This document shows, one piece after another, positions 1 through 64,000 of a stretch of DNA of 64,000 bases. Source of the stretch: Arthrobacter saudimassiliensis (GTDB taxonomy: Bacteria > Actinomycetota > Actinomycetes > Actinomycetales > Micrococcaceae); assembly GCA_900016675.1 (NCBI GenBank), contig LN483070.1, positions 1,736,001 through 1,800,000 of the forward strand. Reading direction: 5' to 3'. Below the pieces are notes generated by a model, which saw only the letters and a list, made by a program, of their open reading frames with translations, was not told the DNA's origin and did not search any database. The position numbers and the translations under genes were made by a program. The first letter of the stretch is position 1. Every line of letters starts with the position of its first letter.

Positions 1-1301
1 TGGCGTTCGGCGCTTTCGACGTCGATGTCGATGTCCGGCAGCGTGGAGCGGTCGCGGGAGAGGAACCGTTCGAAGATCAGGTCGTGCGCCAGCGGATTCA
101 CGTGGCTGACGCCCAGCAGGTAGTTCACCAGCGAGGAGGCGCCGCTCCCCCGCGCCGCGGCGCGGACCCCCATGCCGGTGATCATGGCCGACACCTCGGC
201 GACGGTCAGGAAGTAGGACGCGAAGCCGAGCCGGGCGATGATGCCCAGCTCATGCTCCAGCCGGGTGCGGATCGCCGCCTCGCCCGCGGAGTCCGGGGAC
301 GGGAAGCGGCGGGTGATGCCGGCCTCGCAGCGGGCCCGCAGCTCCGCCATCGGTTCGCCGCTGATGCCGATCACCGATGCCTCGGGCACCACCGGGCGTT
401 TCCAGCCCATGTCCTCCGCCGGATCCATCCGGCAGCGGTCGGCCACCGTTTCGGTATCGGCGAGCAGCCGGGCGGCGCCGGCGCCCCCGTAACCGGCCTC
501 GGCGCTGATCTCCCGGGCCAGGGCGGCCATGGTGCGGGCGTTCTTCAGCCAGCCCTGGCCGTTGGGCTGCAGGTCCTGCAGGCGGGGCAGGGCGGTCAGC
601 GAGCGCGCGGCGTCGAGCACATCGGCGGTGGCGGCGCCGTCCTCATCGACATACCGCACCGCGTTGGTCAGTACGGCGGGCAGGCGCATCTCATCAGCCA
701 GCCGGTACATGCGCACCGCGTGGGCCAGGCAGAGGTTCTCCCCCGGGGCGCTCAGATGCGTGGCGACCTCGACGGCGAGCGCTTCGGGGGGCAGGATCCG
801 CCGCCAGCGGGCGAACAGCGTGCGGGCCACGGCGTAGCTGCGGCTGCGCATGGCCTGCCCGACATCGGAGTACGGGCCCACGAGGACGGTGAGCAGCGGT
901 TCCCCCTCGGGGCCGACGGCGCGGGCTGCCAGCTGCTCACGGGTGACCCCCACCGGCGGACCCTGCCTTCCCTTGGACGGAGAGGTGCCGGTGTGGGCGT
1001 CGGAGACCAGCCGGCAGAGGGCCGCGTAACCCCGCCCGTGGTTTCCCCCATGGGCGAGCACGACCACCCGCCCGGTGGTCCCGCCGTCGTCGAGCACCGC
1101 CAGGTCGACGCCGATGATGGCGTCCAGGCCGGTGTCCAGGCAGGCGCGCAGGTGCTTCACCGCCCCGTAGAGGCCGTCCCGGTCGGTGACGGCGAGGGCA
1201 TCGGCTCCGTCGGCGGCAGCGGCGGCGGCGAGCTCCTCGGGCCAGGACACCCCGTAGTGGGCGCTGAAGGCGCTGGCCACGTGCAGGTGGGTAAAGGGCA
1301 T
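1..1301 (-). CDS. dnaE2: Error-prone DNA polymerase DnaE2, N-terminal part (runs off the left edge)
   Basis: Only the first ~433 residues lie in the window; the family is about 1,100 residues long. The N-terminus is a PHP domain (HLHV near residue 5, DRDGLYG near residue 45), followed by the start of the polymerase III alpha core (GVRAAARGSGASSLVNYLLG, then DIDIDVES at the edge). This is the alternative C-family polymerase used for translesion synthesis after DNA damage, normally with ImuA'/ImuB. The ATG lies 8 bp after the stop of the DUF6504 gene, so the two are probably co-transcribed from the LexA-boxed promoter at 1746. No ImuA or ImuB is seen upstream. DnaE2 is preferred over DnaE1 because of the DUF6504 partner and the SOS box. 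Confidence 0.88.
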   Translation of the reverse strand, partial: MPFTHLHVASAFSAHYGVSWPEELAAAAAADGADALAVTDRDGLYGAVKHLRACLDTGLDAIIGVDLAVLDDGGTTGRVVVLAHGGNHGRGYAALCRLVSDAHTGTSPSKGRQGPPVGVTREQLAARAVGPEGEPLLTVLVGPYSDVGQAMRSRSYAVARTLFARWRRILPPEALAVEVATHLSAPGENLCLAHAVRMYRLADEMRLPAVLTNAVRYVDEDGAATADVLDAARSLTALPRLQDLQPNGQGWLKNARTMAALAREISAEAGYGGAGAARLLADTETVADRCRMDPAEDMGWKRPVVPEASVIGISGEPMAELRARCEAGITRRFPSPDSAGEAAIRTRLEHELGIIARLGFASYFLTVAEVSAMITGMGVRAAARGSGASSLVNYLLGVSHVNPLAHDLIFERFLSRDRSTLPDIDIDVESAER

Positions 1302-1309
1302 GTGGCAGG

Positions 1310-1621
1310 TCAGGCGCTTTCCCGCAGGGCGTCATGGACCCGGATCAGCCGCCAGCGCCCGGTACCCACCTGGTGGGCCAGGTCGAGGGTACGCAGCGCG
1401 GAGCGTCCGTTCAGGCGGGCCTGCACCCGCCAGATCTCGTGATCCACCAGCCCGGGGCCGTGCCCGCGCTCGGCCCGGGTTTCCTCCTCCCACCACTTCC
1501 GGCGCTCGTACCAGCGCACCGGATCCGCCGCCAGCCGGTAGGTGCGCCCGCCCCAGAGCAGCCGCAGGGGCACGCCGGCCGGCGAGCACACCACCTCAAT
1601 CGCCTCGCTGAAGACTCCCAT
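1310..1621 (-). CDS. DUF6504 family protein
   Basis: The protein has 103 residues and begins MGVFSEAIEVV. The start at 1621 is preferred over upstream ATGs because a good ribosome binding site (GGAAGGAAA) precedes it and the family begins there. It is rich in Arg and Trp (WYERRKWWEEE) and has no membrane segment. DUF6504 proteins are small actinobacterial proteins typically encoded beside translesion polymerase genes; their biochemical role is unknown to me. It is the first gene of a two-gene unit with dnaE2 and lies about 125 bp downstream of a perfect LexA box, so SOS induction is inferred. Family assignment is from recognition of the sequence and its context. Confidence 0.75.
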   Translation of the reverse strand: MGVFSEAIEVVCSPAGVPLRLLWGGRTYRLAADPVRWYERRKWWEEETRAERGHGPGLVDHEIWRVQARLNGRSALRTLDLAHQVGTGRWRLIRVHDALRESA

Positions 1622-1745
1622 GCCGGTTTCCTTCCAGCCCCGCTCCCGGGCACACCGCCGCGGGAGCGTCCTATGCATCGCAGGCCCGCAGGCTTCGGAT
1701 ACGTACGTGACACTTCCATTGGACGCCGAACACGGCCCCCTGTCT

Positions 1746-1761
1746 TCGAACACATGTTCGA
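1746..1761 (-). promoter_or_regulatory. LexA (SOS) box upstream of DUF6504-dnaE2
   Basis: TCGAACACATGTTCGA matches the actinobacterial SOS box TCGAAC-N4-GTTCGA at every conserved position. It lies in the 316-bp gap (1622-1937) between the dnaE2 unit and the divergent membrane-protein gene, about 125 bp before the DUF6504 start and 177 bp before the other gene. Its association with dnaE2 makes that the likely target. I see nothing else definable in this gap. Confidence 0.85.
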
Positions 1762-1937
1762 ATTCCAGTGTACGACCGCGTACGGACAAACGGGACACCC
1801 CTGCCTGGGATCAGCTGCTTTCGCCCGTAAACCGGCGCCTGCATTCTCATCGACCGTCCCCACGCAGGTAACGGCAGACCGCATGAGGCACACTGGTGCA
1901 GACGACCCACCGCCCCGGAGCCCACCCAGGGACTTGG

Positions 1938-2417
1938 ATGACAGGACAGGAACAGCGCGTGCCCGAAAACAGCCAACCCATCCCGCCCGGACCCGGTTCC
2001 TACGTCAATCCCTACCGCCTCCCGGGGCCCGACGGCGGCGGCCCCGCAGGTTCCGGGCAGGCAGGTTCCGGGCAGGCAGGTTCCGGGCGGGCGGGACAGG
2101 ATCGGCGCCGGATCGGGCCCGGGGCCATCGTCGGGCTCGTCCTGTCCACCGTCGTGTGGGTGGGGTCAGCGCCTGTGGTGTACGAACTTCTGGACCTTTT
2201 CCTGCGGGACAGCGTTCGCAGCGGACCGCTGGAGCTGGTGCCCTTCTTCGGTATCGCCGCGTGTGCCGTTGGAGTCGTCGGGTTCATCGTCGCCTTCAGC
2301 CGGGGCAACCGCAGGCTGGCGGCCCGGCTGTACAACTGGGCGGCCCTCGCCTGGGTGGTGCTGTTAGGGGCTCTGGTGGTCGTGTTCTTCATGCTCCTGA
2401 CCGCCGCTATCAACTAA
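1938..2417 (+). CDS. Small membrane protein with proline/glycine-rich N-terminus
   Basis: This 159-residue hypothetical protein has a cytoplasmic Pro/Gly/Ser/Gln-rich N-terminus (residues 1-55) followed by three predicted membrane segments (around GPGAIVGLVLSTVVW, FFGIAACAVGVVGFIVAF and ALAWVVLLGALVVVFFML). A Glu-Arg-rich loop separates the first two. I chose ATG 1938 for its CAGGGA-type ribosome binding site; an in-frame ATG at 1896 is possible. The N-terminal region contains a 15-bp tandem repeat. The stop codon overlaps the stop of the convergent exporter gene (shared CTAA at 2414-2417). Function unknown; the layout resembles small actinobacterial proteins with a disordered head and TM bundle. 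Confidence 0.7.
   Translation: MTGQEQRVPENSQPIPPGPGSYVNPYRLPGPDGGGPAGSGQAGSGQAGSGRAGQDRRRIGPGAIVGLVLSTVVWVGSAPVVYELLDLFLRDSVRSGPLELVPFFGIAACAVGVVGFIVAFSRGNRRLAARLYNWAALAWVVLLGALVVVFFMLLTAAIN
2046..2090 (+). repeat. Three 15-bp tandem repeats inside the membrane-protein gene
   Basis: The unit GCAGGTTCCGGGCAG occurs three times in a row, the last with one change. The unit is a multiple of three and encodes a five-residue A-G-S-G-Q motif in the disordered N-terminus, so copy-number change would not break the frame. Confidence 0.85.
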
Positions 2418-4045
2418 CCCGCACGCCCCTCCTCCGCTGCCTCCGCCCGCGCCGTCGTCGACAGCGGCACCTCCTTGATGAACAGGCACAGCACCAATGC
2501 CGCGGCGACCAGCGGGACGCTGACCAGGAAGATCGGCGGCAGCGCCTGCCCAAAGGCCGAGGCGATGAAGTCCTGCACAGGCGCCGGCAGGCCGGCCCGC
2601 AGCTGCGGCGTCAGGGAGTTGATGGATTCGCCGGTCACCGTGCCGGCGAGCGCGGGCGGGGCGTCGGCGAGCTGGTCGTCCAGCCGGGTGATGAAGATGG
2701 AGCCGAACAGGGCGATGCCGAACGAGGCGCCGATCTGCCGGAAGTAGTTGGCGGAGGAGATGGCGGTGCCCATCACCCGGGGCGGCACGCTGTTCTGCAC
2801 GATCAGCACCAGGTTCTGCATCAGCGCCCCCACGCCCAGGCCCAGCACGGCCATCCCCGCGGCGGTGAAGGCGTACGGCGAGTCGGCGGAGATCCGCGAG
2901 AGCATCACCAGACCGATGATCACCACCGCGCAGCCGGCAATCGGATAGGCCTTGTACCGTCCGGTGCGCGAGATCAGCTGCCCGGTCCCGATGGAGGAGA
3001 CCAGCACTCCGCCCATCATCGGCAGCATCATCAGCCCCGATCCGGTGGCGGTGGCCCCGTTGACCATCTGCAGGAAGGTCGGCAGGTAGGAGATGGTGGA
3101 GAACATCGCCACGCCCACCGCAATGCCCGCGGCCACCGGGAGCACGAAGTTGCGCATCCGGAACAGGCTCAGCGGCACCACCGGCTCCGCCGCCCGCAGC
3201 TCCACCGGAATGAACACGGCGGTGGCAGCCAGCGCGACGGCGGCCAGGCCCAGGATCTGCCAGCTGCCCCAGGGGTAGGTGGTCCCGCCCCAGCTGGTGA
3301 GCATCACCAGCGCCGCGCTGGCGACGGCGAGCAGCGCCGCTCCGCGGTAGTCCAGCTGCGGCCGCGGACCGCCCGGCCTGGGCAGGTGCAGGGTGGTGAT
3401 GACGACGGCGAGCGCGACGGCGCCGATGGGCAGGTTGATGTAGAACACCCACCGCCAGGACCAGGCATCGGTGATCCAGCCGCCCAGCAGGGGCCCGGCC
3501 ACGGAGGCCAGGCCGAAGGCGGCCCCGATCAGGCCCATGTAGCGCCCCCGGTCCCGGGGCGAGACCAGGTCGCCCAGGATCGCCTGCGCGCCGATCATCA
3601 GCCCGCCGCCGCCGATGCCCTGCAGCGCGCGGAAGGCGATCAGCTGCCCCATATCCTGCGCCAGCCCGGACAGCATGGAGCCGAGCAGGAACACCCCGAT
3701 CGCGAAGACGAAGATGTTCCGCCGCCCGTACAGGTCGCCCAGCTTGCCGTAGATCGGCAGCCCGATGGTGGCGGCCAGGATGTACGCGGTGACCACCCAG
3801 GACAGGTGCTCCAGCCCGTTCAGGTCCCCGACAATCGTGGGCAGGGCGGTGGCGACGATGGTCTGGTCCAGGGCGGCGAGCAGCACCGAGAGCAGCAGCC
3901 CGACCAGGATGATCCGAAGGCTGCGGGGCTGCCCGGACGGTGCGGCCTGCTGCCCGCGGTGTTTCCGCACGTGCGGGAGGGTGCGGGCCGCGGCGGCCGG
4001 TGCGGCCCCCGCGGCGGTCCGGGGCAGGAATTTCCGATTGGACAT
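2414..4045 (-). CDS. DHA2-family MFS multidrug efflux transporter
   Basis: The 543-residue protein has about 14 membrane segments typical of the EmrB/QacA (DHA2) group of proton-drug antiporters. Motif A is seen at YGKLGDLYGRR and motif C at GAAFGLASVAGPLLGG. The start has an AGAAGGG ribosome binding site. It lies 73 bp downstream of a second, very similar exporter in the same direction, so the pair is probably one transcription unit arising by tandem duplication. The substrate cannot be told from sequence. No regulator gene is adjacent. Confidence 0.9.
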   Translation of the reverse strand: MSNRKFLPRTAAGAAPAAAARTLPHVRKHRGQQAAPSGQPRSLRIILVGLLLSVLLAALDQTIVATALPTIVGDLNGLEHLSWVVTAYILAATIGLPIYGKLGDLYGRRNIFVFAIGVFLLGSMLSGLAQDMGQLIAFRALQGIGGGGLMIGAQAILGDLVSPRDRGRYMGLIGAAFGLASVAGPLLGGWITDAWSWRWVFYINLPIGAVALAVVITTLHLPRPGGPRPQLDYRGAALLAVASAALVMLTSWGGTTYPWGSWQILGLAAVALAATAVFIPVELRAAEPVVPLSLFRMRNFVLPVAAGIAVGVAMFSTISYLPTFLQMVNGATATGSGLMMLPMMGGVLVSSIGTGQLISRTGRYKAYPIAGCAVVIIGLVMLSRISADSPYAFTAAGMAVLGLGVGALMQNLVLIVQNSVPPRVMGTAISSANYFRQIGASFGIALFGSIFITRLDDQLADAPPALAGTVTGESINSLTPQLRAGLPAPVQDFIASAFGQALPPIFLVSVPLVAAALVLCLFIKEVPLSTTARAEAAEEGRAG

Positions 4046-4118
4046 GCCGACATCCCTTCTGCGGAGCCCGCTTCGGCGGCTCCGGATGGTGTCCGTTTCC
4101 GGTCTTTGTGTCCCGGCC

Positions 4119-5837
4119 TCAGCGTCCGGCGTCGTCCACCGTGACCCGCGCCGTGGTGGACAGGGGTTTCTGGACGATGAACAGGGTCAGGATAAAAGCC
4201 ATCCCCAGGATCGGTACGCCCAGCAGGAAAATCGGCGGCAGCGCCTCGCCGAAGGCGGCCTTGATGAACTCCTGGGCGGCGGGCGGCAGCGCCCTGACGG
4301 TTTCCGGGCTGATCGAGTTCGCGCCGCCGGAGGCGGGGTCCCCGGCTCCGGGCGGCGCCGAGGCCAGCCGGTCGTTGAGCCGCCGGATGAACAGCGACCC
4401 GAACAGGGCGATCCCCAGCGAGCCGCCCATCTGCCGGAAATAGTTGGCGGTGGACACCCCGGTGCCCATGTCCTCGGGCGGCACGCTGTTCTGCACGATC
4501 AGCACCACGTTCTGCATCAGCGCCCCGATGCCCAGGCCCAGCACCAGCATCCCGACGGCGGTGAGCAGGTACGGCGTCGTGCCGGAGATCCGGGACAGCA
4601 GCACCAGGCCTGCGATCATGGTCGCCGAGCCCAGGATCGGCCAGATCTTGTACCTGCCGGTGCGGGAGATCAGCTGGCCGGTGCCGATCGAGGTGATCAG
4701 CAGCCCGGCGGTCATGGGCAGCATCATCAGGCCGGACATGGTCGGCGACGCTTCATTGACGATCTGCAGGAAGGTGGGCAGGTAGGCGATGGAGCCGAAC
4801 ATGGCCAGGCCGACGGCGAAGCCCACCAGGGTGCAGATGAGGAAGTTCCGGATGCCGAACAGGCGCAGCGGGAGCATGGGCTCGGACGCGCGCAGCTCCA
4901 CCGGGATGAACACCGCAACCGCGACGGCGGCGACGGCGGCCAGGCCCAGGATGGTGGGCGAGGTCCAGGCGTAGTTGGTGCCGCCCCAGCTGGTCAGCAG
5001 CACCAGGGCGGCGCTGCCGACGGCCAGCAGTGCGGCGCCGGCATAGTCCAGGCGGATCCCCTTTCCGCTGTTCCGTGGCAGGTGCAGGGCGCCGATGATG
5101 ACGGCGAGCGCAACCGCCCCGATGGGCAGGTTGATGTAGAACACCCACCGCCAGGACCAGGAGTCGGTGAGCCAGCCGCCCAGCAGCGGCCCGCTCACGG
5201 AGGCGATGCCGAAGGCTGCCCCGATCAGGCCCATGTACCGGCCGCGCTCGCGGGCCGGAACGATGTCCCCGATGATGGCCTGGGCGCCGATGATCAGCCC
5301 GCCGCCGCCCACGCCCTGGATGGCGCGGTAGGTGATCAGCTCGGCCATGCTGTGGGACTGGCCGGAGAGGGCCGAGCCGGCGAGGAAGACCACGATGGCG
5401 AAGATGAAGATGTTCCTGCGGCCGAGCAGGTCCCCGAGCTTGCCGTAGATGGGCAGGCCGATGGTGGAGGTGAGCAGGTAGGCGGTGATCACCCAGGACA
5501 GGTGGTCCAGCCCGTGCAGGTCCCCGACGATGGTGGGCAGCGCGGTGGCCACGATGGTCTGGTCCAGGGCAGCAACGAGCACGGCCAGCATCAACCCGGT
5601 GAAGACCAGGGCAACGCGGGGCGGCGGGTGCGGCGGGGCCGGCTGCCGCCCGGAGCCGACGTGTCCGGCAGCCGAAGCGCCGCGGTCTGCGGCAGGGCCG
5701 GGAGGACGCTCCGCGACGGGAGCGGCCGGAGGATGGGCGGCGAGGGCGACGGTGTTCACCGGAGCGCCCATGGCTCCGGTCATGCCCGCTATCGGATGGG
5801 CGGCGTGCGTTCCGCGGGCGGTGAACCGCTCGGCCAT
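4119..5837 (-). CDS. DHA2-family MFS multidrug efflux transporter (tandem paralogue)
   Basis: This 572-residue paralogue of the downstream gene shares long runs such as the segment around [17 protein letters not shown] and the motif [11 protein letters not shown]. It has 14 predicted membrane segments and a longer Ala/Pro-rich N-terminus. ATG 5837 is chosen because a strong AGGAGG site sits 6 bp upstream; an in-frame ATG at 5885 lacks one. It is the first gene of the two-exporter unit. The role is inferred as drug or metabolite export; substrate unknown. Confidence 0.9.
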
Positions 5838-6044
5838 GCGCTCCTCCTGCGGGAGTTGGACAGACGCAGTCACCTCCCATGGCACGGCGGTGCGCGGGGC
5901 CAGTCAAGGCCCGCAGCAAACAGCGGCCGTCCCGCTGCCCGGTTGCTTCCTCCCCCGGGCGCGGACCGGCCCGCATGTTCGTCATCCGGGCCGGTGCCGG
6001 TTCAGCCGCTATGGCAGCGCCGGGCGCGGCGGTAACCTCGCTGC

Positions 6045-7388
6045 ATGAACGTCCTTTCCCCCTATCCGGTCGAGGAGTTCGCGGCGCGGGCGGTGGCGGC
6101 GGCCGGGCAGGCCGCCGCGGCCCTGGTCTCCGGGATGACCGGCACGGACGTCGAGGTCGAGGTCGATCCGATCCTCGCCTACGGCTGGTTCGGGATGTCC
6201 TTTGCCCCCGACGGGTGGCAGCTGCCCTCGCCCTGGGATTCGGTCGCCGGGGATTACCGGGCCCGCGACGGCTGGATCCGGCTGCACACCAACGCGCCGC
6301 ATCATCGCCGGGCGGCCCTCTCCGTGCTCGGCCTCAGCGAAGAGCAGCAGAGCGAAGCCACCCGTGAAGCAGTGTCGGTCTTGGTGGCTGGCTGGAATGC
6401 CGGGCAGCTGGAGACGGCCGTGGTCTCCGCCGGCGGAAGCGCGGCGGCCATGCACTCCGGCGCGGAGTGGGACCGCCATCCGCAGGGCTCCGCGGTGGCC
6501 GCGGAGCCGCTGGTCACCTGGCTGGGCGTCGGACAGGACGTGCCCGACGTCGGCCGGCCTGCCTCCTCCGCGACGCCGGAGCAGCCGCTGGCCGGCGTGC
6601 GGGTGCTGGACCTGACCCGGGTGATCGCCGGCCCCGTTTCCACCCGGTTCCTCGCCGGGCTGGGCGCCGAGGTGCTGCGGATCGACCCGCCGGGCTGGAC
6701 CGAACCGGCGCTGGAGCCGGAGATGACCCTGGGCAAGCGCACCGCCCGGCTGGACGCCGCCACCACGGAAGGCGGCGACCGGCTGCGGGACCTCGCCGCG
6801 CAGGCCGACATCGTGGTCCACGGCTACCGGCCGGGAGCCCTGGCCCGCCTGGGCCTGTCCCAGCGGCAGCTGCAGGAGCTGCGTCCGGGCATCGTGGACA
6901 TCGGCCTCAACGCCTACGGCTGGAGCGGCCCCTGGGCACGGCGCCGCGGGTTTGATTCCGTGGTGCAGATGAGTGCGGGGATCGCCGACGCCGGGATGGC
7001 CGCCGCCTCGGCGCAGAAGCCGGTTCCGCTTCCGGTGCAGGCGCTGGACCATGCCACCGGCTACCTGGCCGCAGCTGCGGCCCTGCAGGGGTGGCGGCGG
7101 CGGCTGGCAGGCGGCACGACCAGCGGCAGGACGGGCCGGCTGTCCCTGGCCCGTACCGCGACGGCGCTGCGGCGCGCCGCCGTCGGCCACTGGGAGCTGG
7201 GCCCGGCGGCGTCCGTGGAGCTGGACCGGACTCCGGTCCCGGAGCAGACGGACCTGGGCCCGGGCCGCCGGCTGCCGGCACCACTGCGCTTCACGGCGCC
7301 GCAGGGCGTTCCCGTTCCGGCCCTGGCGTGGCGGGTTCCCGCCGGGCCGCTGGGGCGCGACGCCGCCGAGTGGGACAGCCTGGGTTGA
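6045..7388 (+). CDS. CaiB/BaiF-type CoA-transferase family protein
   Basis: The 447-residue protein belongs to the family III CoA-transferases, which move CoA between carboxylic acids through an aspartyl anhydride intermediate. The recognisable core runs from about residue 180 (PLAGVRVLDLTRVIAGP, with RFLAGLGAEVLRIDPPG) to residue 330 (HGYRPGALARLGL; IVDIGLNAYGWSGPW). The N-terminal ~170 residues look like a second, diverged copy of the fold. The ribosome binding site is weak. It stands alone between divergent exporter genes and a convergent gene, so its substrate cannot be inferred. Confidence 0.82.
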   Translation: MNVLSPYPVEEFAARAVAAAGQAAAALVSGMTGTDVEVEVDPILAYGWFGMSFAPDGWQLPSPWDSVAGDYRARDGWIRLHTNAPHHRRAALSVLGLSEEQQSEATREAVSVLVAGWNAGQLETAVVSAGGSAAAMHSGAEWDRHPQGSAVAAEPLVTWLGVGQDVPDVGRPASSATPEQPLAGVRVLDLTRVIAGPVSTRFLAGLGAEVLRIDPPGWTEPALEPEMTLGKRTARLDAATTEGGDRLRDLAAQADIVVHGYRPGALARLGLSQRQLQELRPGIVDIGLNAYGWSGPWARRRGFDSVVQMSAGIADAGMAAASAQKPVPLPVQALDHATGYLAAAAALQGWRRRLAGGTTSGRTGRLSLARTATALRRAAVGHWELGPAASVELDRTPVPEQTDLGPGRRLPAPLRFTAPQGVPVPALAWRVPAGPLGRDAAEWDSLG

Positions 7389-7401
7389 AGGGAGCAGGCA
7401 G

Positions 7402-7728
7402 TCAGCTGCGGCTGAACGCGTCCAGCCGCGCCTGCGCCTCATCTTCGCGGCGGACCTTCAGCTCGTAGTCGACGAACGCATCGAGCATCGCCCGGTAGGT
7501 GCGTTCGACGACGGTCCGGTCCCCGTCCTGGCTTTCGGCCGCGGAGCAGACGTGCTCGAGCACCTCGGCCGTGCGCTGCGGGGCGCGCACCGCGTCATCG
7601 CTGTCCTTCAGTCCCCCGGCCAGGCGGACCAGGCGCTGGCGGCGCCACATCAGTCCGACAATCTCCTCGTCGATCTCATCAATGGCGGTCCGGACGTCTT
7701 CAAGCTGGTGGCTTTGGTCTGTGTCCAT
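7402..7728 (-). CDS. Chorismate mutase-like (AroQ-type) small protein
   Basis: The 108-residue all-helical protein resembles AroQ chorismate mutases: the first helix reads VRTAIDEIDEEIVGLMWRRQ followed by RLVRLAGGLK, then a RAPQRTAEVLEHV helix with the usual Arg. Chorismate mutase converts chorismate to prephenate for Phe/Tyr synthesis. ATG 7728 lies 5 bp downstream of the MMPL transporter stop, so the pair is likely co-transcribed. Some catalytic positions are not confidently identifiable, so enzyme activity is inferred from fold only. Confidence 0.7.
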   Translation of the reverse strand: MDTDQSHQLEDVRTAIDEIDEEIVGLMWRRQRLVRLAGGLKDSDDAVRAPQRTAEVLEHVCSAAESQDGDRTVVERTYRAMLDAFVDYELKVRREDEAQARLDAFSRS

Positions 7729-7733
7729 GACAT

Positions 7734-10022
7734 TCAGGGTACCGAACCGGCTTTGGGGCCCGTCAGCGGAACGTCCGGCTCGCGGCGGAAACGGGCCAGT
7801 TTCGAGGGCCACCAGATCGGCGGACCGATGTCGTAGGAGAGGGCCGGAACCAGCAGCGAGCGCACCACGAGCGTGTCCAGGAGAACACCGAAGGAGACGA
7901 TGAAAGCGATCTGGGCCAGGAACAGGATGGGGATGACGCCCAGCGCCGCGAAGGTCGCCGCCAGTACGATCCCGGCCGAGGTGATGACCCCGCCGGTGAT
8001 CATCAGGCCGCGGATGACGCCGGCCCGGGTGCCGTGGTGCAGGGACTCCTCCCGCACCCGGGTCATCAGGAAGATGTTGTAGTCCACGCCCAGCGCCACC
8101 AGGAAGATGAACCCGTACAGCGGCACCGCCGGATCCGCGCCCGGATAGTCCAGCACGTAGTCGAAGACCAGGGCGGAGATGCCCAGGGTCGCGAAGAACG
8201 AGAGCATCACCGTGGCGATCAGCAGCGCCGGGGCCAGGATGGAGCGCAGCAGCAGCATCAGCAGGATCCAGATCACCAGCAGCACGACCGGGATGATCAG
8301 GTTCCGGTCATGGATCGCGGCGTCGTTGGTGTCGATCGTGGTCGCCGTCGTACCGCCCACCAGGGCCCCCGGCACCGACGACAGGTCCGCGCGCAGGTCC
8401 CGCACGGTCTGCTCCGCGGCGTCGGACTCGGCGTCCTCGCTCAGGGTCGCCTCCAGGAGCACGACGCCGTCCACGACCTTGGGCGAGGCCGGCGGCGCGC
8501 CGGGAATCGGGGACTGCTGGACGCCGTCGCGCGTGACCGGCAGCTGGCCGGAGGGGCCGCCCGACGCGGCGACGGTGAGCGAGTCGACGCCGGAGGCGCC
8601 CAGCACGGTGTCCGCGGCCCGCTGCAGTTCGCCCTCAGGCACGGCGATCAGCACCGGGGCTCCGGAGCCGGAGGGGAAATGCTCGCTGAGCACCTGCTGT
8701 CCCTCGCGGGCGTCGGACTGCCCGGTGACGAAGTCGCTCTGCGGCACCCCCTCCGCCCGCAGCTGGGTCAGCCCGAAACAGGCCGCCAGCAGCACGCCGG
8801 CGCAGATCAGCCAGGTGCGCCGCGGATGAAACTCCACCGTGCGGGCCACCCGGGGCCAGAAGCCCCGTCCCCCGCCGTCCTGCTCCGGGTGCGCCGAGCC
8901 GAACATCGGCCGCCGCGGCCAGAACGCGGCCCGGCCGGCAACGAGCAGGAGCGCGGGCAGCAGCGTCATCGCGGCCAGGAACGCGAAGCCGATGCCGATC
9001 GCGGCCACCGGGCCCAGAGCCTTGTTGGAGTTCAGGTCGCTCAGCAGCAGGCAAAGCAGCCCCGCCACCACGGTCCCGGCGGACGCCAGCACCGGCTCAA
9101 AGGTGCCGCCCAGCGCCGCCCAGGTGGCGCCCCAGCGGTCCTGGTGGTCCCGCAGCGCCTCCCGGTACCGGGCAACGTAGAGCAGCGAATAGTCGGTGGC
9201 CGCGCCGATGCCGAGGATGAACAGGATGCCCTGCACCTGCCCGTTGAGGGTCACGACGCCGGCCCGGGCCAGGTTGTAGACCACCAGGATCGCCGCTGAG
9301 AGGGCGAAGATTGAGGTCAGCAGGACCAGGAACGGCAGCAGCGGGGAACGGTAAACCACCACCAGGATGACGAGCACCGCGATGACCGCCACCAGCAGCA
9401 GCGAGGTGTCGATCCCGCCGAACGCCTCACTGATGTCGGCCAGCTGCCCCGCCGGGCCGGTGACGTAGACGGCCAGGCCCTCGGGGATCCCCTCACCGCC
9501 GGTGCTGCGCAGCTCATCCACGGCGGTGCTCAGCTCGTCGGTGTCCTGGACCGGGACGAAGAGTTCCGCCGCTTTGCCGTCCTCGGAGAACTGCGGCGGC
9601 GAGGTGCCCTCGGCGACGCCGGGCACCTCGGCCAGCGCCCCGGCCCGGTCCTCGATGAAGCTGCGGTCCGCGCCGGTCAGGCCGCCGTCGTTCACGAACA
9701 CGACGACGGCGGGCAGCGCGTTGGACTCGGTGAACTTCTCCTGCAGGTCCGCCACCCGGGTCGACGGCGAACTGGCGGGCAGGTAGGAGGTCTGGTCGTT
9801 GTCCGCGACCTCACTGATCCGGCCGAAGTACGGCCCGCCAAACCCGCCGATGCCCACCCAGGCCACGATCAGCAGCGCCGGCAGCAGGATCCGCAGCCAC
9901 CGAGGCACGCGGCTGCGGGGCGCGGGGGCATTTGCGCTCACGTCCGCCGGGCGGGCCGAGGCCCCGTGCGGGATCTTGCGCGATGGATCTGAGCCGTGGG
10001 GTGCGGAGGGGGAATCCGTCAT
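7734..10022 (-). CDS. MMPL-family (RND) membrane transporter
   Basis: The 762-residue protein has two repeats of one membrane segment, a large extracytoplasmic domain and a five-segment bundle, the layout of MmpL/RND transporters. Segment 1 is near residues 42-62. Proton-relay type motifs are seen at GAATDYSLLYVAR and GVDYNIFLMTR in the two halves. MMPL proteins export lipids or drugs using the proton gradient. The start MTDSPSAP at 10022 is preferred over an upstream in-frame ATG that would add an Arg-rich leader. It is followed by the chorismate-mutase-like gene. Substrate unknown. Confidence 0.88.
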   Translation of the reverse strand: MTDSPSAPHGSDPSRKIPHGASARPADVSANAPAPRSRVPRWLRILLPALLIVAWVGIGGFGGPYFGRISEVADNDQTSYLPASSPSTRVADLQEKFTESNALPAVVVFVNDGGLTGADRSFIEDRAGALAEVPGVAEGTSPPQFSEDGKAAELFVPVQDTDELSTAVDELRSTGGEGIPEGLAVYVTGPAGQLADISEAFGGIDTSLLLVAVIAVLVILVVVYRSPLLPFLVLLTSIFALSAAILVVYNLARAGVVTLNGQVQGILFILGIGAATDYSLLYVARYREALRDHQDRWGATWAALGGTFEPVLASAGTVVAGLLCLLLSDLNSNKALGPVAAIGIGFAFLAAMTLLPALLLVAGRAAFWPRRPMFGSAHPEQDGGGRGFWPRVARTVEFHPRRTWLICAGVLLAACFGLTQLRAEGVPQSDFVTGQSDAREGQQVLSEHFPSGSGAPVLIAVPEGELQRAADTVLGASGVDSLTVAASGGPSGQLPVTRDGVQQSPIPGAPPASPKVVDGVVLLEATLSEDAESDAAEQTVRDLRADLSSVPGALVGGTTATTIDTNDAAIHDRNLIIPVVLLVIWILLMLLLRSILAPALLIATVMLSFFATLGISALVFDYVLDYPGADPAVPLYGFIFLVALGVDYNIFLMTRVREESLHHGTRAGVIRGLMITGGVITSAGIVLAATFAALGVIPILFLAQIAFIVSFGVLLDTLVVRSLLVPALSYDIGPPIWWPSKLARFRREPDVPLTGPKAGSVP

Positions 10023-10203
10023 GCTGAGCCGCCCTTGTCGTCGCCGTGGACTTGCCCTGGCGGTGCCGTGCTTCCAGCAGAGCCCCCTGCGGCCCGCGGC
10101 GTCAACCGGTCCGTGCCGAGGCCGCCGGGCGCCGGCGGGAAAACCCGCCTCAACATTTCGGCCCACCCGCCCCGATGCCGCCCCGTCATGGGAAGATCAG
10201 CGC

Positions 10204-10692
10204 GTGGATGCCAAAGTCTCAGTAATCACCCTCGGCGTGCGGGACCTCGACCAGACGTACGGGTTCTACGCCGGACGCCTCGGCTGGAAGCCGGTGCAGT
10301 ACGTCGCGGAGGAAGTGGTCTTCTTCCAGATCAACCACGGGCTGCTGCTGGCGTTCTTCCGTGCGGACCAGCTGGCGGCCGAGGCCGGCGCGGTGGGACC
10401 GGCGGAAACGGCGCCGGTGACGCTGGCCCACAACGTCGGCTCCGCCCGGGAGGTGGACGCCGTCCTGGCCGAAGCGGCAGCCGCCGGAGGCATGATCGTG
10501 GCGCCGGGCACCCAGATGAGCTGGGGCGGCTACTCCGGCTACTTCGCGGACCCGGAGGGCTTCCGCTGGGAGGTCTGCTGGAACCCCGGCCTGACGGTGG
10601 ACGCTGACGGCACCGTGCGGCTCGCCGCTCCGGAGCCGCCCGTCGACCTGCCGTCCGAGAGCGCGGGTCCGGCTCCGTTGGAACTGCGCTAG
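10204..10692 (+). CDS. VOC-superfamily (glyoxalase/dioxygenase fold) protein
   Basis: The 162-residue protein has the paired beta-alpha-beta-beta-beta VOC fold: VSVITLGVRDLDQTYGFYAG at the N-terminus and GYFADPEGFRWEVCWNPG at the C-terminus, the latter carrying a typical metal-ligand Glu. The start is GTG 10204 with GGAAG upstream. Family members include glyoxalases, extradiol dioxygenases and antibiotic-binding proteins; the exact role cannot be told. Its TAG stop overlaps the stop of the convergent SRAP gene within the palindrome CTAG (10689-10692). Confidence 0.82.
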   Translation: MDAKVSVITLGVRDLDQTYGFYAGRLGWKPVQYVAEEVVFFQINHGLLLAFFRADQLAAEAGAVGPAETAPVTLAHNVGSAREVDAVLAEAAAAGGMIVAPGTQMSWGGYSGYFADPEGFRWEVCWNPGLTVDADGTVRLAAPEPPVDLPSESAGPAPLELR

Positions 10693-11468
10693 AACAGGGC
10701 CTCGCCCGCGGCCTGCGGCAGCGCACCCTCCGGTCCGGGCTGCAGCATCTGCGGGCCGTCGTTACGCACATTGCCCACGGCGGGGTTGGCCGAGCGAAGC
10801 CGCCAGCTGCCCGCCGCGGTGAACGCCTGCGCGTGGGCGGCAGCCACCAGTGCCGGTGCGTCCCGGCGGCCCGGGTCCAGCCACTGTTCCAGCATGCCGG
10901 GTGCCAGGGCCAGCGGCAGCCGGTCGTGCAGGCTGCCCAGGGCGGCCAGCGCCGGGTCGGCGTCGTCAGGCTCCGGCGCGGCGACGGTGAGCACGGTGGT
11001 GGTCAGCAGCCACCGGCCCGGATCCGACGCCGGGCGCTGCGGGTCCCGCCACCACTCGTACAGGCCTGCCAGCCAGATCAGCCCGCCCTGCTCCGGGCGG
11101 ACAAACATCGGCACCCGCCCGCCGTCGGGCCCGGCGGTCCACTCGTAGTAGCCCTCCACCGGGACGGCGCAGCGCCGCTGCGGCACTGCGTCCCGGAAGG
11201 TCGGCTTTTCCAGCACGGTCTCGGTGCGGGCGTTGAAGGCCCGGTTTCCGACGGCGGGATCCTCCGCCCAGCGCGGCACCAGGCCCCAGCGGGCCACATG
11301 CACCTGGCGGCGCACCGCGCCGTCGACCAGCCGCTCCAGGACGATCGGCACCTCCGTCGTCGGTGCCACGTTCCATGAGGCGCGCAGCTGCAGCGCGTCG
11401 TCCGCCTCCGCCTCGGCCTCCGCGACCAGGTCCCCCACGGCGCGGGTCATTACGTATCGTCCGCACAT
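10689..11468 (-). CDS. SRAP domain protein (SOS-response-associated peptidase, YedK/HMCES family), copy 1
   Basis: The 259-residue protein starts MCGRY, giving the invariant catalytic Cys2 after Met removal. It also has SWNVAP (Asn), VEGYYEW (Glu) and the LHDRLP His motif, so all active residues are present. SRAP proteins crosslink covalently to abasic sites in single-stranded DNA through Cys2 and shield them from nucleases. A second SRAP gene lies at 18048-18788. No LexA box is seen directly upstream. The stop overlaps that of the VOC gene. Confidence 0.92.
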   Translation of the reverse strand: MCGRYVMTRAVGDLVAEAEAEADDALQLRASWNVAPTTEVPIVLERLVDGAVRRQVHVARWGLVPRWAEDPAVGNRAFNARTETVLEKPTFRDAVPQRRCAVPVEGYYEWTAGPDGGRVPMFVRPEQGGLIWLAGLYEWWRDPQRPASDPGRWLLTTTVLTVAAPEPDDADPALAALGSLHDRLPLALAPGMLEQWLDPGRRDAPALVAAAHAQAFTAAGSWRLRSANPAVGNVRNDGPQMLQPGPEGALPQAAGEALF

Positions 11469-11691
11469 GCCTCCATTGTTCCTCCGGTTGGGACGAGATC
11501 CCTCCACTTTGAGCACCGCCTCCGCTTGCTTACGGGAGGCAGCGCGCAAACCGGAGGGCGGGACCGCAAACCGGAGGGAACGCGGAGGCAGCGACCCGCC
11601 GTGCAGGGCCGGCGGACCGGGCGGGAATGCCGATGCGCCGCCCGGTGTTGATACCGTCAGCACAGCACGCCCCCGTTCCCAAGGAGTTCCC

Positions 11692-11964
11692 ATGACGGCC
11701 ACCGTTGAAGAGTTCACCCCCGCCGCCGGCACCATCACCATGTTCTCGACCAGCTGGTGCGGGTACTGCCGTCGGCTGAAGTCCCAGCTCGATTCCGCCG
11801 GGATCGGCTACAACGAGGTGAACATCGAGGATGTCCCGGGCACCGCGGAGCTGGTGGAGTCGGTCAACGGCGGCAACCAGACCGTGCCCACCGTCATCTT
11901 CCCGGACGGCTCCTCGGCCACCAACCCCTCCGCCGCCGAGGTGAAGTCCCGCCTGGGCCTGTAG
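11692..11964 (+). CDS. mrx1: Mycoredoxin (glutaredoxin-like, CGYC active site)
   Basis: The 90-residue thioredoxin-fold protein carries the active site FSTSWCGYCRRLK near residue 23 and the cis-Pro motif QTVPTVIFPDG. It matches mycoredoxin-1, which reduces protein-mycothiol mixed disulfides in actinobacteria. AAGGAG lies 5 bp before the ATG. It is followed by mscR and a metallo-hydrolase, forming a mycothiol-redox block. A strong GC hairpin follows it (11982-12017). Confidence 0.88.
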   Translation: MTATVEEFTPAAGTITMFSTSWCGYCRRLKSQLDSAGIGYNEVNIEDVPGTAELVESVNGGNQTVPTVIFPDGSSATNPSAAEVKSRLGL

Positions 11965-11981
11965 CTCCGGCGTCGCCCGCT

Positions 11982-12017
11982 GCGGCCCGCCGCGTCCTGA
12001 CGGATGCGGCGGGCCGC
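11982..12017 (+). terminator. Hairpin downstream of mycoredoxin gene
   Basis: A perfect 12-bp inverted repeat (GCGGCCCGCCGC / GCGGCGGGCCGC) with a 12-nt loop lies 18 bp after the stop. There is no U-tract, so it may attenuate rather than terminate cleanly. Confidence 0.5.
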
Positions 12018-12156
12018 CGGCGTTCCGGGACGGATGGGGCCGTGTTGCACCCCGGGCCGCCCGCATTCGGCCCGGACCCCGTGCTGTCCCTAGGATGGAA
12101 GCGAGGCCCCTTGGCTCAAGGCGGCCGGCACCCAACGTCACCGGAGGCACACCCCC

Positions 12157-13242
12157 ATGGTTCACAAGGTCCAAGCCGTCGTCGTCAAGGAAAAGGACGC
12201 CCCCGTCTCGCTGGAAACCATCCTGGTTCCGGATCCCGGGCCCGGCGAGGCGCTGGTCGACATCCTCACCTGCGGCGTCTGCCACACCGACCTGCACTAC
12301 AAGCAGGGCGGCATCAACAACGACTACCCCTTCCTGCTCGGCCATGAGGCGACCGGCGTGGTCTCGGCCGTGGGCGAGGGCGTCACCGAGGTTGCCCCCG
12401 GCGACCGGGTGGTGCTGAACTGGCGCGCCGTCTGCGGCGAGTGCCGGGCCTGCCGCAAGGGCGAGCCGCAGTACTGCTTCAACACGCACAACGCCACCCA
12501 GAAGATGACCCTGGAGGACGGCACCGAGCTGACCCCGGCCCTGGGCATCGGCGCGTTCGCCGAGAAGACGCTGGTCGCCGCCGGCCAGTGCACCAAGGTG
12601 GACGACGACGTCGATCCCGCCGCCGTGGGCCTGCTCGGCTGCGGCGTGATGGCCGGCATCGGTGCCGCCATCAACACCGGCGAGGTCAAGCGCGGCGAGT
12701 CCGTGGCCGTGATCGGCTGCGGCGGCGTCGGCATCGCCGCCGTCGCGGGCGCCAAGCTGGCCGGCGCGACGACGATCATCGCCGTCGACATCGACCCCGC
12801 CAAGGTGGAGATGGCCAGGTCGATGGGCGCCACCCACGGCGTGAACTCCCGCGAGGAGGATCCGGTGGAGGCGATCCGCGCCGCCACGAACGGCTTCGGC
12901 GCCGACGTCGTCATCGAGGCCGTCGGCCGCCCCGAGACCTACGAGCAGGCCTTCTACGCGCGCGACCTCGCCGGCCGCGTGGTCCTGGTGGGCGTGCCCA
13001 CCCCGGAGATGAAGATCGAACTGCCGCTGGCCGAGGTCTTCGGCCGCGGCGGGTCCCTGAAGTCCTCCTGGTACGGCGACTGCCTGCCCTCGCGCGACTT
13101 CCCGATGCTGGTGGAGCAGTACAAGCTGGGCCGGCTGGACCTGGACGCGTTCGTCACCGAGCGGATCGGCCTGGGCGACATCGAGGCCGCGTTCGAGAAG
13201 ATGCACGACGGCAAGGTCCTGCGTTCGGTGGTGGAGCTCTAG
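12157..13242 (+). CDS. mscR: S-nitrosomycothiol reductase / mycothiol-dependent formaldehyde dehydrogenase
   Basis: The 361-residue zinc-dependent medium-chain dehydrogenase has catalytic zinc ligands at CHTD (Cys42) and GHE (His63-Glu64), structural zinc cysteines in [16 protein letters not shown], and a Rossmann motif GCGGVG. The sequence is of the MscR/AdhE2 type, which oxidises S-hydroxymethyl-mycothiol (formaldehyde) and reduces S-nitrosomycothiol using NAD(H). The following gene starts directly after its stop codon, matching the usual adhE2-hydrolase pairing in actinobacteria. It protects against formaldehyde and nitrosative stress; physiological preference is inferred. Confidence 0.88.
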
Positions 13243-13887
13243 ATGGCACTGAGCATCGAGCGGGTCGTCACCTCGGGCACGTTCAGCTTGGACGGCGGCA
13301 CCTGGGACGTCGACAACAATGTCTGGATCATCGGCAACGACACCAAGGCGTGGGTGATCGATCCCGCGCACGATCCGGCCGCCGTCGTGGCCGCCGTGGC
13401 CGGGCGCAAGGTGAAGGGCATCCTGCTCACGCACGGGCACGATGACCATATCCGCGCCGCCGCCGAGACCGCCAAGCTGCTGGACGCGCCGCTGTACCTG
13501 CATCCGGCGGACCGGATGCTCTGGGACGCCGTGTATCCGGACCGGGCACCCGACGTCGAGATCGCCGACGGCGATGTGTTCACCCTGGGCAAGGCGCAGC
13601 TGCGCGCCCTGCACACGCCCGGCCATTCGCCCGGCTCGGTCTCGTTCCTGCTGACCGGGGATCCGGAACTGGGCTCCCCGGTGCTGTTCACCGGTGACAC
13701 CCTGTTCGCCGGCGGCCCCGGTGCCACCGGGCGCTCGTACAGCGACTTCCCCACCATCATCGAGTCCATCCGGACGAGGCTGCTGACCCTGCCGCCGGGC
13801 ACCGTGGTCAACACCGGCCACGGGGATTCGACGTCGATCGGCGCGGAAGCACCCTTCCTGGACGAGTGGATCGCCCGCGGCCACTAG
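13243..13887 (+). CDS. MBL-fold metallo-hydrolase paired with mscR
   Basis: The 214-residue metallo-beta-lactamase-fold protein has the metal motif THGHDDH at residues 63-69, HTPGHSPGS with the next His, and FTGDTLF with the bridging Asp. It resembles hydroxyacylglutathione hydrolases (glyoxalase II). Its ATG directly abuts the mscR stop, so translation is coupled. The likely role is hydrolysis of an acyl- or formyl-mycothiol thioester made by MscR; this is inference from context. A clear rho-independent terminator follows. Confidence 0.85.
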   Translation: MALSIERVVTSGTFSLDGGTWDVDNNVWIIGNDTKAWVIDPAHDPAAVVAAVAGRKVKGILLTHGHDDHIRAAAETAKLLDAPLYLHPADRMLWDAVYPDRAPDVEIADGDVFTLGKAQLRALHTPGHSPGSVSFLLTGDPELGSPVLFTGDTLFAGGPGATGRSYSDFPTIIESIRTRLLTLPPGTVVNTGHGDSTSIGAEAPFLDEWIARGH

Positions 13888-13907
13888 GCTTCGTAGACGC
13901 ACCTTGG

Positions 13908-13954
13908 AACGCCCCCGCTGCTGTCGTTTTTTCGACGGAAGCGGGGGCGTTTTG
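13908..13954 (+). terminator. Rho-independent terminator after the mscR unit
   Basis: A 12-bp stem (AACGCCCCCGCT / AGCGGGGGCGTT) is followed by TT, with an inner loop GTCGTTTTTTCGAC that can itself pair. It is the best canonical terminator in the left half of the window and ends the mscR-hydrolase transcript. Confidence 0.88.
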
Positions 13955-13973
13955 CGGTTATCGTAGGAGTGCC

Positions 13974-15425
13974 ATGGAGTTCTTCAGTGCGGATGGATAT
14001 GAGCTGGCCCGGCAGGTGCTGCAGCGCGGCATCGCCGCCGTCTATCTGATCGCGTTCATCGCCGCCGCACGGCAGTTCCCGGCGCTGCTGGGCGAACACG
14101 GCCTGCTGCCGGCACCGCGCTATCTGGAGCGGATCAAGGGCCGGCGGATTCCCACCCTGTTCCACTGGCACTACTCGGACCGGTTCCTGCTCGCGGTGGC
14201 CTGGACCGGCGCCGTCGTCGCGGCCCTGCTGGTGGCCGGGGTGCCGCAGGAGGGGCCGCCCTGGGTGCCGATGCTGGCCTTCGGGCTGCTGTTCGGCCTC
14301 TACCTGTCGATTGTGAACATCGGCCAGACGTTTTACGGCTTCGGATGGGAGTCGCTGCTGCTGGAGGCCGGGTTCCTGGCGGCGTTCCTCGGCTCCAACG
14401 AGGTTGCGCCCCCGATCACGGTAATCTTCCTGTTCCGCTGGCTGGTGTTCCGGCTCGAGTTCGGCGCCGGGATGATCAAGATGCGCGGGGACACGGCGTG
14501 GCGGGACCTGACCGCCCTCAACTACCACCACGAGACCCAGCCGATGCCGAACCCGGCCAGCTGGTTCTTCCACCACCTGCCGAAACCGCTGCACAAGGTG
14601 GAAGTGGCAGGCAACCACGTCACCCAGCTGGTGGTGCCGTTCTTCCTCTTCTTTCCGCAGCCGGTGGCCGGCATCGCCGCGGTGATCATCATCATCACCC
14701 AGGGCTGGCTGGTGCTCTCCGGGAACTTCGCGTGGCTGAACTGGCTGACCATGCTCCTGGCCTTCAGCGCCCTGGGCGATTCCACGGTTGCCGCCGTGGT
14801 CCCCGGGTTCGTGCCGGCGCCCCCGGATCCGGCGGCCACGCCCCTGTGGTTTGTGATCGTGGTGCTCGCGGCCACCGCCGCGATGCTCTGGTGGGGTATC
14901 CGCCCGCTGCGGAACCTGTTCAGCCGCAACCAGCTGATGAACGCCAGCTTCAACCGGTGGCACCTGTCCAACGCCTACGGGGCGTTCGGCAGCATCACCC
15001 GGCGCCGCAACGAGGTCGTCATCGAAGGCACCCTGGACGAGCCGGACCCGGGCGGGCGCTGGGATGCGGCGCGGTGGCAGGAGTATGAATTCCGCGGCAA
15101 GCCCGGAGATCCCCGGCGCATGCCGCGCCAGTTCGCGCCGTACCACCTGCGCCTTGACTGGCTGATGTGGTTCCTGGCCCTGGGCGCCTCCGGCGGCTCC
15201 TGGTTCCCGGCTCTGCTGCGCCGGCTGCTGGAAGCGGACCCTGCGGTGCTGAAGCTGCTGCGCAGCGACCCGTTCGACGGCCGCCCGCCGCGGGCGGTGC
15301 GGGCCGTGGTGTACCGCTACCGGTACACCACCCCCGCCGAGCGGCGGCGCGACGGCGCCTGGTGGGCCCGTGAGCCGGCCGGCACGCTGGTGGACCCGCT
15401 GGCCCGGACCGGGTCCGGACGCTGA
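13974..15425 (+). CDS. Lipase maturation factor (LMF1/2-like) family membrane protein
   Basis: The 483-residue protein carries LMF-family features: multiple N-terminal membrane segments, the motif LIFRWLVFRLEFGAG-type segment (here FLFRWLVFRLEFGAGMIKMRG), WRDLTALNYHHETQPMPNP and the C-terminal block YEFRGKPGDPRRMPRQFAPYHLRLDW. In animals LMF1 helps lipases fold in the ER; bacterial homologues are uncharacterised. The start has TAGGAG upstream. It stands just after a terminator and ends convergent to the X25 gene. No lipase gene is adjacent except a distant patatin. Confidence 0.85.
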   Translation: MEFFSADGYELARQVLQRGIAAVYLIAFIAAARQFPALLGEHGLLPAPRYLERIKGRRIPTLFHWHYSDRFLLAVAWTGAVVAALLVAGVPQEGPPWVPMLAFGLLFGLYLSIVNIGQTFYGFGWESLLLEAGFLAAFLGSNEVAPPITVIFLFRWLVFRLEFGAGMIKMRGDTAWRDLTALNYHHETQPMPNPASWFFHHLPKPLHKVEVAGNHVTQLVVPFFLFFPQPVAGIAAVIIIITQGWLVLSGNFAWLNWLTMLLAFSALGDSTVAAVVPGFVPAPPDPAATPLWFVIVVLAATAAMLWWGIRPLRNLFSRNQLMNASFNRWHLSNAYGAFGSITRRRNEVVIEGTLDEPDPGGRWDAARWQEYEFRGKPGDPRRMPRQFAPYHLRLDWLMWFLALGASGGSWFPALLRRLLEADPAVLKLLRSDPFDGRPPRAVRAVVYRYRYTTPAERRRDGAWWAREPAGTLVDPLARTGSGR

Positions 15426-15438
15426 GCAGGACCGGACC

Positions 15439-15466
15439 GCCTGCCGGCCCGGTCGGGTCGGCAGGC
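15439..15466. terminator. Hairpin between convergent genes
   Basis: An 8-bp inverted repeat GCCTGCCG / CGGCAGGC with a 12-nt loop lies between the LMF-like gene and the convergent X25 gene. A bidirectional terminator role is inferred from position; there is no T-tract. Confidence 0.4.
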
Positions 15467-15489
15467 TCGCAGATGAAGCGCGCGCCGGC

Positions 15490-16302
15490 CTAGCCGGAAG
15501 TGTCGGGCTTGGTGACCACCGCGTGGGTGGCGTGGTCGTAGAGGAAGGTGAGCGGGCCGCCGTCGTGGTGCAGCTCGATGTTCGCGCCGTCGCGGAAGGC
15601 GCCCTGGCCGTAGTTCTCCGTCCAGGAGCCGTCCAGCGCCACCTTGAACTCGTAGGAGCCGGCCGGCAGGTCCACGGTCAGCTTCCAGAGCTCGTCGCTG
15701 CGGTCAAAGCTCAGCCGGCCCTGCTCAGCGGCCGGGTTCCAGTCCCCGCCCAGGGCATCGCCGAAGCTGCCGGCAATGACCACGGCGTCCGGCTGCGGGA
15801 ACGACGGTTCCTGGGGGAAGGCCCCGGCGTGGGCGCCGTGCGCCTCTCCCGTCTCCGGTGCGGCGACGCCGGCGGCGGCGGCCACCGCCTCTTCCAGCAC
15901 CTCTTCCGTGGCTGCCGCCGGGTCCGGGCGGACCGCTTCGACGTCGGCGCCGCCGCCTGCCGCCGGCGCGCCGTCGAGGGCGGCAATGAGCCGGTCGGTC
16001 TCGGGGAACTCGGTCAGCGCCTTCCGCCCCTGCGCGGTGATGCTCCAGCCCGCCCGTCCCTGCTTGATGATCCAGCCGGCCTTGACCAGCTTGGCGGTGG
16101 CCGTGGTCAGGGCGCGCTCGCCGCGGGCGACACCGCTGGCGAGGACCTCCGCCTCGCGGTCCTGCAGCGGCACCCGGGCCAGGGCTCCCTGCAGGACCTC
16201 GTCCCGGCTGACCTTGGTGGGAGCCGCCGGTTCTTCCCGGGCAAGGATCTCCAGGACGGCCCGCAGCCGCAGGGCGGTGTTCGCAACGGTGTTCTTGGCC
16301 AT
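15490..16302 (-). CDS. Winged-helix protein fused to a pullulanase X25-type domain
   Basis: This 270-residue protein has three parts. Residues 1-95 look like a winged-helix domain (LRLRAVLEILAREEP; AKLVKAGWIIKQGRAGWSIT; GRKAL). Residues 96-165 are an Ala/Pro/Glu-rich linker. Residues 167-260 match the X25/CBM-like beta-sandwich of pullulanases: VVIAGSFGDALGGDWNPA, LPAGSYEFKVALDGSWTENY and LTFLYDHATHAV. There is no signal peptide, so it is cytoplasmic. X25 is usually part of secreted amylolytic enzymes, but here no catalytic domain is present. A carbohydrate-sensing DNA-binding role is a guess. Confidence 0.78.
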   Translation of the reverse strand: MAKNTVANTALRLRAVLEILAREEPAAPTKVSRDEVLQGALARVPLQDREAEVLASGVARGERALTTATAKLVKAGWIIKQGRAGWSITAQGRKALTEFPETDRLIAALDGAPAAGGGADVEAVRPDPAAATEEVLEEAVAAAAGVAAPETGEAHGAHAGAFPQEPSFPQPDAVVIAGSFGDALGGDWNPAAEQGRLSFDRSDELWKLTVDLPAGSYEFKVALDGSWTENYGQGAFRDGANIELHHDGGPLTFLYDHATHAVVTKPDTSG

Positions 16303-16442
16303 GTTCTTCCCTCCGTGGTGCTCAGCTTTGGTACTAAGCCTACTGACCGGCCCGGGGCGGCGGGCGGCAGCAGCACGTCAGCGCGGCGTGTCCCGGCGAA
16401 GGGGCGCGCGGCGGCAGGGAGTCCGTGCGGGGCCGAACGGGC

Positions 16443-17219
16443 TCAGAGCGAGGCGGCAAGCCCGCTGAAGTCGGCGGGCACCAGCTCCCGGGAGGCCGCA
16501 TAGCCGTTCAGCAGCTCGGCCTCCACACCGTCGACGTCGAGGCCGGGGGCCAGGTCCTCCGCCGCTCCGGCGGTGTCCGGCCGCCAGGCGAGGCCGAGCG
16601 CGTCATACGCCGCCGAGAGGACGGTGCGCAGCGGCGCGGCGTCCTGGACGACGATCACCGACGAGAAGAGCCAGGCTCCGGCAACCACGCGCTGGGCGGT
16701 GCCCACGAGCTTGACCTGCCGGCGGTCCAGCGCCGTGCCGTGCACGGAATGCTCTCCGGGGCAGTACTCCCCCGGTATCTCGCCCACGGCCGCCGGCACG
16801 CCGCAGCGGCGCAGGGCGTCGGCGAAGAGGTCCCCGAACCCGGTGAAGCGGTGCCGCGAGCCGGCCACCGCGTCGTCGTCGGGCTCCACATGGTCCACCA
16901 CCAGGCAGCCCTGGTGATAGGCGGCGGCGCGGCCGCCGGCCCGGCGGACCAGCGGCTCGAACCCCAGGTCCCGGCAGGCCGCCGCGGCGGCGGCGAACCC
17001 GGGCAGCCGTGCGTCCCGCTGGCCCAGGGCCACCGTCGGCACCGGCCGGTAGATCCGCAGGGTGGGGCCGATCCGGCCGGCCCGGGCGGCGTCGAGCATC
17101 TCCAGGGCGAAGGCCAGGTCAGCTTCCGCGCCGAGGGAGCGTTCCTGGCGGACCAGGGACAGGGCAGGGCGGCCGGCGGCTGCTGCCGCGGGGACGACGG
17201 CGGGTGCTTCCATGCTCAT
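16443..17219 (-). CDS. Biotin/lipoate A/B protein ligase family protein
   Basis: The 258-residue protein has the lipoate-ligase fold: TLRIYRPVPTVALGQRD, VRRAGGRAAAYHQGCLVVD and the conserved Lys in RQVKLVGTAQRVVAGAWLF. GEYCPGEHSVHG resembles the Cys-containing loop of LipM/LipL-type octanoyltransferases. It therefore transfers lipoyl or octanoyl groups, substrate unresolved. ATG 17219 overlaps the stop of the upstream thioesterase (ATGA), so the two are translationally coupled. Confidence 0.85.
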   Translation of the reverse strand: MSMEAPAVVPAAAAAGRPALSLVRQERSLGAEADLAFALEMLDAARAGRIGPTLRIYRPVPTVALGQRDARLPGFAAAAAACRDLGFEPLVRRAGGRAAAYHQGCLVVDHVEPDDDAVAGSRHRFTGFGDLFADALRRCGVPAAVGEIPGEYCPGEHSVHGTALDRRQVKLVGTAQRVVAGAWLFSSVIVVQDAAPLRTVLSAAYDALGLAWRPDTAGAAEDLAPGLDVDGVEAELLNGYAASRELVPADFSGLAASL

Positions 17220-18013
17220 CCCTGTCCGGCGGCTGCACCGAGCGGGCGGACGGTGAGGATCTGTTCGCTGCGGCCGAAGGGCCCGTCGAGGTCGTGCAGC
17301 ACCGAGGAGGTCAGGCCGATCCCGTCGGCGCCGAAGGTGACCTGCGTGTCCAGGCCCAGCCATTCGCCGGCCGGCTGGCGGTACAGGTGCACCTGCAGGT
17401 CGACGTTGGGGAACATCCAGCTGTCCCCGCCCGGAGGGACCCGGGTGGCGATGCCGTTGGCGGTGTCCACCAGGCCGATCAGGCGGGCCAGGTCGGAGAC
17501 CGGGGTGTTCTCCACCAGCGGATGCGGGGTGCGCAGCCAGGCCCGGCCGCGGCCGGGACGGAGCCCCGGCAGGGCGCGCAGCTCCAGCGATGCGATGTAT
17601 CCGCCGGGCCATTCCGTCATGCCTTCGTGCCCGCCGGCGTGCTCGGGGCCGGGCATGGGCTCGTCCTCGACGGCCGCTACGGCGTCGGTGGGGCGGGTGG
17701 CCAGGCGCCAGGCGGTGGCACGGACGGCGGTGCGCCCGTCGGCCACCATTTCCGCCTCCACCAGTTCAATGGTCCGGCCGGGGCGGGTCACCTTGGTGGT
17801 GATGTCGAAGCTGCCGCCGGGAATCAGGCCCAGGATCTCGTAGCTGATCCTGGCGATCCGCAGGTCCGGGCGCGGGCTGCACTGCTCAAGGCAGTGCGCC
17901 AGCAGGCCCGAGACCGGTGCCATGTGCTGCTCGTCCGGGTTCCAGGCGCCCTGGGCATGAATGGTCGACTCAAAGCTGCCCTCGCCGAGCGGCCGGTAAT
18001 AGGCGTCAGCCAC
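17216..18013 (-). CDS. Acyl-CoA thioesterase, double hot-dog (TesB-like)
   Basis: The 265-residue protein carries two hot-dog domains. The N-terminal one begins FESTIHAQGAWNPDEQHMAPVSGLL and includes a GRTIELVEAEMVADGR helix-turn; the C-terminal one includes WMFPNVDLQVHLYRQPAGEW and GIGLTSSVLHDLDGPFGRSEQ. This is the layout of TesB-type thioesterases, which hydrolyse acyl-CoA. It ends with a 4-bp overlap with the lipoate-ligase-like gene and lies 34 bp after the second SRAP gene, so the three may form one transcript. Confidence 0.85.
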   Translation of the reverse strand: MADAYYRPLGEGSFESTIHAQGAWNPDEQHMAPVSGLLAHCLEQCSPRPDLRIARISYEILGLIPGGSFDITTKVTRPGRTIELVEAEMVADGRTAVRATAWRLATRPTDAVAAVEDEPMPGPEHAGGHEGMTEWPGGYIASLELRALPGLRPGRGRAWLRTPHPLVENTPVSDLARLIGLVDTANGIATRVPPGGDSWMFPNVDLQVHLYRQPAGEWLGLDTQVTFGADGIGLTSSVLHDLDGPFGRSEQILTVRPLGAAAGQG

Positions 18014-18047
18014 GTGTTCTCCCCCTGCTGTGATGCGATCCGGTGTC

Positions 18048-18788
18048 CTACGCTACCGGAGCGGCGGGCTCGATCAGGTCCGGCCCGTTGTTCCTTACGG
18101 AGTTCACCCGGTCGCTGACCGTCCGCGGGGTAAGTTCCGGCTCCGGAATCGACTCCAGCAGGCCGGCGACGTCGCCGCGGTCGCTCAACCCCGGGTCCAG
18201 CCAGTCGCCCCACAGGTCCGGCGGAATGATCAGCGGACTCCGGTCATGGATGTGTCCAAGTGCGTCGGTCGCCGCCGTCGTGATGATGGTGAAGCTCAGC
18301 AGCCACTTGTGCTCATGGTCCTCGGGCAGCGCCGGATCCGGCCAGAACTCGTACAGCCCGGCGAAGGCCAGCGGATCCTCGGACGGGGAGGACAGGTAGG
18401 TGGGGATCTTCCGCCCGCCGTCCTTTTCCCACTCGTAGTAGCCGTCCGCGGGAACCAGGGCGCGCCGCTTCACCGCGGCCTTGCGGAACGCAGGCTTCTC
18501 CAGCACGGTTTCCCGGCGGGCGTTGATCATCCTGGCCCCGATTTTCCGGTCCTTGGCCCAGGAGGGAATCAGGCCCCACTTCGCGGTGGCCAGCCGGCGG
18601 ACCGGCACCCGCTCCGGCACCTGCCCGGCGTCGTCATCGGCGGGCTGCAGCCGCTCGGTGACGATGCGCACGTCATCGGTGGGAGCCACGTTCCAGGACG
18701 GGGGCACCTCGGTGCCCATGGTCTGTTCGGTGGCGAAGGCGGCCACGAGGTCCGCCGTGGCCTTGGCCATCACATAGCGTCCGCACAT
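18048..18788 (-). CDS. SRAP domain protein (YedK/HMCES family), copy 2
   Basis: The 246-residue protein starts MCGRY (catalytic Cys2) and has SWNVAPTD, VPADGYYEWEK and the IHDRSPLIIP His motif; all active residues are intact. It should cap abasic sites in ssDNA like copy 1 at 10689-11468, but the two differ across most of their length, so this is not a recent duplication. The gene precedes the thioesterase and ligase genes in the same direction. No LexA box is visible upstream. Confidence 0.92.
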   Translation of the reverse strand: MCGRYVMAKATADLVAAFATEQTMGTEVPPSWNVAPTDDVRIVTERLQPADDDAGQVPERVPVRRLATAKWGLIPSWAKDRKIGARMINARRETVLEKPAFRKAAVKRRALVPADGYYEWEKDGGRKIPTYLSSPSEDPLAFAGLYEFWPDPALPEDHEHKWLLSFTIITTAATDALGHIHDRSPLIIPPDLWGDWLDPGLSDRGDVAGLLESIPEPELTPRTVSDRVNSVRNNGPDLIEPAAPVA

Positions 18789-18848
18789 GCCCCCATTGTG
18801 CCCCAGGTCGGTTCCGCGGAGGACGACGACGGCGGGTCACGGCAGCCG

Positions 18849-19211
18849 TCAGGGCAGCCCCGGGCCGGGGCGGCTGTCGTCGGGAAGGCCGGACGGCGTA
18901 GCGGGGTCGGCGGAAGGGACCGCTTCCGGCGGGCTGCCGGGCCGCTGGGAGGTGAGCAGTTCGTTGTAGGCCGCCGCGGCGCCGGCCAGGGGCGCCAGGG
19001 CGTCACGGATGGGACGCCGCCCGCGGGCGGGGCCGAAGACGCGCACCAGCACGCCCACCGCAACGGCAGCGGCGAGTCCGGTCATGAAGGCACCGGTGAG
19101 CCCGCCCGTCTGGCCGGCCGCACCGTCCAGCAGCAGCCAGGCCAGGACCGCCAGGCCGACGAGCGACGGCAATGCATCCAGGGCCCGCCGCAGGTACCGG
19201 TTCGTCGCCAT
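18849..19211 (-). CDS. Small membrane protein, function unknown
   Basis: The 120-residue protein has two predicted membrane helices (SLVGLAVLAWLLLDGAAG and GAFMTGLAAAVAVGVLVRVFG), a basic cytoplasmic N-terminus (MATNRYLRRAL) and a Pro/Ser-rich C-terminal tail. No family is recognised. It lies 60 bp upstream of the second SRAP gene in the same direction. Codon usage is like its neighbours, and the membrane pattern supports a real gene. Confidence 0.6.
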   Translation of the reverse strand: MATNRYLRRALDALPSLVGLAVLAWLLLDGAAGQTGGLTGAFMTGLAAAVAVGVLVRVFGPARGRRPIRDALAPLAGAAAAYNELLTSQRPGSPPEAVPSADPATPSGLPDDSRPGPGLP

Positions 19212-19427
19212 CGCCCACCCCTGAGGTCAAGGACGGCCACCTGGGCCACTGGTATGACTTGGAAAGACACGCGCCCAACACGGCCAGCGCGGTGGCCCAG
19301 GGCGTTACCCGCCGTTTCCGGCCGTCGCCCCCAGCATGCCACAGGACCGGGCGCGGGTCAGCAGGCGGTCCGGCCCGTTTCGGCGGCGACTGTCCGCTCA
19401 CTATTGGCCCGCAGGGGACGGCAGCAT

Positions 19428-19443
19428 TCGAAGATGTGTTCTA
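19428..19443 (+). promoter_or_regulatory. LexA-box-like sequence upstream of a small gene
   Basis: TCGAAGATGTGTTCTA differs at two positions from TCGAAC-N4-GTTCGA and ends 10 bp before ATG 19454. It sits in an otherwise featureless 242-bp gap (19212-19453). The position is right for SOS control, but two mismatches make it only a candidate. Confidence 0.4.
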
Positions 19444-19453
19444 TTTTTAAAGC

Positions 19454-19786
19454 ATGGACCAGGAAGCGGTGGAGCGACTCGCCGCCCGCTATGCCCGGCG
19501 CGCGGAACCTCTCGGCCTGACCGTGGAGGAGCTGGATTTCGAGCACAACCCGGTCAGCACCGCCGCCCCCGGCCTCCCGGTCTGGGCGTGGATCCGGTTT
19601 CCGGGCTGCGCGGAACGGGTGGCCGGGACGGCGACGGCGTGGTCCGCGCGGGCCGTCCAGGTTGCGTGGACCGATGCCGGTATCCGCCGGACGACATGGG
19701 TCTGGGCATCGGCCGTGACACGCCGGGGCGGCAACTCCCGGGAAGGCCTGGGCCGGCGCACCGGGTCCGGGGCCCCGGAGGGCTGA
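19454..19786 (+). CDS. Hypothetical protein, 110 residues
   Basis: The short soluble protein has an acidic/basic helical N-terminus (MDQEAVERLAARYARRAEPL) and an aromatic-rich middle (PVWAWIRFPGCAERVAGTA; VQVAWTDAGIRRTTWVWASA). I recognise no family. A LexA-like palindrome lies immediately upstream, so it may be damage-inducible. The C-terminus is Gly/Arg-rich and probably disordered. Coding confidence is moderate: it is the only open frame in this stretch on this strand with sensible composition. Confidence 0.55.
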   Translation: MDQEAVERLAARYARRAEPLGLTVEELDFEHNPVSTAAPGLPVWAWIRFPGCAERVAGTATAWSARAVQVAWTDAGIRRTTWVWASAVTRRGGNSREGLGRRTGSGAPEG

Positions 19787-19881
19787 GACGGCACCGCCGC
19801 TGGCCGGCGTCGGCGGCAGCGGACAGAATAGGCGCACCGGCAGGGCTGCCGGCTCCACTCCCCTCCTCCGAAGGAGCACGC

Positions 19882-20853
<972 letters not shown>

Positions 20854-20892
20854 CGGGTGCGCGGCCGCCCGACGCCGGGCCTTCGCGCCGGA

Positions 20893-21239
20893 TCACGCGC
20901 GCCGGTGGGCGAGGTGGCTGGCGGCGCTGATCCGGTCGATCCAGGCGAGCGCCATGGCGGAGAGGATGAACGCAATGTGGATCAGCGCCTGCCACATCAG
21001 CACGTCCGAGGCATGCCCGGCGAGCGCCGGATCCTGGAAGTAGGAGCGGGCCTCCACGAAGGACTTGAGCAGGTGACCACGTAGAACATCTGGGCCACGA
21101 TCAGGCCCACGTACAGCGGCGCCTGCAGCCAGCGGCTGGTGAACATCAGGCTGCCCAGGAAGCTGCGGGCCCGCGCCTTGGCCCCGGACCGGCCCCCGCC
21201 TTCCCGCGACGACGGAACGGACTCCAACAGCATGGTCAT
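20893..21239 (-). pseudogene. YqhA-family (UPF0114) membrane protein, internally deleted and frameshifted
   Basis: The N-terminal part (FTSRWLQAPLYVGLIVAQMFYV) and the C-terminal part (HLLKSFVEA; MWQALIHIAFILSAMALAWIDRIS) are both typical of the YqhA/TIGR00645 family, but they are in different reading frames and meet near 21065. The family is about 165-190 residues, so roughly 80 central residues, including a membrane segment, are missing. The deletion is not a multiple of three. The damaged product would be truncated. An assembly or sequencing error is possible. Confidence 0.75.
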
Positions 21240-21373
21240 TCGGGGGCTCCTCGATGCGTGACTGGCGGCTCCGGACGGGTGCAGCCGGGGAAAACTGTCG
21301 GCATGGCATCGGTTCCGGTCACGGCCGTGGATGTGTCATGAATCACTGACGCGACGGGCCGGGCCGGCGTCGC

Positions 21374-22954
21374 CTACTCGGGCGGATCGATGCCCGTCAG
21401 CCGCAGCTCCTCCAGGTCCAGCCTGGCCTGGATCCGCCGCAGGACGGCGTCGTCAATCCGCCCCTCGTCCCGCAGCCGGACCACGGTCCTCCGCTTGCGC
21501 GCCACCAGCGACAGCCGCAGCCGGGTGTAGTCCCGGTCCAGCCGCAGGATCGGCTGGTCCCCGGCGCCCTGCCCGCCGGCCCGGAGCACCTGAAGATGGA
21601 TCCGGTATTCGTTCCGGGTGCGTTCGGCCATCTCCGGAGCCGTCCCCAGCTCGGCGGCAAGCCGCGGCAGGGCCTGCAGCGCCTCCTCCCCGGCGGCGGT
21701 CTCCGCCATGAGCCGCTCCCGGTCCAGATGCGCATCTGAGGGCAGGCGGGCCCACGCCGCCGCCAGCGGCAGCAGCGGACCCTGCACCACCAGGGTCACC
21801 ACGATCACTCCGGCGGTGACGAAGATGATCAGGCCGCGGTCCGGGAAGGGACCGCCGGACGTGGTCGCCAGCGGCACCCCGAGGGCGGCGGCAAGGGACA
21901 CCGCGCCGCGGAACCCGGCCGCCCCGCTGACCACCTGCGCCCGGAGGCTGCCCGGCCGGCGGCCCCGCAGCCGCGCGGTGGCCCTGATCAGGGCGTCGGT
22001 GGCGAAGAGGAAGCCGAACCGGACCGCCACGATGGCCGCGGATACCAGGGCCACGGCCAGCAGGCCCAGCCCGAATTCGCTGCGCGTCAGGCCCCGCACC
22101 ACCGCATGCAGCTCGATGCCGATCAGGACGAACAGGGCGCCGTTGAGCAGGAACGTGGAGAAGGACCAGAACGCCTCGGCCTGCCGCCGGGCCTGCGCCG
22201 GCACCACGCGGGGGCCCACCTGGCTCATGATCAGCCCGCTGACCACCACCGCCAGCACGCCGGAGGCGCCGATGAGCTCGGCCAGCAGGAAGGCGGTGAA
22301 CGGCGTTAGGAAGGTGATCACGTTGCCGAGGAGCGGTTCCTGCGCCCATCGGCGCAGCAGGATGCCCGCCCGCGCGGTGGCCACTCCCGCCGCCGCGCCG
22401 CCGATGTAGGACAGGATGAACAGCCAGACGATGACCGGCGTGCTGAAATCCTGCTCCCCCACGGTCAGCGACACGGCCAGGGCGTAGAGCACCAGCGCGG
22501 TGCCGTCGTTGACCAGGGATTCGGCCCGCAGCAGGGTGACGCTGCGCGCCGGCAGCGCCCTGGCCAGTGCCGCCACCGCCGTCGCGTCGGTCGGTGCCAC
22601 CGCGGCACCCAGCACCCACGCCGCGCCCCATGACATGCCCAGGGCGTGCCCGACGGCGGCCACTCCCGCCGCCGTCGCGATCACCAGCACTGTGCTCATC
22701 ATGACGATGCCACGCAGGTTGCTGCGGATCTCGCGCAGCGAGGTGGTCAGCGATTCCCAGTAGAGCAGCGCAGGCAGGAACAGCAGCAGCACGACGTCGC
22801 TGGGCAGCTGCACCTCGCGCAGTGCGGGAATGAAGCCGAGCAGCACGCCCGCGACCACCAGCAGCAGGGGCGGCGCGATATGGAGCCTGCGGGCGGCCAG
22901 GTTGCAGGCGAGCACCGCCGCCGAGAGGATGACGACGAGTTCCAGGCCGAGCAT
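21374..22954 (-). CDS. Na+/H+ antiporter, CPA1 (NhaP) family
   Basis: The 526-residue protein has 12-13 membrane helices and a C-terminal cytoplasmic helical domain of about 130 residues. CPA1 hallmarks are GAAVAPTDATAVAALA, the ion-binding segment RAESLVNDGTALVLY, and FRGAVSLAAALGVPLA. It exchanges external protons for cytoplasmic Na+ or K+. The start follows GGAAGGGG. It appears monocistronic. Confidence 0.92.
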   Translation of the reverse strand: MLGLELVVILSAAVLACNLAARRLHIAPPLLLVVAGVLLGFIPALREVQLPSDVVLLLFLPALLYWESLTTSLREIRSNLRGIVMMSTVLVIATAAGVAAVGHALGMSWGAAWVLGAAVAPTDATAVAALARALPARSVTLLRAESLVNDGTALVLYALAVSLTVGEQDFSTPVIVWLFILSYIGGAAAGVATARAGILLRRWAQEPLLGNVITFLTPFTAFLLAELIGASGVLAVVVSGLIMSQVGPRVVPAQARRQAEAFWSFSTFLLNGALFVLIGIELHAVVRGLTRSEFGLGLLAVALVSAAIVAVRFGFLFATDALIRATARLRGRRPGSLRAQVVSGAAGFRGAVSLAAALGVPLATTSGGPFPDRGLIIFVTAGVIVVTLVVQGPLLPLAAAWARLPSDAHLDRERLMAETAAGEEALQALPRLAAELGTAPEMAERTRNEYRIHLQVLRAGGQGAGDQPILRLDRDYTRLRLSLVARKRRTVVRLRDEGRIDDAVLRRIQARLDLEELRLTGIDPPE

Positions 22955-23071
22955 GGAGCCCCTTCCGGACGAATGCTGCCGGCCGCCTCAGTGGCTGCGG
23001 CTGCAGTTTCCAGTCTCCCCGGTCCCGGTTGGTGCCGTCGAGACGGCGGCAGGGCAGGTTCGGAAATCCCG

Positions 23072-23623
23072 CTATCCGGGCCCGGGCAGCAGGACCCTCG
23101 TGAGTCGATCCAGCGATTCCGGGCTCGCGGCAAGTTCGATCCTGCCCGCGTCGGTCAGCACGATGACGGCCTGGTATGAGGCCGGCAGGTATTTACGGTC
23201 CTTGCCACCGACCTTCCGGCGTTCCGGCAGGACTTCCCGCACCGTGAATTCAACGGCTCGTCCAGAGGGCTCCAAGCTGTCGTAAACGGCCGGCTGAAAC
23301 CTGATGGACGCCGCGCCGGGAGTCGCAATGCCCTGGTTCCAGATGCTGCTGAGCGAACCCGGGCGGGAGTCCGGGTAGCGGATGAAGGCCTTGACCTGTC
23401 CGTTGTCGTCGAGGCGCCGTTTGGTCTTCCGCGCACGTCGCAGCTGGAACAGGGCGAAAAGCCCGTAAACCGACGTGGATATGAAGGCGCTGAGCAAGGC
23501 GTCGGCCAGGCCGTTGGCGCCAAGGGCGAGCCGCACGGCAGCTGCACACACGAAGAAGATGACATAGCCGAGCGCCAGTGCCTGATAGGGGCGACGCCGA
23601 ACCCACGTCTTCGCTTCATCCAC
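23072..23623 (-). CDS. Hypothetical membrane protein
   Basis: The 183-residue protein begins at GTG 23623, chosen for a strong GGAGGAGGG site 8 bp upstream. It has two adjacent membrane helices (ALALGYVIFFVCAAAVRLAL and DALLSAFISTSVYGLFALFQ), then a basic RRARKTKRRLDD segment and a soluble C-terminal domain of about 110 residues. The base composition is slightly lower in GC than the flanking genes. No family is recognised. It stands between the antiporter and a divergent SDR gene. Confidence 0.65.
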   Translation of the reverse strand: MDEAKTWVRRRPYQALALGYVIFFVCAAAVRLALGANGLADALLSAFISTSVYGLFALFQLRRARKTKRRLDDNGQVKAFIRYPDSRPGSLSSIWNQGIATPGAASIRFQPAVYDSLEPSGRAVEFTVREVLPERRKVGGKDRKYLPASYQAVIVLTDAGRIELAASPESLDRLTRVLLPGPG

Positions 23624-23770
23624 CCGACACGCCCTCCTCCGGAACGAGCTGGTCACGATTTATACGTCAGGGATCCTCACTTCGCCACGGTCCCGCCTCA
23701 GGCCGCTGACACGCCTGCACGCCTGGGCTAGGGTCAGGGACCAAAGCGGCGTCTACCCGGGGAGAGTTTC

Positions 23771-24613
23771 ATGGCATTCGGCTCACTGACCATCATCGGC
23801 GTCGGCGGCATGGGGCAGGCGGTGCTCCGGCGGCTCGGGGCGGGACGCAGGGTCCTGCTGGCGGATTTCCATGAGGGCACGCTCGCCGACGTCGCCGCGG
23901 CAGCAGCTGCCGACGGCTATGACGTGACCGCCCAGCATGTGGATGTCTCCGCCCCGGAGTCCGTGGCCGCGCTCGCCGCCCGCGCCCAGTCCCTGGGCCT
24001 GGTGGAGCACGTGGTGCACACCGCCGGGGTGTCCCCCGTGCAGGCACCGGTCGACGCCGTGCGCCGGGTGGACCTGCTGGGCTTCGCCCTGGTGCTGGAG
24101 GAGTTCGGGCAGATCATCGCCCCGGGCGGTGCGGGCGTGTTCATCTCCAGCATGTCCGGACAGATGGCCGCCGGGCGCATTCCGGCCGAGGTGGAGGCAG
24201 CGCTCGCCACCGCCCCGGTGGAGCAGCTGCTGGCCCTGCCCTTCATCGCCGGGCTCACGGACGCCGGCACGGCCTACAGCATCGCCAAGCGCGGCAACCA
24301 GCTGCGGGTCCAGGCAGCCAGCCTGGACTGGGGAGCGCGCGGGGCCAGGGTCAACAGCATCAGCCCGGGCGTGATCTCCACGGCCATGGGCCAGCAGGAG
24401 CTGGCCGGCGGGTCCGGCGCGCAGATGCGCGCGATGGTGGAGGCCTCGGCGACCGGCCGTCTGGGCACGCCGGAGGACATCGCCAACGCAACCGCGTTCC
24501 TGCTCAGCCCGGACGCGTCGTTCATCACCGGCACCGACCTGCTGGTGGACGGAGGCGTGGTCGCGGCGCTCGCCACCGTGCAGCGCCGGGCCGCCGAGGG
24601 CCAGGCCGGCTAG
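23771..24613 (+). CDS. SDR-family oxidoreductase
   Basis: The 280-residue short-chain dehydrogenase has an atypical nucleotide motif GVGGMGQ near residue 10 (TGxxxGxG in most classical members), HTAG near 84, the catalytic Ser region SSMSGQ, and YSIAKRG with the catalytic Tyr-x3-Lys. The C-terminus ends in FITGTDLLVDGGV, usual for classical SDRs. A Gly-Met-Gly motif makes an F420- or NADP-dependent variant conceivable. Substrate unknown. Confidence 0.87.
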   Translation: MAFGSLTIIGVGGMGQAVLRRLGAGRRVLLADFHEGTLADVAAAAAADGYDVTAQHVDVSAPESVAALAARAQSLGLVEHVVHTAGVSPVQAPVDAVRRVDLLGFALVLEEFGQIIAPGGAGVFISSMSGQMAAGRIPAEVEAALATAPVEQLLALPFIAGLTDAGTAYSIAKRGNQLRVQAASLDWGARGARVNSISPGVISTAMGQQELAGGSGAQMRAMVEASATGRLGTPEDIANATAFLLSPDASFITGTDLLVDGGVVAALATVQRRAAEGQAG

Positions 24614-24643
24614 ATCAGCGGTCCGGTCATCGCGCCCGGACGG

Positions 24644-25552
24644 TCACCCGTCCAGGTCCAGGTCGGCGAGGACCTTGGCCAAGCGGTTCCGCGCGCCGTC
24701 GTCCAGGCCCTGCAGCGGCAGCGGCAGGCAGGACCGCCGGGCCAGGCCCAGCTGTTCGGCCGCCGCGGCGATCACCCGGACGCTGCCGAACTCGGCGAAC
24801 AGGTCCCAGAGCGGGGCGAGCCGGTCTGATTCGGCTGCCGCGACGTCGTGCTGCCCGGCCTGCCCCGCGCGGAGCAGGCGCAGCGCCGGCTCCGGAAACA
24901 GGCCGCCGATGACCGAGTACCAGGCATCGCAGCCGACGGCGAGCCCGTCCGCCGCCCGCGCATCGCCGGAGACGCCGATCCCCACGTGGGCCGGCACCGC
25001 GGCGCGGATGGCCGCCAGGTGCTCCCGGGCCTGCTGCGGATCCGCCGGCACGCCGGGGATCTTGATCGACGCAATCCCGGGCAGCTCGGCGATCCGCCCG
25101 TACAGCTCCACGCTGAAACTGAACCGGGTGGTGCCCGGGTTGTCGTACACGATCACGGGCAAGCCGGTCCGGGCGGTGACGGCGGCGAAGAGGCCAAAGA
25201 CGTCGTCGTCGGTCAGCGGCTGGTAGCTCACCGGCGCCAGCAGAACGCCCGCGGCGCCGGCTTCCTCGGCGGCGGCCACGTTGGCCACCACCTGGGACGT
25301 GCGCAGCGCGCCGACGCCGACGAACACCGGCACTCCCCCGGCGGCATCCACCGCAATCCGGGCGGCGAGCGCCCGCTCCGCGGCGTCCAGGTAGGCGTAG
25401 GAGCCGGTGGAGCCCAGGGCAGTAATGGAGTCGACGCCGGCCGCCGCCAGCCGCGCCACCAGGGCCGCGAACGCTGATTCGTCGACGGCGTCGTCAGCCA
25501 GCGGGGTCAGCGGAAAGGCGCTCAGTCCGGTGAACAGGGCGGGGACGCTCAC
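24644..25552 (-). CDS. Dihydrodipicolinate-synthase-family aldolase (not canonical DapA)
   Basis: The 302-residue TIM-barrel protein has the Schiff-base Lys164 (SIKIPG) and Tyr136 (IVYDNPG) of the DapA/NAL family. The substrate-binding GTTGE is GSTGS here and the Arg of the YNxPGRT motif is Thr, so it is probably not the lysine-pathway enzyme. It should cleave or form a pyruvate-type adduct with an unknown aldehyde. Its GTG start overlaps the response regulator stop by 4 bp (GTGA), so translation is coupled. Confidence 0.85.
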   Translation of the reverse strand: MSVPALFTGLSAFPLTPLADDAVDESAFAALVARLAAAGVDSITALGSTGSYAYLDAAERALAARIAVDAAGGVPVFVGVGALRTSQVVANVAAAEEAGAAGVLLAPVSYQPLTDDDVFGLFAAVTARTGLPVIVYDNPGTTRFSFSVELYGRIAELPGIASIKIPGVPADPQQAREHLAAIRAAVPAHVGIGVSGDARAADGLAVGCDAWYSVIGGLFPEPALRLLRAGQAGQHDVAAAESDRLAPLWDLFAEFGSVRVIAAAAEQLGLARRSCLPLPLQGLDDGARNRLAKVLADLDLDG

Positions 25553-26199
25553 TGCGCGCCCTCCAGGTACTTCAGCACCGCCAGCACCCGGCGGTGGTCC
25601 CCCGCGTCCGGCAGCAGCCCAAGCTTGGCGAAGATGGCGGTGATGTTCTTCTCCACCGCCCCGGCGGACAGGAACAGGTCCGCACAGATGCCGGCGTTCG
25701 TCCGGCCCTGCGCCATCAGGGCCAGCACCTCCTGCTCCCGCGGCGTCAGCGCGGCCAGTTCCGCGTGCCGGCCGGAGGCGCCCATCAGCTGGCGCACCAC
25801 CTCCGGATCCAGCACCGTTTCACCGGCCGCGATCCGCTCCAGCGACTGCAGGAAGCTGGCTACGTCGGCCACCCGGTCCTTGAGCAGGTAACCGGTGCCG
25901 GCGGGCTGGCCGGCGAAGAGCCGGGCCGCGTAGCGGGTCTCCACGTATTGGGACAGCAGCAGCACGCCCACCGCGGGATGGCTGGTGCGCAGGGCCAGCG
26001 CCGCCCGCACGCCTTCATGGGTGTGGGTGGGCGGCATCCGGTTGTCCAGGACGACGACGTCGGGCACCTCCCGGTCCACCGCGGCCAGCAGGTCCCCGGC
26101 ATTGTCGACGGCGGCCGTGACCTCATGCCCGCGTCCTGCCAGCAGCTCGCTCAGCCCGGCCCGAAGCAGGGCGGAGTCCTCGGCGATCGCGATCCTCAT
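25549..26199 (-). CDS. NarL/LuxR-family response regulator
   Basis: The 216-residue protein has a receiver domain (acidic ED at residues 7-8, phospho-Asp in VVVLDNRMPP, conserved Lys in YLLKDRV) and a C-terminal LuxR HTH (LTPREQEVLALMAQGRTNAGI; GAVEKNITAIFAKLGL). It is intact, whereas the cognate sensor kinase upstream is broken. It overlaps the DapA-like gene by 4 bp. The probable target is its own operon or the divergent exporter at 27750, by inference. Confidence 0.9.
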   Translation of the reverse strand: MRIAIAEDSALLRAGLSELLAGRGHEVTAAVDNAGDLLAAVDREVPDVVVLDNRMPPTHTHEGVRAALALRTSHPAVGVLLLSQYVETRYAARLFAGQPAGTGYLLKDRVADVASFLQSLERIAAGETVLDPEVVRQLMGASGRHAELAALTPREQEVLALMAQGRTNAGICADLFLSAGAVEKNITAIFAKLGLLPDAGDHRRVLAVLKYLEGAQ

Positions 26200-26228
26200 T
26201 CCTGCAGCTTGCCCCACCGGGGCGGAGA

Positions 26229-27654
26229 TCAGGAAAACGGCAGCAGTACCGTGACGGCGGTGGGGCCGCCGACCGGCGAGGAAACGCGCAGTTCCCCGTC
26301 CACCGTCCGTGCCCGCTCCGCCAGCCCAGCCAGCCCGGTGCCCGACGCCGGATCCGCGCCGCCGCGGCCGTCGTCCCGCACAGTCAGCGCCAGTGTTCCG
26401 GGCTCCGGGCCCGCGGCCCACCCGCAGCCACGCCTGGCCGGCTGCCGCGTGTTTGGCGACGTTGTTCAGCAGCTCCGCCGCGCTGAAGTAGGCGATGGCC
26501 TCCACGGCAGGGGCGGGCCGACGGGGCAGCAGATAGGTCAGGGACACCGGAAGCGGCGAGGCCGCGGCCAGCGATTCGAGGGCGGTGTCCAGTCCGTCGT
26601 TCAGGGCCGCGGGCCGGATGCCGGCGGCCAGGCCGCGCAGGTCCACCAGCGCCTCCTTGGCGGTGCCGTGGGCGGAGTCCAGCAGGTGCCGCAGCTCCTG
26701 GGGCACGTCCTCCGCCGCCAGGCGCTCGCGGGCATCGCCGAGCTTCATGGCGATGGCGACCAGCTGGGCCTGGGTGCCGTCATGCAGGTCCCGCTCGATC
26801 CGCTGCAGGCGGGCGTCGGCGTCCTGCACCGAGGTGCCGCGGCTGGCCTCCAGCTCGTGCATCCGGCGCTGCGCCGCCGTCGGGCCCAGCAGTGAGGAGG
26901 CGAGCGCCGCCTGCAGGCGGGCGGCACCGTTGTTGACCGCAGGCCAGATCAGGAAGGTCAGCAGGAGGCCGGCGCCGACCTAGGCGAGGTTCCAGAGCGG
27001 TCCTTCCATGTAGGTGTCCGAGCCCAGCAGGGTGCCCCGGTGCCAGGAGCCGTCGGCGGCCTGCTGCGCGGGCAGGAAGCGGTACCAGAACCAATAGGTC
27101 AGGCAGCCCAGGCCGGTGGCCAGCAGGGTAATGCTCAGCACGGCCGACACCGTGGACGTCACGAAGCTCAGCACCATGTGGGCCAGCGCCCGCCATCCGG
27201 TGGCGTCCCCCAGCCCGGAGCGGACGTAGCCGCGGAAGCCGGGGCAGGCCCGGAAGGGCGGCGGTTCAGGCACCCGGCGGCCCAGCAGGCGGAAGGCCAG
27301 CGGGCGGTGGATCCGGCCCTGGACGCGGGCGGCGGCCACCAGCGCCGCGCCGACCGCCAGCCCGCCGAAGGTGGGAGCCAGCGTGGCGCCCAGCGTGAGC
27401 GCGGCAATGGCGTAGGCGAGGCCGAAGGGGGCCAGCAGCAGCGAAACCCAGTGGTACCCGAACGCCCGCCACGTCGCGGGCCGGAGGAACGCCGGGCGCC
27501 GGGACGTGTCTTCGGGGCCCGGAGAGGGCCTTCCGGAGCCGGCGCTTTCGGGGCCGGGCTGGCCGGGCTCATCCGGGAGGCGGTGGAGGACGGCGGTGGC
27601 GTCGGCGTCCGGCGGCAGCTGGCGGGCGGATGGCGCCGGAGAAGTGTTGATCAT
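26229..27654 (-). pseudogene. Sensor histidine kinase (NarL-type partner) with a nonsense codon and a frameshift
   Basis: The reading frame encodes an N-terminal sensor domain with four membrane segments, the phosphoacceptor helix RIERDLHDGTQAQLVAIAMK and the N-box ELLNNVAKHAAAGQ. An in-frame TAG at 26980-26982 interrupts it after the sensor domain, and the frame then continues. A second lesion lies near 26417: removing one G in GTGGGCC joins the N-box to the remaining ATPase (WLRVAAGPEPG; LALTVRDDGRGG; ending LLPFS). Two independent lesions argue for a pseudogene; sequencing error is the alternative. Confidence 0.82.
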
Positions 27655-27749
27655 GTCACTCAGCATCCTACGCAGGCCGGGACTGCCGGTATGGGGCGCG
27701 GCGCCGTCGTCGGCGGGGGTTATCCCCCGCTTGACCCCGCCCCTGCGTC

Positions 27750-29072
27750 ATGGTTTTGGCTCGGAGCATGTCAACGATTCCGGCCGCCTACCTCGGCTCA
27801 CATGCTCTGTCCATTCTGGGCAACTCGATCGCTGCGGTCGCGTTGCCGCTGATCATCCTGCAGGCCACCGGGAGCGCGCTCAACACCGGCGTCGTCGCCG
27901 CCTCCGCCGCCATGCCGGCCGTCCTGGCCGGGGTGCTCGGCGGGGCGCTGATCGACCGGTTCAACCGGCGCACCGTCTCCGTCACCGCGGACCTGGTCTC
28001 GGCGGCCGCCGTCGCCGCCCTGCCGCTGGTGGACCTGCTGTGGGGCCTGAACCTGGGGTGGTTCGTGCTGCTGGGGATCATCGGGGCCCTCGGCGATGTC
28101 CCGGGGATGACCGCCCGGGAGGCGCTGCTGCCCGCCGTCGTCCGGCACTCGGGGGTGGCCGCCGAACGGCTGGTCGGCCTGCGGGAAGCGCTGGCGGCCC
28201 TGATGATCGTGGTTGGACCGGCTGCGGCGGGAACCCTGATGAGCATGTTCAGCGGGTCGACGGTCCTGTGGATCACGGCGGCCACCTCCCTGGCCGCCGC
28301 ACTGCTGACCCTGGTGCTGCCGCATGAGGCCGGAGATGCCGTCGATGCCCGGGCCATCCCGTCGGCGGATCCGACGGTCGCGGCGGGCACGGTCCCGGCA
28401 GGCCCCCTGGAGGTGCTGGCCGGGTGGCGGTTCCTTCGCTCCAGCCCGGTGATGGCTGCGCTGACCGTGGTGGCCCTGGCCTCCGTGGCGGTGCTGGCCG
28501 CCCTGCAGGGCGTGATCCTGCCGGTGCACTTCCATCTGGCCGGGAACGCCGGGCTGCTCGGTTTCGTCCTCAGCGCGCTCGCGGCCGGAACCCTGGTCGG
28601 GGCAGGGCTGTACGCCGGGCTCGGCTCTCGCGGCACCAAGCGCGGCTGGTTCGCGGCGGGCACGGTGGGGGCCGCCGTCGGCGTCGTGCTGATCGCCCCG
28701 CTGCCGGCACCCGGCCTGATCGTCGGGGCGGCGGTCGTCGTCGGCGCCGGCAGCGGGGTCCTGGGAGCGGTGACGGGAGTGCTGACCCTGGACTTTGTGC
28801 CGGACGCCGTCCGCGGGCGGGTGATGGGCACCCAGAACGCGGTCCTCATGGTCGCCGGGCCCCTCGGTGTCCTCGGCGGTGCTCTGATCATCGAGGCGGC
28901 GGGGCCGACGACGGCGGCCGTCGCGGTGGCAGGACTCTGGCTCGCGGCGGCGGTCGCGGCGCTGATCTGCCGACCGCTGCGTAGGCTGGAGCCGGATCCC
29001 GCGGCCGAACCGCGGAACGTTGGACAGGACAGGGTGAACCAGGAAGGGGCGGCCGCAGTTGAGGAGCAGTGA
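27750..29072 (+). CDS. MFS efflux transporter
   Basis: The 440-residue protein has 12 predicted membrane helices; motif A appears as GGALIDRFNRR in the loop after helix 2. It resembles DHA3-type exporters (macrolide/EntS-like). ATG 27768, just after CGGAG, is an alternative start. It is divergent from the broken sensor kinase and overlaps a MerR regulator at its 3' end, so the regulator likely controls it. Substrate unknown. Confidence 0.88.
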   Translation: MVLARSMSTIPAAYLGSHALSILGNSIAAVALPLIILQATGSALNTGVVAASAAMPAVLAGVLGGALIDRFNRRTVSVTADLVSAAAVAALPLVDLLWGLNLGWFVLLGIIGALGDVPGMTAREALLPAVVRHSGVAAERLVGLREALAALMIVVGPAAAGTLMSMFSGSTVLWITAATSLAAALLTLVLPHEAGDAVDARAIPSADPTVAAGTVPAGPLEVLAGWRFLRSSPVMAALTVVALASVAVLAALQGVILPVHFHLAGNAGLLGFVLSALAAGTLVGAGLYAGLGSRGTKRGWFAAGTVGAAVGVVLIAPLPAPGLIVGAAVVVGAGSGVLGAVTGVLTLDFVPDAVRGRVMGTQNAVLMVAGPLGVLGGALIIEAAGPTTAAVAVAGLWLAAAVAALICRPLRRLEPDPAAEPRNVGQDRVNQEGAAAVEEQ

Positions 29073-29844
29073 ACTGGCGCAGCTGGCAGGCGTCTCCGTG
29101 CGCGCCCTGCGCCACTATCACCAGACCGGCCTGCTGGCCGAGCCGCCGCGCAGCAGCAACGGGTACCGCGAGTATGACGTCCACGCCCTGATCCGGGTCC
29201 TGCGGATCCGCAGGCTTGCCGCCCTCGGCCTGCCCCTGGAGCAGATGCCGCCCCTCCTCGACGAGCCGGAGCCCGGGACAGGGCCCGCCGGCGCAACCGT
29301 GCCCGGTCCCGACGCCGCGGAGCAGGCCCTGGAGGAGCTGGACCGGGAGCTGGCCGCCGCGGTGGAGCGGCTCACCGAACAGCGCCGGCTGATCGCCCGG
29401 ATCCGCGCCGACCGCAACCCGCCCGACGTCCCGCCCGAACTGGCCCGGTTCCTGCGGATCTCCGCCGGGACCCTGCCGGCACGGATCGCGAAAATGGACC
29501 GCGAACAGCTGGTGCTGCTGGGGCATCTGGGGTCGGAGAACGTCAGGGCTGCCATCGGGCAACTGTTCGACGTGATCGCTTCCCCCGGCTTCCTGGAGCC
29601 GCTGACCGTCCTCATGGAACGCTTCGACGCCCTGCCGGCGGACGCGCCGTCGTCCGCGGTCGACGCGCTCGCCGCGGACCTGGCGACGGCGCTGGAACCG
29701 GCGAGCGCGGCGCTTGCCGCCCATGACGGGGCGGAGCTGGACGGGCGGTCGCTGGCCCTGTTCAACGACTATGCCGCCGATGTGCTGAACCCGGCCCAGC
29801 TGGCGGTACTGCAGCGGGTGGGCGGGGCCTTGGAGGACGCCTAG
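29059..29844 (+). CDS. MerR-family transcriptional regulator
   Basis: The 261-residue protein starts at TTG 29059 with AGGAAGGGG upstream. Residues 1-70 are a MerR winged helix (SELAQLAGVSVRALRHYHQT; RSSNGYREY), followed by a dimerisation helix and a C-terminal alpha domain of about 150 residues that lacks metal-binding Cys. It overlaps the exporter gene by 14 bp. It probably senses a drug-like ligand and controls the exporter, by inference. The last 20 bp recur at 31112-31131. Confidence 0.87.
   Translation: MRSSELAQLAGVSVRALRHYHQTGLLAEPPRSSNGYREYDVHALIRVLRIRRLAALGLPLEQMPPLLDEPEPGTGPAGATVPGPDAAEQALEELDRELAAAVERLTEQRRLIARIRADRNPPDVPPELARFLRISAGTLPARIAKMDREQLVLLGHLGSENVRAAIGQLFDVIASPGFLEPLTVLMERFDALPADAPSSAVDALAADLATALEPASAALAAHDGAELDGRSLALFNDYAADVLNPAQLAVLQRVGGALEDA
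29825..29844 (+). repeat. 20-bp direct repeat, copy 1 (3' end of the MerR gene)
   Basis: GGGCCTTGGAGGACGCCTAG recurs with one change at 31112-31131. The two copies bracket the formate/nitrite-type transporter gene and the decayed small gene. Confidence 0.8.
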
Positions 29845-29884
29845 GGGGTGCGGCCCATTGGCCGCTCGACCAGACGGACCAGAC

Positions 29885-29904
29885 GCGGGCTGTTCAAAGC
29901 CCGC
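29885..29904 (+). terminator. Hairpin downstream of MerR gene
   Basis: A 7-bp inverted repeat GCGGGCT / AGCCCGC with a 6-nt loop lies 41 bp after the MerR stop. No T-tract follows; a terminator role is inferred only from position. Confidence 0.35.
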
Positions 29905-30070
29905 CGGTAAGCCGGCCCCGCCGTTTCGGCGACGCTGAACATCATGGTGGTCCGGCCATCATGCAGGCTTGGCAACTAAGCTGGCTGATCGGGCACTCAA
30001 GGGCTCCTCCAGCAGAGGAACTCCACGGGACAGAACGGGCAGCCCTCCCGACGGCAGTGAAAGGAACGCC

Positions 30071-30910
30071 ATGAGCGAGGAACGCCGCAGGGAAATCGGG
30101 GAATGGCAGGCTCCCGTCGAGGATGAGCTCCAGGAGTCCTTTGAGAACACCGTCACCGAAGGGGCTGAGCGGCTGCACCGTACGTTCCGCGCCGTCCTTG
30201 TGACAGGAGTCTTCGGTGGCCTCGAGGTGGGGTTGGGGGTGATGGCCTATCTGGCCGTCATGCATCAGACCGGGGATCATCTGCTGGCGGGAATTGCGTT
30301 CAGCGCAGGCCTGATTGCGCTGTTCCTCGCCCACAGCGAGCTCTTCACCGAGAATTTCCTGATGCCGGTGGCAGCCGTGGTGGCCAAGGAAGCCAGGCTG
30401 CGGCACCTCGGCAAACTCTGGGGAGGTACGCTGCTCGGCAATCTGGCCGGCGGTTGGATCATTATGTGGATCGTCATGCAGGCCTTCCCGCAGTGGGAGC
30501 AGACTGTCGCCGAATCGGCCAGGCACTTCACCGATGCACCGTTTTCACTGCAGACTGTTGCCCTCGCCATCCTGGGTGGAAGCACCATCACTTTGATGAG
30601 CCGTATGCAGCAGGGCACATCCTCGGATCCGGCGAAGATCGTAGCCACAGTGATTGGCGGATTCCTTCTGGCCGGGCTCCAGATGTTCCATTCAATCCTG
30701 GATTCGCTGCTGATCTTCGGCGCCATTCAGTCCGGCGCCGGCATCACCTACCTCGAGTGGCTCGGCTGGTTTGGCTACACGCTGCTCTTCAATATGGTGG
30801 GCGGACTCGTGTTGGTCACGGCCCTGCGTCTGCTCCGAACGAAGGAGCTGTTGAAGGAGCGCCGCGAGGCCGCACCGGCGGACCCTGATGCGTCCCGCAG
30901 CGGCGCTTAG
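30071..30910 (+). CDS. Formate/nitrite transporter (FNT) family protein
   Basis: The 279-residue protein has six membrane segments with the FNT features AYLAVMHQTGDHLLAGIAFS, LIALFLAHSELFTENFL and NLAGGWIIMWIV. FNT pentamers pass formate, nitrite or hydrosulfide. ATG 30071 has AAGGA upstream; the open frame extends further back. Base composition is lower in GC than its neighbours and the gene lies between two copies of a 20-bp repeat, hinting at acquisition. No nitrite or formate enzyme gene is near. Confidence 0.87.
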   Translation: MSEERRREIGEWQAPVEDELQESFENTVTEGAERLHRTFRAVLVTGVFGGLEVGLGVMAYLAVMHQTGDHLLAGIAFSAGLIALFLAHSELFTENFLMPVAAVVAKEARLRHLGKLWGGTLLGNLAGGWIIMWIVMQAFPQWEQTVAESARHFTDAPFSLQTVALAILGGSTITLMSRMQQGTSSDPAKIVATVIGGFLLAGLQMFHSILDSLLIFGAIQSGAGITYLEWLGWFGYTLLFNMVGGLVLVTALRLLRTKELLKERREAAPADPDASRSGA

Positions 30911-30969
30911 GCGCTGCCTCCAACCGGGCGTGGTGCCTGCCAGCCTGGTCCAGGGAGAGGAAAGCCCCC

Positions 30970-31105
30970 TTAAGCCTGCATGTTGCGGCGATAGCGGTGC
31001 CCGAGCAGCAGCCGGGCGCCGTTGAGCAGCAGACTCTCCATTGGTACGCCTGCTCGTCGGCGAGCTCCTGGAGTTCCCGGGCCAGCTTGGGCGGGATGCG
31101 GAGCG
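30970..31105 (-). pseudogene. Decayed copy of the 48-residue protein gene
   Basis: The sequence aligns over about 135 bp with the intact gene at 31895-32041. A 1-nt deletion after the ADEQ codons shifts the frame (original GGCGTCCCCATG, here GCGTACCAATG) and the start region is replaced. The C-terminal codons (RRNMQA and stop) survive. Most of the remaining sequence of this 281-bp gap (30911-31191) shows nothing else except the 20-bp repeat. Confidence 0.75.
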
Positions 31106-31111
31106 TGGGCC

Positions 31112-31131
31112 GGGCCTTGGAGGACGCTTAG
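31112..31131 (+). repeat. 20-bp direct repeat, copy 2
   Basis: GGGCCTTGGAGGACGCTTAG matches the last 20 bp of the MerR gene (29825-29844) with one mismatch, in the same orientation, 1,287 bp away. Here it is outside any gene. Confidence 0.8.
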
Positions 31132-31191
31132 CCGATCGGCCCGGCCCGATGCGTCCCTTCACCTGCCTCCCCAACGGTTAGGCTTCTGCGC

Positions 31192-31779
31192 GTGAATCAG
31201 TTTGAGACGGTCGAGGATGCCCGGGTGTACGGAGCTTCGCTGCTGGCGGGCGCGCGGGTGCGGCTCCGGGCCCTGGCCGATACGGACCTGCCCGCGCTCG
31301 CCGCGTGGTGGGCGGATCCGGCGGCCTCGGCCCTGCAGACCGCCACCGTCCGGCCGCGGCCCGAGGGTTCCTTCGAGCAGATGTTCCGGCAGTGGAGCGG
31401 CAACGGGGACCCCGGCAGCGTTGGCTTCAGCATTGAAGCGCGGGACACCGGACAACTGATCGGGCATGTCACCCTCTACGGCGCGGCGCTGCCGGAGCGG
31501 GCGGCAACCCTGGCCATCATCCTCGGCACGGAGCACAGCGGGCAGGGCTACGGACCCGACGCCGTACGCACCGCCGTCGGCTACGGTTTCCGCCAAATGG
31601 GGCTGAACCGGATAGAACTGCGGACCTGGGCGTTCAACACGCGGGCCCGGCGTGCGTATGAAAGCGCCGGTTTCAAGGAAGAGGGCCGCAGGCGGCAGGC
31701 GGCATTCTTTGACGGCCGCTTCCACGACGAGGTCATCATGGCGGTCCTGCGCGATGAGTGGGCAGCGGCGGGGAGCTGA
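31192..31779 (+). CDS. GNAT-family N-acetyltransferase (RimJ/RimL-like)
   Basis: The 195-residue protein has the GNAT fold: RVRLRALADTDLPALAAWW at the N-terminus, the acetyl-CoA loop ILGTEHSGQGYGPDAV and the C-terminal NRIELRTWAFNTRARRAYES followed by GFKEEG. It acetylates an amine, probably a protein N-terminus or small molecule; the target is unknown. The start is GTG 31192. It lies between the intact and the decayed copy of the 48-residue protein. Confidence 0.88.
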   Translation: MNQFETVEDARVYGASLLAGARVRLRALADTDLPALAAWWADPAASALQTATVRPRPEGSFEQMFRQWSGNGDPGSVGFSIEARDTGQLIGHVTLYGAALPERAATLAIILGTEHSGQGYGPDAVRTAVGYGFRQMGLNRIELRTWAFNTRARRAYESAGFKEEGRRRQAAFFDGRFHDEVIMAVLRDEWAAAGS

Positions 31780-31894
31780 ACCGGAGCCGGGCCTTGACGC
31801 CGCGCAATCTGCAGCGCTGCCGGTCTGGGCGGCGGCTGCCAGGGCGCGGTGGCAGCAACTGCACAAAGCGGCAGCGGAAGCGGGAAGCGGCGGT

Positions 31895-32041
31895 CTACGC
31901 CTGCATGTTTCGCCGGTAGCGGTGCTCGAGCAGCAGCCGGGCGCCGTTGAGAAGCAGCGTTTCCATGGGGACGCCCTGCTCGTCGGCGAGCTCCTGGAGT
32001 TCCCGGGCCAGCTTGGGCGGGATCTGGAGCTCGACGTTCAT
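31895..32041 (-). CDS. Small helical protein, 48 residues
   Basis: The protein starts MNVELQIPPKLARELQELAD, continues EQGVPMETLLLNGARLLLEH and ends RYRRNMQA. The beta strand (VELQIP) followed by two helices resembles a ribbon-helix-helix DNA-binding unit of the CopG/antitoxin type, but no partner toxin is adjacent. A frameshifted second copy at 30970-31105 shows that the gene was duplicated. Function is not known; RHH-type is inferred from pattern only. Confidence 0.6.
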   Translation of the reverse strand: MNVELQIPPKLARELQELADEQGVPMETLLLNGARLLLEHRYRRNMQA

Positions 32042-32173
32042 GGGGTTAATCGTAGCGCCCCGGCACACCGCCCGTAGACGCGCAGACGGTGGATCGCTGC
32101 GGCGCGGACCAAACTCCTTCCGCCTGGCCGCCGCCCCTCAACGCCCTTTTCAACCGCCGTCGAACCGGCACCC

Positions 32174-32542
32174 TCAGCCGTGGAGGAACCCGACCACTCC
32201 GCCGATGGTGAACCACACCCCCACCAGCAGATAGAAGAAGCCCAACGTCCTGACCGTGGGCATATCGGCGTTCGTGAACCCGTCCCAAGGAATGCCTTTG
32301 GACTCCCGGTAAACGGCCGACCATACCGCCGCCGCGCCCCGGACGTTCCGGAAGACGCACCAGCCGGCGACGGCGAAGCACACCCCGGAGGCCGCGGCTC
32401 CGAGGGAGGCGAAGTGAAGCTGGCCGCTCGCGATCCCGAACGGGAGACCTGCAAGGAAGAGGAGGTAACCCAGCTGAAGTCCGCCGCGGGCCGGCTGCGG
32501 CAGCTCGGTCAGCAGCCGGCCGAAGCCCCGCAGAGTCCGCAT
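32174..32542 (-). CDS. Small membrane protein, function unknown
   Basis: The 122-residue protein has three to four predicted membrane segments (LQLGYLLFLAGLPFGIASG; FASLGAAASGVCFAVAGWCVF; TLGFFYLLVGVWFTIGGVVG) and a short loop with ESKGIPWDGF. The basic N-terminus suggests an inside orientation. No family is recognised. It stands alone between the 48-residue gene and a divergent arrestin-like gene. Confidence 0.65.
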   Translation of the reverse strand: MRTLRGFGRLLTELPQPARGGLQLGYLLFLAGLPFGIASGQLHFASLGAAASGVCFAVAGWCVFRNVRGAAAVWSAVYRESKGIPWDGFTNADMPTVRTLGFFYLLVGVWFTIGGVVGFLHG

Positions 32543-32714
32543 CCCTGCTCCCGTCCACGCTTGGTGTGGCCGCAGCCTAGCACCTCTGCCATTTACTCTC
32601 GTCGGCGCGCACGCAGGACAGAAGGAGGGGTCCGACTGGCCTGATCTGGCCGGTCAGCGGCGTTAGGGCAGACAGTGTGTTGACCGCGCTTGGGCGGGTG
32701 CAAAAAATGGGGCC

Positions 32715-33689
32715 ATGACAGCCGCCGGCCAAAGTTCAAGGCGTCCGGTTGCCGACGTCGTGCTCCGGCCCGTCGGTCCGGTGATGCCCTCATCCACCCT
32801 GTCCGTAACCGTCTCACTTCGGACGGGCGACGCAGTGCCCGTGACCGTCGCGGACATCGAGGTGCAGCTGCTGCGCACCGTGCGCTACGGCTACCGCCGG
32901 GGAAATTTGTACGGGGCGGTGCAGGGCGCGTGGGAGCAGGAGACCACCGAGATGGACCGGTCCCTGCTCCCGGGTCCGCTCCTCGTATCCCCGGGTGAGG
33001 AAAGCCGCCTCGAGACTTCCGTGACCCTCCCGGCCGACGCCGCAGGAAGCGCCGAGGGAACCCTCATCCAGGTGCGGTGGTCCGTTCGCACCCGCCTGCA
33101 CTGCCCGGGCCTGCCCGACGTCACCACGGATACCGCGCTCCCTGTCCGCCCGGCCTCCGGCCACTGCGCTGCCGATGCTGCTGCACCGGCCCGCAGCGAC
33201 GGCCGCGACGACGCGGCCCTGACCTTCACCCGATTGTCCGGCCGCACAGTGGTCCCTGGCAGCGATCTGAGCGGAACCCTGCGAATCGTCGCCCTGCGGC
33301 CCTTGAGCGTACGGGAGTATCGGGTGGAGTTGCTGCTGCGGGAGCATGTGGACCACGGTCCGGGCCACCTCGCCGACGCCCCCGACCGCAGCCCCGGCTT
33401 GGACGACAGGTCGGCCGAAACCGTCGTCGGCACCTTCACGCGCCCTGGAGGGGCCCTGGCCTCCCGAGAAGAGCTGGACCTGCCCTTCAGCCTTCGCGTT
33501 CCCGAGGTCCTGCCTGCCCCGTCCCTGAGGTTCGCGCAGCTCCGGCTGGTCTGGGAGCTCAGAGCTGTCCTCGACCTGCCTCTGCGGTCGGATCCGGCAA
33601 TTATGCTGCCGGTCTACGTCCCAACGGCTGACGGGCCCTCGCCGGGACAGGACTCCTCGTGCGGGCCCTCGCTGGGCCCGGGTGCCTGA
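32715..33689 (+). CDS. Possible arrestin-fold (Spo0M-like) protein
   Basis: The 324-residue soluble protein looks like two beta-sandwich repeats, roughly residues 15-145 and 165-305. Each begins with a Pro-rich strand and ends with a 'LPF-SLRVP' type turn (DLPFSLRVPEVLPAPSLRFA) and a strand such as LRLVWELRAVLDLPL. VVPGSDLSGTLRIVALRPLSVREYRVELLL has the arrestin/Spo0M pattern. The linker is Ala/Asp-rich. The family assignment is by pattern only; role unknown. It lies upstream of umuDC with 72 bp between, but umuDC has its own LexA box. Confidence 0.55.
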   Translation: MTAAGQSSRRPVADVVLRPVGPVMPSSTLSVTVSLRTGDAVPVTVADIEVQLLRTVRYGYRRGNLYGAVQGAWEQETTEMDRSLLPGPLLVSPGEESRLETSVTLPADAAGSAEGTLIQVRWSVRTRLHCPGLPDVTTDTALPVRPASGHCAADAAAPARSDGRDDAALTFTRLSGRTVVPGSDLSGTLRIVALRPLSVREYRVELLLREHVDHGPGHLADAPDRSPGLDDRSAETVVGTFTRPGGALASREELDLPFSLRVPEVLPAPSLRFAQLRLVWELRAVLDLPLRSDPAIMLPVYVPTADGPSPGQDSSCGPSLGPGA

Positions 33690-33716
33690 GCACCGCTTCG
33701 GTGCTAGCCTTGCTAT

Positions 33717-33732
33717 TCGAACATGCATTCGA
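33717..33732 (+). promoter_or_regulatory. LexA (SOS) box upstream of umuDC
   Basis: TCGAACATGCATTCGA matches TCGAAC-N4-GTTCGA with one mismatch in the right half. It lies 29 bp before the umuD GTG start and 27 bp after the arrestin-like gene's stop. SOS control of umuDC is expected. Confidence 0.75.
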
Positions 33733-33761
33733 TGCAAGGCGGCGGGGAAGGGGATGGGCAC

Positions 33762-34181
33762 GTGGCGGTGTTCTCAGCGGACCGATCCCGGCGCGTGGCC
33801 GGGCCGGCGGAGGCCGACGCCGCCACGGCGGCCGGGTTTCCCAGCCCCGCCCGCGACTACTTCGACGGCCGGATCGACCTCAACCGGCACCTGATCAGCG
33901 ACCCCACCTCCACCTATGTGGTCCGCGTCGACGGCGACTCCATGGCCGACGCCGGCATCAGCAGCGGTGATGAGCTGATCGTGGACCGTTCCCGCACCCC
34001 ACACGACGGCGCCGTCGTCGTCGCCGTGGTCGACGGCGAGCTGCTGGTGCGCCGGCTGCTGCTGCGCGGAGACGCGGTGATCCTGCAGGCCGAAAGCCGC
34101 GGCACCCCAGACGTTGAACTGCCCGACGCCGCCGAGCTGACCGTCTGGGGCGTCGTGACCCGGTGCCTGCACCATGTCTGA
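33762..34181 (+). CDS. umuD: UmuD-like S24 peptidase-family protein with a Lys-to-Arg change in the dyad
   Basis: The 139-residue protein has the same length and residue numbering as E. coli UmuD: cleavage site Ala24-Gly25 ([12 protein letters not shown]; Cys-Gly in E. coli), Ser60 in GDSM, and position 97 in [10 protein letters not shown]. The general-base Lys97 is Arg97, with Arg98 after it. UmuD is cleaved to UmuD' under RecA filament help and joins UmuC to form polymerase V. GTG 33762 with a GGGGAAGGGG site is chosen since it gives exactly this length. It overlaps umuC by 8 bp. Self-cleavage may be weak or altered. Confidence 0.88.
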
Positions 34182-35478
34182 GGCACGGTCCGAGACGCGC
34201 GCCGAACGGATCGCCCTGGTTGACGTCAACAGCTTCTACGTCTCCTGCGAGCGCGCTTTCGATCCGAAGCTGGCCGGGATTCCCGTCGTCGTGCTCTCCA
34301 ACAATGACGGCTGCGTGGTCGCCCGCTCCGATGAGGCGAAGGCGCTGGGCATCAAGACCGGCACGCCCTGGTTCCAGCTGGCGGCCGGGGCCGCCCGGGC
34401 CGGGCTGGTGCAGCGCTCCAGCAACTACGAGCTGTACGGGGATATGAGCTCACGGGTGATGCAGCTGCTGGGCCGGTACGCGCTGTGGCAGGAGGTGTAC
34501 TCGATTGACGAATCCTTCCTCGGCCTCGCCGGGACCCCCGTTGAACTGGCGGCGCAGGGTGCGGAGATCCGCTCCGCCGTCGCCCGGCACACCGGCCTAC
34601 CGGTCTGCGTGGGCATCGGCCCCACCAAGACGCTGGCCAAGTTCGCCAACCGGATCGCCAAGCAGAACCGGCACCTGGGCGGCGTCTGCAACCTCGAGAC
34701 CATGGAGCCGGCGGTGGTGGAGACCATCATGTCCCGGGTGCCGGTGACCGGACTGTGGGGCGTGGGCTCCCGGCTGGGGGCCAAACTGGCCGCCATGGGC
34801 ATCGAGACCGTCGCCGACCTGAAGGCGGCGGACCCGGCCCTGATCCGCCGGAAGTTCTCCGTGATCCTGCAGCGCACGGTCCTGGAGCTGAACGGCACCC
34901 CGTGCATTCCGACGGAGGACGAGCGGGCGGACCGCAAGCAGCTGATCTTCTCCCGCTCCTTCGCCGCCCCGGTCACCACCGCCGCCGAGATGCGGCAGGT
35001 CATGAGCATCTACGCGCAGCAGGCCGCGGCCCGGCTGGAGCGCGAAGGTCAACTGGCCGGGGTGATCACCGCCTATGCCGGGACCTCACGGTTCAGCGAG
35101 CGGGCGGCGTCGTTCCCGTCGGTAACGGTGCGGCTGCCGGCGCCGACGGCGGATCCGGTGGTGCTCAGCCGGGCCGCGATCAGTGCGCTGGAGGGGCAGG
35201 TGGTGGAAGGCGTCGCCTACACCAAAGCCGGCGTGATGCTCACGGATCTGTCGCCGGCCGGAGCCCAGCCGCTGCTGGACGTGTTCGTGCCGGAGCAGGA
35301 ACACCGGCACCTCGGCGAGCTGCTGGGCAAGGTCACCGACAAGTACGGGGCGGCGAGCATCGGGCTGGGCCTCGGCGGCATATCAGCGTCCAAACCGGAA
35401 TGGACCATGGCCCGGCGCTACTCCTCGCCGCGCTACACCACGGAGTGGGCGGAGCTGCCGGTGGTCAAGGCGCGGTAG
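34174..35478 (+). CDS. umuC: Y-family DNA polymerase UmuC
   Basis: The 434-residue protein has the Y-family catalytic motifs [15 protein letters not shown] (palm Asp), SIDESFLGL (Asp-Glu pair) and the fingers [18 protein letters not shown]. The helix-hairpin-helix is at [14 protein letters not shown] and the C-terminal little-finger domain follows, with a UmuC-type tail. It performs error-prone translesion synthesis as polymerase V with UmuD'. It overlaps umuD, and a LexA box precedes the pair. Confidence 0.93.
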
Positions 35479-35510
35479 CGGCGCGACGGCGTCGGCGGCG
35501 GGCTGCGTGC

Positions 35511-35735
35511 CTAGATGCAGGTACCGGTGTAGGGGTCGCAGAGCGACTGACCGGTGGGGACGGCCAGCGTGCCCTCTGCGCCGTCGACCAGCCGGAGGGC
35601 GCCGCGGTCTTCCAGCTTCGTCAGCTCGTTGAGGGTCTGCACTCCGCCAAGGTCGAACTCCTCCGCAATGTCCTGGGGACGGACCCTGCCCCAGCGGCGC
35701 ACGTAGTCGATGACGTTCTGTTCGAGGGTCTGCAT
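35511..35735 (-). CDS. Small winged-helix protein with C-terminal Cys pair
   Basis: The 74-residue protein has a helix-turn-helix pattern: NVIDYVRRWGRVRPQDIAEEF, then GGVQTLNELTKLEDRGALRLV, then a strand TLAVPTG. The tail CDPYTGTC ends two residues before the C-terminus with a pair of cysteines that could bind metal or form a disulfide. ATG 35735 has AAGGAAA upstream. It is convergent with umuC. Function unknown; small redox- or metal-sensing regulator is a guess. Confidence 0.65.
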   Translation of the reverse strand: MQTLEQNVIDYVRRWGRVRPQDIAEEFDLGGVQTLNELTKLEDRGALRLVDGAEGTLAVPTGQSLCDPYTGTCI

Positions 35736-35865
35736 GGGTTTCCTTCCTGCAATGTCGGTGTCCGGCCGCCTGCGGCGGCCGGCATCTATGTCAACAGGCC
35801 GGAGCCGGCGGACATTCCGCCCGCCGTCCCCGCCTGCCGTACTGCCGATCCGCGTTGGACCGCGG

Positions 35866-36288
35866 TCAGCCTTCCCAGGCCGTGGCGACATCCAGCACCC
35901 AGACGACGCCGAACGGGTCCTTCAGCATGCCGTAAAGAGGTGCGAAGGCGGAGGGGGCAAGGGGCTCGAGGACCGTGGAGGGCTCCGCCAGCCGGGCCCA
36001 CAGGTCGCTGATCTCCTCCGCCGAGTCGCCGCGGACGGAAACGAAGACTGACTTTTCGCCCTGTTCCCAGGGCTGGCTTGCCGGCACGTCGTAGGCCATG
36101 ACGGAGAACCCGTTGTCGCCCAGGACCTGCCCGAACTTGACCTGCTTGGCCTCCTCCGGCGTCTCGGCGGCGCCGGCGTCCTCATTGGTGACGACGACGA
36201 GGCGGCCGCCGAAGACCGCGTGGTAGAACTCCAATGCCTCTCCGGCGTCGCCGCGGAAGTTGAGGTGGGGCGTGGTGGTGACGGACAT
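35866..36288 (-). CDS. VOC-family protein (PhnB-like)
   Basis: The 140-residue protein begins with SVTTTPHLNFRGDAGEALEFY and ends PLYGMLKDPFGVVWVLDVA, the PhnB/3-demethylubiquinone methyltransferase-like branch of the VOC superfamily. The fold is intact, but lack of a known partner leaves function open. It is divergent from the WYL regulator; the 103-bp gap between their starts probably holds shared promoters. Confidence 0.85.
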   Translation of the reverse strand: MSVTTTPHLNFRGDAGEALEFYHAVFGGRLVVVTNEDAGAAETPEEAKQVKFGQVLGDNGFSVMAYDVPASQPWEQGEKSVFVSVRGDSAEEISDLWARLAEPSTVLEPLAPSAFAPLYGMLKDPFGVVWVLDVATAWEG

Positions 36289-36391
36289 GGCTGCTCCTTG
36301 TGGGCGGTGGAGCCGGGATTTCCGGCTCTTCTCCACCCTCACAGCAGTAGAGGTCAAGACATGGCCGCTACTGAAACCTAGGATGAGCTTT

Positions 36392-37420
36392 ATGGCCACG
36401 ACCTCCCGGATGCTCCAGCTGCTGTCCCTGCTGCAGGTGCATCGGACCTGGTCCGGAGACGAGCTCGCGGGCCGGCTGGAGATCAGCCACCGCACGCTGC
36501 GCCGCGACGTGGACCGGCTGCGGGAACTGGGGTACCGGGTCCGATCGGTCAAGGGCCCCGACGGCGGGTACCGGCTCGAAGCCGGCGCGGAACTGCCGCC
36601 GCTGCTGTTCGACGACGAGCAGGCGGTCGCGCTCGCCGTCGCCCTGCAGTCCGCAGGCAGCACCGGCGCCGGCATTGAAGAGGGGGCGGCGCGGGCGCTG
36701 GCCACCGTGCGCCAGGTGCTGCCCTCCCGGCTGCGGCACCGGCTGGACGCGCTGCAGTTCTCGGCCATGCCCCGAAGCGGCGGAGCTGCGGCACCGGCGG
36801 TGTCCCCCGAGGTGCTGCTCAGTCTTTCGGCGGCGGTCCGTGCCCGGCAGGTGCTGCGGTTCGACTATGCCCCGGCGCAGGAGCCTCCGGCCCGCGCCGA
36901 TGAACCGCGCCAGGACCGCGCGCCCGACGCCGGCCCCCGCCGGGTGGAGCCGCATCATCTGCTGAACGTGGCGGGGCGCTGGTATCTGCTGGCCTGGGAC
37001 CTGCAGCGCCAGGACTGGCGGATCTTCCGCGTGGACCGGATGCGCCCCCGCTCCCCCGCCGGTCCACGTTTCGAACTGCGCGACGTGCCCGGTGGAGATG
37101 CCCGGAGGTTCGTCGCGGCCCGATTCAAGGGCTCCGACACGACGGACGCTTGGCCGTGCCGGGGCACGGTGGTACTGAACCTTCCGGCGACGGCAGTGCA
37201 GCCCTTCGCCGGTGACGGCACGGTGGAGGATCTGGGCCCCGCCCGCTGCCGGCTGGATGCCGGATCCTGGTCCTGGACTGCCCTGGCCGCCTCCCTGGGG
37301 CGGTTCGACGCCGACGTCGAACACGTCGAACCGCCCCAGCTGGCGGCCGCGTTCGGTCAGCTCGCGCAGCGGTTCGCGGCGGCGGCGTCGTCGCCGGCCG
37401 TGCCCGGATCGGTGGGCTGA
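36392..37420 (+). CDS. WYL-domain transcriptional regulator (YafY-like)
   Basis: The 342-residue protein has an N-terminal HTH_11 winged helix (TSRMLQLLSLLQVHRTWSGD; LEISHRTLRRDVDRLRELGY), a central WYL domain (VEPHHLLNVAGRWYLLAWD; DWRIFRVDRM) and a C-terminal extension. WYL domains bind nucleic-acid-like ligands or effectors. ATG 36383 upstream is an alternative start. It likely controls the divergent VOC gene, by position. Confidence 0.87.
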   Translation: MATTSRMLQLLSLLQVHRTWSGDELAGRLEISHRTLRRDVDRLRELGYRVRSVKGPDGGYRLEAGAELPPLLFDDEQAVALAVALQSAGSTGAGIEEGAARALATVRQVLPSRLRHRLDALQFSAMPRSGGAAAPAVSPEVLLSLSAAVRARQVLRFDYAPAQEPPARADEPRQDRAPDAGPRRVEPHHLLNVAGRWYLLAWDLQRQDWRIFRVDRMRPRSPAGPRFELRDVPGGDARRFVAARFKGSDTTDAWPCRGTVVLNLPATAVQPFAGDGTVEDLGPARCRLDAGSWSWTALAASLGRFDADVEHVEPPQLAAAFGQLAQRFAAAASSPAVPGSVG

Positions 37421-37470
37421 AAGTCAGGGCGGCTGAACCGGGCCGGCGTTCCCGTCGGGCGCGGTTGGCG

Positions 37471-37522
37471 GTTGCAAAGGCCGGCGCGGTTGCAGGGCCG
37501 GCGCGGTTGCAGGGCCGGCGCG
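37471..37522 (+). repeat. Three tandem 17-18-bp repeats upstream of the MOSC gene
   Basis: GTTGCA(A/G)-type unit with GGCCGGCGCG occurs three times (37471-37488, 37489-37505, 37506-37522), the last two identical. It occupies the leader of the MOSC gene; no function is evident. Confidence 0.75.
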
Positions 37523-37543
37523 GTGAAGCGCTAGCGTAAGGAC

Positions 37544-38116
37544 ATGAGCGAGCAGTACCGGTACGACGTCGAGATCCTGCATCTGCTGGTGTCCCCGGCG
37601 CATGCCTACTTCGGCCGGGCGCGGGACGGCGCGGCCGACGTCGCCACCCTCGATGCGGAGCTGGCGGAGGTCGTGGAGGGCAAAGGCATCGTCGGTGACC
37701 GGTTCTTCGGGAAGGCCGCGCACATGGACGCGGCCGTCACGCTGTTCGCCGTCGAATCGCTGGAGGCGATCGCGGCGGAGCTCGGCGCGGGGCCCTTCGA
37801 TCCGCTGCTGCCGCGCCGCAACCTGGTGCTCCGCGGTGCCGAGCTGGTGCCGCTGATCGGCCACGAGTTCACCCTGGAAACCGCGGGCGGGTCGGTTACC
37901 TTCCATGCCGGCCGGCACGCCCACCCCTGCGCCTGGATGGACGCCGTGCTGGCTCCGGGGGCGCACAAGGCGATGCGCGGCCGGGGCGGGCTGCGCTGCC
38001 GGCCGACGACGAGCGGCACGCTGGCCCGCGGCCCGGCGGTGCTGGTCAGTCCGGTTCCGCTGGATGCGGCACGGGCCGGACAACAGTCGCTGCTGCGGCC
38101 TAACCGGCTGCCCTGA
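37544..38116 (+). CDS. MOSC-domain protein
   Basis: The 190-residue single-domain MOSC protein has a start strand VEILHLLVSPAHAYFGR, GIVGDRFFG and the conserved Cys in HPCAWMD. MOSC domains are found in molybdenum-cofactor sulfurases and detoxifying reductases such as YiiM. Here there is no partner domain. Upstream are three tandem 17-bp repeats. It probably handles a sulfur- or Moco-linked reaction; substrate unknown. Confidence 0.82.
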   Translation: MSEQYRYDVEILHLLVSPAHAYFGRARDGAADVATLDAELAEVVEGKGIVGDRFFGKAAHMDAAVTLFAVESLEAIAAELGAGPFDPLLPRRNLVLRGAELVPLIGHEFTLETAGGSVTFHAGRHAHPCAWMDAVLAPGAHKAMRGRGGLRCRPTTSGTLARGPAVLVSPVPLDAARAGQQSLLRPNRLP

Positions 38117-38149
38117 GGTCCGGGGACCTGCCGGAGCTACGGCCGCGGC

Positions 38150-38944
38150 CTATCTGCCGATGTCCCGGCGGTCCAGGGCCAGTGCGGCCACCACGAACAG
38201 CAGCAGCGCCGCGCCGTACAGGCCGGCGAGCCCGGCCCAGTCGGCGCCGTCGGCGAGCGGGCGGGCACCGAAGGCCCAGTGGTACGGCGAGACCCGGTGC
38301 AGGACCTCGAGATCAGGGTTCTGGTTCGCCACGGCATTGAGGGCGTAGCCGGCCACCGCAACGCCTGCCGCCGCACCCATTGCAGCGACCCGGCGGCCGG
38401 TGAGGGCGCCTGCGGCCATCGCGACGGCGCCGGTGAGCAGCGCCACTCCGGTGAGGGCCGCGCTCGCAGCCCAGACGTTCCCCGCCTCCAGGTCCAGGCC
38501 CGCAGGGCCGTTGAAGGCCAGCACGGCCAGCCCGGCGAACACGCCCAGGGCGAGCAGGCGCACGGTCACCGCCGCCGCTAGTTCGACCACCAGCCGCACC
38601 CGGCTCACCGCGTGGGCCAGGGTCAGCTCCATGGTGCCGGATTCCTCGTCCCCGGCGAGGGCCCGGGTTCCCCAGGCCACGGCGGCGATGGTGAACAGCA
38701 CGAAGCCGATCAGGCCAAAGAACGTGGACTGGGTGTACCCGGCGCCGGAGGTGATGTCGTCATAGCCCAGCGCCGACACCAGCTCGGGCGGCAGCCCCTG
38801 GATCAGTTCCTGCAGGTCCTGCCCGGCCAGCGAGGAGTAAAGGGGCAGGTACAGCGCGAGCACGGCCAGGATGGCTGCCGCCCAGCCCAGGAAGCCGCGC
38901 CAGGAGCGGGCCAGCGAGCGTGTGAACACGGGTGCGGCGCTCAC
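38150..38944 (-). CDS. ABC-2-type exporter permease
   Basis: The 264-residue protein has six predicted membrane helices with an ABC-2 permease layout (FTRSLARSWRGFLGWAAAIL; LFTIAAVAWGTRALAGDEES; GTMELTLAHAVSR, the coupling region). Its GTG start overlaps the ATPase stop by 4 bp (GTGA). Together they form an ABC exporter; substrate unknown. Confidence 0.87.
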   Translation of the reverse strand: MSAAPVFTRSLARSWRGFLGWAAAILAVLALYLPLYSSLAGQDLQELIQGLPPELVSALGYDDITSGAGYTQSTFFGLIGFVLFTIAAVAWGTRALAGDEESGTMELTLAHAVSRVRLVVELAAAVTVRLLALGVFAGLAVLAFNGPAGLDLEAGNVWAASAALTGVALLTGAVAMAAGALTGRRVAAMGAAAGVAVAGYALNAVANQNPDLEVLHRVSPYHWAFGARPLADGADWAGLAGLYGAALLLFVVAALALDRRDIGR

Positions 38945-39939
38945 CTTGGTCCCTCCCGCGGTGCGTCCTCTGCCTCCGCGCCCTTGCCGGAGGCTCCCGG
39001 CTCCCCCGCGGGGTCGGCGTAGAAACGCAGGACGGCGTCCTCCAGGTCCGGCTCCTCAATCACCAGGTCGCTGATCGGCTGCCCGGCCAGCGCTCCGACC
39101 AATGCCGGGATGTCCCCGTCGAACCGGCCGTGGAGCGTCGTCGGCCCCTCCTCCACCGCAGGGCCGCCGGTGAGCTGCCCGACGTCGAACCCCGGCACCG
39201 CGGCCAGCCGGTTCCGGAGCGCGTCCGCGCTCCCGGGCGGCGTCGCGACCCGCACCCGGCGGCTGGCCGAGGCGCGGACGGCTTCGGTGGTGGCGGCGGC
39301 GACCACCCGGCCCGAGCGCAGGATCGCGACCCGGTCGGCGGCCTGCTCGATCTCGCTGAGGACGTGCGAGCTGAGCAGGACGGTCTGCCCGGCGTCGCGC
39401 GCCTCGTTCAGCAGGGCGAGGAACTCCTGCTGGACCAGCGGATCCAGCCCGCTGGTGGGTTCGTCCAGGATGAGCAGCGGCGGCCGGTGCATGAAGGCCT
39501 GGAGAAGGCCGAGTTTCTGTTTGTTGCCCTTGGACAGGTTCCGCACCGGGCGGGACAGGTCGACGTCGAGCCGCTCGGCCAGCGCGGCAACCGTCGCCGG
39601 GTCGACCGGGCCGCTGATCCGCGCGTAGAAGCGCAGCAGCTCCCTGCCGGTCACGCGCGGCTCGACGTTCAGTTCGCCGGGCAGGTACCCGATCCGGCGT
39701 CGCAGGCCTGGGCCGCCGAGGCGCGGATCGACGCCGAGGACCCGGATCTGCCCGCTGGTGGGACGCAGCAGGTCCAGCAGCAGGCGCAGCAGGGTGGTCT
39801 TGCCCGCGCCGTTGGGCCCGATCACGCCGTAGACGCTGCCCGCGGGCACCTCCAGGTCGACGCCGGCCAAGGCCGTGGTGCTGCCGAAGACCTTGCGCAG
39901 GCCGACAGTGCGTACCGCCGACGACGGGGACGGGTTCAT
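38941..39939 (-). CDS. ABC transporter ATP-binding protein
   Basis: The 332-residue ATPase carries Walker A GPNGAGKT, signature LSKGNKQKLGL, Walker B LLILDEPTSGLDP and the H-loop SSHVL. A C-terminal domain of about 110 residues (ACT-like, PAVEEGPTTLHGRF) follows, as in drug exporter ATPases such as BcrA. The ATG at 39939 is chosen because the frame upstream enters the divergent release-factor gene. It is translationally coupled to its permease. Substrate unknown. Confidence 0.9.
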   Translation of the reverse strand: MNPSPSSAVRTVGLRKVFGSTTALAGVDLEVPAGSVYGVIGPNGAGKTTLLRLLLDLLRPTSGQIRVLGVDPRLGGPGLRRRIGYLPGELNVEPRVTGRELLRFYARISGPVDPATVAALAERLDVDLSRPVRNLSKGNKQKLGLLQAFMHRPPLLILDEPTSGLDPLVQQEFLALLNEARDAGQTVLLSSHVLSEIEQAADRVAILRSGRVVAAATTEAVRASASRRVRVATPPGSADALRNRLAAVPGFDVGQLTGGPAVEEGPTTLHGRFDGDIPALVGALAGQPISDLVIEEPDLEDAVLRFYADPAGEPGASGKGAEAEDAPREGPR

Positions 39940-39978
39940 AGGCCTAGGGTAGACGCTCCCTGTGCAAGGCTGTATGGC

Positions 39979-40401
39979 ATGGACCTCGTGGTAAACCCCG
40001 CCCTGACGATCCCCGCCGGGGAGCTCCAGTGGCGTTTTTCCCGCTCGTCCGGCCCGGGCGGCCAGCACGTCAACACCTCCGACAGCAGGGCCGCCGTGTC
40101 CTGGGACATTGCGGGCTCGGCGGCCCTCACGGGCGAGCAGCGAGCTGAACTGCTGCGCCGCCTGTCCGGCCGTCTGGCGGCCGGAGTGCTCACCGTGACG
40201 GCCTCCGAACAGCGGTCGCAGCTGCGCAACCGGGAGATTGCCCTGGCCAAGCTTGCCGCCCTCCTCGCCCAGTCGCTTGCCCCCGGACCGCCCCCGCGCC
40301 GCAGGACCAAGCCGACCCGCGGCTCCCATGCCCGCCGACTCACGGCGAAGAAACAGCGCTCCGCCACGAAGCAGCAGCGGCAGAAGCCTCCGAGGGATTA
40401 G
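39979..40401 (+). CDS. arfB: Peptide chain release factor-like protein (ArfB/ICT1 type)
   Basis: The 140-residue protein has the catalytic loop SRSSGPGGQHVNTSDS and a basic C-terminal tail (RRRTKPTRGSHARRLTAKKQ). It lacks the codon-recognition domain of RF1/RF2, matching ArfB/YaeJ, which rescues stalled ribosomes by hydrolysing peptidyl-tRNA. The start at 39979 is a likely choice; the Rossmann-free small fold is complete. Confidence 0.88.
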   Translation: MDLVVNPALTIPAGELQWRFSRSSGPGGQHVNTSDSRAAVSWDIAGSAALTGEQRAELLRRLSGRLAAGVLTVTASEQRSQLRNREIALAKLAALLAQSLAPGPPPRRRTKPTRGSHARRLTAKKQRSATKQQRQKPPRD

Positions 40402-40454
40402 CCGATTTTCAGGTAGAAGCACCGAAGCTCCCCGCCTGCGGCTACGCTCCTGCC

Positions 40455-40613
40455 ATGACCAAGCCGATGCCTGCCGAGAACACCTTCGACCATCTACGCG
40501 ACGTCGACGGCGAACACGTCGGTTATCTGCATCTGGACAGCGACGGGAAGTCCGCCGCGATAGAGGTTCCGCTGCCCACGCAGCGGCTCTTGGGCCCGGA
40601 GCACTTTCAGTGA
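40455..40613 (+). CDS. Small hypothetical protein, 52 residues
   Basis: The protein starts MTKPMPAENTFDHLRDVDGE and ends with a LLGPEHFQ tail. Its central part HVGYLHLDSDGKSAAIEVPL looks like a beta hairpin. Coding is suggested by the conserved-looking composition and good placement, but it is not certain. It lies downstream of the release-factor gene in the same direction. No family recognised. Confidence 0.5.
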   Translation: MTKPMPAENTFDHLRDVDGEHVGYLHLDSDGKSAAIEVPLPTQRLLGPEHFQ

Positions 40614-40650
40614 GACGTCCGACGGCGGCCGCCGCAGCAGCGTTCCTGCC

Positions 40651-40935
40651 GTGAGCGACCTGCAGTGCCCGGCCACTGTGGTGCTGGTGGAGCGGGGCAG
40701 CTCCGATCCGGACTGGCTCTCCCGGTTCAAAATCGCCGGGCGGTTCGAGGCCGCCGGGAGCACGGACCTTTCGTCGACGCTGGCCGGCATCGCTGACGAG
40801 TACCGCGGCGAGACCGTCGTGGTGTCCGCTGCGCGTGCCGACCTCGTGGAACTCCTGGGGCGGCTGGGCTTGGCGGCCCGGCTGCCCGCGGTGCTGGACA
40901 TCGACGCGGACGGGTGGCGGCCCGCCCCGGCCTAG
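40651..40935 (+). CDS. Hypothetical protein, 94 residues
   Basis: It starts at GTG 40651 with MSDLQCPATVVLVERGSS. The second half reads like an alternating beta/alpha unit with VVVSAARADLVELLGRLG. A Rossmann-like or phosphohistidine-phosphatase-like fold is possible but not supported by a motif. It has no good ribosome binding site. It follows the 52-residue gene and ends 21 bp before the convergent DivIVA-like gene. Confidence 0.55.
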   Translation: MSDLQCPATVVLVERGSSDPDWLSRFKIAGRFEAAGSTDLSSTLAGIADEYRGETVVVSAARADLVELLGRLGLAARLPAVLDIDADGWRPAPA

Positions 40936-40956
40936 AGATCCGGCGCCGGCGTCTCC

Positions 40957-41592
<636 letters not shown>

Positions 41593-41629
41593 GAGACCCA
41601 ACTTCCCCCGAAGTGGCGCCCTTGCGGCG

Positions 41630-41682
41630 CCTGTCGCGGTCCATCCTCGCACCGCCATGTACAAAAATACCGCCGCGACAGG
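41630..41682. promoter_or_regulatory. Inverted repeat upstream of the DivIVA-like gene
   Basis: CCTGTCGCGG (41630-41639) and CCGCGACAGG (41673-41682) form a perfect 10-bp inverted repeat around an AT-rich centre that contains TACAAAAATA, the only AT-rich stretch nearby. A second hairpin GGCGCC-CTTGC-GGCGCC is at 41615-41631. It could be an operator at the DivIVA-like promoter or a terminator for nrdF; the function is inferred. Confidence 0.4.
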
Positions 41683-41726
41683 CCAGAAGGCCCGCCGCGG
41701 CGGCATCTACGGTGTTGCTGCAGGAA

Positions 41727-42713
<987 letters not shown>

Positions 42714-42749
42714 CTAAATTTCAGATACGTCGGGGCAGGAGGCGGAGCG

Positions 42750-44909
42750 TTACAGCATGCAGCTGACGCAGCCCTCAACCTCGGTGCCCTCAAGCGCGAG
42801 CTGGCGCAGGCGGATGTAGTAGATCGTCTTGATGCCCTTGCGCCAGGCGTAGATCTGCGCCTTGTTGATGTCGCGGGTGGTGGCGGTGTCCTTGAAGAAC
42901 AGCGTCAGCGACAGGCCCTGGTCCACGTGCTGCGTGGCCTCGGCGTAGGTGTCGATGATCTTCTCGTAGCCGATCTCGTACGCGTCCTGGTAGTACTCCA
43001 GGTTGTCGTTCGTCAGGTACGGCGCCGGGTAGTAGACGCGGCCGATCTTGCCTTCCTTGCGGATCTCGATCTTCGACGCCACCGGGTGGATCGAGGAGGT
43101 CGAGTTGTTGATGTAGGAGATCGAGCCGGTCGGCGGGACGGCCTGCAGGTTCTGGTTGTAGATGCCGTGCTCCATCACCGAGGCCTTCAGCGCCTCCCAG
43201 TCGGCCTGGGTCGGGATGTGGACGCCCTCGAACAGCTCGCGGACCCGCTGGGTCTTCGGCGCCCACTCACGCTCGGTGTACTTGTCGAAGTACTCCCCCG
43301 AGGCGTACTTGGAGCGCTCGAAGCCGGCGAACTTCCGGCCGGTCTCGATCGCCAGCAGGTTCGAGGCCCGCACGGCGTGGTAGGCGACCGTGTAGAAGTA
43401 GATGTTCGTGAAGTCCAGGCCCTCTTCGGAGCCGTAGTGCACCCGCTCGCGGGCCAGGTAGCCGTGCAGGTTCATCTGGCCCAGGCCGATCGCGTGCGAC
43501 TGGTCGTTGCCCTTGGCGATGGAGGGCACCGAGGCAATGTGGCTCATGTCCGAGACGGCGGTCAGCGCGCGGATGGCGGTCTCCACGCTGCGGCCGAAGT
43601 CCGGGGAATCCATCGTCTTGGCGATGTTCATGGAGCCCAGGTTGCAGGAGATGTCCTTGCCGGTCACGTCGTAGGAGAGGTCCTCCTGGTACGTGGTCGG
43701 CTCGGAGACCTGCAGGATCTCGGAGCACAGGTTGGACATGATGATCTTGCCGTCGATCGGGTTGGCCCGGTTCACCGTGTCCTCGAACATGATGTACGGG
43801 TAGCCGGACTCGAACTGGATCTCGGCGAGGGTCTGGAAGAACTCGCGGGCCCGGATCTTGGTCTTCTTGATCCGCGCGTCGTCGACCATCTCGTAGTACT
43901 TCTCGGTGACCGAGATGTCGGAGAACGGCATGCCGTAGACCTTCTCGACGTCGTACGGAGAGAACAGGTACATGTCCTCGTCGCGCTTGGCCAGCTCGAA
44001 GGTGATGTCCGGAACCACGACGCCGAGGGAGAGGGTCTTGATGCGGATCTTCTCGTCCGCGTTCTCGCGCTTGGTGTCGAGGAAGCGGTTGATGTCCGGG
44101 TGGTGGGCGTGCAGGTACACCGCGCCGGCGCCCTGGCGGGCACCCAGCTGGTTGGCGTACGAGAAGGAGTCTTCGAGCAGCTTCATGATCGGAATGACGC
44201 CGGAGGACTGGTTCTCGATCTGCTTGATGGGCGCACCCACCTCGCGGATGTTGGTCAGCGCGAAGGCCACGCCGCCGCCGCGCTTGGACAGCTGCAGGGC
44301 GGAGTTGATGGAGCGTCCGATGGACTCCATGTTGTCTTCGATGCGCAGCAGGAAGCAGGAGACCAGCTCGCCGCGCTGCTTCTTGCCCGCGTTGAGGAAG
44401 GTGGGGGTGGCCGGCTGGAAGCGGCCGTCCATGATCTCGTCGACCATCTGCGTGGCCAGCTGCTCGTCACCGCGGGCCAGGTGCAGGGCGACCATGCACA
44501 CGCGGTCCTCGTAGCGCTCCAGGTACCGCTTGCCGTCGAAGGTCTTCAGCGTGTACGAGGTGTAGAACTTGAACGCGCCGAGGAAGGTCTCGAACCGGAA
44601 CTTCTTCTTGTAGGCCCGGTTGTAGAGCTCCTTGATGAACTCCATCGAGTACTGCTCGAGCGTCTCGGGCTCGTAGTACTGGTTGGCGACCAGGTACTCC
44701 AGCTTCTCCTCCAGGTCATGGAAGAAGACGGTGTTGTTGTTCACGTGCTGGAGGAAGTACTGGCGCGCAGCAGCGCGGTCGGCGTCGAACTGGATCTCCC
44801 CGTTCTTGCCGTAGAGGTTCAGCATCGCGTTGAGCTCGTGATAGCCCAGGCCCTTGTACTCCTCGGGCATTTCCTTGGAGTCCGTCACTGCTGCGACTGA
44901 TGTGTCCAA
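42750..44909 (-). CDS. nrdE: Class Ib ribonucleotide reductase alpha subunit
   Basis: The 719-residue catalytic subunit has the radical motif NLCSEILQ (Asn-Cys-Glu), the Cys-containing NLGSMNIAK and the C-terminal redox pair GCVSCML. It reduces ribonucleoside diphosphates with electrons from NrdH. The TTG at 44909 has GGAAGAG upstream and overlaps nrdI by 25 bp; ATG 44870 is an alternative start. Confidence 0.96.
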
Positions 44910-45382
44910 AACTCTTCCAATCCTTCGTTGACCGTGGCGACGTCCTCGGACGTGCCCATAAGTTCAAATCGATACAGCACGGGGACCCTGCATTTTTGGG
45001 CGACGATGTCCGCCGCCAGGCAGTAGTTCTCCCCGAAGTTTGTGTTGCCTGCTCCGATAACCCCCCGCAGGAGCCTGCGGTTGGCCTCCACGTTGAGGAA
45101 CTTGATGACCTGCTTCGGCACTGCTCCCTTGGCAGCGGCCCCGGGCTGCGCCGCCGTGCCGCCGTAGGTCGGCAGGACGAGGACGAAGGGGCGGGTGGCC
45201 AGGAGTGTGGGTGAAGCGGTGTGGAGCGGGATGCGGCCGGCGGGCCGGCCAAGTTTTTCCACGAACCGGCCGGTGTAGCCGGAAGCGGAGGTGAAGTAGA
45301 CCAGGTCGGCGTCCGTTTCCGGATGCTCCGGCTGCGCCGGAGCGCCCGCCTCGGCGACGCGTTCCCTCAGGCCCAGGCTCAT
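44885..45382 (-). CDS. nrdI: Flavodoxin-like protein NrdI
   Basis: The 165-residue protein has the NrdI FMN site: [26 protein letters not shown], and the [15 protein letters not shown] loop. NrdI delivers an oxidant to the NrdF manganese site. It lies between nrdH and nrdE, with a 131-bp spacer to nrdH that contains a TGACCG-AG-CGGTCA palindrome. It overlaps nrdE by 25 bp. N-terminal residues 1-25 are longer than in many NrdI. Confidence 0.93.
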
Positions 45383-45502
45383 GGTGCTGCTCCTCGGTGC
45401 GGCCGCCGACGGCGGCGCTGGCTGGGTGCCGTCGGCCGCGGAACAGGCCCTCGGGCCCGTTCCGCGCCGCGGCGGATGTCCGACCGTAGCCGGACGTTGC
45501 CT

Positions 45503-45516
45503 TGACCGAGCGGTCA
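45503..45516. promoter_or_regulatory. Operator-like palindrome at the end of nrdH
   Basis: TGACCGAGCGGTCA is palindromic except for its two central bases (TGACCG-AG-CGGTCA), the shape of a TetR-type operator. It overlaps the nrdH stop codon. Its role, if any, is unknown. Confidence 0.3.
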
Positions 45517-45759
45517 GGCCACCGAGGTGACGGCGGACTCGGCCAGCTCGTTGATCTTGTCCGGGCGGAAGCCGGACCAGGAATCCGAATCGGTGATGAC
45601 GACGGGGGCCTGCATGTAGCCCAGCGCACGGACCCGCTCCAGGGCCTCGGCATCCTGGGACATGTCCACGACCTGGTAGGTGATGCCCTTCTTGTCGAGG
45701 GCGCGGTAGGTCGCGTTGCACTGGACGCACGCAGGCTTGGTGTAAACCGTGACGGTCAT
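45514..45759 (-). CDS. nrdH: Glutaredoxin-like NrdH redoxin
   Basis: The 81-residue protein has the NrdH active site [10 protein letters not shown] and the tail [11 protein letters not shown], both typical of NrdH, which takes electrons from thioredoxin reductase and reduces NrdE. GGGAGA precedes the ATG. It is the first gene of the nrdHIEF unit, with a putative NrdR box 55 bp upstream. Confidence 0.94.
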
Positions 45760-45813
45760 GGTTGGTTCTCCCCTGGGTCTTGCTCGAAGTCTGTCCACTG
45801 ATCCTACATCCAG

Positions 45814-45829
45814 CCACTACATCTAGTGC
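45814..45829 (-). promoter_or_regulatory. Putative NrdR box upstream of nrdHIEF
   Basis: CCACTACATCTAGTGC contains the inverted pair CACTA / TAGTG around CATC, resembling the NrdR-box consensus (ACACTATATATAGTGT type). A related CTACATCCAG lies just to the left (45804-45813). It lies about 55-70 bp before nrdH, where NrdR repressor boxes usually sit. Nothing else is seen in the 296-bp gap 45760-46055 that can be assigned. Confidence 0.55.
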
Positions 45830-46055
45830 GCAGCCACGCCCGCGACCCCAAGATGATGTATTACAAGTATGTCATTAGACACAGGCGTCGTCCACAGTTC
45901 ATGCACAGGAGAGTGCCGCGGATTGACGCGTTTTTGGCTCGGTTCTCCACAGGCTGGGGAGAACCGGACGCACAGGTTTCCACCTCTCCGCGGGCCCGGA
46001 AAACTGTCCGCGTGTCGCCCCGCCACGGCGTGTCGCCCCACGGCGATACTGGGGC

Positions 46056-46631
46056 ATGCCCCTCCGCAGCGAAGTCCTGTTCATCGGCGGCCGGTCCGGC
46101 GTCGGCAAGAGCGCCGCGGCGTTCGAGCTGCACGCCCGGCTGAGCTCCCTGGGCATCGCCCACGCCGTGATCGAGGGCGACACCCTGGACCTGGCCTTCC
46201 CGCCGCCGTGGGAGCACCACCTCGCCGAACGGAACCTGGCCGCCGTCTGGGCGAACTACCGGGCCCTGGGCTACCGCAGGCTGATCTACACCAATACGGT
46301 CAGCGTCCGCTTCACGGACCAGCTGGCCGCGGCCATGGGCGATGATCCGGTGGTCACCGCCGCCCTGCTGACCTCCTCGGACCGGACCGCGGCGGAACGG
46401 CTGGCAACCCGGATCCAGGGCAGCGACCTGCAGGAGCACCAGGACAGAAGCAGCGTTGCGGCCCTGGAACTGGAGGAGCGGACACCGGACCGGGTTCCCC
46501 GGATCGACACCGACGGCCGCAGTGTCCGCGAGGTCGCCGACATCCTCCTGGATCTGACCGGGTGGGCAGCCGATCCCGCTCCCGCTCCCCCGGCGCCGGC
46601 AATCCAGCGCCCGGCGGGCCGCCCCCGGTAG
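46056..46631 (+). CDS. P-loop nucleotide-binding protein (kinase-like)
   Basis: The 191-residue protein has Walker A GGRSGVGKSAAAFE at residues 11-24 and a likely Walker-B-type strand LIYTNTVSV. The layout resembles small nucleotide or AAA_33-type kinases. The C-terminus is Pro/Ala-rich. It may be a sugar or nucleoside kinase-like protein. It precedes the LysR gene by 51 bp in the same direction. Function unknown. Confidence 0.75.
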   Translation: MPLRSEVLFIGGRSGVGKSAAAFELHARLSSLGIAHAVIEGDTLDLAFPPPWEHHLAERNLAAVWANYRALGYRRLIYTNTVSVRFTDQLAAAMGDDPVVTAALLTSSDRTAAERLATRIQGSDLQEHQDRSSVAALELEERTPDRVPRIDTDGRSVREVADILLDLTGWAADPAPAPPAPAIQRPAGRPR

Positions 46632-46682
46632 GCTGGCTGGCGTCAGGCGGCACAAGTCCGCGGCCGTACCGAAAGGCTCCCG

Positions 46683-47666
46683 GTGCTCAATCCCGTCCAT
46701 CTCAAGACCCTGCTGGAGGTCATCCGGGTCGGCTCCTTCGCCGGCGCCGCGGCCCGGCTGGGCTACACCCCGTCGGCGGTGTCCCAGCAGATGTCGGCCC
46801 TGGAGCGGGAAACCGGCACCCGCCTGTTCGTCCGCACCGCCCGCACCGCCGTCGCCACCGAGGCCGCGGAGGTCATCGCCCGGCATGCCGCGAAGGTGCT
46901 GACGGACATGGACGCCCTGATGGCCGCCGCCGCGCGCGCCGACGCCGCCGAAGCGCACGAGCTGCGCTTGGGCATCTTCCCGTCCCTGGCCACCTTCGCC
47001 CTCCCCCGGCTGCTGGGCACGCCGGAGTGGAAGGGCCTGGGCATCGACCTGCGGACCTTCGTCGCCGAACCCGCGCAGACCATCCACGGGCTGCGCGGAG
47101 GCGGCGAGCTGGACGTGGCCCTGATCTACCAGGTGGGCCAGAGCGGACTGGCGTGGCCGGCCACCATCAACCGGCAGTGGGTGGGCGACGACGATTTCCG
47201 CGTTGTGCTGCCGGCCTCCTGGGGCATCCGCAGCGGCGCCGAAGTCAGCCCCGAGCAGCTCTCCGGCATGCCGTGGATCATGCACCATCCGGGCACCCCC
47301 GACGCCGTCGTGATCGAACGCCTGCTGGCCGGGTGCAGCCTGCATCCGCGGATCAGCGCCTACTGCGACGACTTCAACGCCTCCCTGGCCATGGTGCGCG
47401 CCGGCGTCGGCGCCGCGCTGGTCCCGGAACTGGCAATGCTCGCGGAGCCGGAGGGGGCAGCGGCCGACGGCGGTCCCGCCGCCGGCGGGCGGGCGGAGGC
47501 AGGCGCCCGGGACGGCGTCGTCGTCATCGAGGTGCCGGAGATCCGGCTAGCGCGCAACATCTTCGCCCTGGTGCCCACCGACCGGGAAAACGCCCGCGTC
47601 AGGGTCTTCCTGGACCTGCTCTCCCGGGTGCTGAAGTCGGCGTCGATCACCCGCCGCAGCGCCTGA
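46683..47666 (+). CDS. LysR-family transcriptional regulator
   Basis: The 327-residue protein has an N-terminal winged HTH (NPVHLKTLLEVIRVGSFAGA; YTPSAVSQQMSALERETGT) and a two-lobed effector domain (LRLGIFPSLATFALPRLLG). Start GTG 46683 with GAAAGG. It likely controls neighbouring genes, possibly the FUSC protein downstream, 53 bp away. Effector unknown. Confidence 0.9.
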   Translation: MLNPVHLKTLLEVIRVGSFAGAAARLGYTPSAVSQQMSALERETGTRLFVRTARTAVATEAAEVIARHAAKVLTDMDALMAAAARADAAEAHELRLGIFPSLATFALPRLLGTPEWKGLGIDLRTFVAEPAQTIHGLRGGGELDVALIYQVGQSGLAWPATINRQWVGDDDFRVVLPASWGIRSGAEVSPEQLSGMPWIMHHPGTPDAVVIERLLAGCSLHPRISAYCDDFNASLAMVRAGVGAALVPELAMLAEPEGAAADGGPAAGGRAEAGARDGVVVIEVPEIRLARNIFALVPTDRENARVRVFLDLLSRVLKSASITRRSA

Positions 47667-47719
47667 GCCGCACGGCGCCCGAATCGACTCGGCCCCTCGG
47701 ATCGGGCAAGATTGGGCCG

Positions 47720-48811
47720 ATGAGCACCGGTGAGATGACCGCTCCCAAGCGGGCCCTGCACGCCGTGACCAACCAGGTGAGCGGGTTCCTGCGCTACACG
47801 AGGCTGCAGCTGGCGCTGAAGGCCACGATCGCCGTCGGGATCGCCTGGACCATCGCCCCGCACGTTCCCGGAGTCGCCTCGCACTATCCGTACTACGCGC
47901 CGCTGGGTGCGTTGGTCAGCATGTATCCCACGGTCTCCGGCTCCTTCCGCACCGGCATGCAGACCCTGGCCGGGCTGGTGGTCGGCATGGCCCTGGCCCT
48001 GATTGCGCTGCTCTTCGGCAACCCCAATGTCTGGACCATCTCCCTGATCGTCGGCCTGGGCGTCCTGCTGGCCGGGCTGCCCCGGCTGGGCGCCGGGCGC
48101 GACTACCTGCCCGTCGCAGCGTTGTTCGTCCTGGTGCTCGGCGGCGACGACCCGGACGGCTATTCCTTCGGCTACGGGGTGCAGATGCTCGTCGGCGTCG
48201 CCGTGGGGCTGACCGTCAACGCCGTCGTGTTTCCGCCGCTGCACCTGAACGGCGCGGTCAACGGGCTGGTGTCGCTGCGCAACTCCCTGGCCCGGCAGCT
48301 GCAGGACATGGCCGCGGCGCTGCGGGAGACCTGGCCGCCGGAACACGAGGAATGGTCGCAGCGGGAAAACCAGCTGGACTCCCTCACCCGGGAAGTCCGC
48401 GAGGCAGTGGAGCTGGCCGACAGCAGCCGGCACGGAAACATCCGCAGCCGCAGGTACCGCAGGGACTTCGACGCCGACTACCGCGCGCTGCGCGCCATGG
48501 AGCGGGCCACCCGGCATGTGAAGGACATGACCGAGGTGCTGACCGATGCCATCTGGCGCAGTCCCCGGGACGTGGCCGTTCCCGCCGCCCTGGCCGAGCC
48601 GCTGGCCGACGCCGTGGAGGCCGCCGCCCAGGCCGTGGAGGCATGGGACTCCGAAGGCGAGGTCCACGGCGCGGCCCGCCAGGCCGTCCAGGACCTGATC
48701 CGGCTGGTCAACACCTCCGCCTCAGCGGAGAACCCGGTCGACGCCACCGCCGCCATGGCGATGGACCTGCGGAGGATCCTGCGCATCATCTCCGCGGACG
48801 AGGACGGCTGA
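47720..48811 (+). CDS. FUSC-family / aromatic-acid-exporter-like membrane protein
   Basis: The 363-residue protein has five to six N-terminal membrane helices (RLQLALKATIAVGIAWTIAP; YYAPLGALVSMYPTVSGSF; NVWTISLIVGLGVLLAGLP) and a long cytoplasmic helical C-terminus (residues 185-363). This matches FUSC/AaeB-type exporters thought to export aromatic or toxic acids. It follows the LysR gene. Confidence 0.85.
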   Translation: MSTGEMTAPKRALHAVTNQVSGFLRYTRLQLALKATIAVGIAWTIAPHVPGVASHYPYYAPLGALVSMYPTVSGSFRTGMQTLAGLVVGMALALIALLFGNPNVWTISLIVGLGVLLAGLPRLGAGRDYLPVAALFVLVLGGDDPDGYSFGYGVQMLVGVAVGLTVNAVVFPPLHLNGAVNGLVSLRNSLARQLQDMAAALRETWPPEHEEWSQRENQLDSLTREVREAVELADSSRHGNIRSRRYRRDFDADYRALRAMERATRHVKDMTEVLTDAIWRSPRDVAVPAALAEPLADAVEAAAQAVEAWDSEGEVHGAARQAVQDLIRLVNTSASAENPVDATAAMAMDLRRILRIISADEDG

Positions 48812-48817
48812 GCGCCG

Positions 48818-49915
48818 CTACCCGGCGTCGGGCAGGAGCCCCAGTTCGGCCAGCTGGCGGGACATGCCGGCGCCGTCGGCTGCGTAGATCCAGGGAATGT
48901 CGCTGGGCACTGCGTCCCGGTGCGACGTCGAGCGGCCGCCGGCCAGCACCGCCTCGCCGGTGGACAGCTGCCGGATGGCCACGGCCTGCACGTTCTCCGG
49001 GTAGCGCTGCGCGAAGGCGGCGTAGATGGCCTCGTCATGCTGGCCGTCGTCGCCGATCAGCAGCCACTTGATGTTCGGGAAATCCTTGGCCAGGCGTTCA
49101 AGCTGGCTGCGCTTGTGGTCGGGGCCGCTGCGGAACCAGCGGTCCCGGGTGGGTCCCCAGTCGGTCAGCAGCAGCGGCCCGGCCGGATACAGGTTCCGGG
49201 TGATGAAGCGGGTCAGCGTCGGAGCCACGTTCCAGGCCCCGGTGGAGAGGTAGATGACGGGGCCGGCGTGGGCCCGGGCCAGCCGGTCGTACAGCACCGC
49301 CATCCCCGGGGTGGGCGTGCGGGCATGCTCGTCCAGGACGAACGTGTTCCACGCGGCCAGCATCGGCCGGGGCAGGGCGGTCACCATGATGGTGTCGTCA
49401 ATATCCGAGAGCACGCCGACGGTGGCCGCCGGGTCCACGACGTACACCGGCGAGACCATGGACTCCCCGTCCTGGGAATGCAGGGTGACCGTGGCCCAGC
49501 CCGGCTCCAGGCTGGCCGGAAGGACGGCGTCCACCACGCCGCCGCGGTCGGCCTGCACCTCGTGCCGCACTCCGCCGACCTCCACCGTGACGACGGCGTT
49601 GTTCACCGGCGGGCTGATGAAGTTCCGCCATCCGCGCCAGCCGTCCCGAATGGCCTTGGCGGCCCGGGACTGGTCCTCGCCGGCGAAGAAGCCGGGCTTG
49701 GCCAGGATCACCCGGCCCAGCACCCGGACCCAGTCCGTGGAGCCGTACCCGGTGAAGGCCAGCACGGTCTGCACCTCGCCGCGGCGGCGCGCGCGGTCCA
49801 CCCGCAGGCTGTGCAGCGTGTCTTCGAGGTACATGCCGAAGTGGCCGCCCTGCCTGGCGGCGTCGGAATCGGCGGCGGGGTCGGCGGCGGGCGGGGTGTC
49901 CGTGGAATCAGCCAT
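48818..49915 (-). CDS. App1-like phosphatase-domain protein (DUF2183)
   Basis: The 365-residue protein has the DUF2183/App1 catalytic signature SDIDDTIMVT (DxDxT) near residue 170, with downstream VIYLSTGAWNVAP and LIGDDGQHDEAIY. App1 in yeast dephosphorylates phosphatidic acid; the bacterial proteins are uncharacterised. The N-terminal 90 residues are an extra beta-rich domain (GEVQTVLAFTGYGS). The gene is convergent with the FUSC gene with only 6 bp between. Confidence 0.87.
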   Translation of the reverse strand: MADSTDTPPAADPAADSDAARQGGHFGMYLEDTLHSLRVDRARRRGEVQTVLAFTGYGSTDWVRVLGRVILAKPGFFAGEDQSRAAKAIRDGWRGWRNFISPPVNNAVVTVEVGGVRHEVQADRGGVVDAVLPASLEPGWATVTLHSQDGESMVSPVYVVDPAATVGVLSDIDDTIMVTALPRPMLAAWNTFVLDEHARTPTPGMAVLYDRLARAHAGPVIYLSTGAWNVAPTLTRFITRNLYPAGPLLLTDWGPTRDRWFRSGPDHKRSQLERLAKDFPNIKWLLIGDDGQHDEAIYAAFAQRYPENVQAVAIRQLSTGEAVLAGGRSTSHRDAVPSDIPWIYAADGAGMSRQLAELGLLPDAG

Positions 49916-49957
49916 GGGTCCAGTCTGTCAGATGCCGGGTTCCGGACCCCTTAACGC

Positions 49958-49991
49958 GGTCCGCCGTCCCCTCGGCGGGAGACGGCGGACC
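49958..49991 (-). terminator. Hairpin after the desaturase gene
   Basis: GGTCCGCCGTC (49958-49968) and GACGGCGGACC (49981-49991) form an 11-bp stem with a 12-nt loop, 27 bp after the desaturase stop on its coding strand. It may terminate that transcript before the divergently placed App1 gene start. Confidence 0.5.
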
Positions 49992-50018
49992 GGAGGATTC
50001 CGGCGGGTGCGCGGTGGC

Positions 50019-51116
50019 TCAGCGCCCGTAGGCGGACGCTGCAGGGCAGTCGAAAGGGTCGCGGGCCGCGAGGCCCACCCGGTTCAGGTAGCGGACCACG
50101 ATGCCGTAGGAGCGCATCAGCGTAGTCTCGGTGTACTTGATGTCATGCTCGGCGCAGTGCGCCTTGACGATCTCGCTGGCCCGGCGCAGGTGCGGGCGCG
50201 GCATGGACGGGAACAGGTGGTGTTCCACCTGGTAGTTCAGCCCGCCCAGGAGGGTGTTCATGCCGCGGCCGACGATGTTGCGGCTGGTCAGCACCTGGCG
50301 CGAAAGGAAGTCCACCTTCACGTCCTTGGCGATGATCGGCATGCCCTTGTGGTTCGGGGCGAAGGAGGCACCCATGTAGATGCCGAAGACGGCCAGCTGG
50401 ACCCCGATGAACGCGAAGGCCATGCCCACGGGGAGGAAGAAGAACACGGCGCCGAGGTAGAGCCCCAGGCGCAGGCCGATCACCGACAGTTCGCGGAAGC
50501 GGCCCTTGGCGGTGTGGCGCGTGAAGAGGTACTTGATGGAGGTGGCATGCAGGTTCAGGCCCTCCAGGGTCAGCAGCGGAAAGAACAGCCAGCCCTGCCG
50601 GCGGGTGAACCAGGCGCCGAACCCGCGGCGGCTCGCCGCCTGCTCCTCCTGGAAGGAGATGGTGTCCATGTCGATGTCCGGGTCCTTGCCGACCGTGTTC
50701 GGGTTGGCGTGGTGCCGGGTGTGCTTGTTCATCCACCACTGGTAGCTGATGCCGACCACGGCGTTGGCCAGGAAGCGGCCCGCGCGGTCGTTGGCCGGCC
50801 CGGACTCGAACACCTGGCGGTGCGAGGCCTCGTGGGCAATGAAAGCGGCCTGGGTCAGCAGGATGCCGAGCGCGGCGGCGATCAGCAGCTGGAACCAGCT
50901 CTCCCCGAGCAGTACGAATCCGGTGCCGGCCGCGGCGATGGCGGCGAGCAGCAGCACGGAAACGGTGATGTAGAAACCGGGGCGCTTCTTCAGCAGGCCC
51001 TCATCGCGGACCGTCTTCAGCAGCTTGGAGTAGCTGTTGACCACGGAGTTCTCACGGATGGCGGGCAGTCCCTCCCGGCGCGTGCGCTGGGTACGGGTGG
51101 ATGCAGTTAGGGTCAT
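50019..51116 (-). CDS. Acyl-CoA / fatty-acid desaturase
   Basis: The 365-residue membrane enzyme carries three His boxes: IAHEASHRQ, NKHTRHHANP and GLNYQVEHHLFPS, with four membrane segments. It introduces a double bond into acyl chains using a di-iron centre and oxygen, like the DesA3/Delta-9 type. AGAAGG precedes the ATG at 51116. A divergent patatin gene lies upstream (199-bp gap with no clear signal). Confidence 0.93.
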   Translation of the reverse strand: MTLTASTRTQRTRREGLPAIRENSVVNSYSKLLKTVRDEGLLKKRPGFYITVSVLLLAAIAAAGTGFVLLGESWFQLLIAAALGILLTQAAFIAHEASHRQVFESGPANDRAGRFLANAVVGISYQWWMNKHTRHHANPNTVGKDPDIDMDTISFQEEQAASRRGFGAWFTRRQGWLFFPLLTLEGLNLHATSIKYLFTRHTAKGRFRELSVIGLRLGLYLGAVFFFLPVGMAFAFIGVQLAVFGIYMGASFAPNHKGMPIIAKDVKVDFLSRQVLTSRNIVGRGMNTLLGGLNYQVEHHLFPSMPRPHLRRASEIVKAHCAEHDIKYTETTLMRSYGIVVRYLNRVGLAARDPFDCPAASAYGR

Positions 51117-51315
51117 TCGGCCTTCTTGGTCTTTGCGACTTCCCAGCCGAGATAACGGGCACCAACTGCCCTGCAGATTTCCCCAGCCTAACCCGGATTC
51201 CTGTTCCTGTCGTGTCGGCCACAGTCGTGCGCGGGGGCCTTGACCGTACCTGCGGCACACCTCAGCATGGCACCAGACGCGGCTGCACCGTGCCGCCGAC
51301 CCCGGCGGGAGAGCC

Positions 51316-52377
51316 ATGCAGCGCGTCCTTTCCATTGACGGCGGAGGTATCCGCGGCGTCCTGCCGGCCACCTGGCTGATGAGCCTGGAGGAGCTCACCG
51401 GCAGGCGGACCGCGGACCTGTTCGACCTGGTCGTGGGCACCTCCACCGGAGGCATCCTGGCCCTGGGCCTTACCTGCCCGCAGGAGGACGGGCGCAGCGC
51501 CTCCGCCGCACAGCTGCGTCGGATGTACACGGACCACGGCCGGGAAATTTTTCCGGGCTTTCCGTCCGGGCAGCCGGCCCTGTCCGCACAGGGCCATCCG
51601 GAACCCAAGTACCCCTCCGCGCCGCTGGAGCGCTACCTGCAGGACATGTTCGGACTGACCCGGCTGTCGGAGGCCCTGCGGCCCGCCGCCGTCGTGACCT
51701 GCGACCTGCCGACAGCCGAGCCGCTGCTGTTCACCGGCGGCGGGCTGGACCAGTCCGAGCTCGGCGACGCGCCGATGACCACCGCCGCCCTGGCAACGTC
51801 TTCCTTTCCCAGCTACTTTGCCCCGGTACCCTTCCGGGACCCGGCCGGGCGGGAGCGCAGCCTGGTGGACGGCGGCGTCGTCGCCCGCGATCCTGCGTTC
51901 GTGGGCCTCAGTTATGCGGTCGCCGGGGTGCGCCGATCCGGCGCCGCCACCGCCGTGGATGCCGCCGGAGTGGCCGGCCGGACGCCCGGGCACGACCCGC
52001 AGTCCGCGGAGGCGGACGGCGACGACGGCGTGCTCCTGGTCTCCCTCGGCACCGGAACATCCTCCGGCGGCCTGTCACTGGAGCCGGAGGCAGCCGCGGA
52101 GCTGGTTCACACCCAGCCGAGGCTCCAGCTTCTGCTGCCGGCCCTGAGGGCGCTCTACGGCGGCCCCGGGGAACTGATGCGCCGGCAGCTGCGGATCGCC
52201 CTGGGCGGGCGCTACGTGCGGGTGCAGGCCGAGCTGCCGCCCCACGTCGACGCCGCGCTCGACGACGCCCGCCCGGACAACCTGCGCGGGCTGCTGGACA
52301 CCGCCGAACAGATGGTGCAGGACGGGGAGGCCGAGCTGCACCGGCTCGCAGCCCTGCTGGTGCAGCCCCACCGCTGA
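51316..52377 (+). CDS. Patatin-like phospholipase
   Basis: The 353-residue protein has the patatin signature: oxyanion GGGIRG near residue 9, nucleophile Ser in GTSTGG near residue 45, and catalytic Asp in DGGVV near residue 185. It should hydrolyse lipid acyl esters. A GGGAGA site precedes the ATG. It is not next to any CD-NTase or other defence gene, so it is unlikely to be a CBASS effector. It could release fatty acids for the divergent desaturase, by inference only. Confidence 0.88.
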   Translation: MQRVLSIDGGGIRGVLPATWLMSLEELTGRRTADLFDLVVGTSTGGILALGLTCPQEDGRSASAAQLRRMYTDHGREIFPGFPSGQPALSAQGHPEPKYPSAPLERYLQDMFGLTRLSEALRPAAVVTCDLPTAEPLLFTGGGLDQSELGDAPMTTAALATSSFPSYFAPVPFRDPAGRERSLVDGGVVARDPAFVGLSYAVAGVRRSGAATAVDAAGVAGRTPGHDPQSAEADGDDGVLLVSLGTGTSSGGLSLEPEAAAELVHTQPRLQLLLPALRALYGGPGELMRRQLRIALGGRYVRVQAELPPHVDAALDDARPDNLRGLLDTAEQMVQDGEAELHRLAALLVQPHR

Positions 52378-52494
52378 GACCGGCGTGCCTGCCCGGCGGC
52401 CGCACCGGCAGACCGACCCGCTCCACGCCCGCGCGCCGCCTGCACCGCCCCCGGGCGGCCCGCTACGATCCGGGCAGGTGAAAGGAGAACCGGC

Positions 52495-53772
52495 ATGAGC
52501 CACACCGCTGACCCGCCCTCCCTCGATAGCGGCACGCTGGACCTCACCCCGGCAGGAGCCGGCGCCGCCCAGCCGTGGCGGGATCCGGCCGGCTACTGGG
52601 CGGAGCTGGCCCGGGCCACTGCCCATCTGCCGGCGCCGGCAGGGGTCCTGAGCCTGCCGGCGCTGCGCGCGAACACCGCTGATCTGCTGCGCCGCGCGAA
52701 CGGCGTGCCGCTTCGCCTGGCCAGCAAGTCGCTGCGGGTGCGCGGGGCCATCGACGCCCTGCTCGCCCTGCCGGGCTTCCAGGGCATCCTGGCCTTCACC
52801 CTCCCCGAGGCGCTCTGGCTGGCCCGCACCTGCCCCGACGTCGTCGTCGGCTATCCAGGCACCGACCGCGGCGCTCTGGTGCAGCTGGCCGCGGACGCGC
52901 AGCTGGCGTCCCGGGTGACGCTGATGGTCGACGACGAGGCGCAGCTGGATCTCATCGACTCCCTGGTGCCGCCCGCCCGGCGGCCCGCGCTGCGGATCTG
53001 CCTGGACGCCGATGCCTCGTGGCGGTCCCCGCTGCTGGGCTTCATCGGTACCCGCCGCTCCCCCGTCCACGCCCCGGCCGAGGTCCTCGACCTGGCCCGC
53101 CGCATCGTCGCCCGGCCCGGCTTCCGGCTGGTCGGGCTGATGATGTACGAGGGCCAGGTCGCCGGCGTCGGCGACGCGGTTCCGGGATCCGCGGCGATGA
53201 ACCTGCTGATGCGGCAGGTGCAGCGCCGCTCCATGGATGAGCTGCGCGGGCGTCGGGCGGAGATCGTGAGGCAGCTGCGCGGGCTCACCGACCTGGAGTT
53301 CGTCAACGGCGGCGGCACCGGGTCGGTGGAAGCCACCGGCGCCGACCCGTCGGTCACCGAGATCACCGTGGGTTCGGGCATCTTCGCCGGACACCTGTTC
53401 GACACCTACCGCGCCTTTGCGCCTGCACCCGCGGCGGCGATCGGCTTCGACGTGGTCCGGCGGCCTGCCCCGCGGATCGCCACCGTGCTGGGCGGCGGCT
53501 GGATCGCCTCCGGGCCGCCCGGATCCAGCCGGGTGCCGCAGGTGGCCTGGCCGCGCGGGCTGCGGCTGCTGCCGCGCGAGGGCGCGGGCGAAGTCCAGAC
53601 GCCGTTGTCCGGGCGGGCGGCCGCCGGCCTCGCCGTCGGCGACCGGGTCTGGCTGCGCCATGCCAAGAGCGGCGAGCCGGCCGAGCGGCTCAACGAGTTC
53701 CACGTGGTGGATGACGGCCGCGTCACGGCCGTCCTGCCCACCTACCGCGGCGAGGGAAAGGCCTTCCTGTGA
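52495..53772 (+). CDS. Fold-type III PLP enzyme (alanine-racemase/D-threonine-aldolase-like)
   Basis: The 425-residue protein has the alanine-racemase-like N-terminal barrel with a PLP Lys candidate in LASKSLRV and the beta-strand VNGGGTGSV. The C-terminal beta domain and H-x-N-x-F (LNEFHVV) motif match D-serine dehydratase/D-threonine-aldolase families. It acts on a D- or L-amino acid with PLP; substrate unknown. AAAGGAG upstream. It overlaps the following oxidoreductase by 4 bp (GTGA), so both are coupled. Confidence 0.83.
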   Translation: MSHTADPPSLDSGTLDLTPAGAGAAQPWRDPAGYWAELARATAHLPAPAGVLSLPALRANTADLLRRANGVPLRLASKSLRVRGAIDALLALPGFQGILAFTLPEALWLARTCPDVVVGYPGTDRGALVQLAADAQLASRVTLMVDDEAQLDLIDSLVPPARRPALRICLDADASWRSPLLGFIGTRRSPVHAPAEVLDLARRIVARPGFRLVGLMMYEGQVAGVGDAVPGSAAMNLLMRQVQRRSMDELRGRRAEIVRQLRGLTDLEFVNGGGTGSVEATGADPSVTEITVGSGIFAGHLFDTYRAFAPAPAAAIGFDVVRRPAPRIATVLGGGWIASGPPGSSRVPQVAWPRGLRLLPREGAGEVQTPLSGRAAAGLAVGDRVWLRHAKSGEPAERLNEFHVVDDGRVTAVLPTYRGEGKAFL

Positions 53773-55130
53773 CCCCGGACGGCCACCGGACGCCTCCGCC
53801 CCCCGCGGCAGCGGACGCTCGAACCGCCCGACGTCCCGGCACGTGGCGTAACTGGGCCCGCACGGTGGCGGTGACGCCGGAACAGGTGGTGCGGCCGCGC
53901 AGCCGGAGCGAGCTGCAGCGCGCCGTGACGTCCGCAGCAGCGGCCGGGCGCAGGATCAAGGCGGTGGGCGCGGGACACAGCTTCACCGGCATCGCGGCGG
54001 CCCCCGGGGTGCGGCTGGACCTGGACCGGCTGCAGGGGCTGGTACACGTGGACACTGACCGGGGCCGGGTGACCCTGCATGCGGGCACCCGGCTGCACCG
54101 GATCCCGGCGCTGCTGGCACCTTACGGCCTGGCGATGCCCAACCTGGGCGACATCGACCGGCAGTCCCTGGCCGGCGCGGTATCCACCGGCACGCACGGC
54201 ACCGGTGCGGGTTACGGCGGCCTGGCCACCCAGGTCTGCGGCGTGACCCTGGTGCAGCCCGACGGCGGCCTGCTCACGGTGGCCGGGGACGATCCCCTGC
54301 TGCCGGCGGCGGCCCTGAGCCTGGGCGCCCTGGGAATCATCGCCGACGTCACGCTGCAGTGCGTCCCGGCGTTCCTGCTTCGGGCCGAGGAGCGGTCCGA
54401 ACCGCTCACGGCGGTCCTGGCCGACCTGCCGGACCGGGTGAAGTCCGCCGACCACTTCGAGTTCTACTGGTTTCCGCACACCGACCGGGCAGCCACCAAG
54501 ACCAACACCCGGCTGCCGCCGTCCTCCCCGCGCCGTCCGCTGCCCCCGCTGCGGGGCTGGCTGGACGACTCCCTGCTTGCCAACGGCCTCTTCCGGGCCA
54601 CCTGTGCGGCCGGCCTGGGCGTGCCGGCGGCCGTACCTGCCGTGAACCGCGCCGCGGCCCGGCTGCTCGGCGGCCGGGAGTATACGGACGCCTCCTGGCG
54701 GGTCTTTACCCAGCGGCGGACGGTCCGCTTCCAGGAGATGGAGTACGCGGTGCCCGCCGAGCTGCTGCCGGCCGCATTCGAGGACCTTCGGGCCCTCATC
54801 GACAACCGCCGCTGGCGGATTTCCTTCCCCGTCGAGGTGCGTTGGGCCGCGGCTGACGACCGCTGGCTTTCCACCGCGTACGGGCAGGACACCGGCTATC
54901 TGGCCGTGCACCGCTACTGGCGCGAGGACCCTGCGGATTACTTCGCGGCGGTGGAGGAGATTCTGCTGGCGCACGGCGGGCGGCCGCACTGGGGAAAGCT
55001 GCACTCACTGGACGCCCGGACCCTGGCGCAGCGGTATCCGCGGTTCGGGCAGTTCCAGGCGCTGCGGAACCGCCTGGATCCGGATCGGGTGTTCAGCAAC
55101 GGCTATCTCGACAGAGTGCTCGGCGCGTAG
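53769..55130 (+). CDS. FAD-linked sugar-lactone oxidase (ALO/GulLO family)
   Basis: The 453-residue protein has an FAD-binding PCMH domain (GAGHSFTGIA near residue 67, AGAVSTGTHGTG near residue 137) and an ALO C-terminal domain ending RPHWGKLHS. The family oxidises aldonolactones such as D-arabinono- or L-gulono-1,4-lactone, or sugar alcohols. It overlaps the PLP enzyme by 4 bp. The pair suggests joint processing of a D-amino acid or sugar; inference only. Confidence 0.88.
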   Translation: MTPDGHRTPPPPAAADARTARRPGTWRNWARTVAVTPEQVVRPRSRSELQRAVTSAAAAGRRIKAVGAGHSFTGIAAAPGVRLDLDRLQGLVHVDTDRGRVTLHAGTRLHRIPALLAPYGLAMPNLGDIDRQSLAGAVSTGTHGTGAGYGGLATQVCGVTLVQPDGGLLTVAGDDPLLPAAALSLGALGIIADVTLQCVPAFLLRAEERSEPLTAVLADLPDRVKSADHFEFYWFPHTDRAATKTNTRLPPSSPRRPLPPLRGWLDDSLLANGLFRATCAAGLGVPAAVPAVNRAAARLLGGREYTDASWRVFTQRRTVRFQEMEYAVPAELLPAAFEDLRALIDNRRWRISFPVEVRWAAADDRWLSTAYGQDTGYLAVHRYWREDPADYFAAVEEILLAHGGRPHWGKLHSLDARTLAQRYPRFGQFQALRNRLDPDRVFSNGYLDRVLGA

Positions 55131-55160
55131 CCGGCGGGGCGGCGCTGCTACCCTCATTGC

Positions 55161-55174
55161 TGAACGCTTATTCA
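55161..55174. promoter_or_regulatory. Operator-like site before the TetR gene
   Basis: TGAACGCTTATTCA lies 20 bp before the TetR GTG start. It has outer TGAA/TTCA arms and matches TGATCGCTTAGTCA at 58052-58065 at 12 of 14 positions. Confidence 0.65.
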
Positions 55175-55193
55175 CCTATCTTGGGAGGTATCG

Positions 55194-55775
55194 GTGCCTG
55201 CAACAGCCACGGGCCAGCGGCTGCTGGATTCCGCCACCGAGGCCTTCGCGGCCAAGGGGTTCCACGGCACCACCACCCGGGACATCGCCACCGCCGCCGG
55301 AGTGACTCCCGGGGCCGTGTACGTACACCACAGCTCCAAGGAGGAGCTGCTCTACACCATCTCCCGGGAAGGCCACGAACGGACCCTCGAGCTGGTGCGG
55401 GCCAGTGCCGCCGCCGCCACCGATCCCGTGGAGCAGATCCGCACCATGGTGCGGGACCTGGTCGAGTGGCAGGCCGTGAACCGCACCAAGTCCTCGGTGG
55501 TGAACTTCGAGCTCGCCGCCCTCTCCGACGAGCACCGCCGGGAGGTCCTCGAGTTCCGCCGCGCCGTCGACGCCGAGTTCCGCGCCGTCGTCGAGCGGGG
55601 CCGGCAGCAGGGACGCTTCGCCGTCGAGGACCCCGCGCTGGCCACCCTGGCGCTGCTTTCCCTCTGCATCGACGTGGCCCGCTGGTTCCAGGGCGGCGGC
55701 CGGCTCGGCGCCGCGGAGATCGGCAGGCACCACAGCACCCTCGCGCTGCGCATGCTGGGCGTCGACGGCGCGTAG
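55194..55775 (+). CDS. TetR-family transcriptional regulator
   Basis: The 193-residue protein has a TetR HTH at residues 8-50 (QRLLDSATEAFAAKGFHGTT; RDIATAAGVTPGAVYVHHSS) and a ligand-binding domain of the acyl-CoA-responsive type. GTG 55194 with GGGAGGTA. Two related palindromes, one upstream and one before the acyl-CoA dehydrogenase, suggest it represses itself and that gene. Confidence 0.88.
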   Translation: MPATATGQRLLDSATEAFAAKGFHGTTTRDIATAAGVTPGAVYVHHSSKEELLYTISREGHERTLELVRASAAAATDPVEQIRTMVRDLVEWQAVNRTKSSVVNFELAALSDEHRREVLEFRRAVDAEFRAVVERGRQQGRFAVEDPALATLALLSLCIDVARWFQGGGRLGAAEIGRHHSTLALRMLGVDGA

Positions 55776-55932
55776 CAGCCTGCCCGCCCGTGTCGCCTGT
55801 CGGTGTCCCCGCCGCCCTCGCGCCGTCGGTGCGCCGCCGGCGTCGCACCTTCCGCGGTTTCTCCCGCTTCTCCCTGTTTCCCGGTCCGTCCCGGCGGGAT
55901 AGTGGTGAGGACGCAATGGAAAGGAGGCCATC

Positions 55933-56754
55933 ATGACAGGACCGACCACCCTGCTGACCGGTATCGGCATGGGCGAGTCCGCGCGCTGGCACGGCGGCGA
56001 ACTGTGGTTCGCCGACTGGCGGGCCGGCACCATTTCGGCGTTGGACGCGGCCGGCAACCTCCGCCGGGTGACGGCCGTTCCGTCCTTTCCGATCAGTTTT
56101 GACTGGCTGCCCGATGGGCGGATGGCCGTGGTCTCCGGCAGTGACGGGCACGTGCTGGTCGAACTGCCGCACGCCGGCCTGCTGCCGCTGGCCGACCTGA
56201 CGCCCATTTCGGAGCACCCCTGGAACGAGATTGCCGTTCACCCGGGCGGGAACATCTACGTCAACGGCATCGGGCACGACTACGCCGGCGAACCGCAGCA
56301 CAGCGGGGTCATCGCCCTGGTCCGCCCGGACGGGTCGGCGCAGCAGGTGGCGGAAGGGCTCGCCTTCCCCAACGGCATGCTGGTCTCCGCCGACGGCTCC
56401 ACGCTGGTGGTGGCGGAGTCCTACGCGGGGCGGCTCACGTCCTTCGCGATCGCCCCGGACGGCACGCTGAGCCCTGCCGGGGCCTGGGCCGTGCTGGAGA
56501 GCAGCGCGCCCGACGGCATCTGCTGGGACGGCAGCGGCGGCATCTGGTTCGCCGAGGTTCCGGGCGAACGCTGTGTCCGCGTCGAGCAGGGCGGGAGGGT
56601 GCTGGCAACGGTGCAGCTGGAGCAGGGCTGTTTTTCCTGCGCCCTGGGCGGCGAGGACGGCGCGGTGCTGTTCATGACCACGGCGCAGTGGCCCGAGGTC
56701 CTGGATCCGACGGCGGAGAACACCGGCCGGGTTGTCGGCCTGCGGGTGGGGTGA
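55933..56754 (+). CDS. SMP-30/gluconolactonase-family protein
   Basis: The 273-residue six-bladed propeller protein has GESARWHGGELWFADW near the N-terminus, the metal-site WNEIAVHPGGNIYVNG and FPNGMLVSADG, and APDGICWDGSGGIW. It may hydrolyse a sugar lactone; some family members are metallo-esterases. AAAGGAGG upstream. It is convergent with the acyl-CoA dehydrogenase. Confidence 0.87.
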   Translation: MTGPTTLLTGIGMGESARWHGGELWFADWRAGTISALDAAGNLRRVTAVPSFPISFDWLPDGRMAVVSGSDGHVLVELPHAGLLPLADLTPISEHPWNEIAVHPGGNIYVNGIGHDYAGEPQHSGVIALVRPDGSAQQVAEGLAFPNGMLVSADGSTLVVAESYAGRLTSFAIAPDGTLSPAGAWAVLESSAPDGICWDGSGGIWFAEVPGERCVRVEQGGRVLATVQLEQGCFSCALGGEDGAVLFMTTAQWPEVLDPTAENTGRVVGLRVG

Positions 56755-56758
56755 CCGG

Positions 56759-56784
56759 CCCGGGCCCCCGTGCCGGGGCCCGGG
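56759..56784. terminator. Hairpin between convergent genes
   Basis: CCCGGGCCCC and GGGGCCCGGG form a perfect 10-bp stem with a 6-nt loop between the stops of the SMP-30 and acyl-CoA dehydrogenase genes. It likely serves both directions. Confidence 0.6.
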
Positions 56785-56796
56785 GGCGGCCTGCGG

Positions 56797-58026
56797 TCAG
56801 GCGAAGGCGGAGAGCCCGGTGATGTGCCGGCCCAGGATCAGAGACTGCATGGAATCGGTTCCCTCATAGGTGTAGACGACCTCCATGTCGGTGAGGTGTC
56901 GGGCCACGTGGTTTTCCAGCAGCAGCCCGTTCCCGCCCATGATGTCGCGCGCTTCGGAGCAGATCCAGCGGCCCTGGCGGGCGGCGAACATCTTCGCCAT
57001 GGACGCCATGGGGGAAGTGAGCCTGCCCTGCTCGGCCAGGTCGTTGAGCCGGAAGCAGGTGAGCTTGATGGCGGTCAGCTGCGCCAGCATGTTCGCCAGC
57101 TTGTTCTGCACCAGCTGGAAGCCGGCGATCGGGGCACCGAACTGGGTGCGCTGCTTGGCGTAGGCGACGGCGATTTCATAGGCCGCGCGGGCATGGCCCA
57201 ACGCCTCCCATGCCACTCCCCCGCGCGTGGAGGTCAGCACGGTGTTGACGTCCTTGAAGCTGTTGCTGTTCTCCAGCCGGTTGCCCGCCGGAATGCGCAG
57301 GTCCTCAATGACGATGTCGGGCTGCAGTACTGCCCGCTTGCCCATCTTGCCGGTGATGACTTCGGCGGAGAATCCGTCGGGGCGGCTGCCGTCCGCTTCC
57401 TTCTCCATGACGAAGCCCTTGACCGCGCCGTCGGCCTCGTCGCGGGCGAAGATGATGACGACGTCCGCGAAGCTGGAGTTGCCGATCCAGCGTTTGCGGC
57501 CGTTGAGCACGTACTCGTCCCCGTCGCGCCGCGCAGTGGTCTCCAGGGACACGGAGTCGGAGCCGTGATCGGGCTCGGTGAGCGCGAAGGCGCCGATCTT
57601 CTCCAGCTTCGCCATGGCCGGCAGCCAGCGCTGCTTCTGCTCCTCGCTGCCAAGCATGTCGATGCTGCCCATGGCCAGTCCGGAGTGGACGCCGAAGAAG
57701 GTGTAGAGGGACCCGTCTCCGCGGGCCAGCTCGGCTGCGGTCACCGCCGTCGCCAGGCGGCTGAGGCCGGGACAGCCATGGCCGCTGATCGTCCCGCCGG
57801 TGATGTTCAGGGCCGCGAGCTTCGGCACCAGTTCAGCGGGGAACTCCGCCCGCTCCCAGTAGCCGTTGATCACCGGCAGCAGGTCGTGGTCCACGAAGTC
57901 CCGCACCCTGGCCTGAAGGGCCCGGGTCTCGTCATCGAGCAGGTCGTCGAGCAGGTAGAGGTCCGAGTCGACGTCGTCCGCGGCGGCGGGGTCGAAGGCT
58001 GGGCGGGCGGTCTGGGTGACGGTCAT
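56797..58026 (-). CDS. Acyl-CoA dehydrogenase (glutaryl-CoA dehydrogenase-like)
   Basis: The 409-residue flavoprotein has FALTEPDHGSDSVSL in the middle beta domain, the flavin/adenine loop and the C-terminal VYTYEGTDSMQSLILGR whose Glu in YEGT is the catalytic base in the glutaryl-CoA dehydrogenase type. It oxidises acyl-CoA in catabolism of amino or fatty acids. A TetR operator-like site is 26 bp upstream of its start. Confidence 0.92.
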   Translation of the reverse strand: MTVTQTARPAFDPAAADDVDSDLYLLDDLLDDETRALQARVRDFVDHDLLPVINGYWERAEFPAELVPKLAALNITGGTISGHGCPGLSRLATAVTAAELARGDGSLYTFFGVHSGLAMGSIDMLGSEEQKQRWLPAMAKLEKIGAFALTEPDHGSDSVSLETTARRDGDEYVLNGRKRWIGNSSFADVVIIFARDEADGAVKGFVMEKEADGSRPDGFSAEVITGKMGKRAVLQPDIVIEDLRIPAGNRLENSNSFKDVNTVLTSTRGGVAWEALGHARAAYEIAVAYAKQRTQFGAPIAGFQLVQNKLANMLAQLTAIKLTCFRLNDLAEQGRLTSPMASMAKMFAARQGRWICSEARDIMGGNGLLLENHVARHLTDMEVVYTYEGTDSMQSLILGRHITGLSAFA

Positions 58027-58051
58027 CGGGGCTCCTGCAGGCTGAGGTAAC

Positions 58052-58065
58052 TGATCGCTTAGTCA
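58052..58065. promoter_or_regulatory. Operator-like site before the acyl-CoA dehydrogenase gene
   Basis: TGATCGCTTAGTCA shares the core CGCTTA and the TGA/TCA arms with the site before the TetR gene. It begins 26 bp before the ATG at 58026 and is flanked by C/G that extend the arms to CTGA / TCAG. Confidence 0.65.
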
Positions 58066-58169
58066 GTATGACCAGCGTCACATCAGCGGTCAAGGGTCGG
58101 GCCTGGGCCCCGTCAGGCCCCGAGCGCCCATCCGTCCGCACCGCTCCTTAACCGGCGGAAGGCTTAAAC

Positions 58170-58210
58170 GGCGGAAGGCGGGACCCGGAGACCCGGTCCC
58201 GCCTTCCGCC
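58170..58210 (-). terminator. Long hairpin downstream of the DHA2 exporter gene
   Basis: A perfect 16-bp stem (GGCGGAAGGCGGGACC / GGTCCCGCCTTCCGCC) with a 9-nt loop lies just after the exporter stop at 58217 on the minus strand. The same GGCGGAAGGC arm also occurs as a direct repeat at 58154-58163. Confidence 0.75.
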
Positions 58211-58216
58211 GTGCCG

Positions 58217-59710
58217 CTAATGTGCCGGGGCGCCCTCGGGCAGCTCGTTGGTGGGCCGGCGCACCAGGAACGAGGCGGCCAGGGCCAGCAGGGAGACGAC
58301 GGCGCCCCAGAAGAACGCGGTGTGCACCCCGTCGGCCGCCGCGCTGACGGCGTCGGCGCCGCCGTTCGCCGCCGCCGTCGTGCCCGCGGTCATCAGGGTG
58401 ATGAAGACGGCCGTGCCGGCGGCGCCGGCCAGCTGCTGCAGCGTGTTCAGGATGGCGCTGCCGTGCGAGTACAGGGAGCGGTCCAGCGAGCCGAGCGCCG
58501 ACGTGAACAGCGGTGTGAAGATGAACCCGAGCCCGGCGTTCAGCAGGCAGTGCAGGGCGATGACCAGGCCTACGGGGCTCTCCTGGTCCAGCAGCGTCAT
58601 TCCCCAGAGCGCGGCGCTGAGCAGCAGCGCACCGGGAACCACCAGCGGGCGGGGACCGAACCGGTCGAACAGGCCGCCGACGAACGGCGACAGGATCGCC
58701 ATCACGACGCCGCCGGGCAGCAGGAGCAGGCCGGTGGTCAGTGTGCTCAGGCCCAGGACGTTCTGCAGGTAGAGCGGCAGCACGATCAGCGACCCGAAGA
58801 GTGCCATCATGCTGATCAGGACCATGAGGATGGCCACCACGAAGGGCCGGCTGGCAAAGGTGCGCAGGTCCATCAGGGCCCGGTCGGAGCGCTGCAGCAC
58901 CAGCTGGCGGACGACGAAGCCGGCCAGGGCGGCCGCGCCGACCGACAGCGGGATCCACAGCGGCATCGGCGCCTCGCCGGCGGCGGCCTCGCCGATGCTG
59001 CTCAGCCCGAAGATCAGCCCGCCGAAGGCGAACGTGGACAGCACGATCGAGAGGATGTCGAAGGGCACCCGCTTGGTGTCGGTGAGGTTCTGCACCTTCA
59101 GGGCCCCGAGGAGCAGGGAGGCCAGCGCGATCGGAAGCACCAGCCAGAACATCCACCGCCAGTCCAGGACATTCAGGATCAGTCCGGACACGGTGGGGCC
59201 GATGGCCGGTGCCACCGCGATGACGATGGAGATGGTGCCCATGATACGGCCGCGTTTGTGCGCCGGCACGGTGTTGAGCACGGTGGTCATTAACAGCGGA
59301 ATCATGATGGCCGTGCCGCTGGCCTGGATGATCCGGCCGGCGAGCAGCGCCTCAAAGCCCGGCGCCAAAGCGGCGAGCAGGGTGCCGGTGCTGAACAGGG
59401 ACATCGCCGTGATGAACAGGGCGCGCATGGTGAAGCGCTGCAGCAGGAAGCCGGTGGCCGGGATCACCACGGCCATGGTCAGCATGAACCCCGTGGTGAG
59501 CCACTGGGCGGTTGCGGCGGTGATCTCGAGGTCAGCCATCAGCCGGGGCAGCGCCACGCTCATGATGGTCTCGTTCAGGATCACCACGAAGGAGGAGACC
59601 AGCAGCAGGCCGATGACGGTCCTGGTGCGGGCGTCCATCGTGTCCGGCACGGGGGCAGGCGCTGCGGCTGGAGGCACGGGAGAAGCGACGGGATGTGTAT
59701 CGGTACTCAA
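58217..59710 (-). CDS. DHA2-family MFS multidrug efflux transporter
   Basis: The 497-residue exporter has 14 membrane helices, with the DHA2 loop motif near LQRFTMR and the segment around GFLLQRFTMRALFITAM; LNETIMSVALPRLMADLEIT opens helix 1. A TTG at 59710 with AGAAGGA 11 nt upstream is preferred; ATG 59638 (MDARTRTV) is the alternative. It is unlike the two tandem DHA2 exporters at 2-6 kb (Lde/LfrA type rather than EmrB type). Substrate unknown. Confidence 0.87.
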   Translation of the reverse strand: MSTDTHPVASPVPPAAAPAPVPDTMDARTRTVIGLLLVSSFVVILNETIMSVALPRLMADLEITAATAQWLTTGFMLTMAVVIPATGFLLQRFTMRALFITAMSLFSTGTLLAALAPGFEALLAGRIIQASGTAIMIPLLMTTVLNTVPAHKRGRIMGTISIVIAVAPAIGPTVSGLILNVLDWRWMFWLVLPIALASLLLGALKVQNLTDTKRVPFDILSIVLSTFAFGGLIFGLSSIGEAAAGEAPMPLWIPLSVGAAALAGFVVRQLVLQRSDRALMDLRTFASRPFVVAILMVLISMMALFGSLIVLPLYLQNVLGLSTLTTGLLLLPGGVVMAILSPFVGGLFDRFGPRPLVVPGALLLSAALWGMTLLDQESPVGLVIALHCLLNAGLGFIFTPLFTSALGSLDRSLYSHGSAILNTLQQLAGAAGTAVFITLMTAGTTAAANGGADAVSAAADGVHTAFFWGAVVSLLALAASFLVRRPTNELPEGAPAH

Positions 59711-59965
59711 AGGGGGAACTGTCCTTCTCGGGGTCGAAATGCGGGCGGGCGCCGGCTGCGCGGCGGGACCGTCGTGACGGCTCAGGGACCGTTCCGGCCC
59801 AGGCTCCTCAACCGTAACGCGGGCACCTGCAGGTTTCATTCCTTGCCGGAGGCAGGCGGGAAGCGTCGGCGGCAGGGCGCGGCACGGGCGTGCCTGCCCG
59901 CGGTCGTCACCGCATCGGTGCGCGGGTCAGCCTAGGATGGGGCACAACCGACCCGAAGGAGTGCC

Positions 59966-60730
59966 GTGAGCTTTGTGCCTGCCCGCGAGGTGCCGGCGGA
60001 TCCGCCGTGGAACCGGTGGCGGGGTTTCGTCCCGTTCGCGACCGTCTCGGCGGTCCACGTCACCGCCCGCTTCGTGGCGGCCGACGACGTCGCCGGCCCG
60101 ACCAAGCTGGCGCTGATGCCGCTGCTGGCCGGGGCGGCGCTCTGGACCCTGCGCGGACGAAAGGTCGACGGCGCGTCCGCGCTGCTGCTCGGTGCCCTGA
60201 CCTTCTCCGGGATCGGCGACGGCGCCGGGGCCTTCTTCCCGCACGCGCCGGAGGTGCCGGTCATGATCGCCGCCTTCGGCGTCGCCCACCTTTGCTGGAT
60301 CCGGCTGCTGTCCAAGCATGCGGCGCCTGGGCCGCTTCCGCGCTGGGCGGTACTGTTTCCGGTCTGGTGGGCGGGCATGCTTGCGGCGCTGTGGCCTTCG
60401 CTCGGCTCCCTGGCTGCCGCGGTGGCCCTCTACGGCGTCGTGCTGGGCGGCACTGCGGCGACGGCGGCGCGCTGCGGGCCGTTGGTCGCCGCCGGCGGGC
60501 TGCTCTTCCTGGCCTCGGACACCGTGCTGGCCTTCCGCATCTTCAACCCCGGGGCGATGCCGGGCTGGACCAGCGCGCTGGTCATGCTGACCTACTGCGC
60601 CGGTCAGGGGCTGATGGTCGCCGGTTATCTGCGCCGGCGGGCGCGGCGGCGGCCTGCTCCGGCGGCGGAACCCGCTCCGGCCCGGCGGGGCCTTCTCGCC
60701 CGGCTGCGCCGTCCCGCCGCCTCATCCTGA
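59966..60730 (+). CDS. Lysoplasmalogenase-like membrane protein (YhhN family)
   Basis: The 254-residue protein has eight predicted membrane segments and YhhN-family features: GPTKLALMPLLAGAALW, LLLGALTFSGIGDGAGAFF and FLASDTVLAFRIFNPG. YhhN proteins cleave alkenyl ether or similar lipids. GTG 59966 with GAAGGA upstream. The C-terminus is an Arg/Pro-rich tail. A 255-bp gap to the exporter start contains no recognised feature. Confidence 0.83.
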   Translation: MSFVPAREVPADPPWNRWRGFVPFATVSAVHVTARFVAADDVAGPTKLALMPLLAGAALWTLRGRKVDGASALLLGALTFSGIGDGAGAFFPHAPEVPVMIAAFGVAHLCWIRLLSKHAAPGPLPRWAVLFPVWWAGMLAALWPSLGSLAAAVALYGVVLGGTAATAARCGPLVAAGGLLFLASDTVLAFRIFNPGAMPGWTSALVMLTYCAGQGLMVAGYLRRRARRRPAPAAEPAPARRGLLARLRRPAASS

Positions 60731-60739
60731 GCTCCGCGG

Positions 60740-61651
60740 CTAGTACTCCAGCAGTGCCCGCAGGCCGCCGGCGCCCATGATCCGGGCGCCGGCGGCGCGG
60801 CACCTGGCAGCGAGCTCCCGGTCGCTGGTGGCCACCGTGACGGTGCGCCCCCGGGCGGCCAGGTCGACGGCGGCGGCCACGATCGCGTCGTCACCGGCGG
60901 CCTCCGCCCGCCTGACGGTGAGGCCGGGAGCGTCGGGAAGCCCGGCCGCACCGCGGGACCGGCCTTCCAGCACGACCGTCACCTCGGGGAACCAGGTGTC
61001 CTCCGGCAGGTCGAGGACGTCCGCCGGAACACCGCGCACGCTGAGCGCAGCTGCCGCATCCAGCAGCCGCTGCGCAGCCGCCGCGCGGTCCTTCCACCAG
61101 CCGTCCGGTACGGAACCGACGACGTTCGCGGCATCGACCACGAGCGCTGGAAGGATTCCCAGCAGCGGCCGGAGCTTCTCCCACGAGGAAGCGAAGCCGG
61201 GATGCAGCGGCAGGCCCGCAACGTCGTCGGGCGGCACCCAGGCGAGCTCCCGGCTTTCCGGATCGCTGATTACCGGTTCGAAGGGTTCGGTCACGTCGGC
61301 CACCACGGTGGCGTAGGACCAGATGCCCAGGTCGAGGATGCTCATCAGCCGGGGCCGGACGGATGCGGCGGGTACGCCGGCTTCCTCGGCGGATTCCCGC
61401 AGCGCCGCGGCCAGGGCCGATTCGTGCTCGTGGCGGGCGCCGCCGGGCAGCGCCCAGGTGTCGCCGTGGTGGCTCCACGAGACGCGGTGCTGCAGCAGCA
61501 CGCCGCGGTCCGCGTCCAGGGCAAGCAGCCCCGCCGCCCCGAACCGGCCCCAGTAGCGTTCCCCGTCCGGGGCGGTGACCCACGCGTCTCCCGGATTGCG
61601 GGGACCGAAGGGACGGCGCGGCTCACCGGGGGCAGGGGGCTCAATCCTCAT
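60740..61651 (-). CDS. Nudix hydrolase fused to a NYN (PIN-like) domain
   Basis: The 303-residue protein has an N-terminal Nudix domain (residues 25-155) with the box GARHEHE-x7-RESAEEAGV, and a C-terminal NYN/PIN-like domain from about residue 165 (LVVDAANVVGSVPDGWWKDR; DDAIVAAAVDLAARGRTVTVATSDRE-type Asp residues). The Nudix part hydrolyses a nucleoside diphosphate; the NYN part is probably a ribonuclease. ATG 61651 starts with MRIEPPAPGEP. The pairing is unusual and points to RNA or nucleotide turnover. Confidence 0.8.
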   Translation of the reverse strand: MRIEPPAPGEPRRPFGPRNPGDAWVTAPDGERYWGRFGAAGLLALDADRGVLLQHRVSWSHHGDTWALPGGARHEHESALAAALRESAEEAGVPAASVRPRLMSILDLGIWSYATVVADVTEPFEPVISDPESRELAWVPPDDVAGLPLHPGFASSWEKLRPLLGILPALVVDAANVVGSVPDGWWKDRAAAAQRLLDAAAALSVRGVPADVLDLPEDTWFPEVTVVLEGRSRGAAGLPDAPGLTVRRAEAAGDDAIVAAAVDLAARGRTVTVATSDRELAARCRAAGARIMGAGGLRALLEY

Positions 61652-61691
61652 GGCCCCCAGCCTGCCATACCGGCACCCGCCCGGGCGCAGT

Positions 61692-63341
61692 TCAGCCCGG
61701 TTGCCCGGCGAGGTCCCTGGCCGCCGCGTATCCAAACGTGAGCCCCTGGCCGATGGTCGCGCCGGGGCCCGGGTAGACCCTGCCGAACGCATTGCCGGCG
61801 GCGTTGCCGATGGCATACAGCCCGGGAATCACGGATCCGTCGGCACGCAGGGCCCGGGCGTTCGCGTCGGCCCGGATCCCGCCGCAGGTGCCGAGGTCTC
61901 CGGGCACCACCTGCACGGCGTAGAACGGTCCGGAATCGATCGGCCCGAGGCATGGGTTGGGGGTGATGGTCGGGTCGCCGTAGTAGCGGTCGTAGGCGCT
62001 GTCGCCCCGGCCGAAGTCGTCGTCCCGCCCGGAGTTGGCCAGCAGGTTGAACCGCTTCACGGTCGCCGGCAGCTCCGCCATGCCCAGGGAGGAGGCCAGT
62101 TTCTCCAGCGTCGGCTCCTGCTTGGCGATGCCGGCGTCGTACCAGGCCTTCGGCAGGGGCTGGCGCGGAAACAGCCCGGCGCCGAAGAGGTACCGGTTGC
62201 GGTAGCGCTGGTCGAAGATCATCCAGGCCGGAATATGCGGATCCTCCGCACTGTGCCTGCCGGTGATGATCTGCCCGGCGGTCATGTAGTTGACCGCCTC
62301 ATTCATGAAGCGGCGGCCGTGGCCGTTGACGATGATCTGGCCCGGCAGCGACCGTTCCGCCAGCAGCGCACCCGGCTGCGGGCCCGGCACCGGCACCGCC
62401 GGGAACCACCAGGCGGCATCCATGAAGGCCAGATCCGCGCCGTGGCTTTCGGCAATCCCGACGACGTCTCCCGTGTTGGATTCGGCGCCGAAGCTCCACG
62501 AGCCGTCCACCGAAGGCGACTGGTACTTGCCCCGCATCTGAGCATTGCGGTCGAAGCCGCCGGTGGAGAGGATGACGCCGCGCCGCGCCCCGACGGCGAC
62601 GTTTTCGCCGTTCCGCCGGACGACGACGCCGGCCACCCTGCCGTCTTCAATGACCAGGTCGGTCAGCGGCGTGTTGGTCCACACCGCCACGCCGGCCGCG
62701 CGCAGCCCGGCGAGCAGCCCCGCGCCGAGGGCCTGGCCGCCGGCCAGGTACTCCCGGCCCAGGGCCATTCCGCCCACGCCGAGGCCCATCAGCCGCGCGC
62801 CCGTCACCACGCCCTTGGGCGTGCGGGCCACGAGGTTGAGCCATTTGTAGCCCCGGCCGGTGATGGGCATGGGAAACGGAGCGGTCAGCGTGGGGCGGCG
62901 CAGCAGGGCACGGTCCTCCCCCAGGACCTTCGCGTCGAAGGGCCGGGGTTCGCAGGCCCGTCCGGTCGCCGAGCCTCCGGGCAGTTCCGGAAAGTAGTCG
63001 GCGTACTCCTTCATGAACTGGAACTTCAACGGCGTGGCCCGGCGCAGCAGGTCGACGGCCGCCGGCCCGACGTCGATATGCGTCTGCCACCGCTCGTCCT
63101 CGACCTCGCCCCGGGTCGCTGCACGGAGGTAGGTGCGGATCCGCTCCGGGTCATCCCGCTGGCCGTTGTCGCGGAGGATGCTGTTGCCTGGTATCCAGAA
63201 CCCTCCGCCGGACAGCGAGGTGGAACCGCCCACGTGCGCGGATTTCTCCACGACCAGGACGCTCATCCCCCGGTCCGCGGCCGCCAGGGCCGCAAACATT
63301 CCCGTTCCCGCCCCAACCACGACGACATCGACGTCTTCCAT
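61692..63341 (-). CDS. KstD-like FAD-dependent dehydrogenase
   Basis: The 549-residue flavoprotein has an N-terminal FAD motif VVVVGAGTGMFAALAAADRG, VEKSAHVGGSTSLSGGGFW, GVILSTGGFDRN and the C-terminal PGLYAIGNAAGNAFGRVYPG. It resembles 3-ketosteroid Delta1-dehydrogenases and fumarate-reductase-like FAD proteins. It probably dehydrogenates a ketosteroid or similar alicyclic ketone. GGGGGAG precedes the ATG. Confidence 0.87.
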   Translation of the reverse strand: MEDVDVVVVGAGTGMFAALAAADRGMSVLVVEKSAHVGGSTSLSGGGFWIPGNSILRDNGQRDDPERIRTYLRAATRGEVEDERWQTHIDVGPAAVDLLRRATPLKFQFMKEYADYFPELPGGSATGRACEPRPFDAKVLGEDRALLRRPTLTAPFPMPITGRGYKWLNLVARTPKGVVTGARLMGLGVGGMALGREYLAGGQALGAGLLAGLRAAGVAVWTNTPLTDLVIEDGRVAGVVVRRNGENVAVGARRGVILSTGGFDRNAQMRGKYQSPSVDGSWSFGAESNTGDVVGIAESHGADLAFMDAAWWFPAVPVPGPQPGALLAERSLPGQIIVNGHGRRFMNEAVNYMTAGQIITGRHSAEDPHIPAWMIFDQRYRNRYLFGAGLFPRQPLPKAWYDAGIAKQEPTLEKLASSLGMAELPATVKRFNLLANSGRDDDFGRGDSAYDRYYGDPTITPNPCLGPIDSGPFYAVQVVPGDLGTCGGIRADANARALRADGSVIPGLYAIGNAAGNAFGRVYPGPGATIGQGLTFGYAAARDLAGQPG

Positions 63342-63480
63342 GACGCTCCCCCACTCCCGCTGCAGGCTGCGGACGGCCGTCTCCGGGTCAGCGTCTTCGC
63401 AGCACCGCGCGGCGGGTCCGATGCGACTGGAGTATGTCAGATGGACGGGCGGACGGACAGGAGGAGAAAAGGAGAACAAA

Positions 63481-63512
63481 AAAGAGAGGCCCGCTGATGC
63501 GGGCCTCTCTTT
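63481..63512. terminator. Terminator downstream of the tRNA-Ala genes
   Basis: A perfect 14-bp stem (AAAGAGAGGCCCGC / GCGGGCCTCTCTTT) with a TGAT loop lies just after tRNA-Ala 1 on the minus strand and is followed by a T-rich run on that strand (63475-63483). It also ends any rightward transcript. Confidence 0.9.
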
Positions 63513-63518
63513 CCTCGG

Positions 63519-63591
63519 TGGAGGTAAGGGGATTCGAACCCCTGACCTTCTGCATGCCATGCAGACGCGCTACCAACTGCGCCATACCCCC
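63519..63591 (-). tRNA. tRNA-Ala (anticodon GGC), copy 1
   Basis: The 73-nt cloverleaf has acceptor stem GGGGGTA pairing with TACCTCC, discriminator A, D arm GCGCAGTTGGTAGCGC, anticodon stem TCTGC/GCAGA with loop ATGGCAT (anticodon GGC) and T arm AGGGGTTCGAATCCCCT. No CCA is encoded. It decodes GCC/GCU and is second in the transcript, 4 bp after copy 2. Confidence 0.95.
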
Positions 63592-63595
63592 GGAG

Positions 63596-63668
63596 TGGAG
63601 CTGAGGGGACTCGAACCCCTGACCCCCTGCATGCCATGCAGGTGCGCTACCAGCTGCGCCACAGCCCC
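63596..63668 (-). tRNA. tRNA-Ala (anticodon GGC), copy 2
   Basis: The 73-nt cloverleaf has acceptor GGGGCTG pairing with CAGCTCC, D arm GCGCAGCTGGTAGCGC, anticodon stem CCTGC/GCAGG with loop ATGGCAT and T arm AGGGGTTCGAGTCCCCT. No CCA is encoded. It has the same anticodon as copy 1 but a different acceptor and stems. It is transcribed first. Confidence 0.95.
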
Positions 63669-63735
63669 TGAAAAGTACCGTTTTACCGGCCTCCGGTGTG
63701 TTGTTTTCTTCGCCCTCCGGCGAAGCAACTCCTCT

Positions 63736-63764
63736 ACTATAGTACAGCCGCCCGGCCGGCGCAA
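63736..63764 (-). promoter_or_regulatory. Sigma-70-type promoter of the tRNA-Ala genes
   Basis: Read on the minus strand: -35 TTGCGC (63759-63764), 17-bp spacer, -10 TATAGT (63736-63741). It points at the tRNAs about 65 bp downstream. A small hairpin CTTCGCC/GGCGAAG lies in the leader (63708-63725). Confidence 0.75.
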
Positions 63765-63808
63765 AATCGAACTACAGCCATGCAATTCAGGCGGCTCCGC
63801 CACCCCTG

Positions 63809-64000
63809 CTACGTCTCCTGCGGTGCCGCGGGGGCCTGCACCGGGAGGTCCTCCGGACCGAAGTTGTGGTGGGCAAGCTGCCAGCGCGGTCCGCCTCCGG
63901 CCGGATCGCGCTCATCCAGCAGGCTCCAGTGCGCGTTGGAGACCCCGCCGATCACCGCCCACGAGTCCTCCGGAAGCTCCAGCATGGCGCAGATCCCGGC
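63809..64000 (-). CDS. Hypothetical protein, C-terminal part (runs off the right edge)
   Basis: Only the last 63 codons are in the window: the visible part includes LELPEDSWAVIGGVSNAHWS and ends in a Pro/Ala/Gln tail APAAPQET. A Trp-His-rich region (RWQLAHHNFGPED) follows. No family can be named from this part. It lies upstream of the tRNA promoter on the same strand. Confidence 0.6.
   Translation of the reverse strand, partial: AGICAMLELPEDSWAVIGGVSNAHWSLLDERDPAGGGPRWQLAHHNFGPEDLPVQAPAAPQET

What the first reader, a model, noticed from the sequence alone, without database searches (positions are those of the whole stretch)
33762..34181. UmuD with the catalytic Lys97 replaced by Arg
The protein is 139 residues and aligns position for position with E. 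coli UmuD: the cleavage site is at 24-25, Ser60 is in GDSM, and position 97 is Arg, followed by Arg98, where E. coli has Lys97-Lys98. In S24 peptidases the Lys is the general base that activates Ser. The cleavage site is kept, the umuC partner is intact and a LexA box is present, so the unit looks active. Either this UmuD self-cleaves poorly or through Arg, or it works uncleaved.
Basis: partly seen in the sequence, partly recalled or inferred. Interest (0 to 1): 0.72.

Follow-up and report, generated by a model that had tools for sequence, protein, structure and literature searches.

The report
A DNA-repair subunit that lost self-cleavage
In an Arthrobacter-like bacterium and in relatives from other genera of its family, the helper protein of an error-prone DNA-repair polymerase, which normally must cut itself to switch the polymerase on, has lost its cutting machinery yet is still conserved, so it probably works uncut.

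Summary
Window 33762-34181 encodes a 139-aa UmuD with Arg at the catalytic Lys97 position, just upstream of an open umuC and downstream of a LexA box. It is not a one-off: the main copy has Arg97 in 29 of 29 genomes of the genus, and 39 fetched loci from ten other genus codes of the family share it (80 Arg97 loci in all). In this subfamily the rest of the self-cleavage apparatus has decayed. Ser60 is Ala or Gly in 21 of 80 (at least 8 changes on the best tree), P3 Val/Ile is lost in 80 of 80, P1 Ala in 55 of 80, and the hydrophobic arm is largely gone. All 139 Lys97 UmuDs from the same searches keep Ser60; 172 viral-contig or plasmid relatives and 30 LexAs keep Ser and Lys. Arg97 UmuDs are under purifying selection, and 72 of 80 sit beside umuC with its catalytic carboxylates. 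Best reading: a natural non-cleavable UmuD acting full-length as a UmuD' mimic, giving a pol V without the proteolytic switch. No cleavage or mutagenesis assay was possible. The window copy keeps Ser60 and Ala24-Gly25, so slow Arg-assisted cleavage there is not excluded.

The parts
33717..33732 (+). LexA (SOS) box TCGAACATGCATTCGA, 1 mismatch to TCGAACNNNNGTTCGA
   Evidence: 9 sites with up to 2 mismatches in the window; shuffles mean 1.42; a site with up to 2 mismatches 50-200 bases before codon 25 in 41 of 41 Arg97 loci of the genus
33762..34181 (+). umuD, GTG start, 139 aa, Arg97 type
   Evidence: genus relatives have a start codon at the same place, most ATG
33825..33836 (+). remnant cleavage site T22-A23-A24|G25: P1-P1' kept, P3 is Thr where Lys97 UmuDs have Val or Ile
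33939..33941 (+). Ser60 codon TCC, former nucleophile, kept in this copy
34050..34052 (+). Arg97 codon CGC in place of the catalytic Lys
34174..35478 (+). umuC (Y-family polymerase, 434 aa), start overlaps the end of umuD; active-site D17 and D112-E113 kept, DUF4113 C-terminal tail present

Best explanation
This is a member of an Arg97 subfamily of UmuD, found on present sampling only in the window's family (Micrococcaceae by its named members), that has lost RecA-stimulated self-cleavage. LexA derepression makes UmuD and UmuC together (box and gene order shown; induction inferred). The full-length UmuD dimer then acts directly as the pol V accessory subunit, because its arm has lost the hydrophobic segment and P3 Val that would dock it into the old active site; the arm is permanently free and the body behaves like UmuD' (inferred). 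SOS control is therefore by transcription, and presumably by RecA activation of the polymerase, without the proteolytic delay of E. coli. Shown: dyad loss, arm and site change, purifying selection, umuC and LexA-box linkage. Inferred: absence of cleavage in the cell, and TLS activity of the uncleaved form.
For: Arg97 in the main copy of 29 of 29 genomes of the genus and in 39 loci of ten further genus codes. Ser60 is Ala or Gly in 21 of 80 Arg97 loci and 0 of 139 Lys97 loci (after dropping the LexA hit L002). On the tree built without these two columns residue 60 needs 8 changes; if Ser60 were lost at the same rate everywhere, the chance of all 8 falling in the Arg97 part would be about 4.5e-4 (rough). 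P1 is Ala or Cys in 137 of 139 Lys97 loci and Ala in 25 of 80 Arg97 loci; P3 is Val or Ile in 138 of 139 and 0 of 80. Hydrophobic residues in P12-P1 average 4.5 against 1.6 (39 and 36 representatives). dN/dS is 0.03-0.27 in the 18 Arg97 pairs that gave a value, 0.03-0.06 in the six of them with Ala60 or Gly60 (one further pair was saturated). 72 of 80 have adjacent umuC with DDE (4 of these only partly covered). Controls: 172 of 172 viral-contig and plasmid relatives and 30 of 30 LexAs keep Ser and Lys. In the window genome the only other matches at E up to 1 are LexA and a 30-residue hit with E 0.24, so no second UmuD is seen that could cut it in trans. Precedent: UmuD-3A (T14A L17A F18A), full-length and non-cleavable, is considered a UmuD' mimic (PMC5342242 passages); the window has G14, E17, A18 at those positions.
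Against: No biochemistry. The window copy keeps Ser60 and Ala24-Gly25, and its near relatives keep Ser60, so its own loss of cleavage rests on Arg97, P3 and the arm. The losses are a mosaic: the Ala60 subclade of the genus (L103 and kin) still has P1 Ala. In E. coli, UmuD(K97A) holds UmuC at the membrane and strongly inhibits pol V mutagenesis (PMC4552617 passages), and the non-cleavable UmuD-18 gave only low mutagenesis, so an uncleaved UmuD working in TLS needs the altered arm. AlphaFold monomers did not separate the two types: the arm has low confidence in both. Five Arg97 loci have no umuC in the roughly 4.3-4.8 kb read downstream and two have only a fragment or an interrupted copy, so some lineages may be decaying. 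A single origin of Arg97 is not shown: it holds in 25% of bootstrap UmuD trees, and in the UmuC tree three Lys97 partners lie among the Arg97 ones.
Confidence: 0.72

Rival explanations
1. Arg97 serves as a weak general base: this UmuD still cleaves itself, slowly or at high pH, in lineages that keep Ser60.
For: Ser60 and Ala24-Gly25 are intact in the window copy; Ser60 is kept in 59 of 80 Arg97 loci. I recall, without having found or read it here, old LexA work on Arg at Lys156.
Against: Arg97 is kept in the 21 loci without Ser60 too, so its conservation there is not for Ser-based catalysis; P3 Val/Ile is lost in all 80 and the arm is less hydrophobic also where Ser60 is kept. An Arg side chain (pKa above 12, general knowledge) is a poor base.
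Confidence: 0.1
2. UmuD' is still made, but by another route: an unrelated protease trims the exposed arm, or translation starts internally.
For: 9 of 80 Arg97 loci have an ATG exactly at codon 24, directly before Gly25. A free polar arm is a likely substrate for trimming (inference).
Against: 68 of 80 Arg97 loci, the window included, have no ATG, GTG or TTG between codons 18 and 28; no clear Shine-Dalgarno precedes the Met24 codons printed for 8 representatives (my reading). Trimming is untested.
Confidence: 0.12
3. A relic: umuD is decaying after loss of function, or the Lys-to-Arg change is only a high-GC compositional shift.
For: Five Arg97 loci lack a nearby umuC, and two have a fragment or an interrupted copy. 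The window protein has no lysine at all.
Against: dN/dS 0.03-0.27; present in 29 of 29 genomes of the genus; LexA keeps its catalytic Lys in 30 of 30 loci read of the same family; UmuC of Arg97 loci is not correspondingly lysine-poor, K/(K+R) 0.29 against 0.32.
Confidence: 0.05

Closest known systems
E. coli UmuD / UmuD' (pol V)
   Same: Fold (best PDB matches are UmuD' 1ay9 and 1umu, TM-score 0.81-0.85 by target), length 139, next to umuC, LexA box, body motif GFPSP and IDLN
   Different: No Lys97; subfamily members also lose Ser60, the P1 and P3 residues and the hydrophobic arm; cleavage is predicted absent
UmuD-3A and truncated UmuD-18 laboratory variants of E. coli
   Same: Arm does not dock on the body, protein not cleaved; UmuD-3A is considered a UmuD' mimic (PMC5342242 passages)
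   Different: Engineered; the active site is intact. Here the change is natural, spread over several genera, and includes the dyad. UmuD-18 gave only low mutagenesis
HumD (phage P1)
   Same: UmuD'-like protein said to act without cleavage (recalled); NF051876 hit of 75.8 bits
   Different: HumD is short from birth (recalled); here a full arm is kept. The hit is below the family cut-off of 120
SipA of Streptococcus pyogenes (S26-fold pseudo-peptidase)
   Same: Protein of the S24/S26 superfamily that lost its Ser-Lys dyad and kept a non-proteolytic role (PMC4049620 passages)
   Different: Cell-surface protein in pilus assembly; dyad replaced by Asp and Gly
Lys97 UmuDs of the same bacterial family (chromosomes and plasmids)
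   Same: Same protein family; many next to umuC, most with an SOS box
   Different: Keep Ser60 in 139 of 139, P1 Ala/Cys in 137, P3 Val/Ile in 138, and on average a hydrophobic arm

Membership tests
UmuD (NCBIfam NF007621) | profile score over the curated cut-off | tested here: met
   144.4 bits against 110
UmuD (NCBIfam NF007621) | adjacent umuC with its active-site carboxylates | tested here: met
   UmuC 34174-35478 with D17 and D112-E113
UmuD (NCBIfam NF007621) | LexA-regulated promoter | tested here: met
   box with 1 mismatch at 33717-33732; regulation itself not tested
UmuD (NCBIfam NF007621) | Ser-Lys dyad | tested here: not met
   Ser60 present, Lys97 is Arg
UmuD (NCBIfam NF007621) | cleavage site with hydrophobic arm | tested here: inconclusive
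   P1-P1' Ala-Gly kept; P3 Val/Ile and hydrophobic arm lost
UmuD (NCBIfam NF007621) | RecA-stimulated self-cleavage to UmuD' | not testable with these tools
   needs purified protein
Peptidase S24 (PF00717) as an active peptidase | S24 sequence profile and fold | tested here: met
   84.8 bits against 23.3; fold match to UmuD'
Peptidase S24 (PF00717) as an active peptidase | Lys general base | tested here: not met
   Arg97
HumD (NF051876) | profile score over the curated cut-off | tested here: not met
   75.8 bits against 120

The most novel reading that the evidence does not exclude
The Micrococcaceae evolved, perhaps several times, a pol V with no proteolytic switch: UmuD became a permanent full-length UmuD' mimic, the dead active-site pocket took on a new role that keeps Arg97 invariant, and the protein was nearly stripped of lysine, which could also shield it from the Pup-proteasome pathway present in the window's genome, prolonging pol V life after damage.
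Probability: 0.15. Interest if true: 0.85.

Novelty: new variant of a known kind. Interest (0 to 1): 0.67.

Why it matters
Self-cleavage of UmuD is the textbook post-translational gate on SOS mutagenesis. A natural loss of that gate across several genera, with the gene still under selection, would show that the gate is dispensable and would allow a direct test of what cleavage is for (timing, membrane release of UmuC, a checkpoint role). It also means that the automatic label 'autoproteolytic subunit' is likely wrong for these proteins.

Tried and rejected
Tried without result: AlphaFold2 on a Lys97 UmuD and on the window UmuD, to see whether only the Lys97 arm docks; the arm is mostly under pLDDT 50 in both, so this does not discriminate. 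Literature for Lys97Arg in UmuD (0 papers) and Arg at Lys156 of LexA (one paper, listing only; 0 papers; 22 papers, of which I opened passages of one, PMC10020695, with nothing on Arg). Searches that could show a published natural non-cleavable UmuD listed none that I recognised from titles and abstract beginnings. I saw passages only of PMC6511836, PMC12926913, PMC4552617, PMC5342242, PMC3901139, PMC10020695, PMC11791011, PMC10665810 and PMC4049620; I did not open listed papers with many UmuD mentions such as PMC8565304, PMC7273328, PMC3978071 and PMC3765255, and most subscription papers are not held. [quoted passage not shown]

Considered and rejected: sequencing error (CGN codons in 80 of 80; 29 of 29 genomes); wrong register; trans-cleavage by a second Lys97 UmuD (none seen in the window's genome; a second copy in 2 of 29 genus genomes: the one read, L112, is Lys97, the one in G001 was not read); internal start producing UmuD'; general GC pressure. 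A single origin of Arg97 is neither shown nor excluded: UmuD tree 2 changes, 1-3 in bootstraps; UmuC tree (quick method, 47 rows) 4 changes with at least 2 forced by starred branches.

Limits of the counts: the 80 Arg97 and 139 Lys97 loci are not a census. One search matched 149 of 245 genomes and printed a cut list; from it I read 30 automatic and 80 chosen loci. One search kept 80 of 119 relatives. Of the 222 loci then held, L002 (LexA) was dropped, and L003 (weak hit) and L198 (a stop inside the match) gave no usable row. L192 (Lys97) appears shifted or truncated at its start and accounts for the odd P1 Asn. 12 of the 41 genus Arg97 loci come from a second collection and largely repeat the same species. 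Trees and arm statistics use representatives (36 Arg97; 43 Lys97, of which 39 in the arm statistics and 4 rows of family code f4 without arm data; plus E. coli in the tree); the tree has few columns and many unresolved forks. P values are not corrected for kinship. LexA was read in 30 loci of the 59 genomes that matched.

Full report
The feature. Window 33762-34181 (+) reads as a 139-residue protein from a GTG start. It passes the NCBIfam cut-off for the pol V subunit UmuD, 144.4 against 110 bits, and Pfam S24, 84.8 against 23.3. The match to E. coli UmuD' has no gap from residue 25 to beyond 97: Ser60 aligns with Ser60 and Arg97-Arg98 with Lys97-Lys98. umuC follows at 34174-35478, overlapping the umuD end, with the three catalytic carboxylates. 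A LexA box with one mismatch lies at 33717-33732. An in-frame ATG at 33723 lies inside the LexA box; genus relatives have a start codon where the window has GTG 33762, most of them ATG, so that start is the likely one.

Arg97 is clade-wide. Of the 81 loci with a match (L001 and 80 from genome contigs), 13 have Arg97: L001 and twelve whose titles name Arthrobacter species such as A. citreus, A. luteolus, A. koreensis, A. gandavensis and A. yangruifuii. The other 68 (titles with Pseudarthrobacter, Paenarthrobacter or other Arthrobacter) have Lys97. All 29 genomes searched of the window's genus carry the gene, and the main copy is Arg97 in 29 of 29. In 8 of these 29 the catalytic Ser60 is Ala as well. 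Two genomes have a second copy on another contig; the one read (L112) has Lys97.

A subfamily that lost the apparatus. A search of 245 genomes of the family found UmuD in 149 at E 1e-20; of the printed matches I read 30 automatic loci and 80 chosen ones. With the earlier loci this gives 80 Arg97 and 139 Lys97 loci (140 Ser-Lys rows less the LexA hit L002). Arg97 loci come from the window's genus (41) and ten other genus codes (39; g4, g8, g10, g11, g18, g21, g23, g24, g25, g32, read). Position 60 is Ser 59, Ala 16, Gly 5 in Arg97 loci and Ser in all 139 Lys97 loci. P1 of the cleavage site is Ala or Cys in 137 of 139 Lys97 loci; in Arg97 loci it is Ala 25, Ser 25, Met 9, Thr 7, Arg 7, His 6, Ile 1. 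P3 is Val or Ile in 138 of 139 against 0 of 80. The last twelve arm residues hold on average 4.5 hydrophobic residues in Lys97 and 1.6 in Arg97 representatives (39 and 36). Gly25 is invariant in the 22 Arg97-type rows aligned although cleavage is predicted lost, as expected if it serves UmuC binding: in a published model the conserved UmuD' N-terminus lies near the UmuC active site (PMC11791011 and PMC12926913, passages).

Evolution. On a tree of 80 rows built without columns 60 and 97, Arg97 needs at least 2 changes (1-3 in bootstraps; one change in 25% of bootstrap trees) and residue 60 needs 8; all rows that lost Ser60 are Arg97 (12 of 36 against 0 of 44). The Arg97 rows hold 38% of the summed tree length, so equal rates would put all 8 changes there with a chance of about 4.5e-4, or 7e-4 without E. 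coli (a rough figure on one tree with few columns). The UmuC tree puts Arg97 partners in more than one place (4 changes, at least 2 forced, quick method), so more than one origin, or exchange of umuD, is possible. Of 19 Arg97 pairs compared, 18 gave dN/dS of 0.03-0.27; the six with Ala60 or Gly60 lie at 0.03-0.06: the dyad-less proteins are maintained, not decaying.

Controls. LexA in the 30 loci read from the same family keeps Ser, Lys and the Ala-Gly site (59 of 61 genomes matched). UmuD relatives from viral contigs (160 loci) and plasmids (12) keep Ser and Lys in 172 of 172, with 99 distinct aligned stretches; part of the patterns favours dyad-bearing sequences. Eight UmuD loci of family code f4 in the order search keep both residues (my reading; the family, by my guess Bifidobacteriaceae, is named by no call). 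UmuD is otherwise rare in the phylum sample: 10 of 396 genomes at E 1e-27, two of them of the window's family.

Mechanism. In E. coli, Ser60 and Lys97 cut the bond after residue 24 (recalled). A K97A protein keeps UmuC at the membrane and strongly inhibits mutagenesis (PMC4552617 passages); S60A causes a large reduction of UV mutagenesis (PMC3901139 passages). [quoted passage not shown] the original paper by Beuning and colleagues is in its reference list and I did not read it). The window has Gly14, Glu17 and Ala18 at these places and no hydrophobic stretch. I therefore infer that Arg97 UmuDs are natural counterparts: full-length, arm free, competent for UmuC. Control would rest on LexA, whose box is present within 2 mismatches in 41 of 41 Arg97 loci of the genus and 29 of 39 others, and presumably on RecA.

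What remains open. The window copy keeps Ser60 and Ala24-Gly25, so residual Arg-assisted cleavage of this one protein is possible, though Arg97 is just as constant where Ser60 is gone. Trimming by another protease is untested. An internal start can be set aside for the window: no start codon within codons 18-28, as in 68 of 80 Arg97 loci; 9 of 80 do have ATG at codon 24. AlphaFold monomers gave low-confidence arms for both types; the window's body matches UmuD' best.

Lysine. Arg97 UmuD bodies are nearly free of lysine (24 of 36 representatives have none; 0 of 39 Lys97) even in bins of similar third-position GC, while their UmuC partners are not comparably poor. The window's genome encodes Pup, two Pup-ligase-type proteins and two proteasome subunits. 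Lysine deserts are reported to be common in bacteria with pupylation (PMC10665810 passages). A link to UmuD stability is speculation.

Verdict. Ordinary as a gene, unusual as a protein: a known kind of SOS subunit in a variant that seems to have shed its defining reaction. I recognised no description of a natural non-cleavable full-length UmuD in the listings, which cover open-licence papers only.

Noticed in passing
window 33762-34181 and Arg97 loci: UmuD of the Arg97 type is almost lysine-free (none in the window copy; none in 24 of 36 representative bodies), not explained by GC; the genome has Pup, Pup-ligase-type and proteasome genes.
   Followed up: partly
L202, L203, L211, L215, L217: Five Arg97 umuD loci have no umuC in the roughly 4.3-4.8 kb read downstream; L201 has one nearly 4 kb away; L197 has only a fragment.
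   Followed up: partly
L188 / L297: umuC beside this Gly60-Arg97 umuD matches only to about residue 110 and is followed by unrelated open frames, as if interrupted.
   Followed up: no
L199, L202, L205, L208, L209, L212, L214, L216: Codon 24 is ATG directly before Gly25, so a UmuD'-sized protein could in principle start there; no clear ribosome-binding site seen.
   Followed up: partly
window 1746-1761: A perfect TCGAACNNNNGTTCGA LexA-box match; a further box with 2 mismatches at 19428-19443. Genes beside them were not examined.
   Followed up: no
L463, L469 (plasmids of Arthrobacter sp. zg-Y1110 and A. caoxuetaonis): Large plasmids of organisms named Arthrobacter carry a Lys97 umuD beside a Y-family polymerase gene; L463 reads like L112, the second copy in a genus genome, so dead and live UmuD types can share a cell.
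   Followed up: partly
window 32715-33689: Gene upstream of umuD resembles Spo0M / arrestin-like proteins (Pfam Spo0M 33.3 bits, cut-off 23).
   Followed up: no
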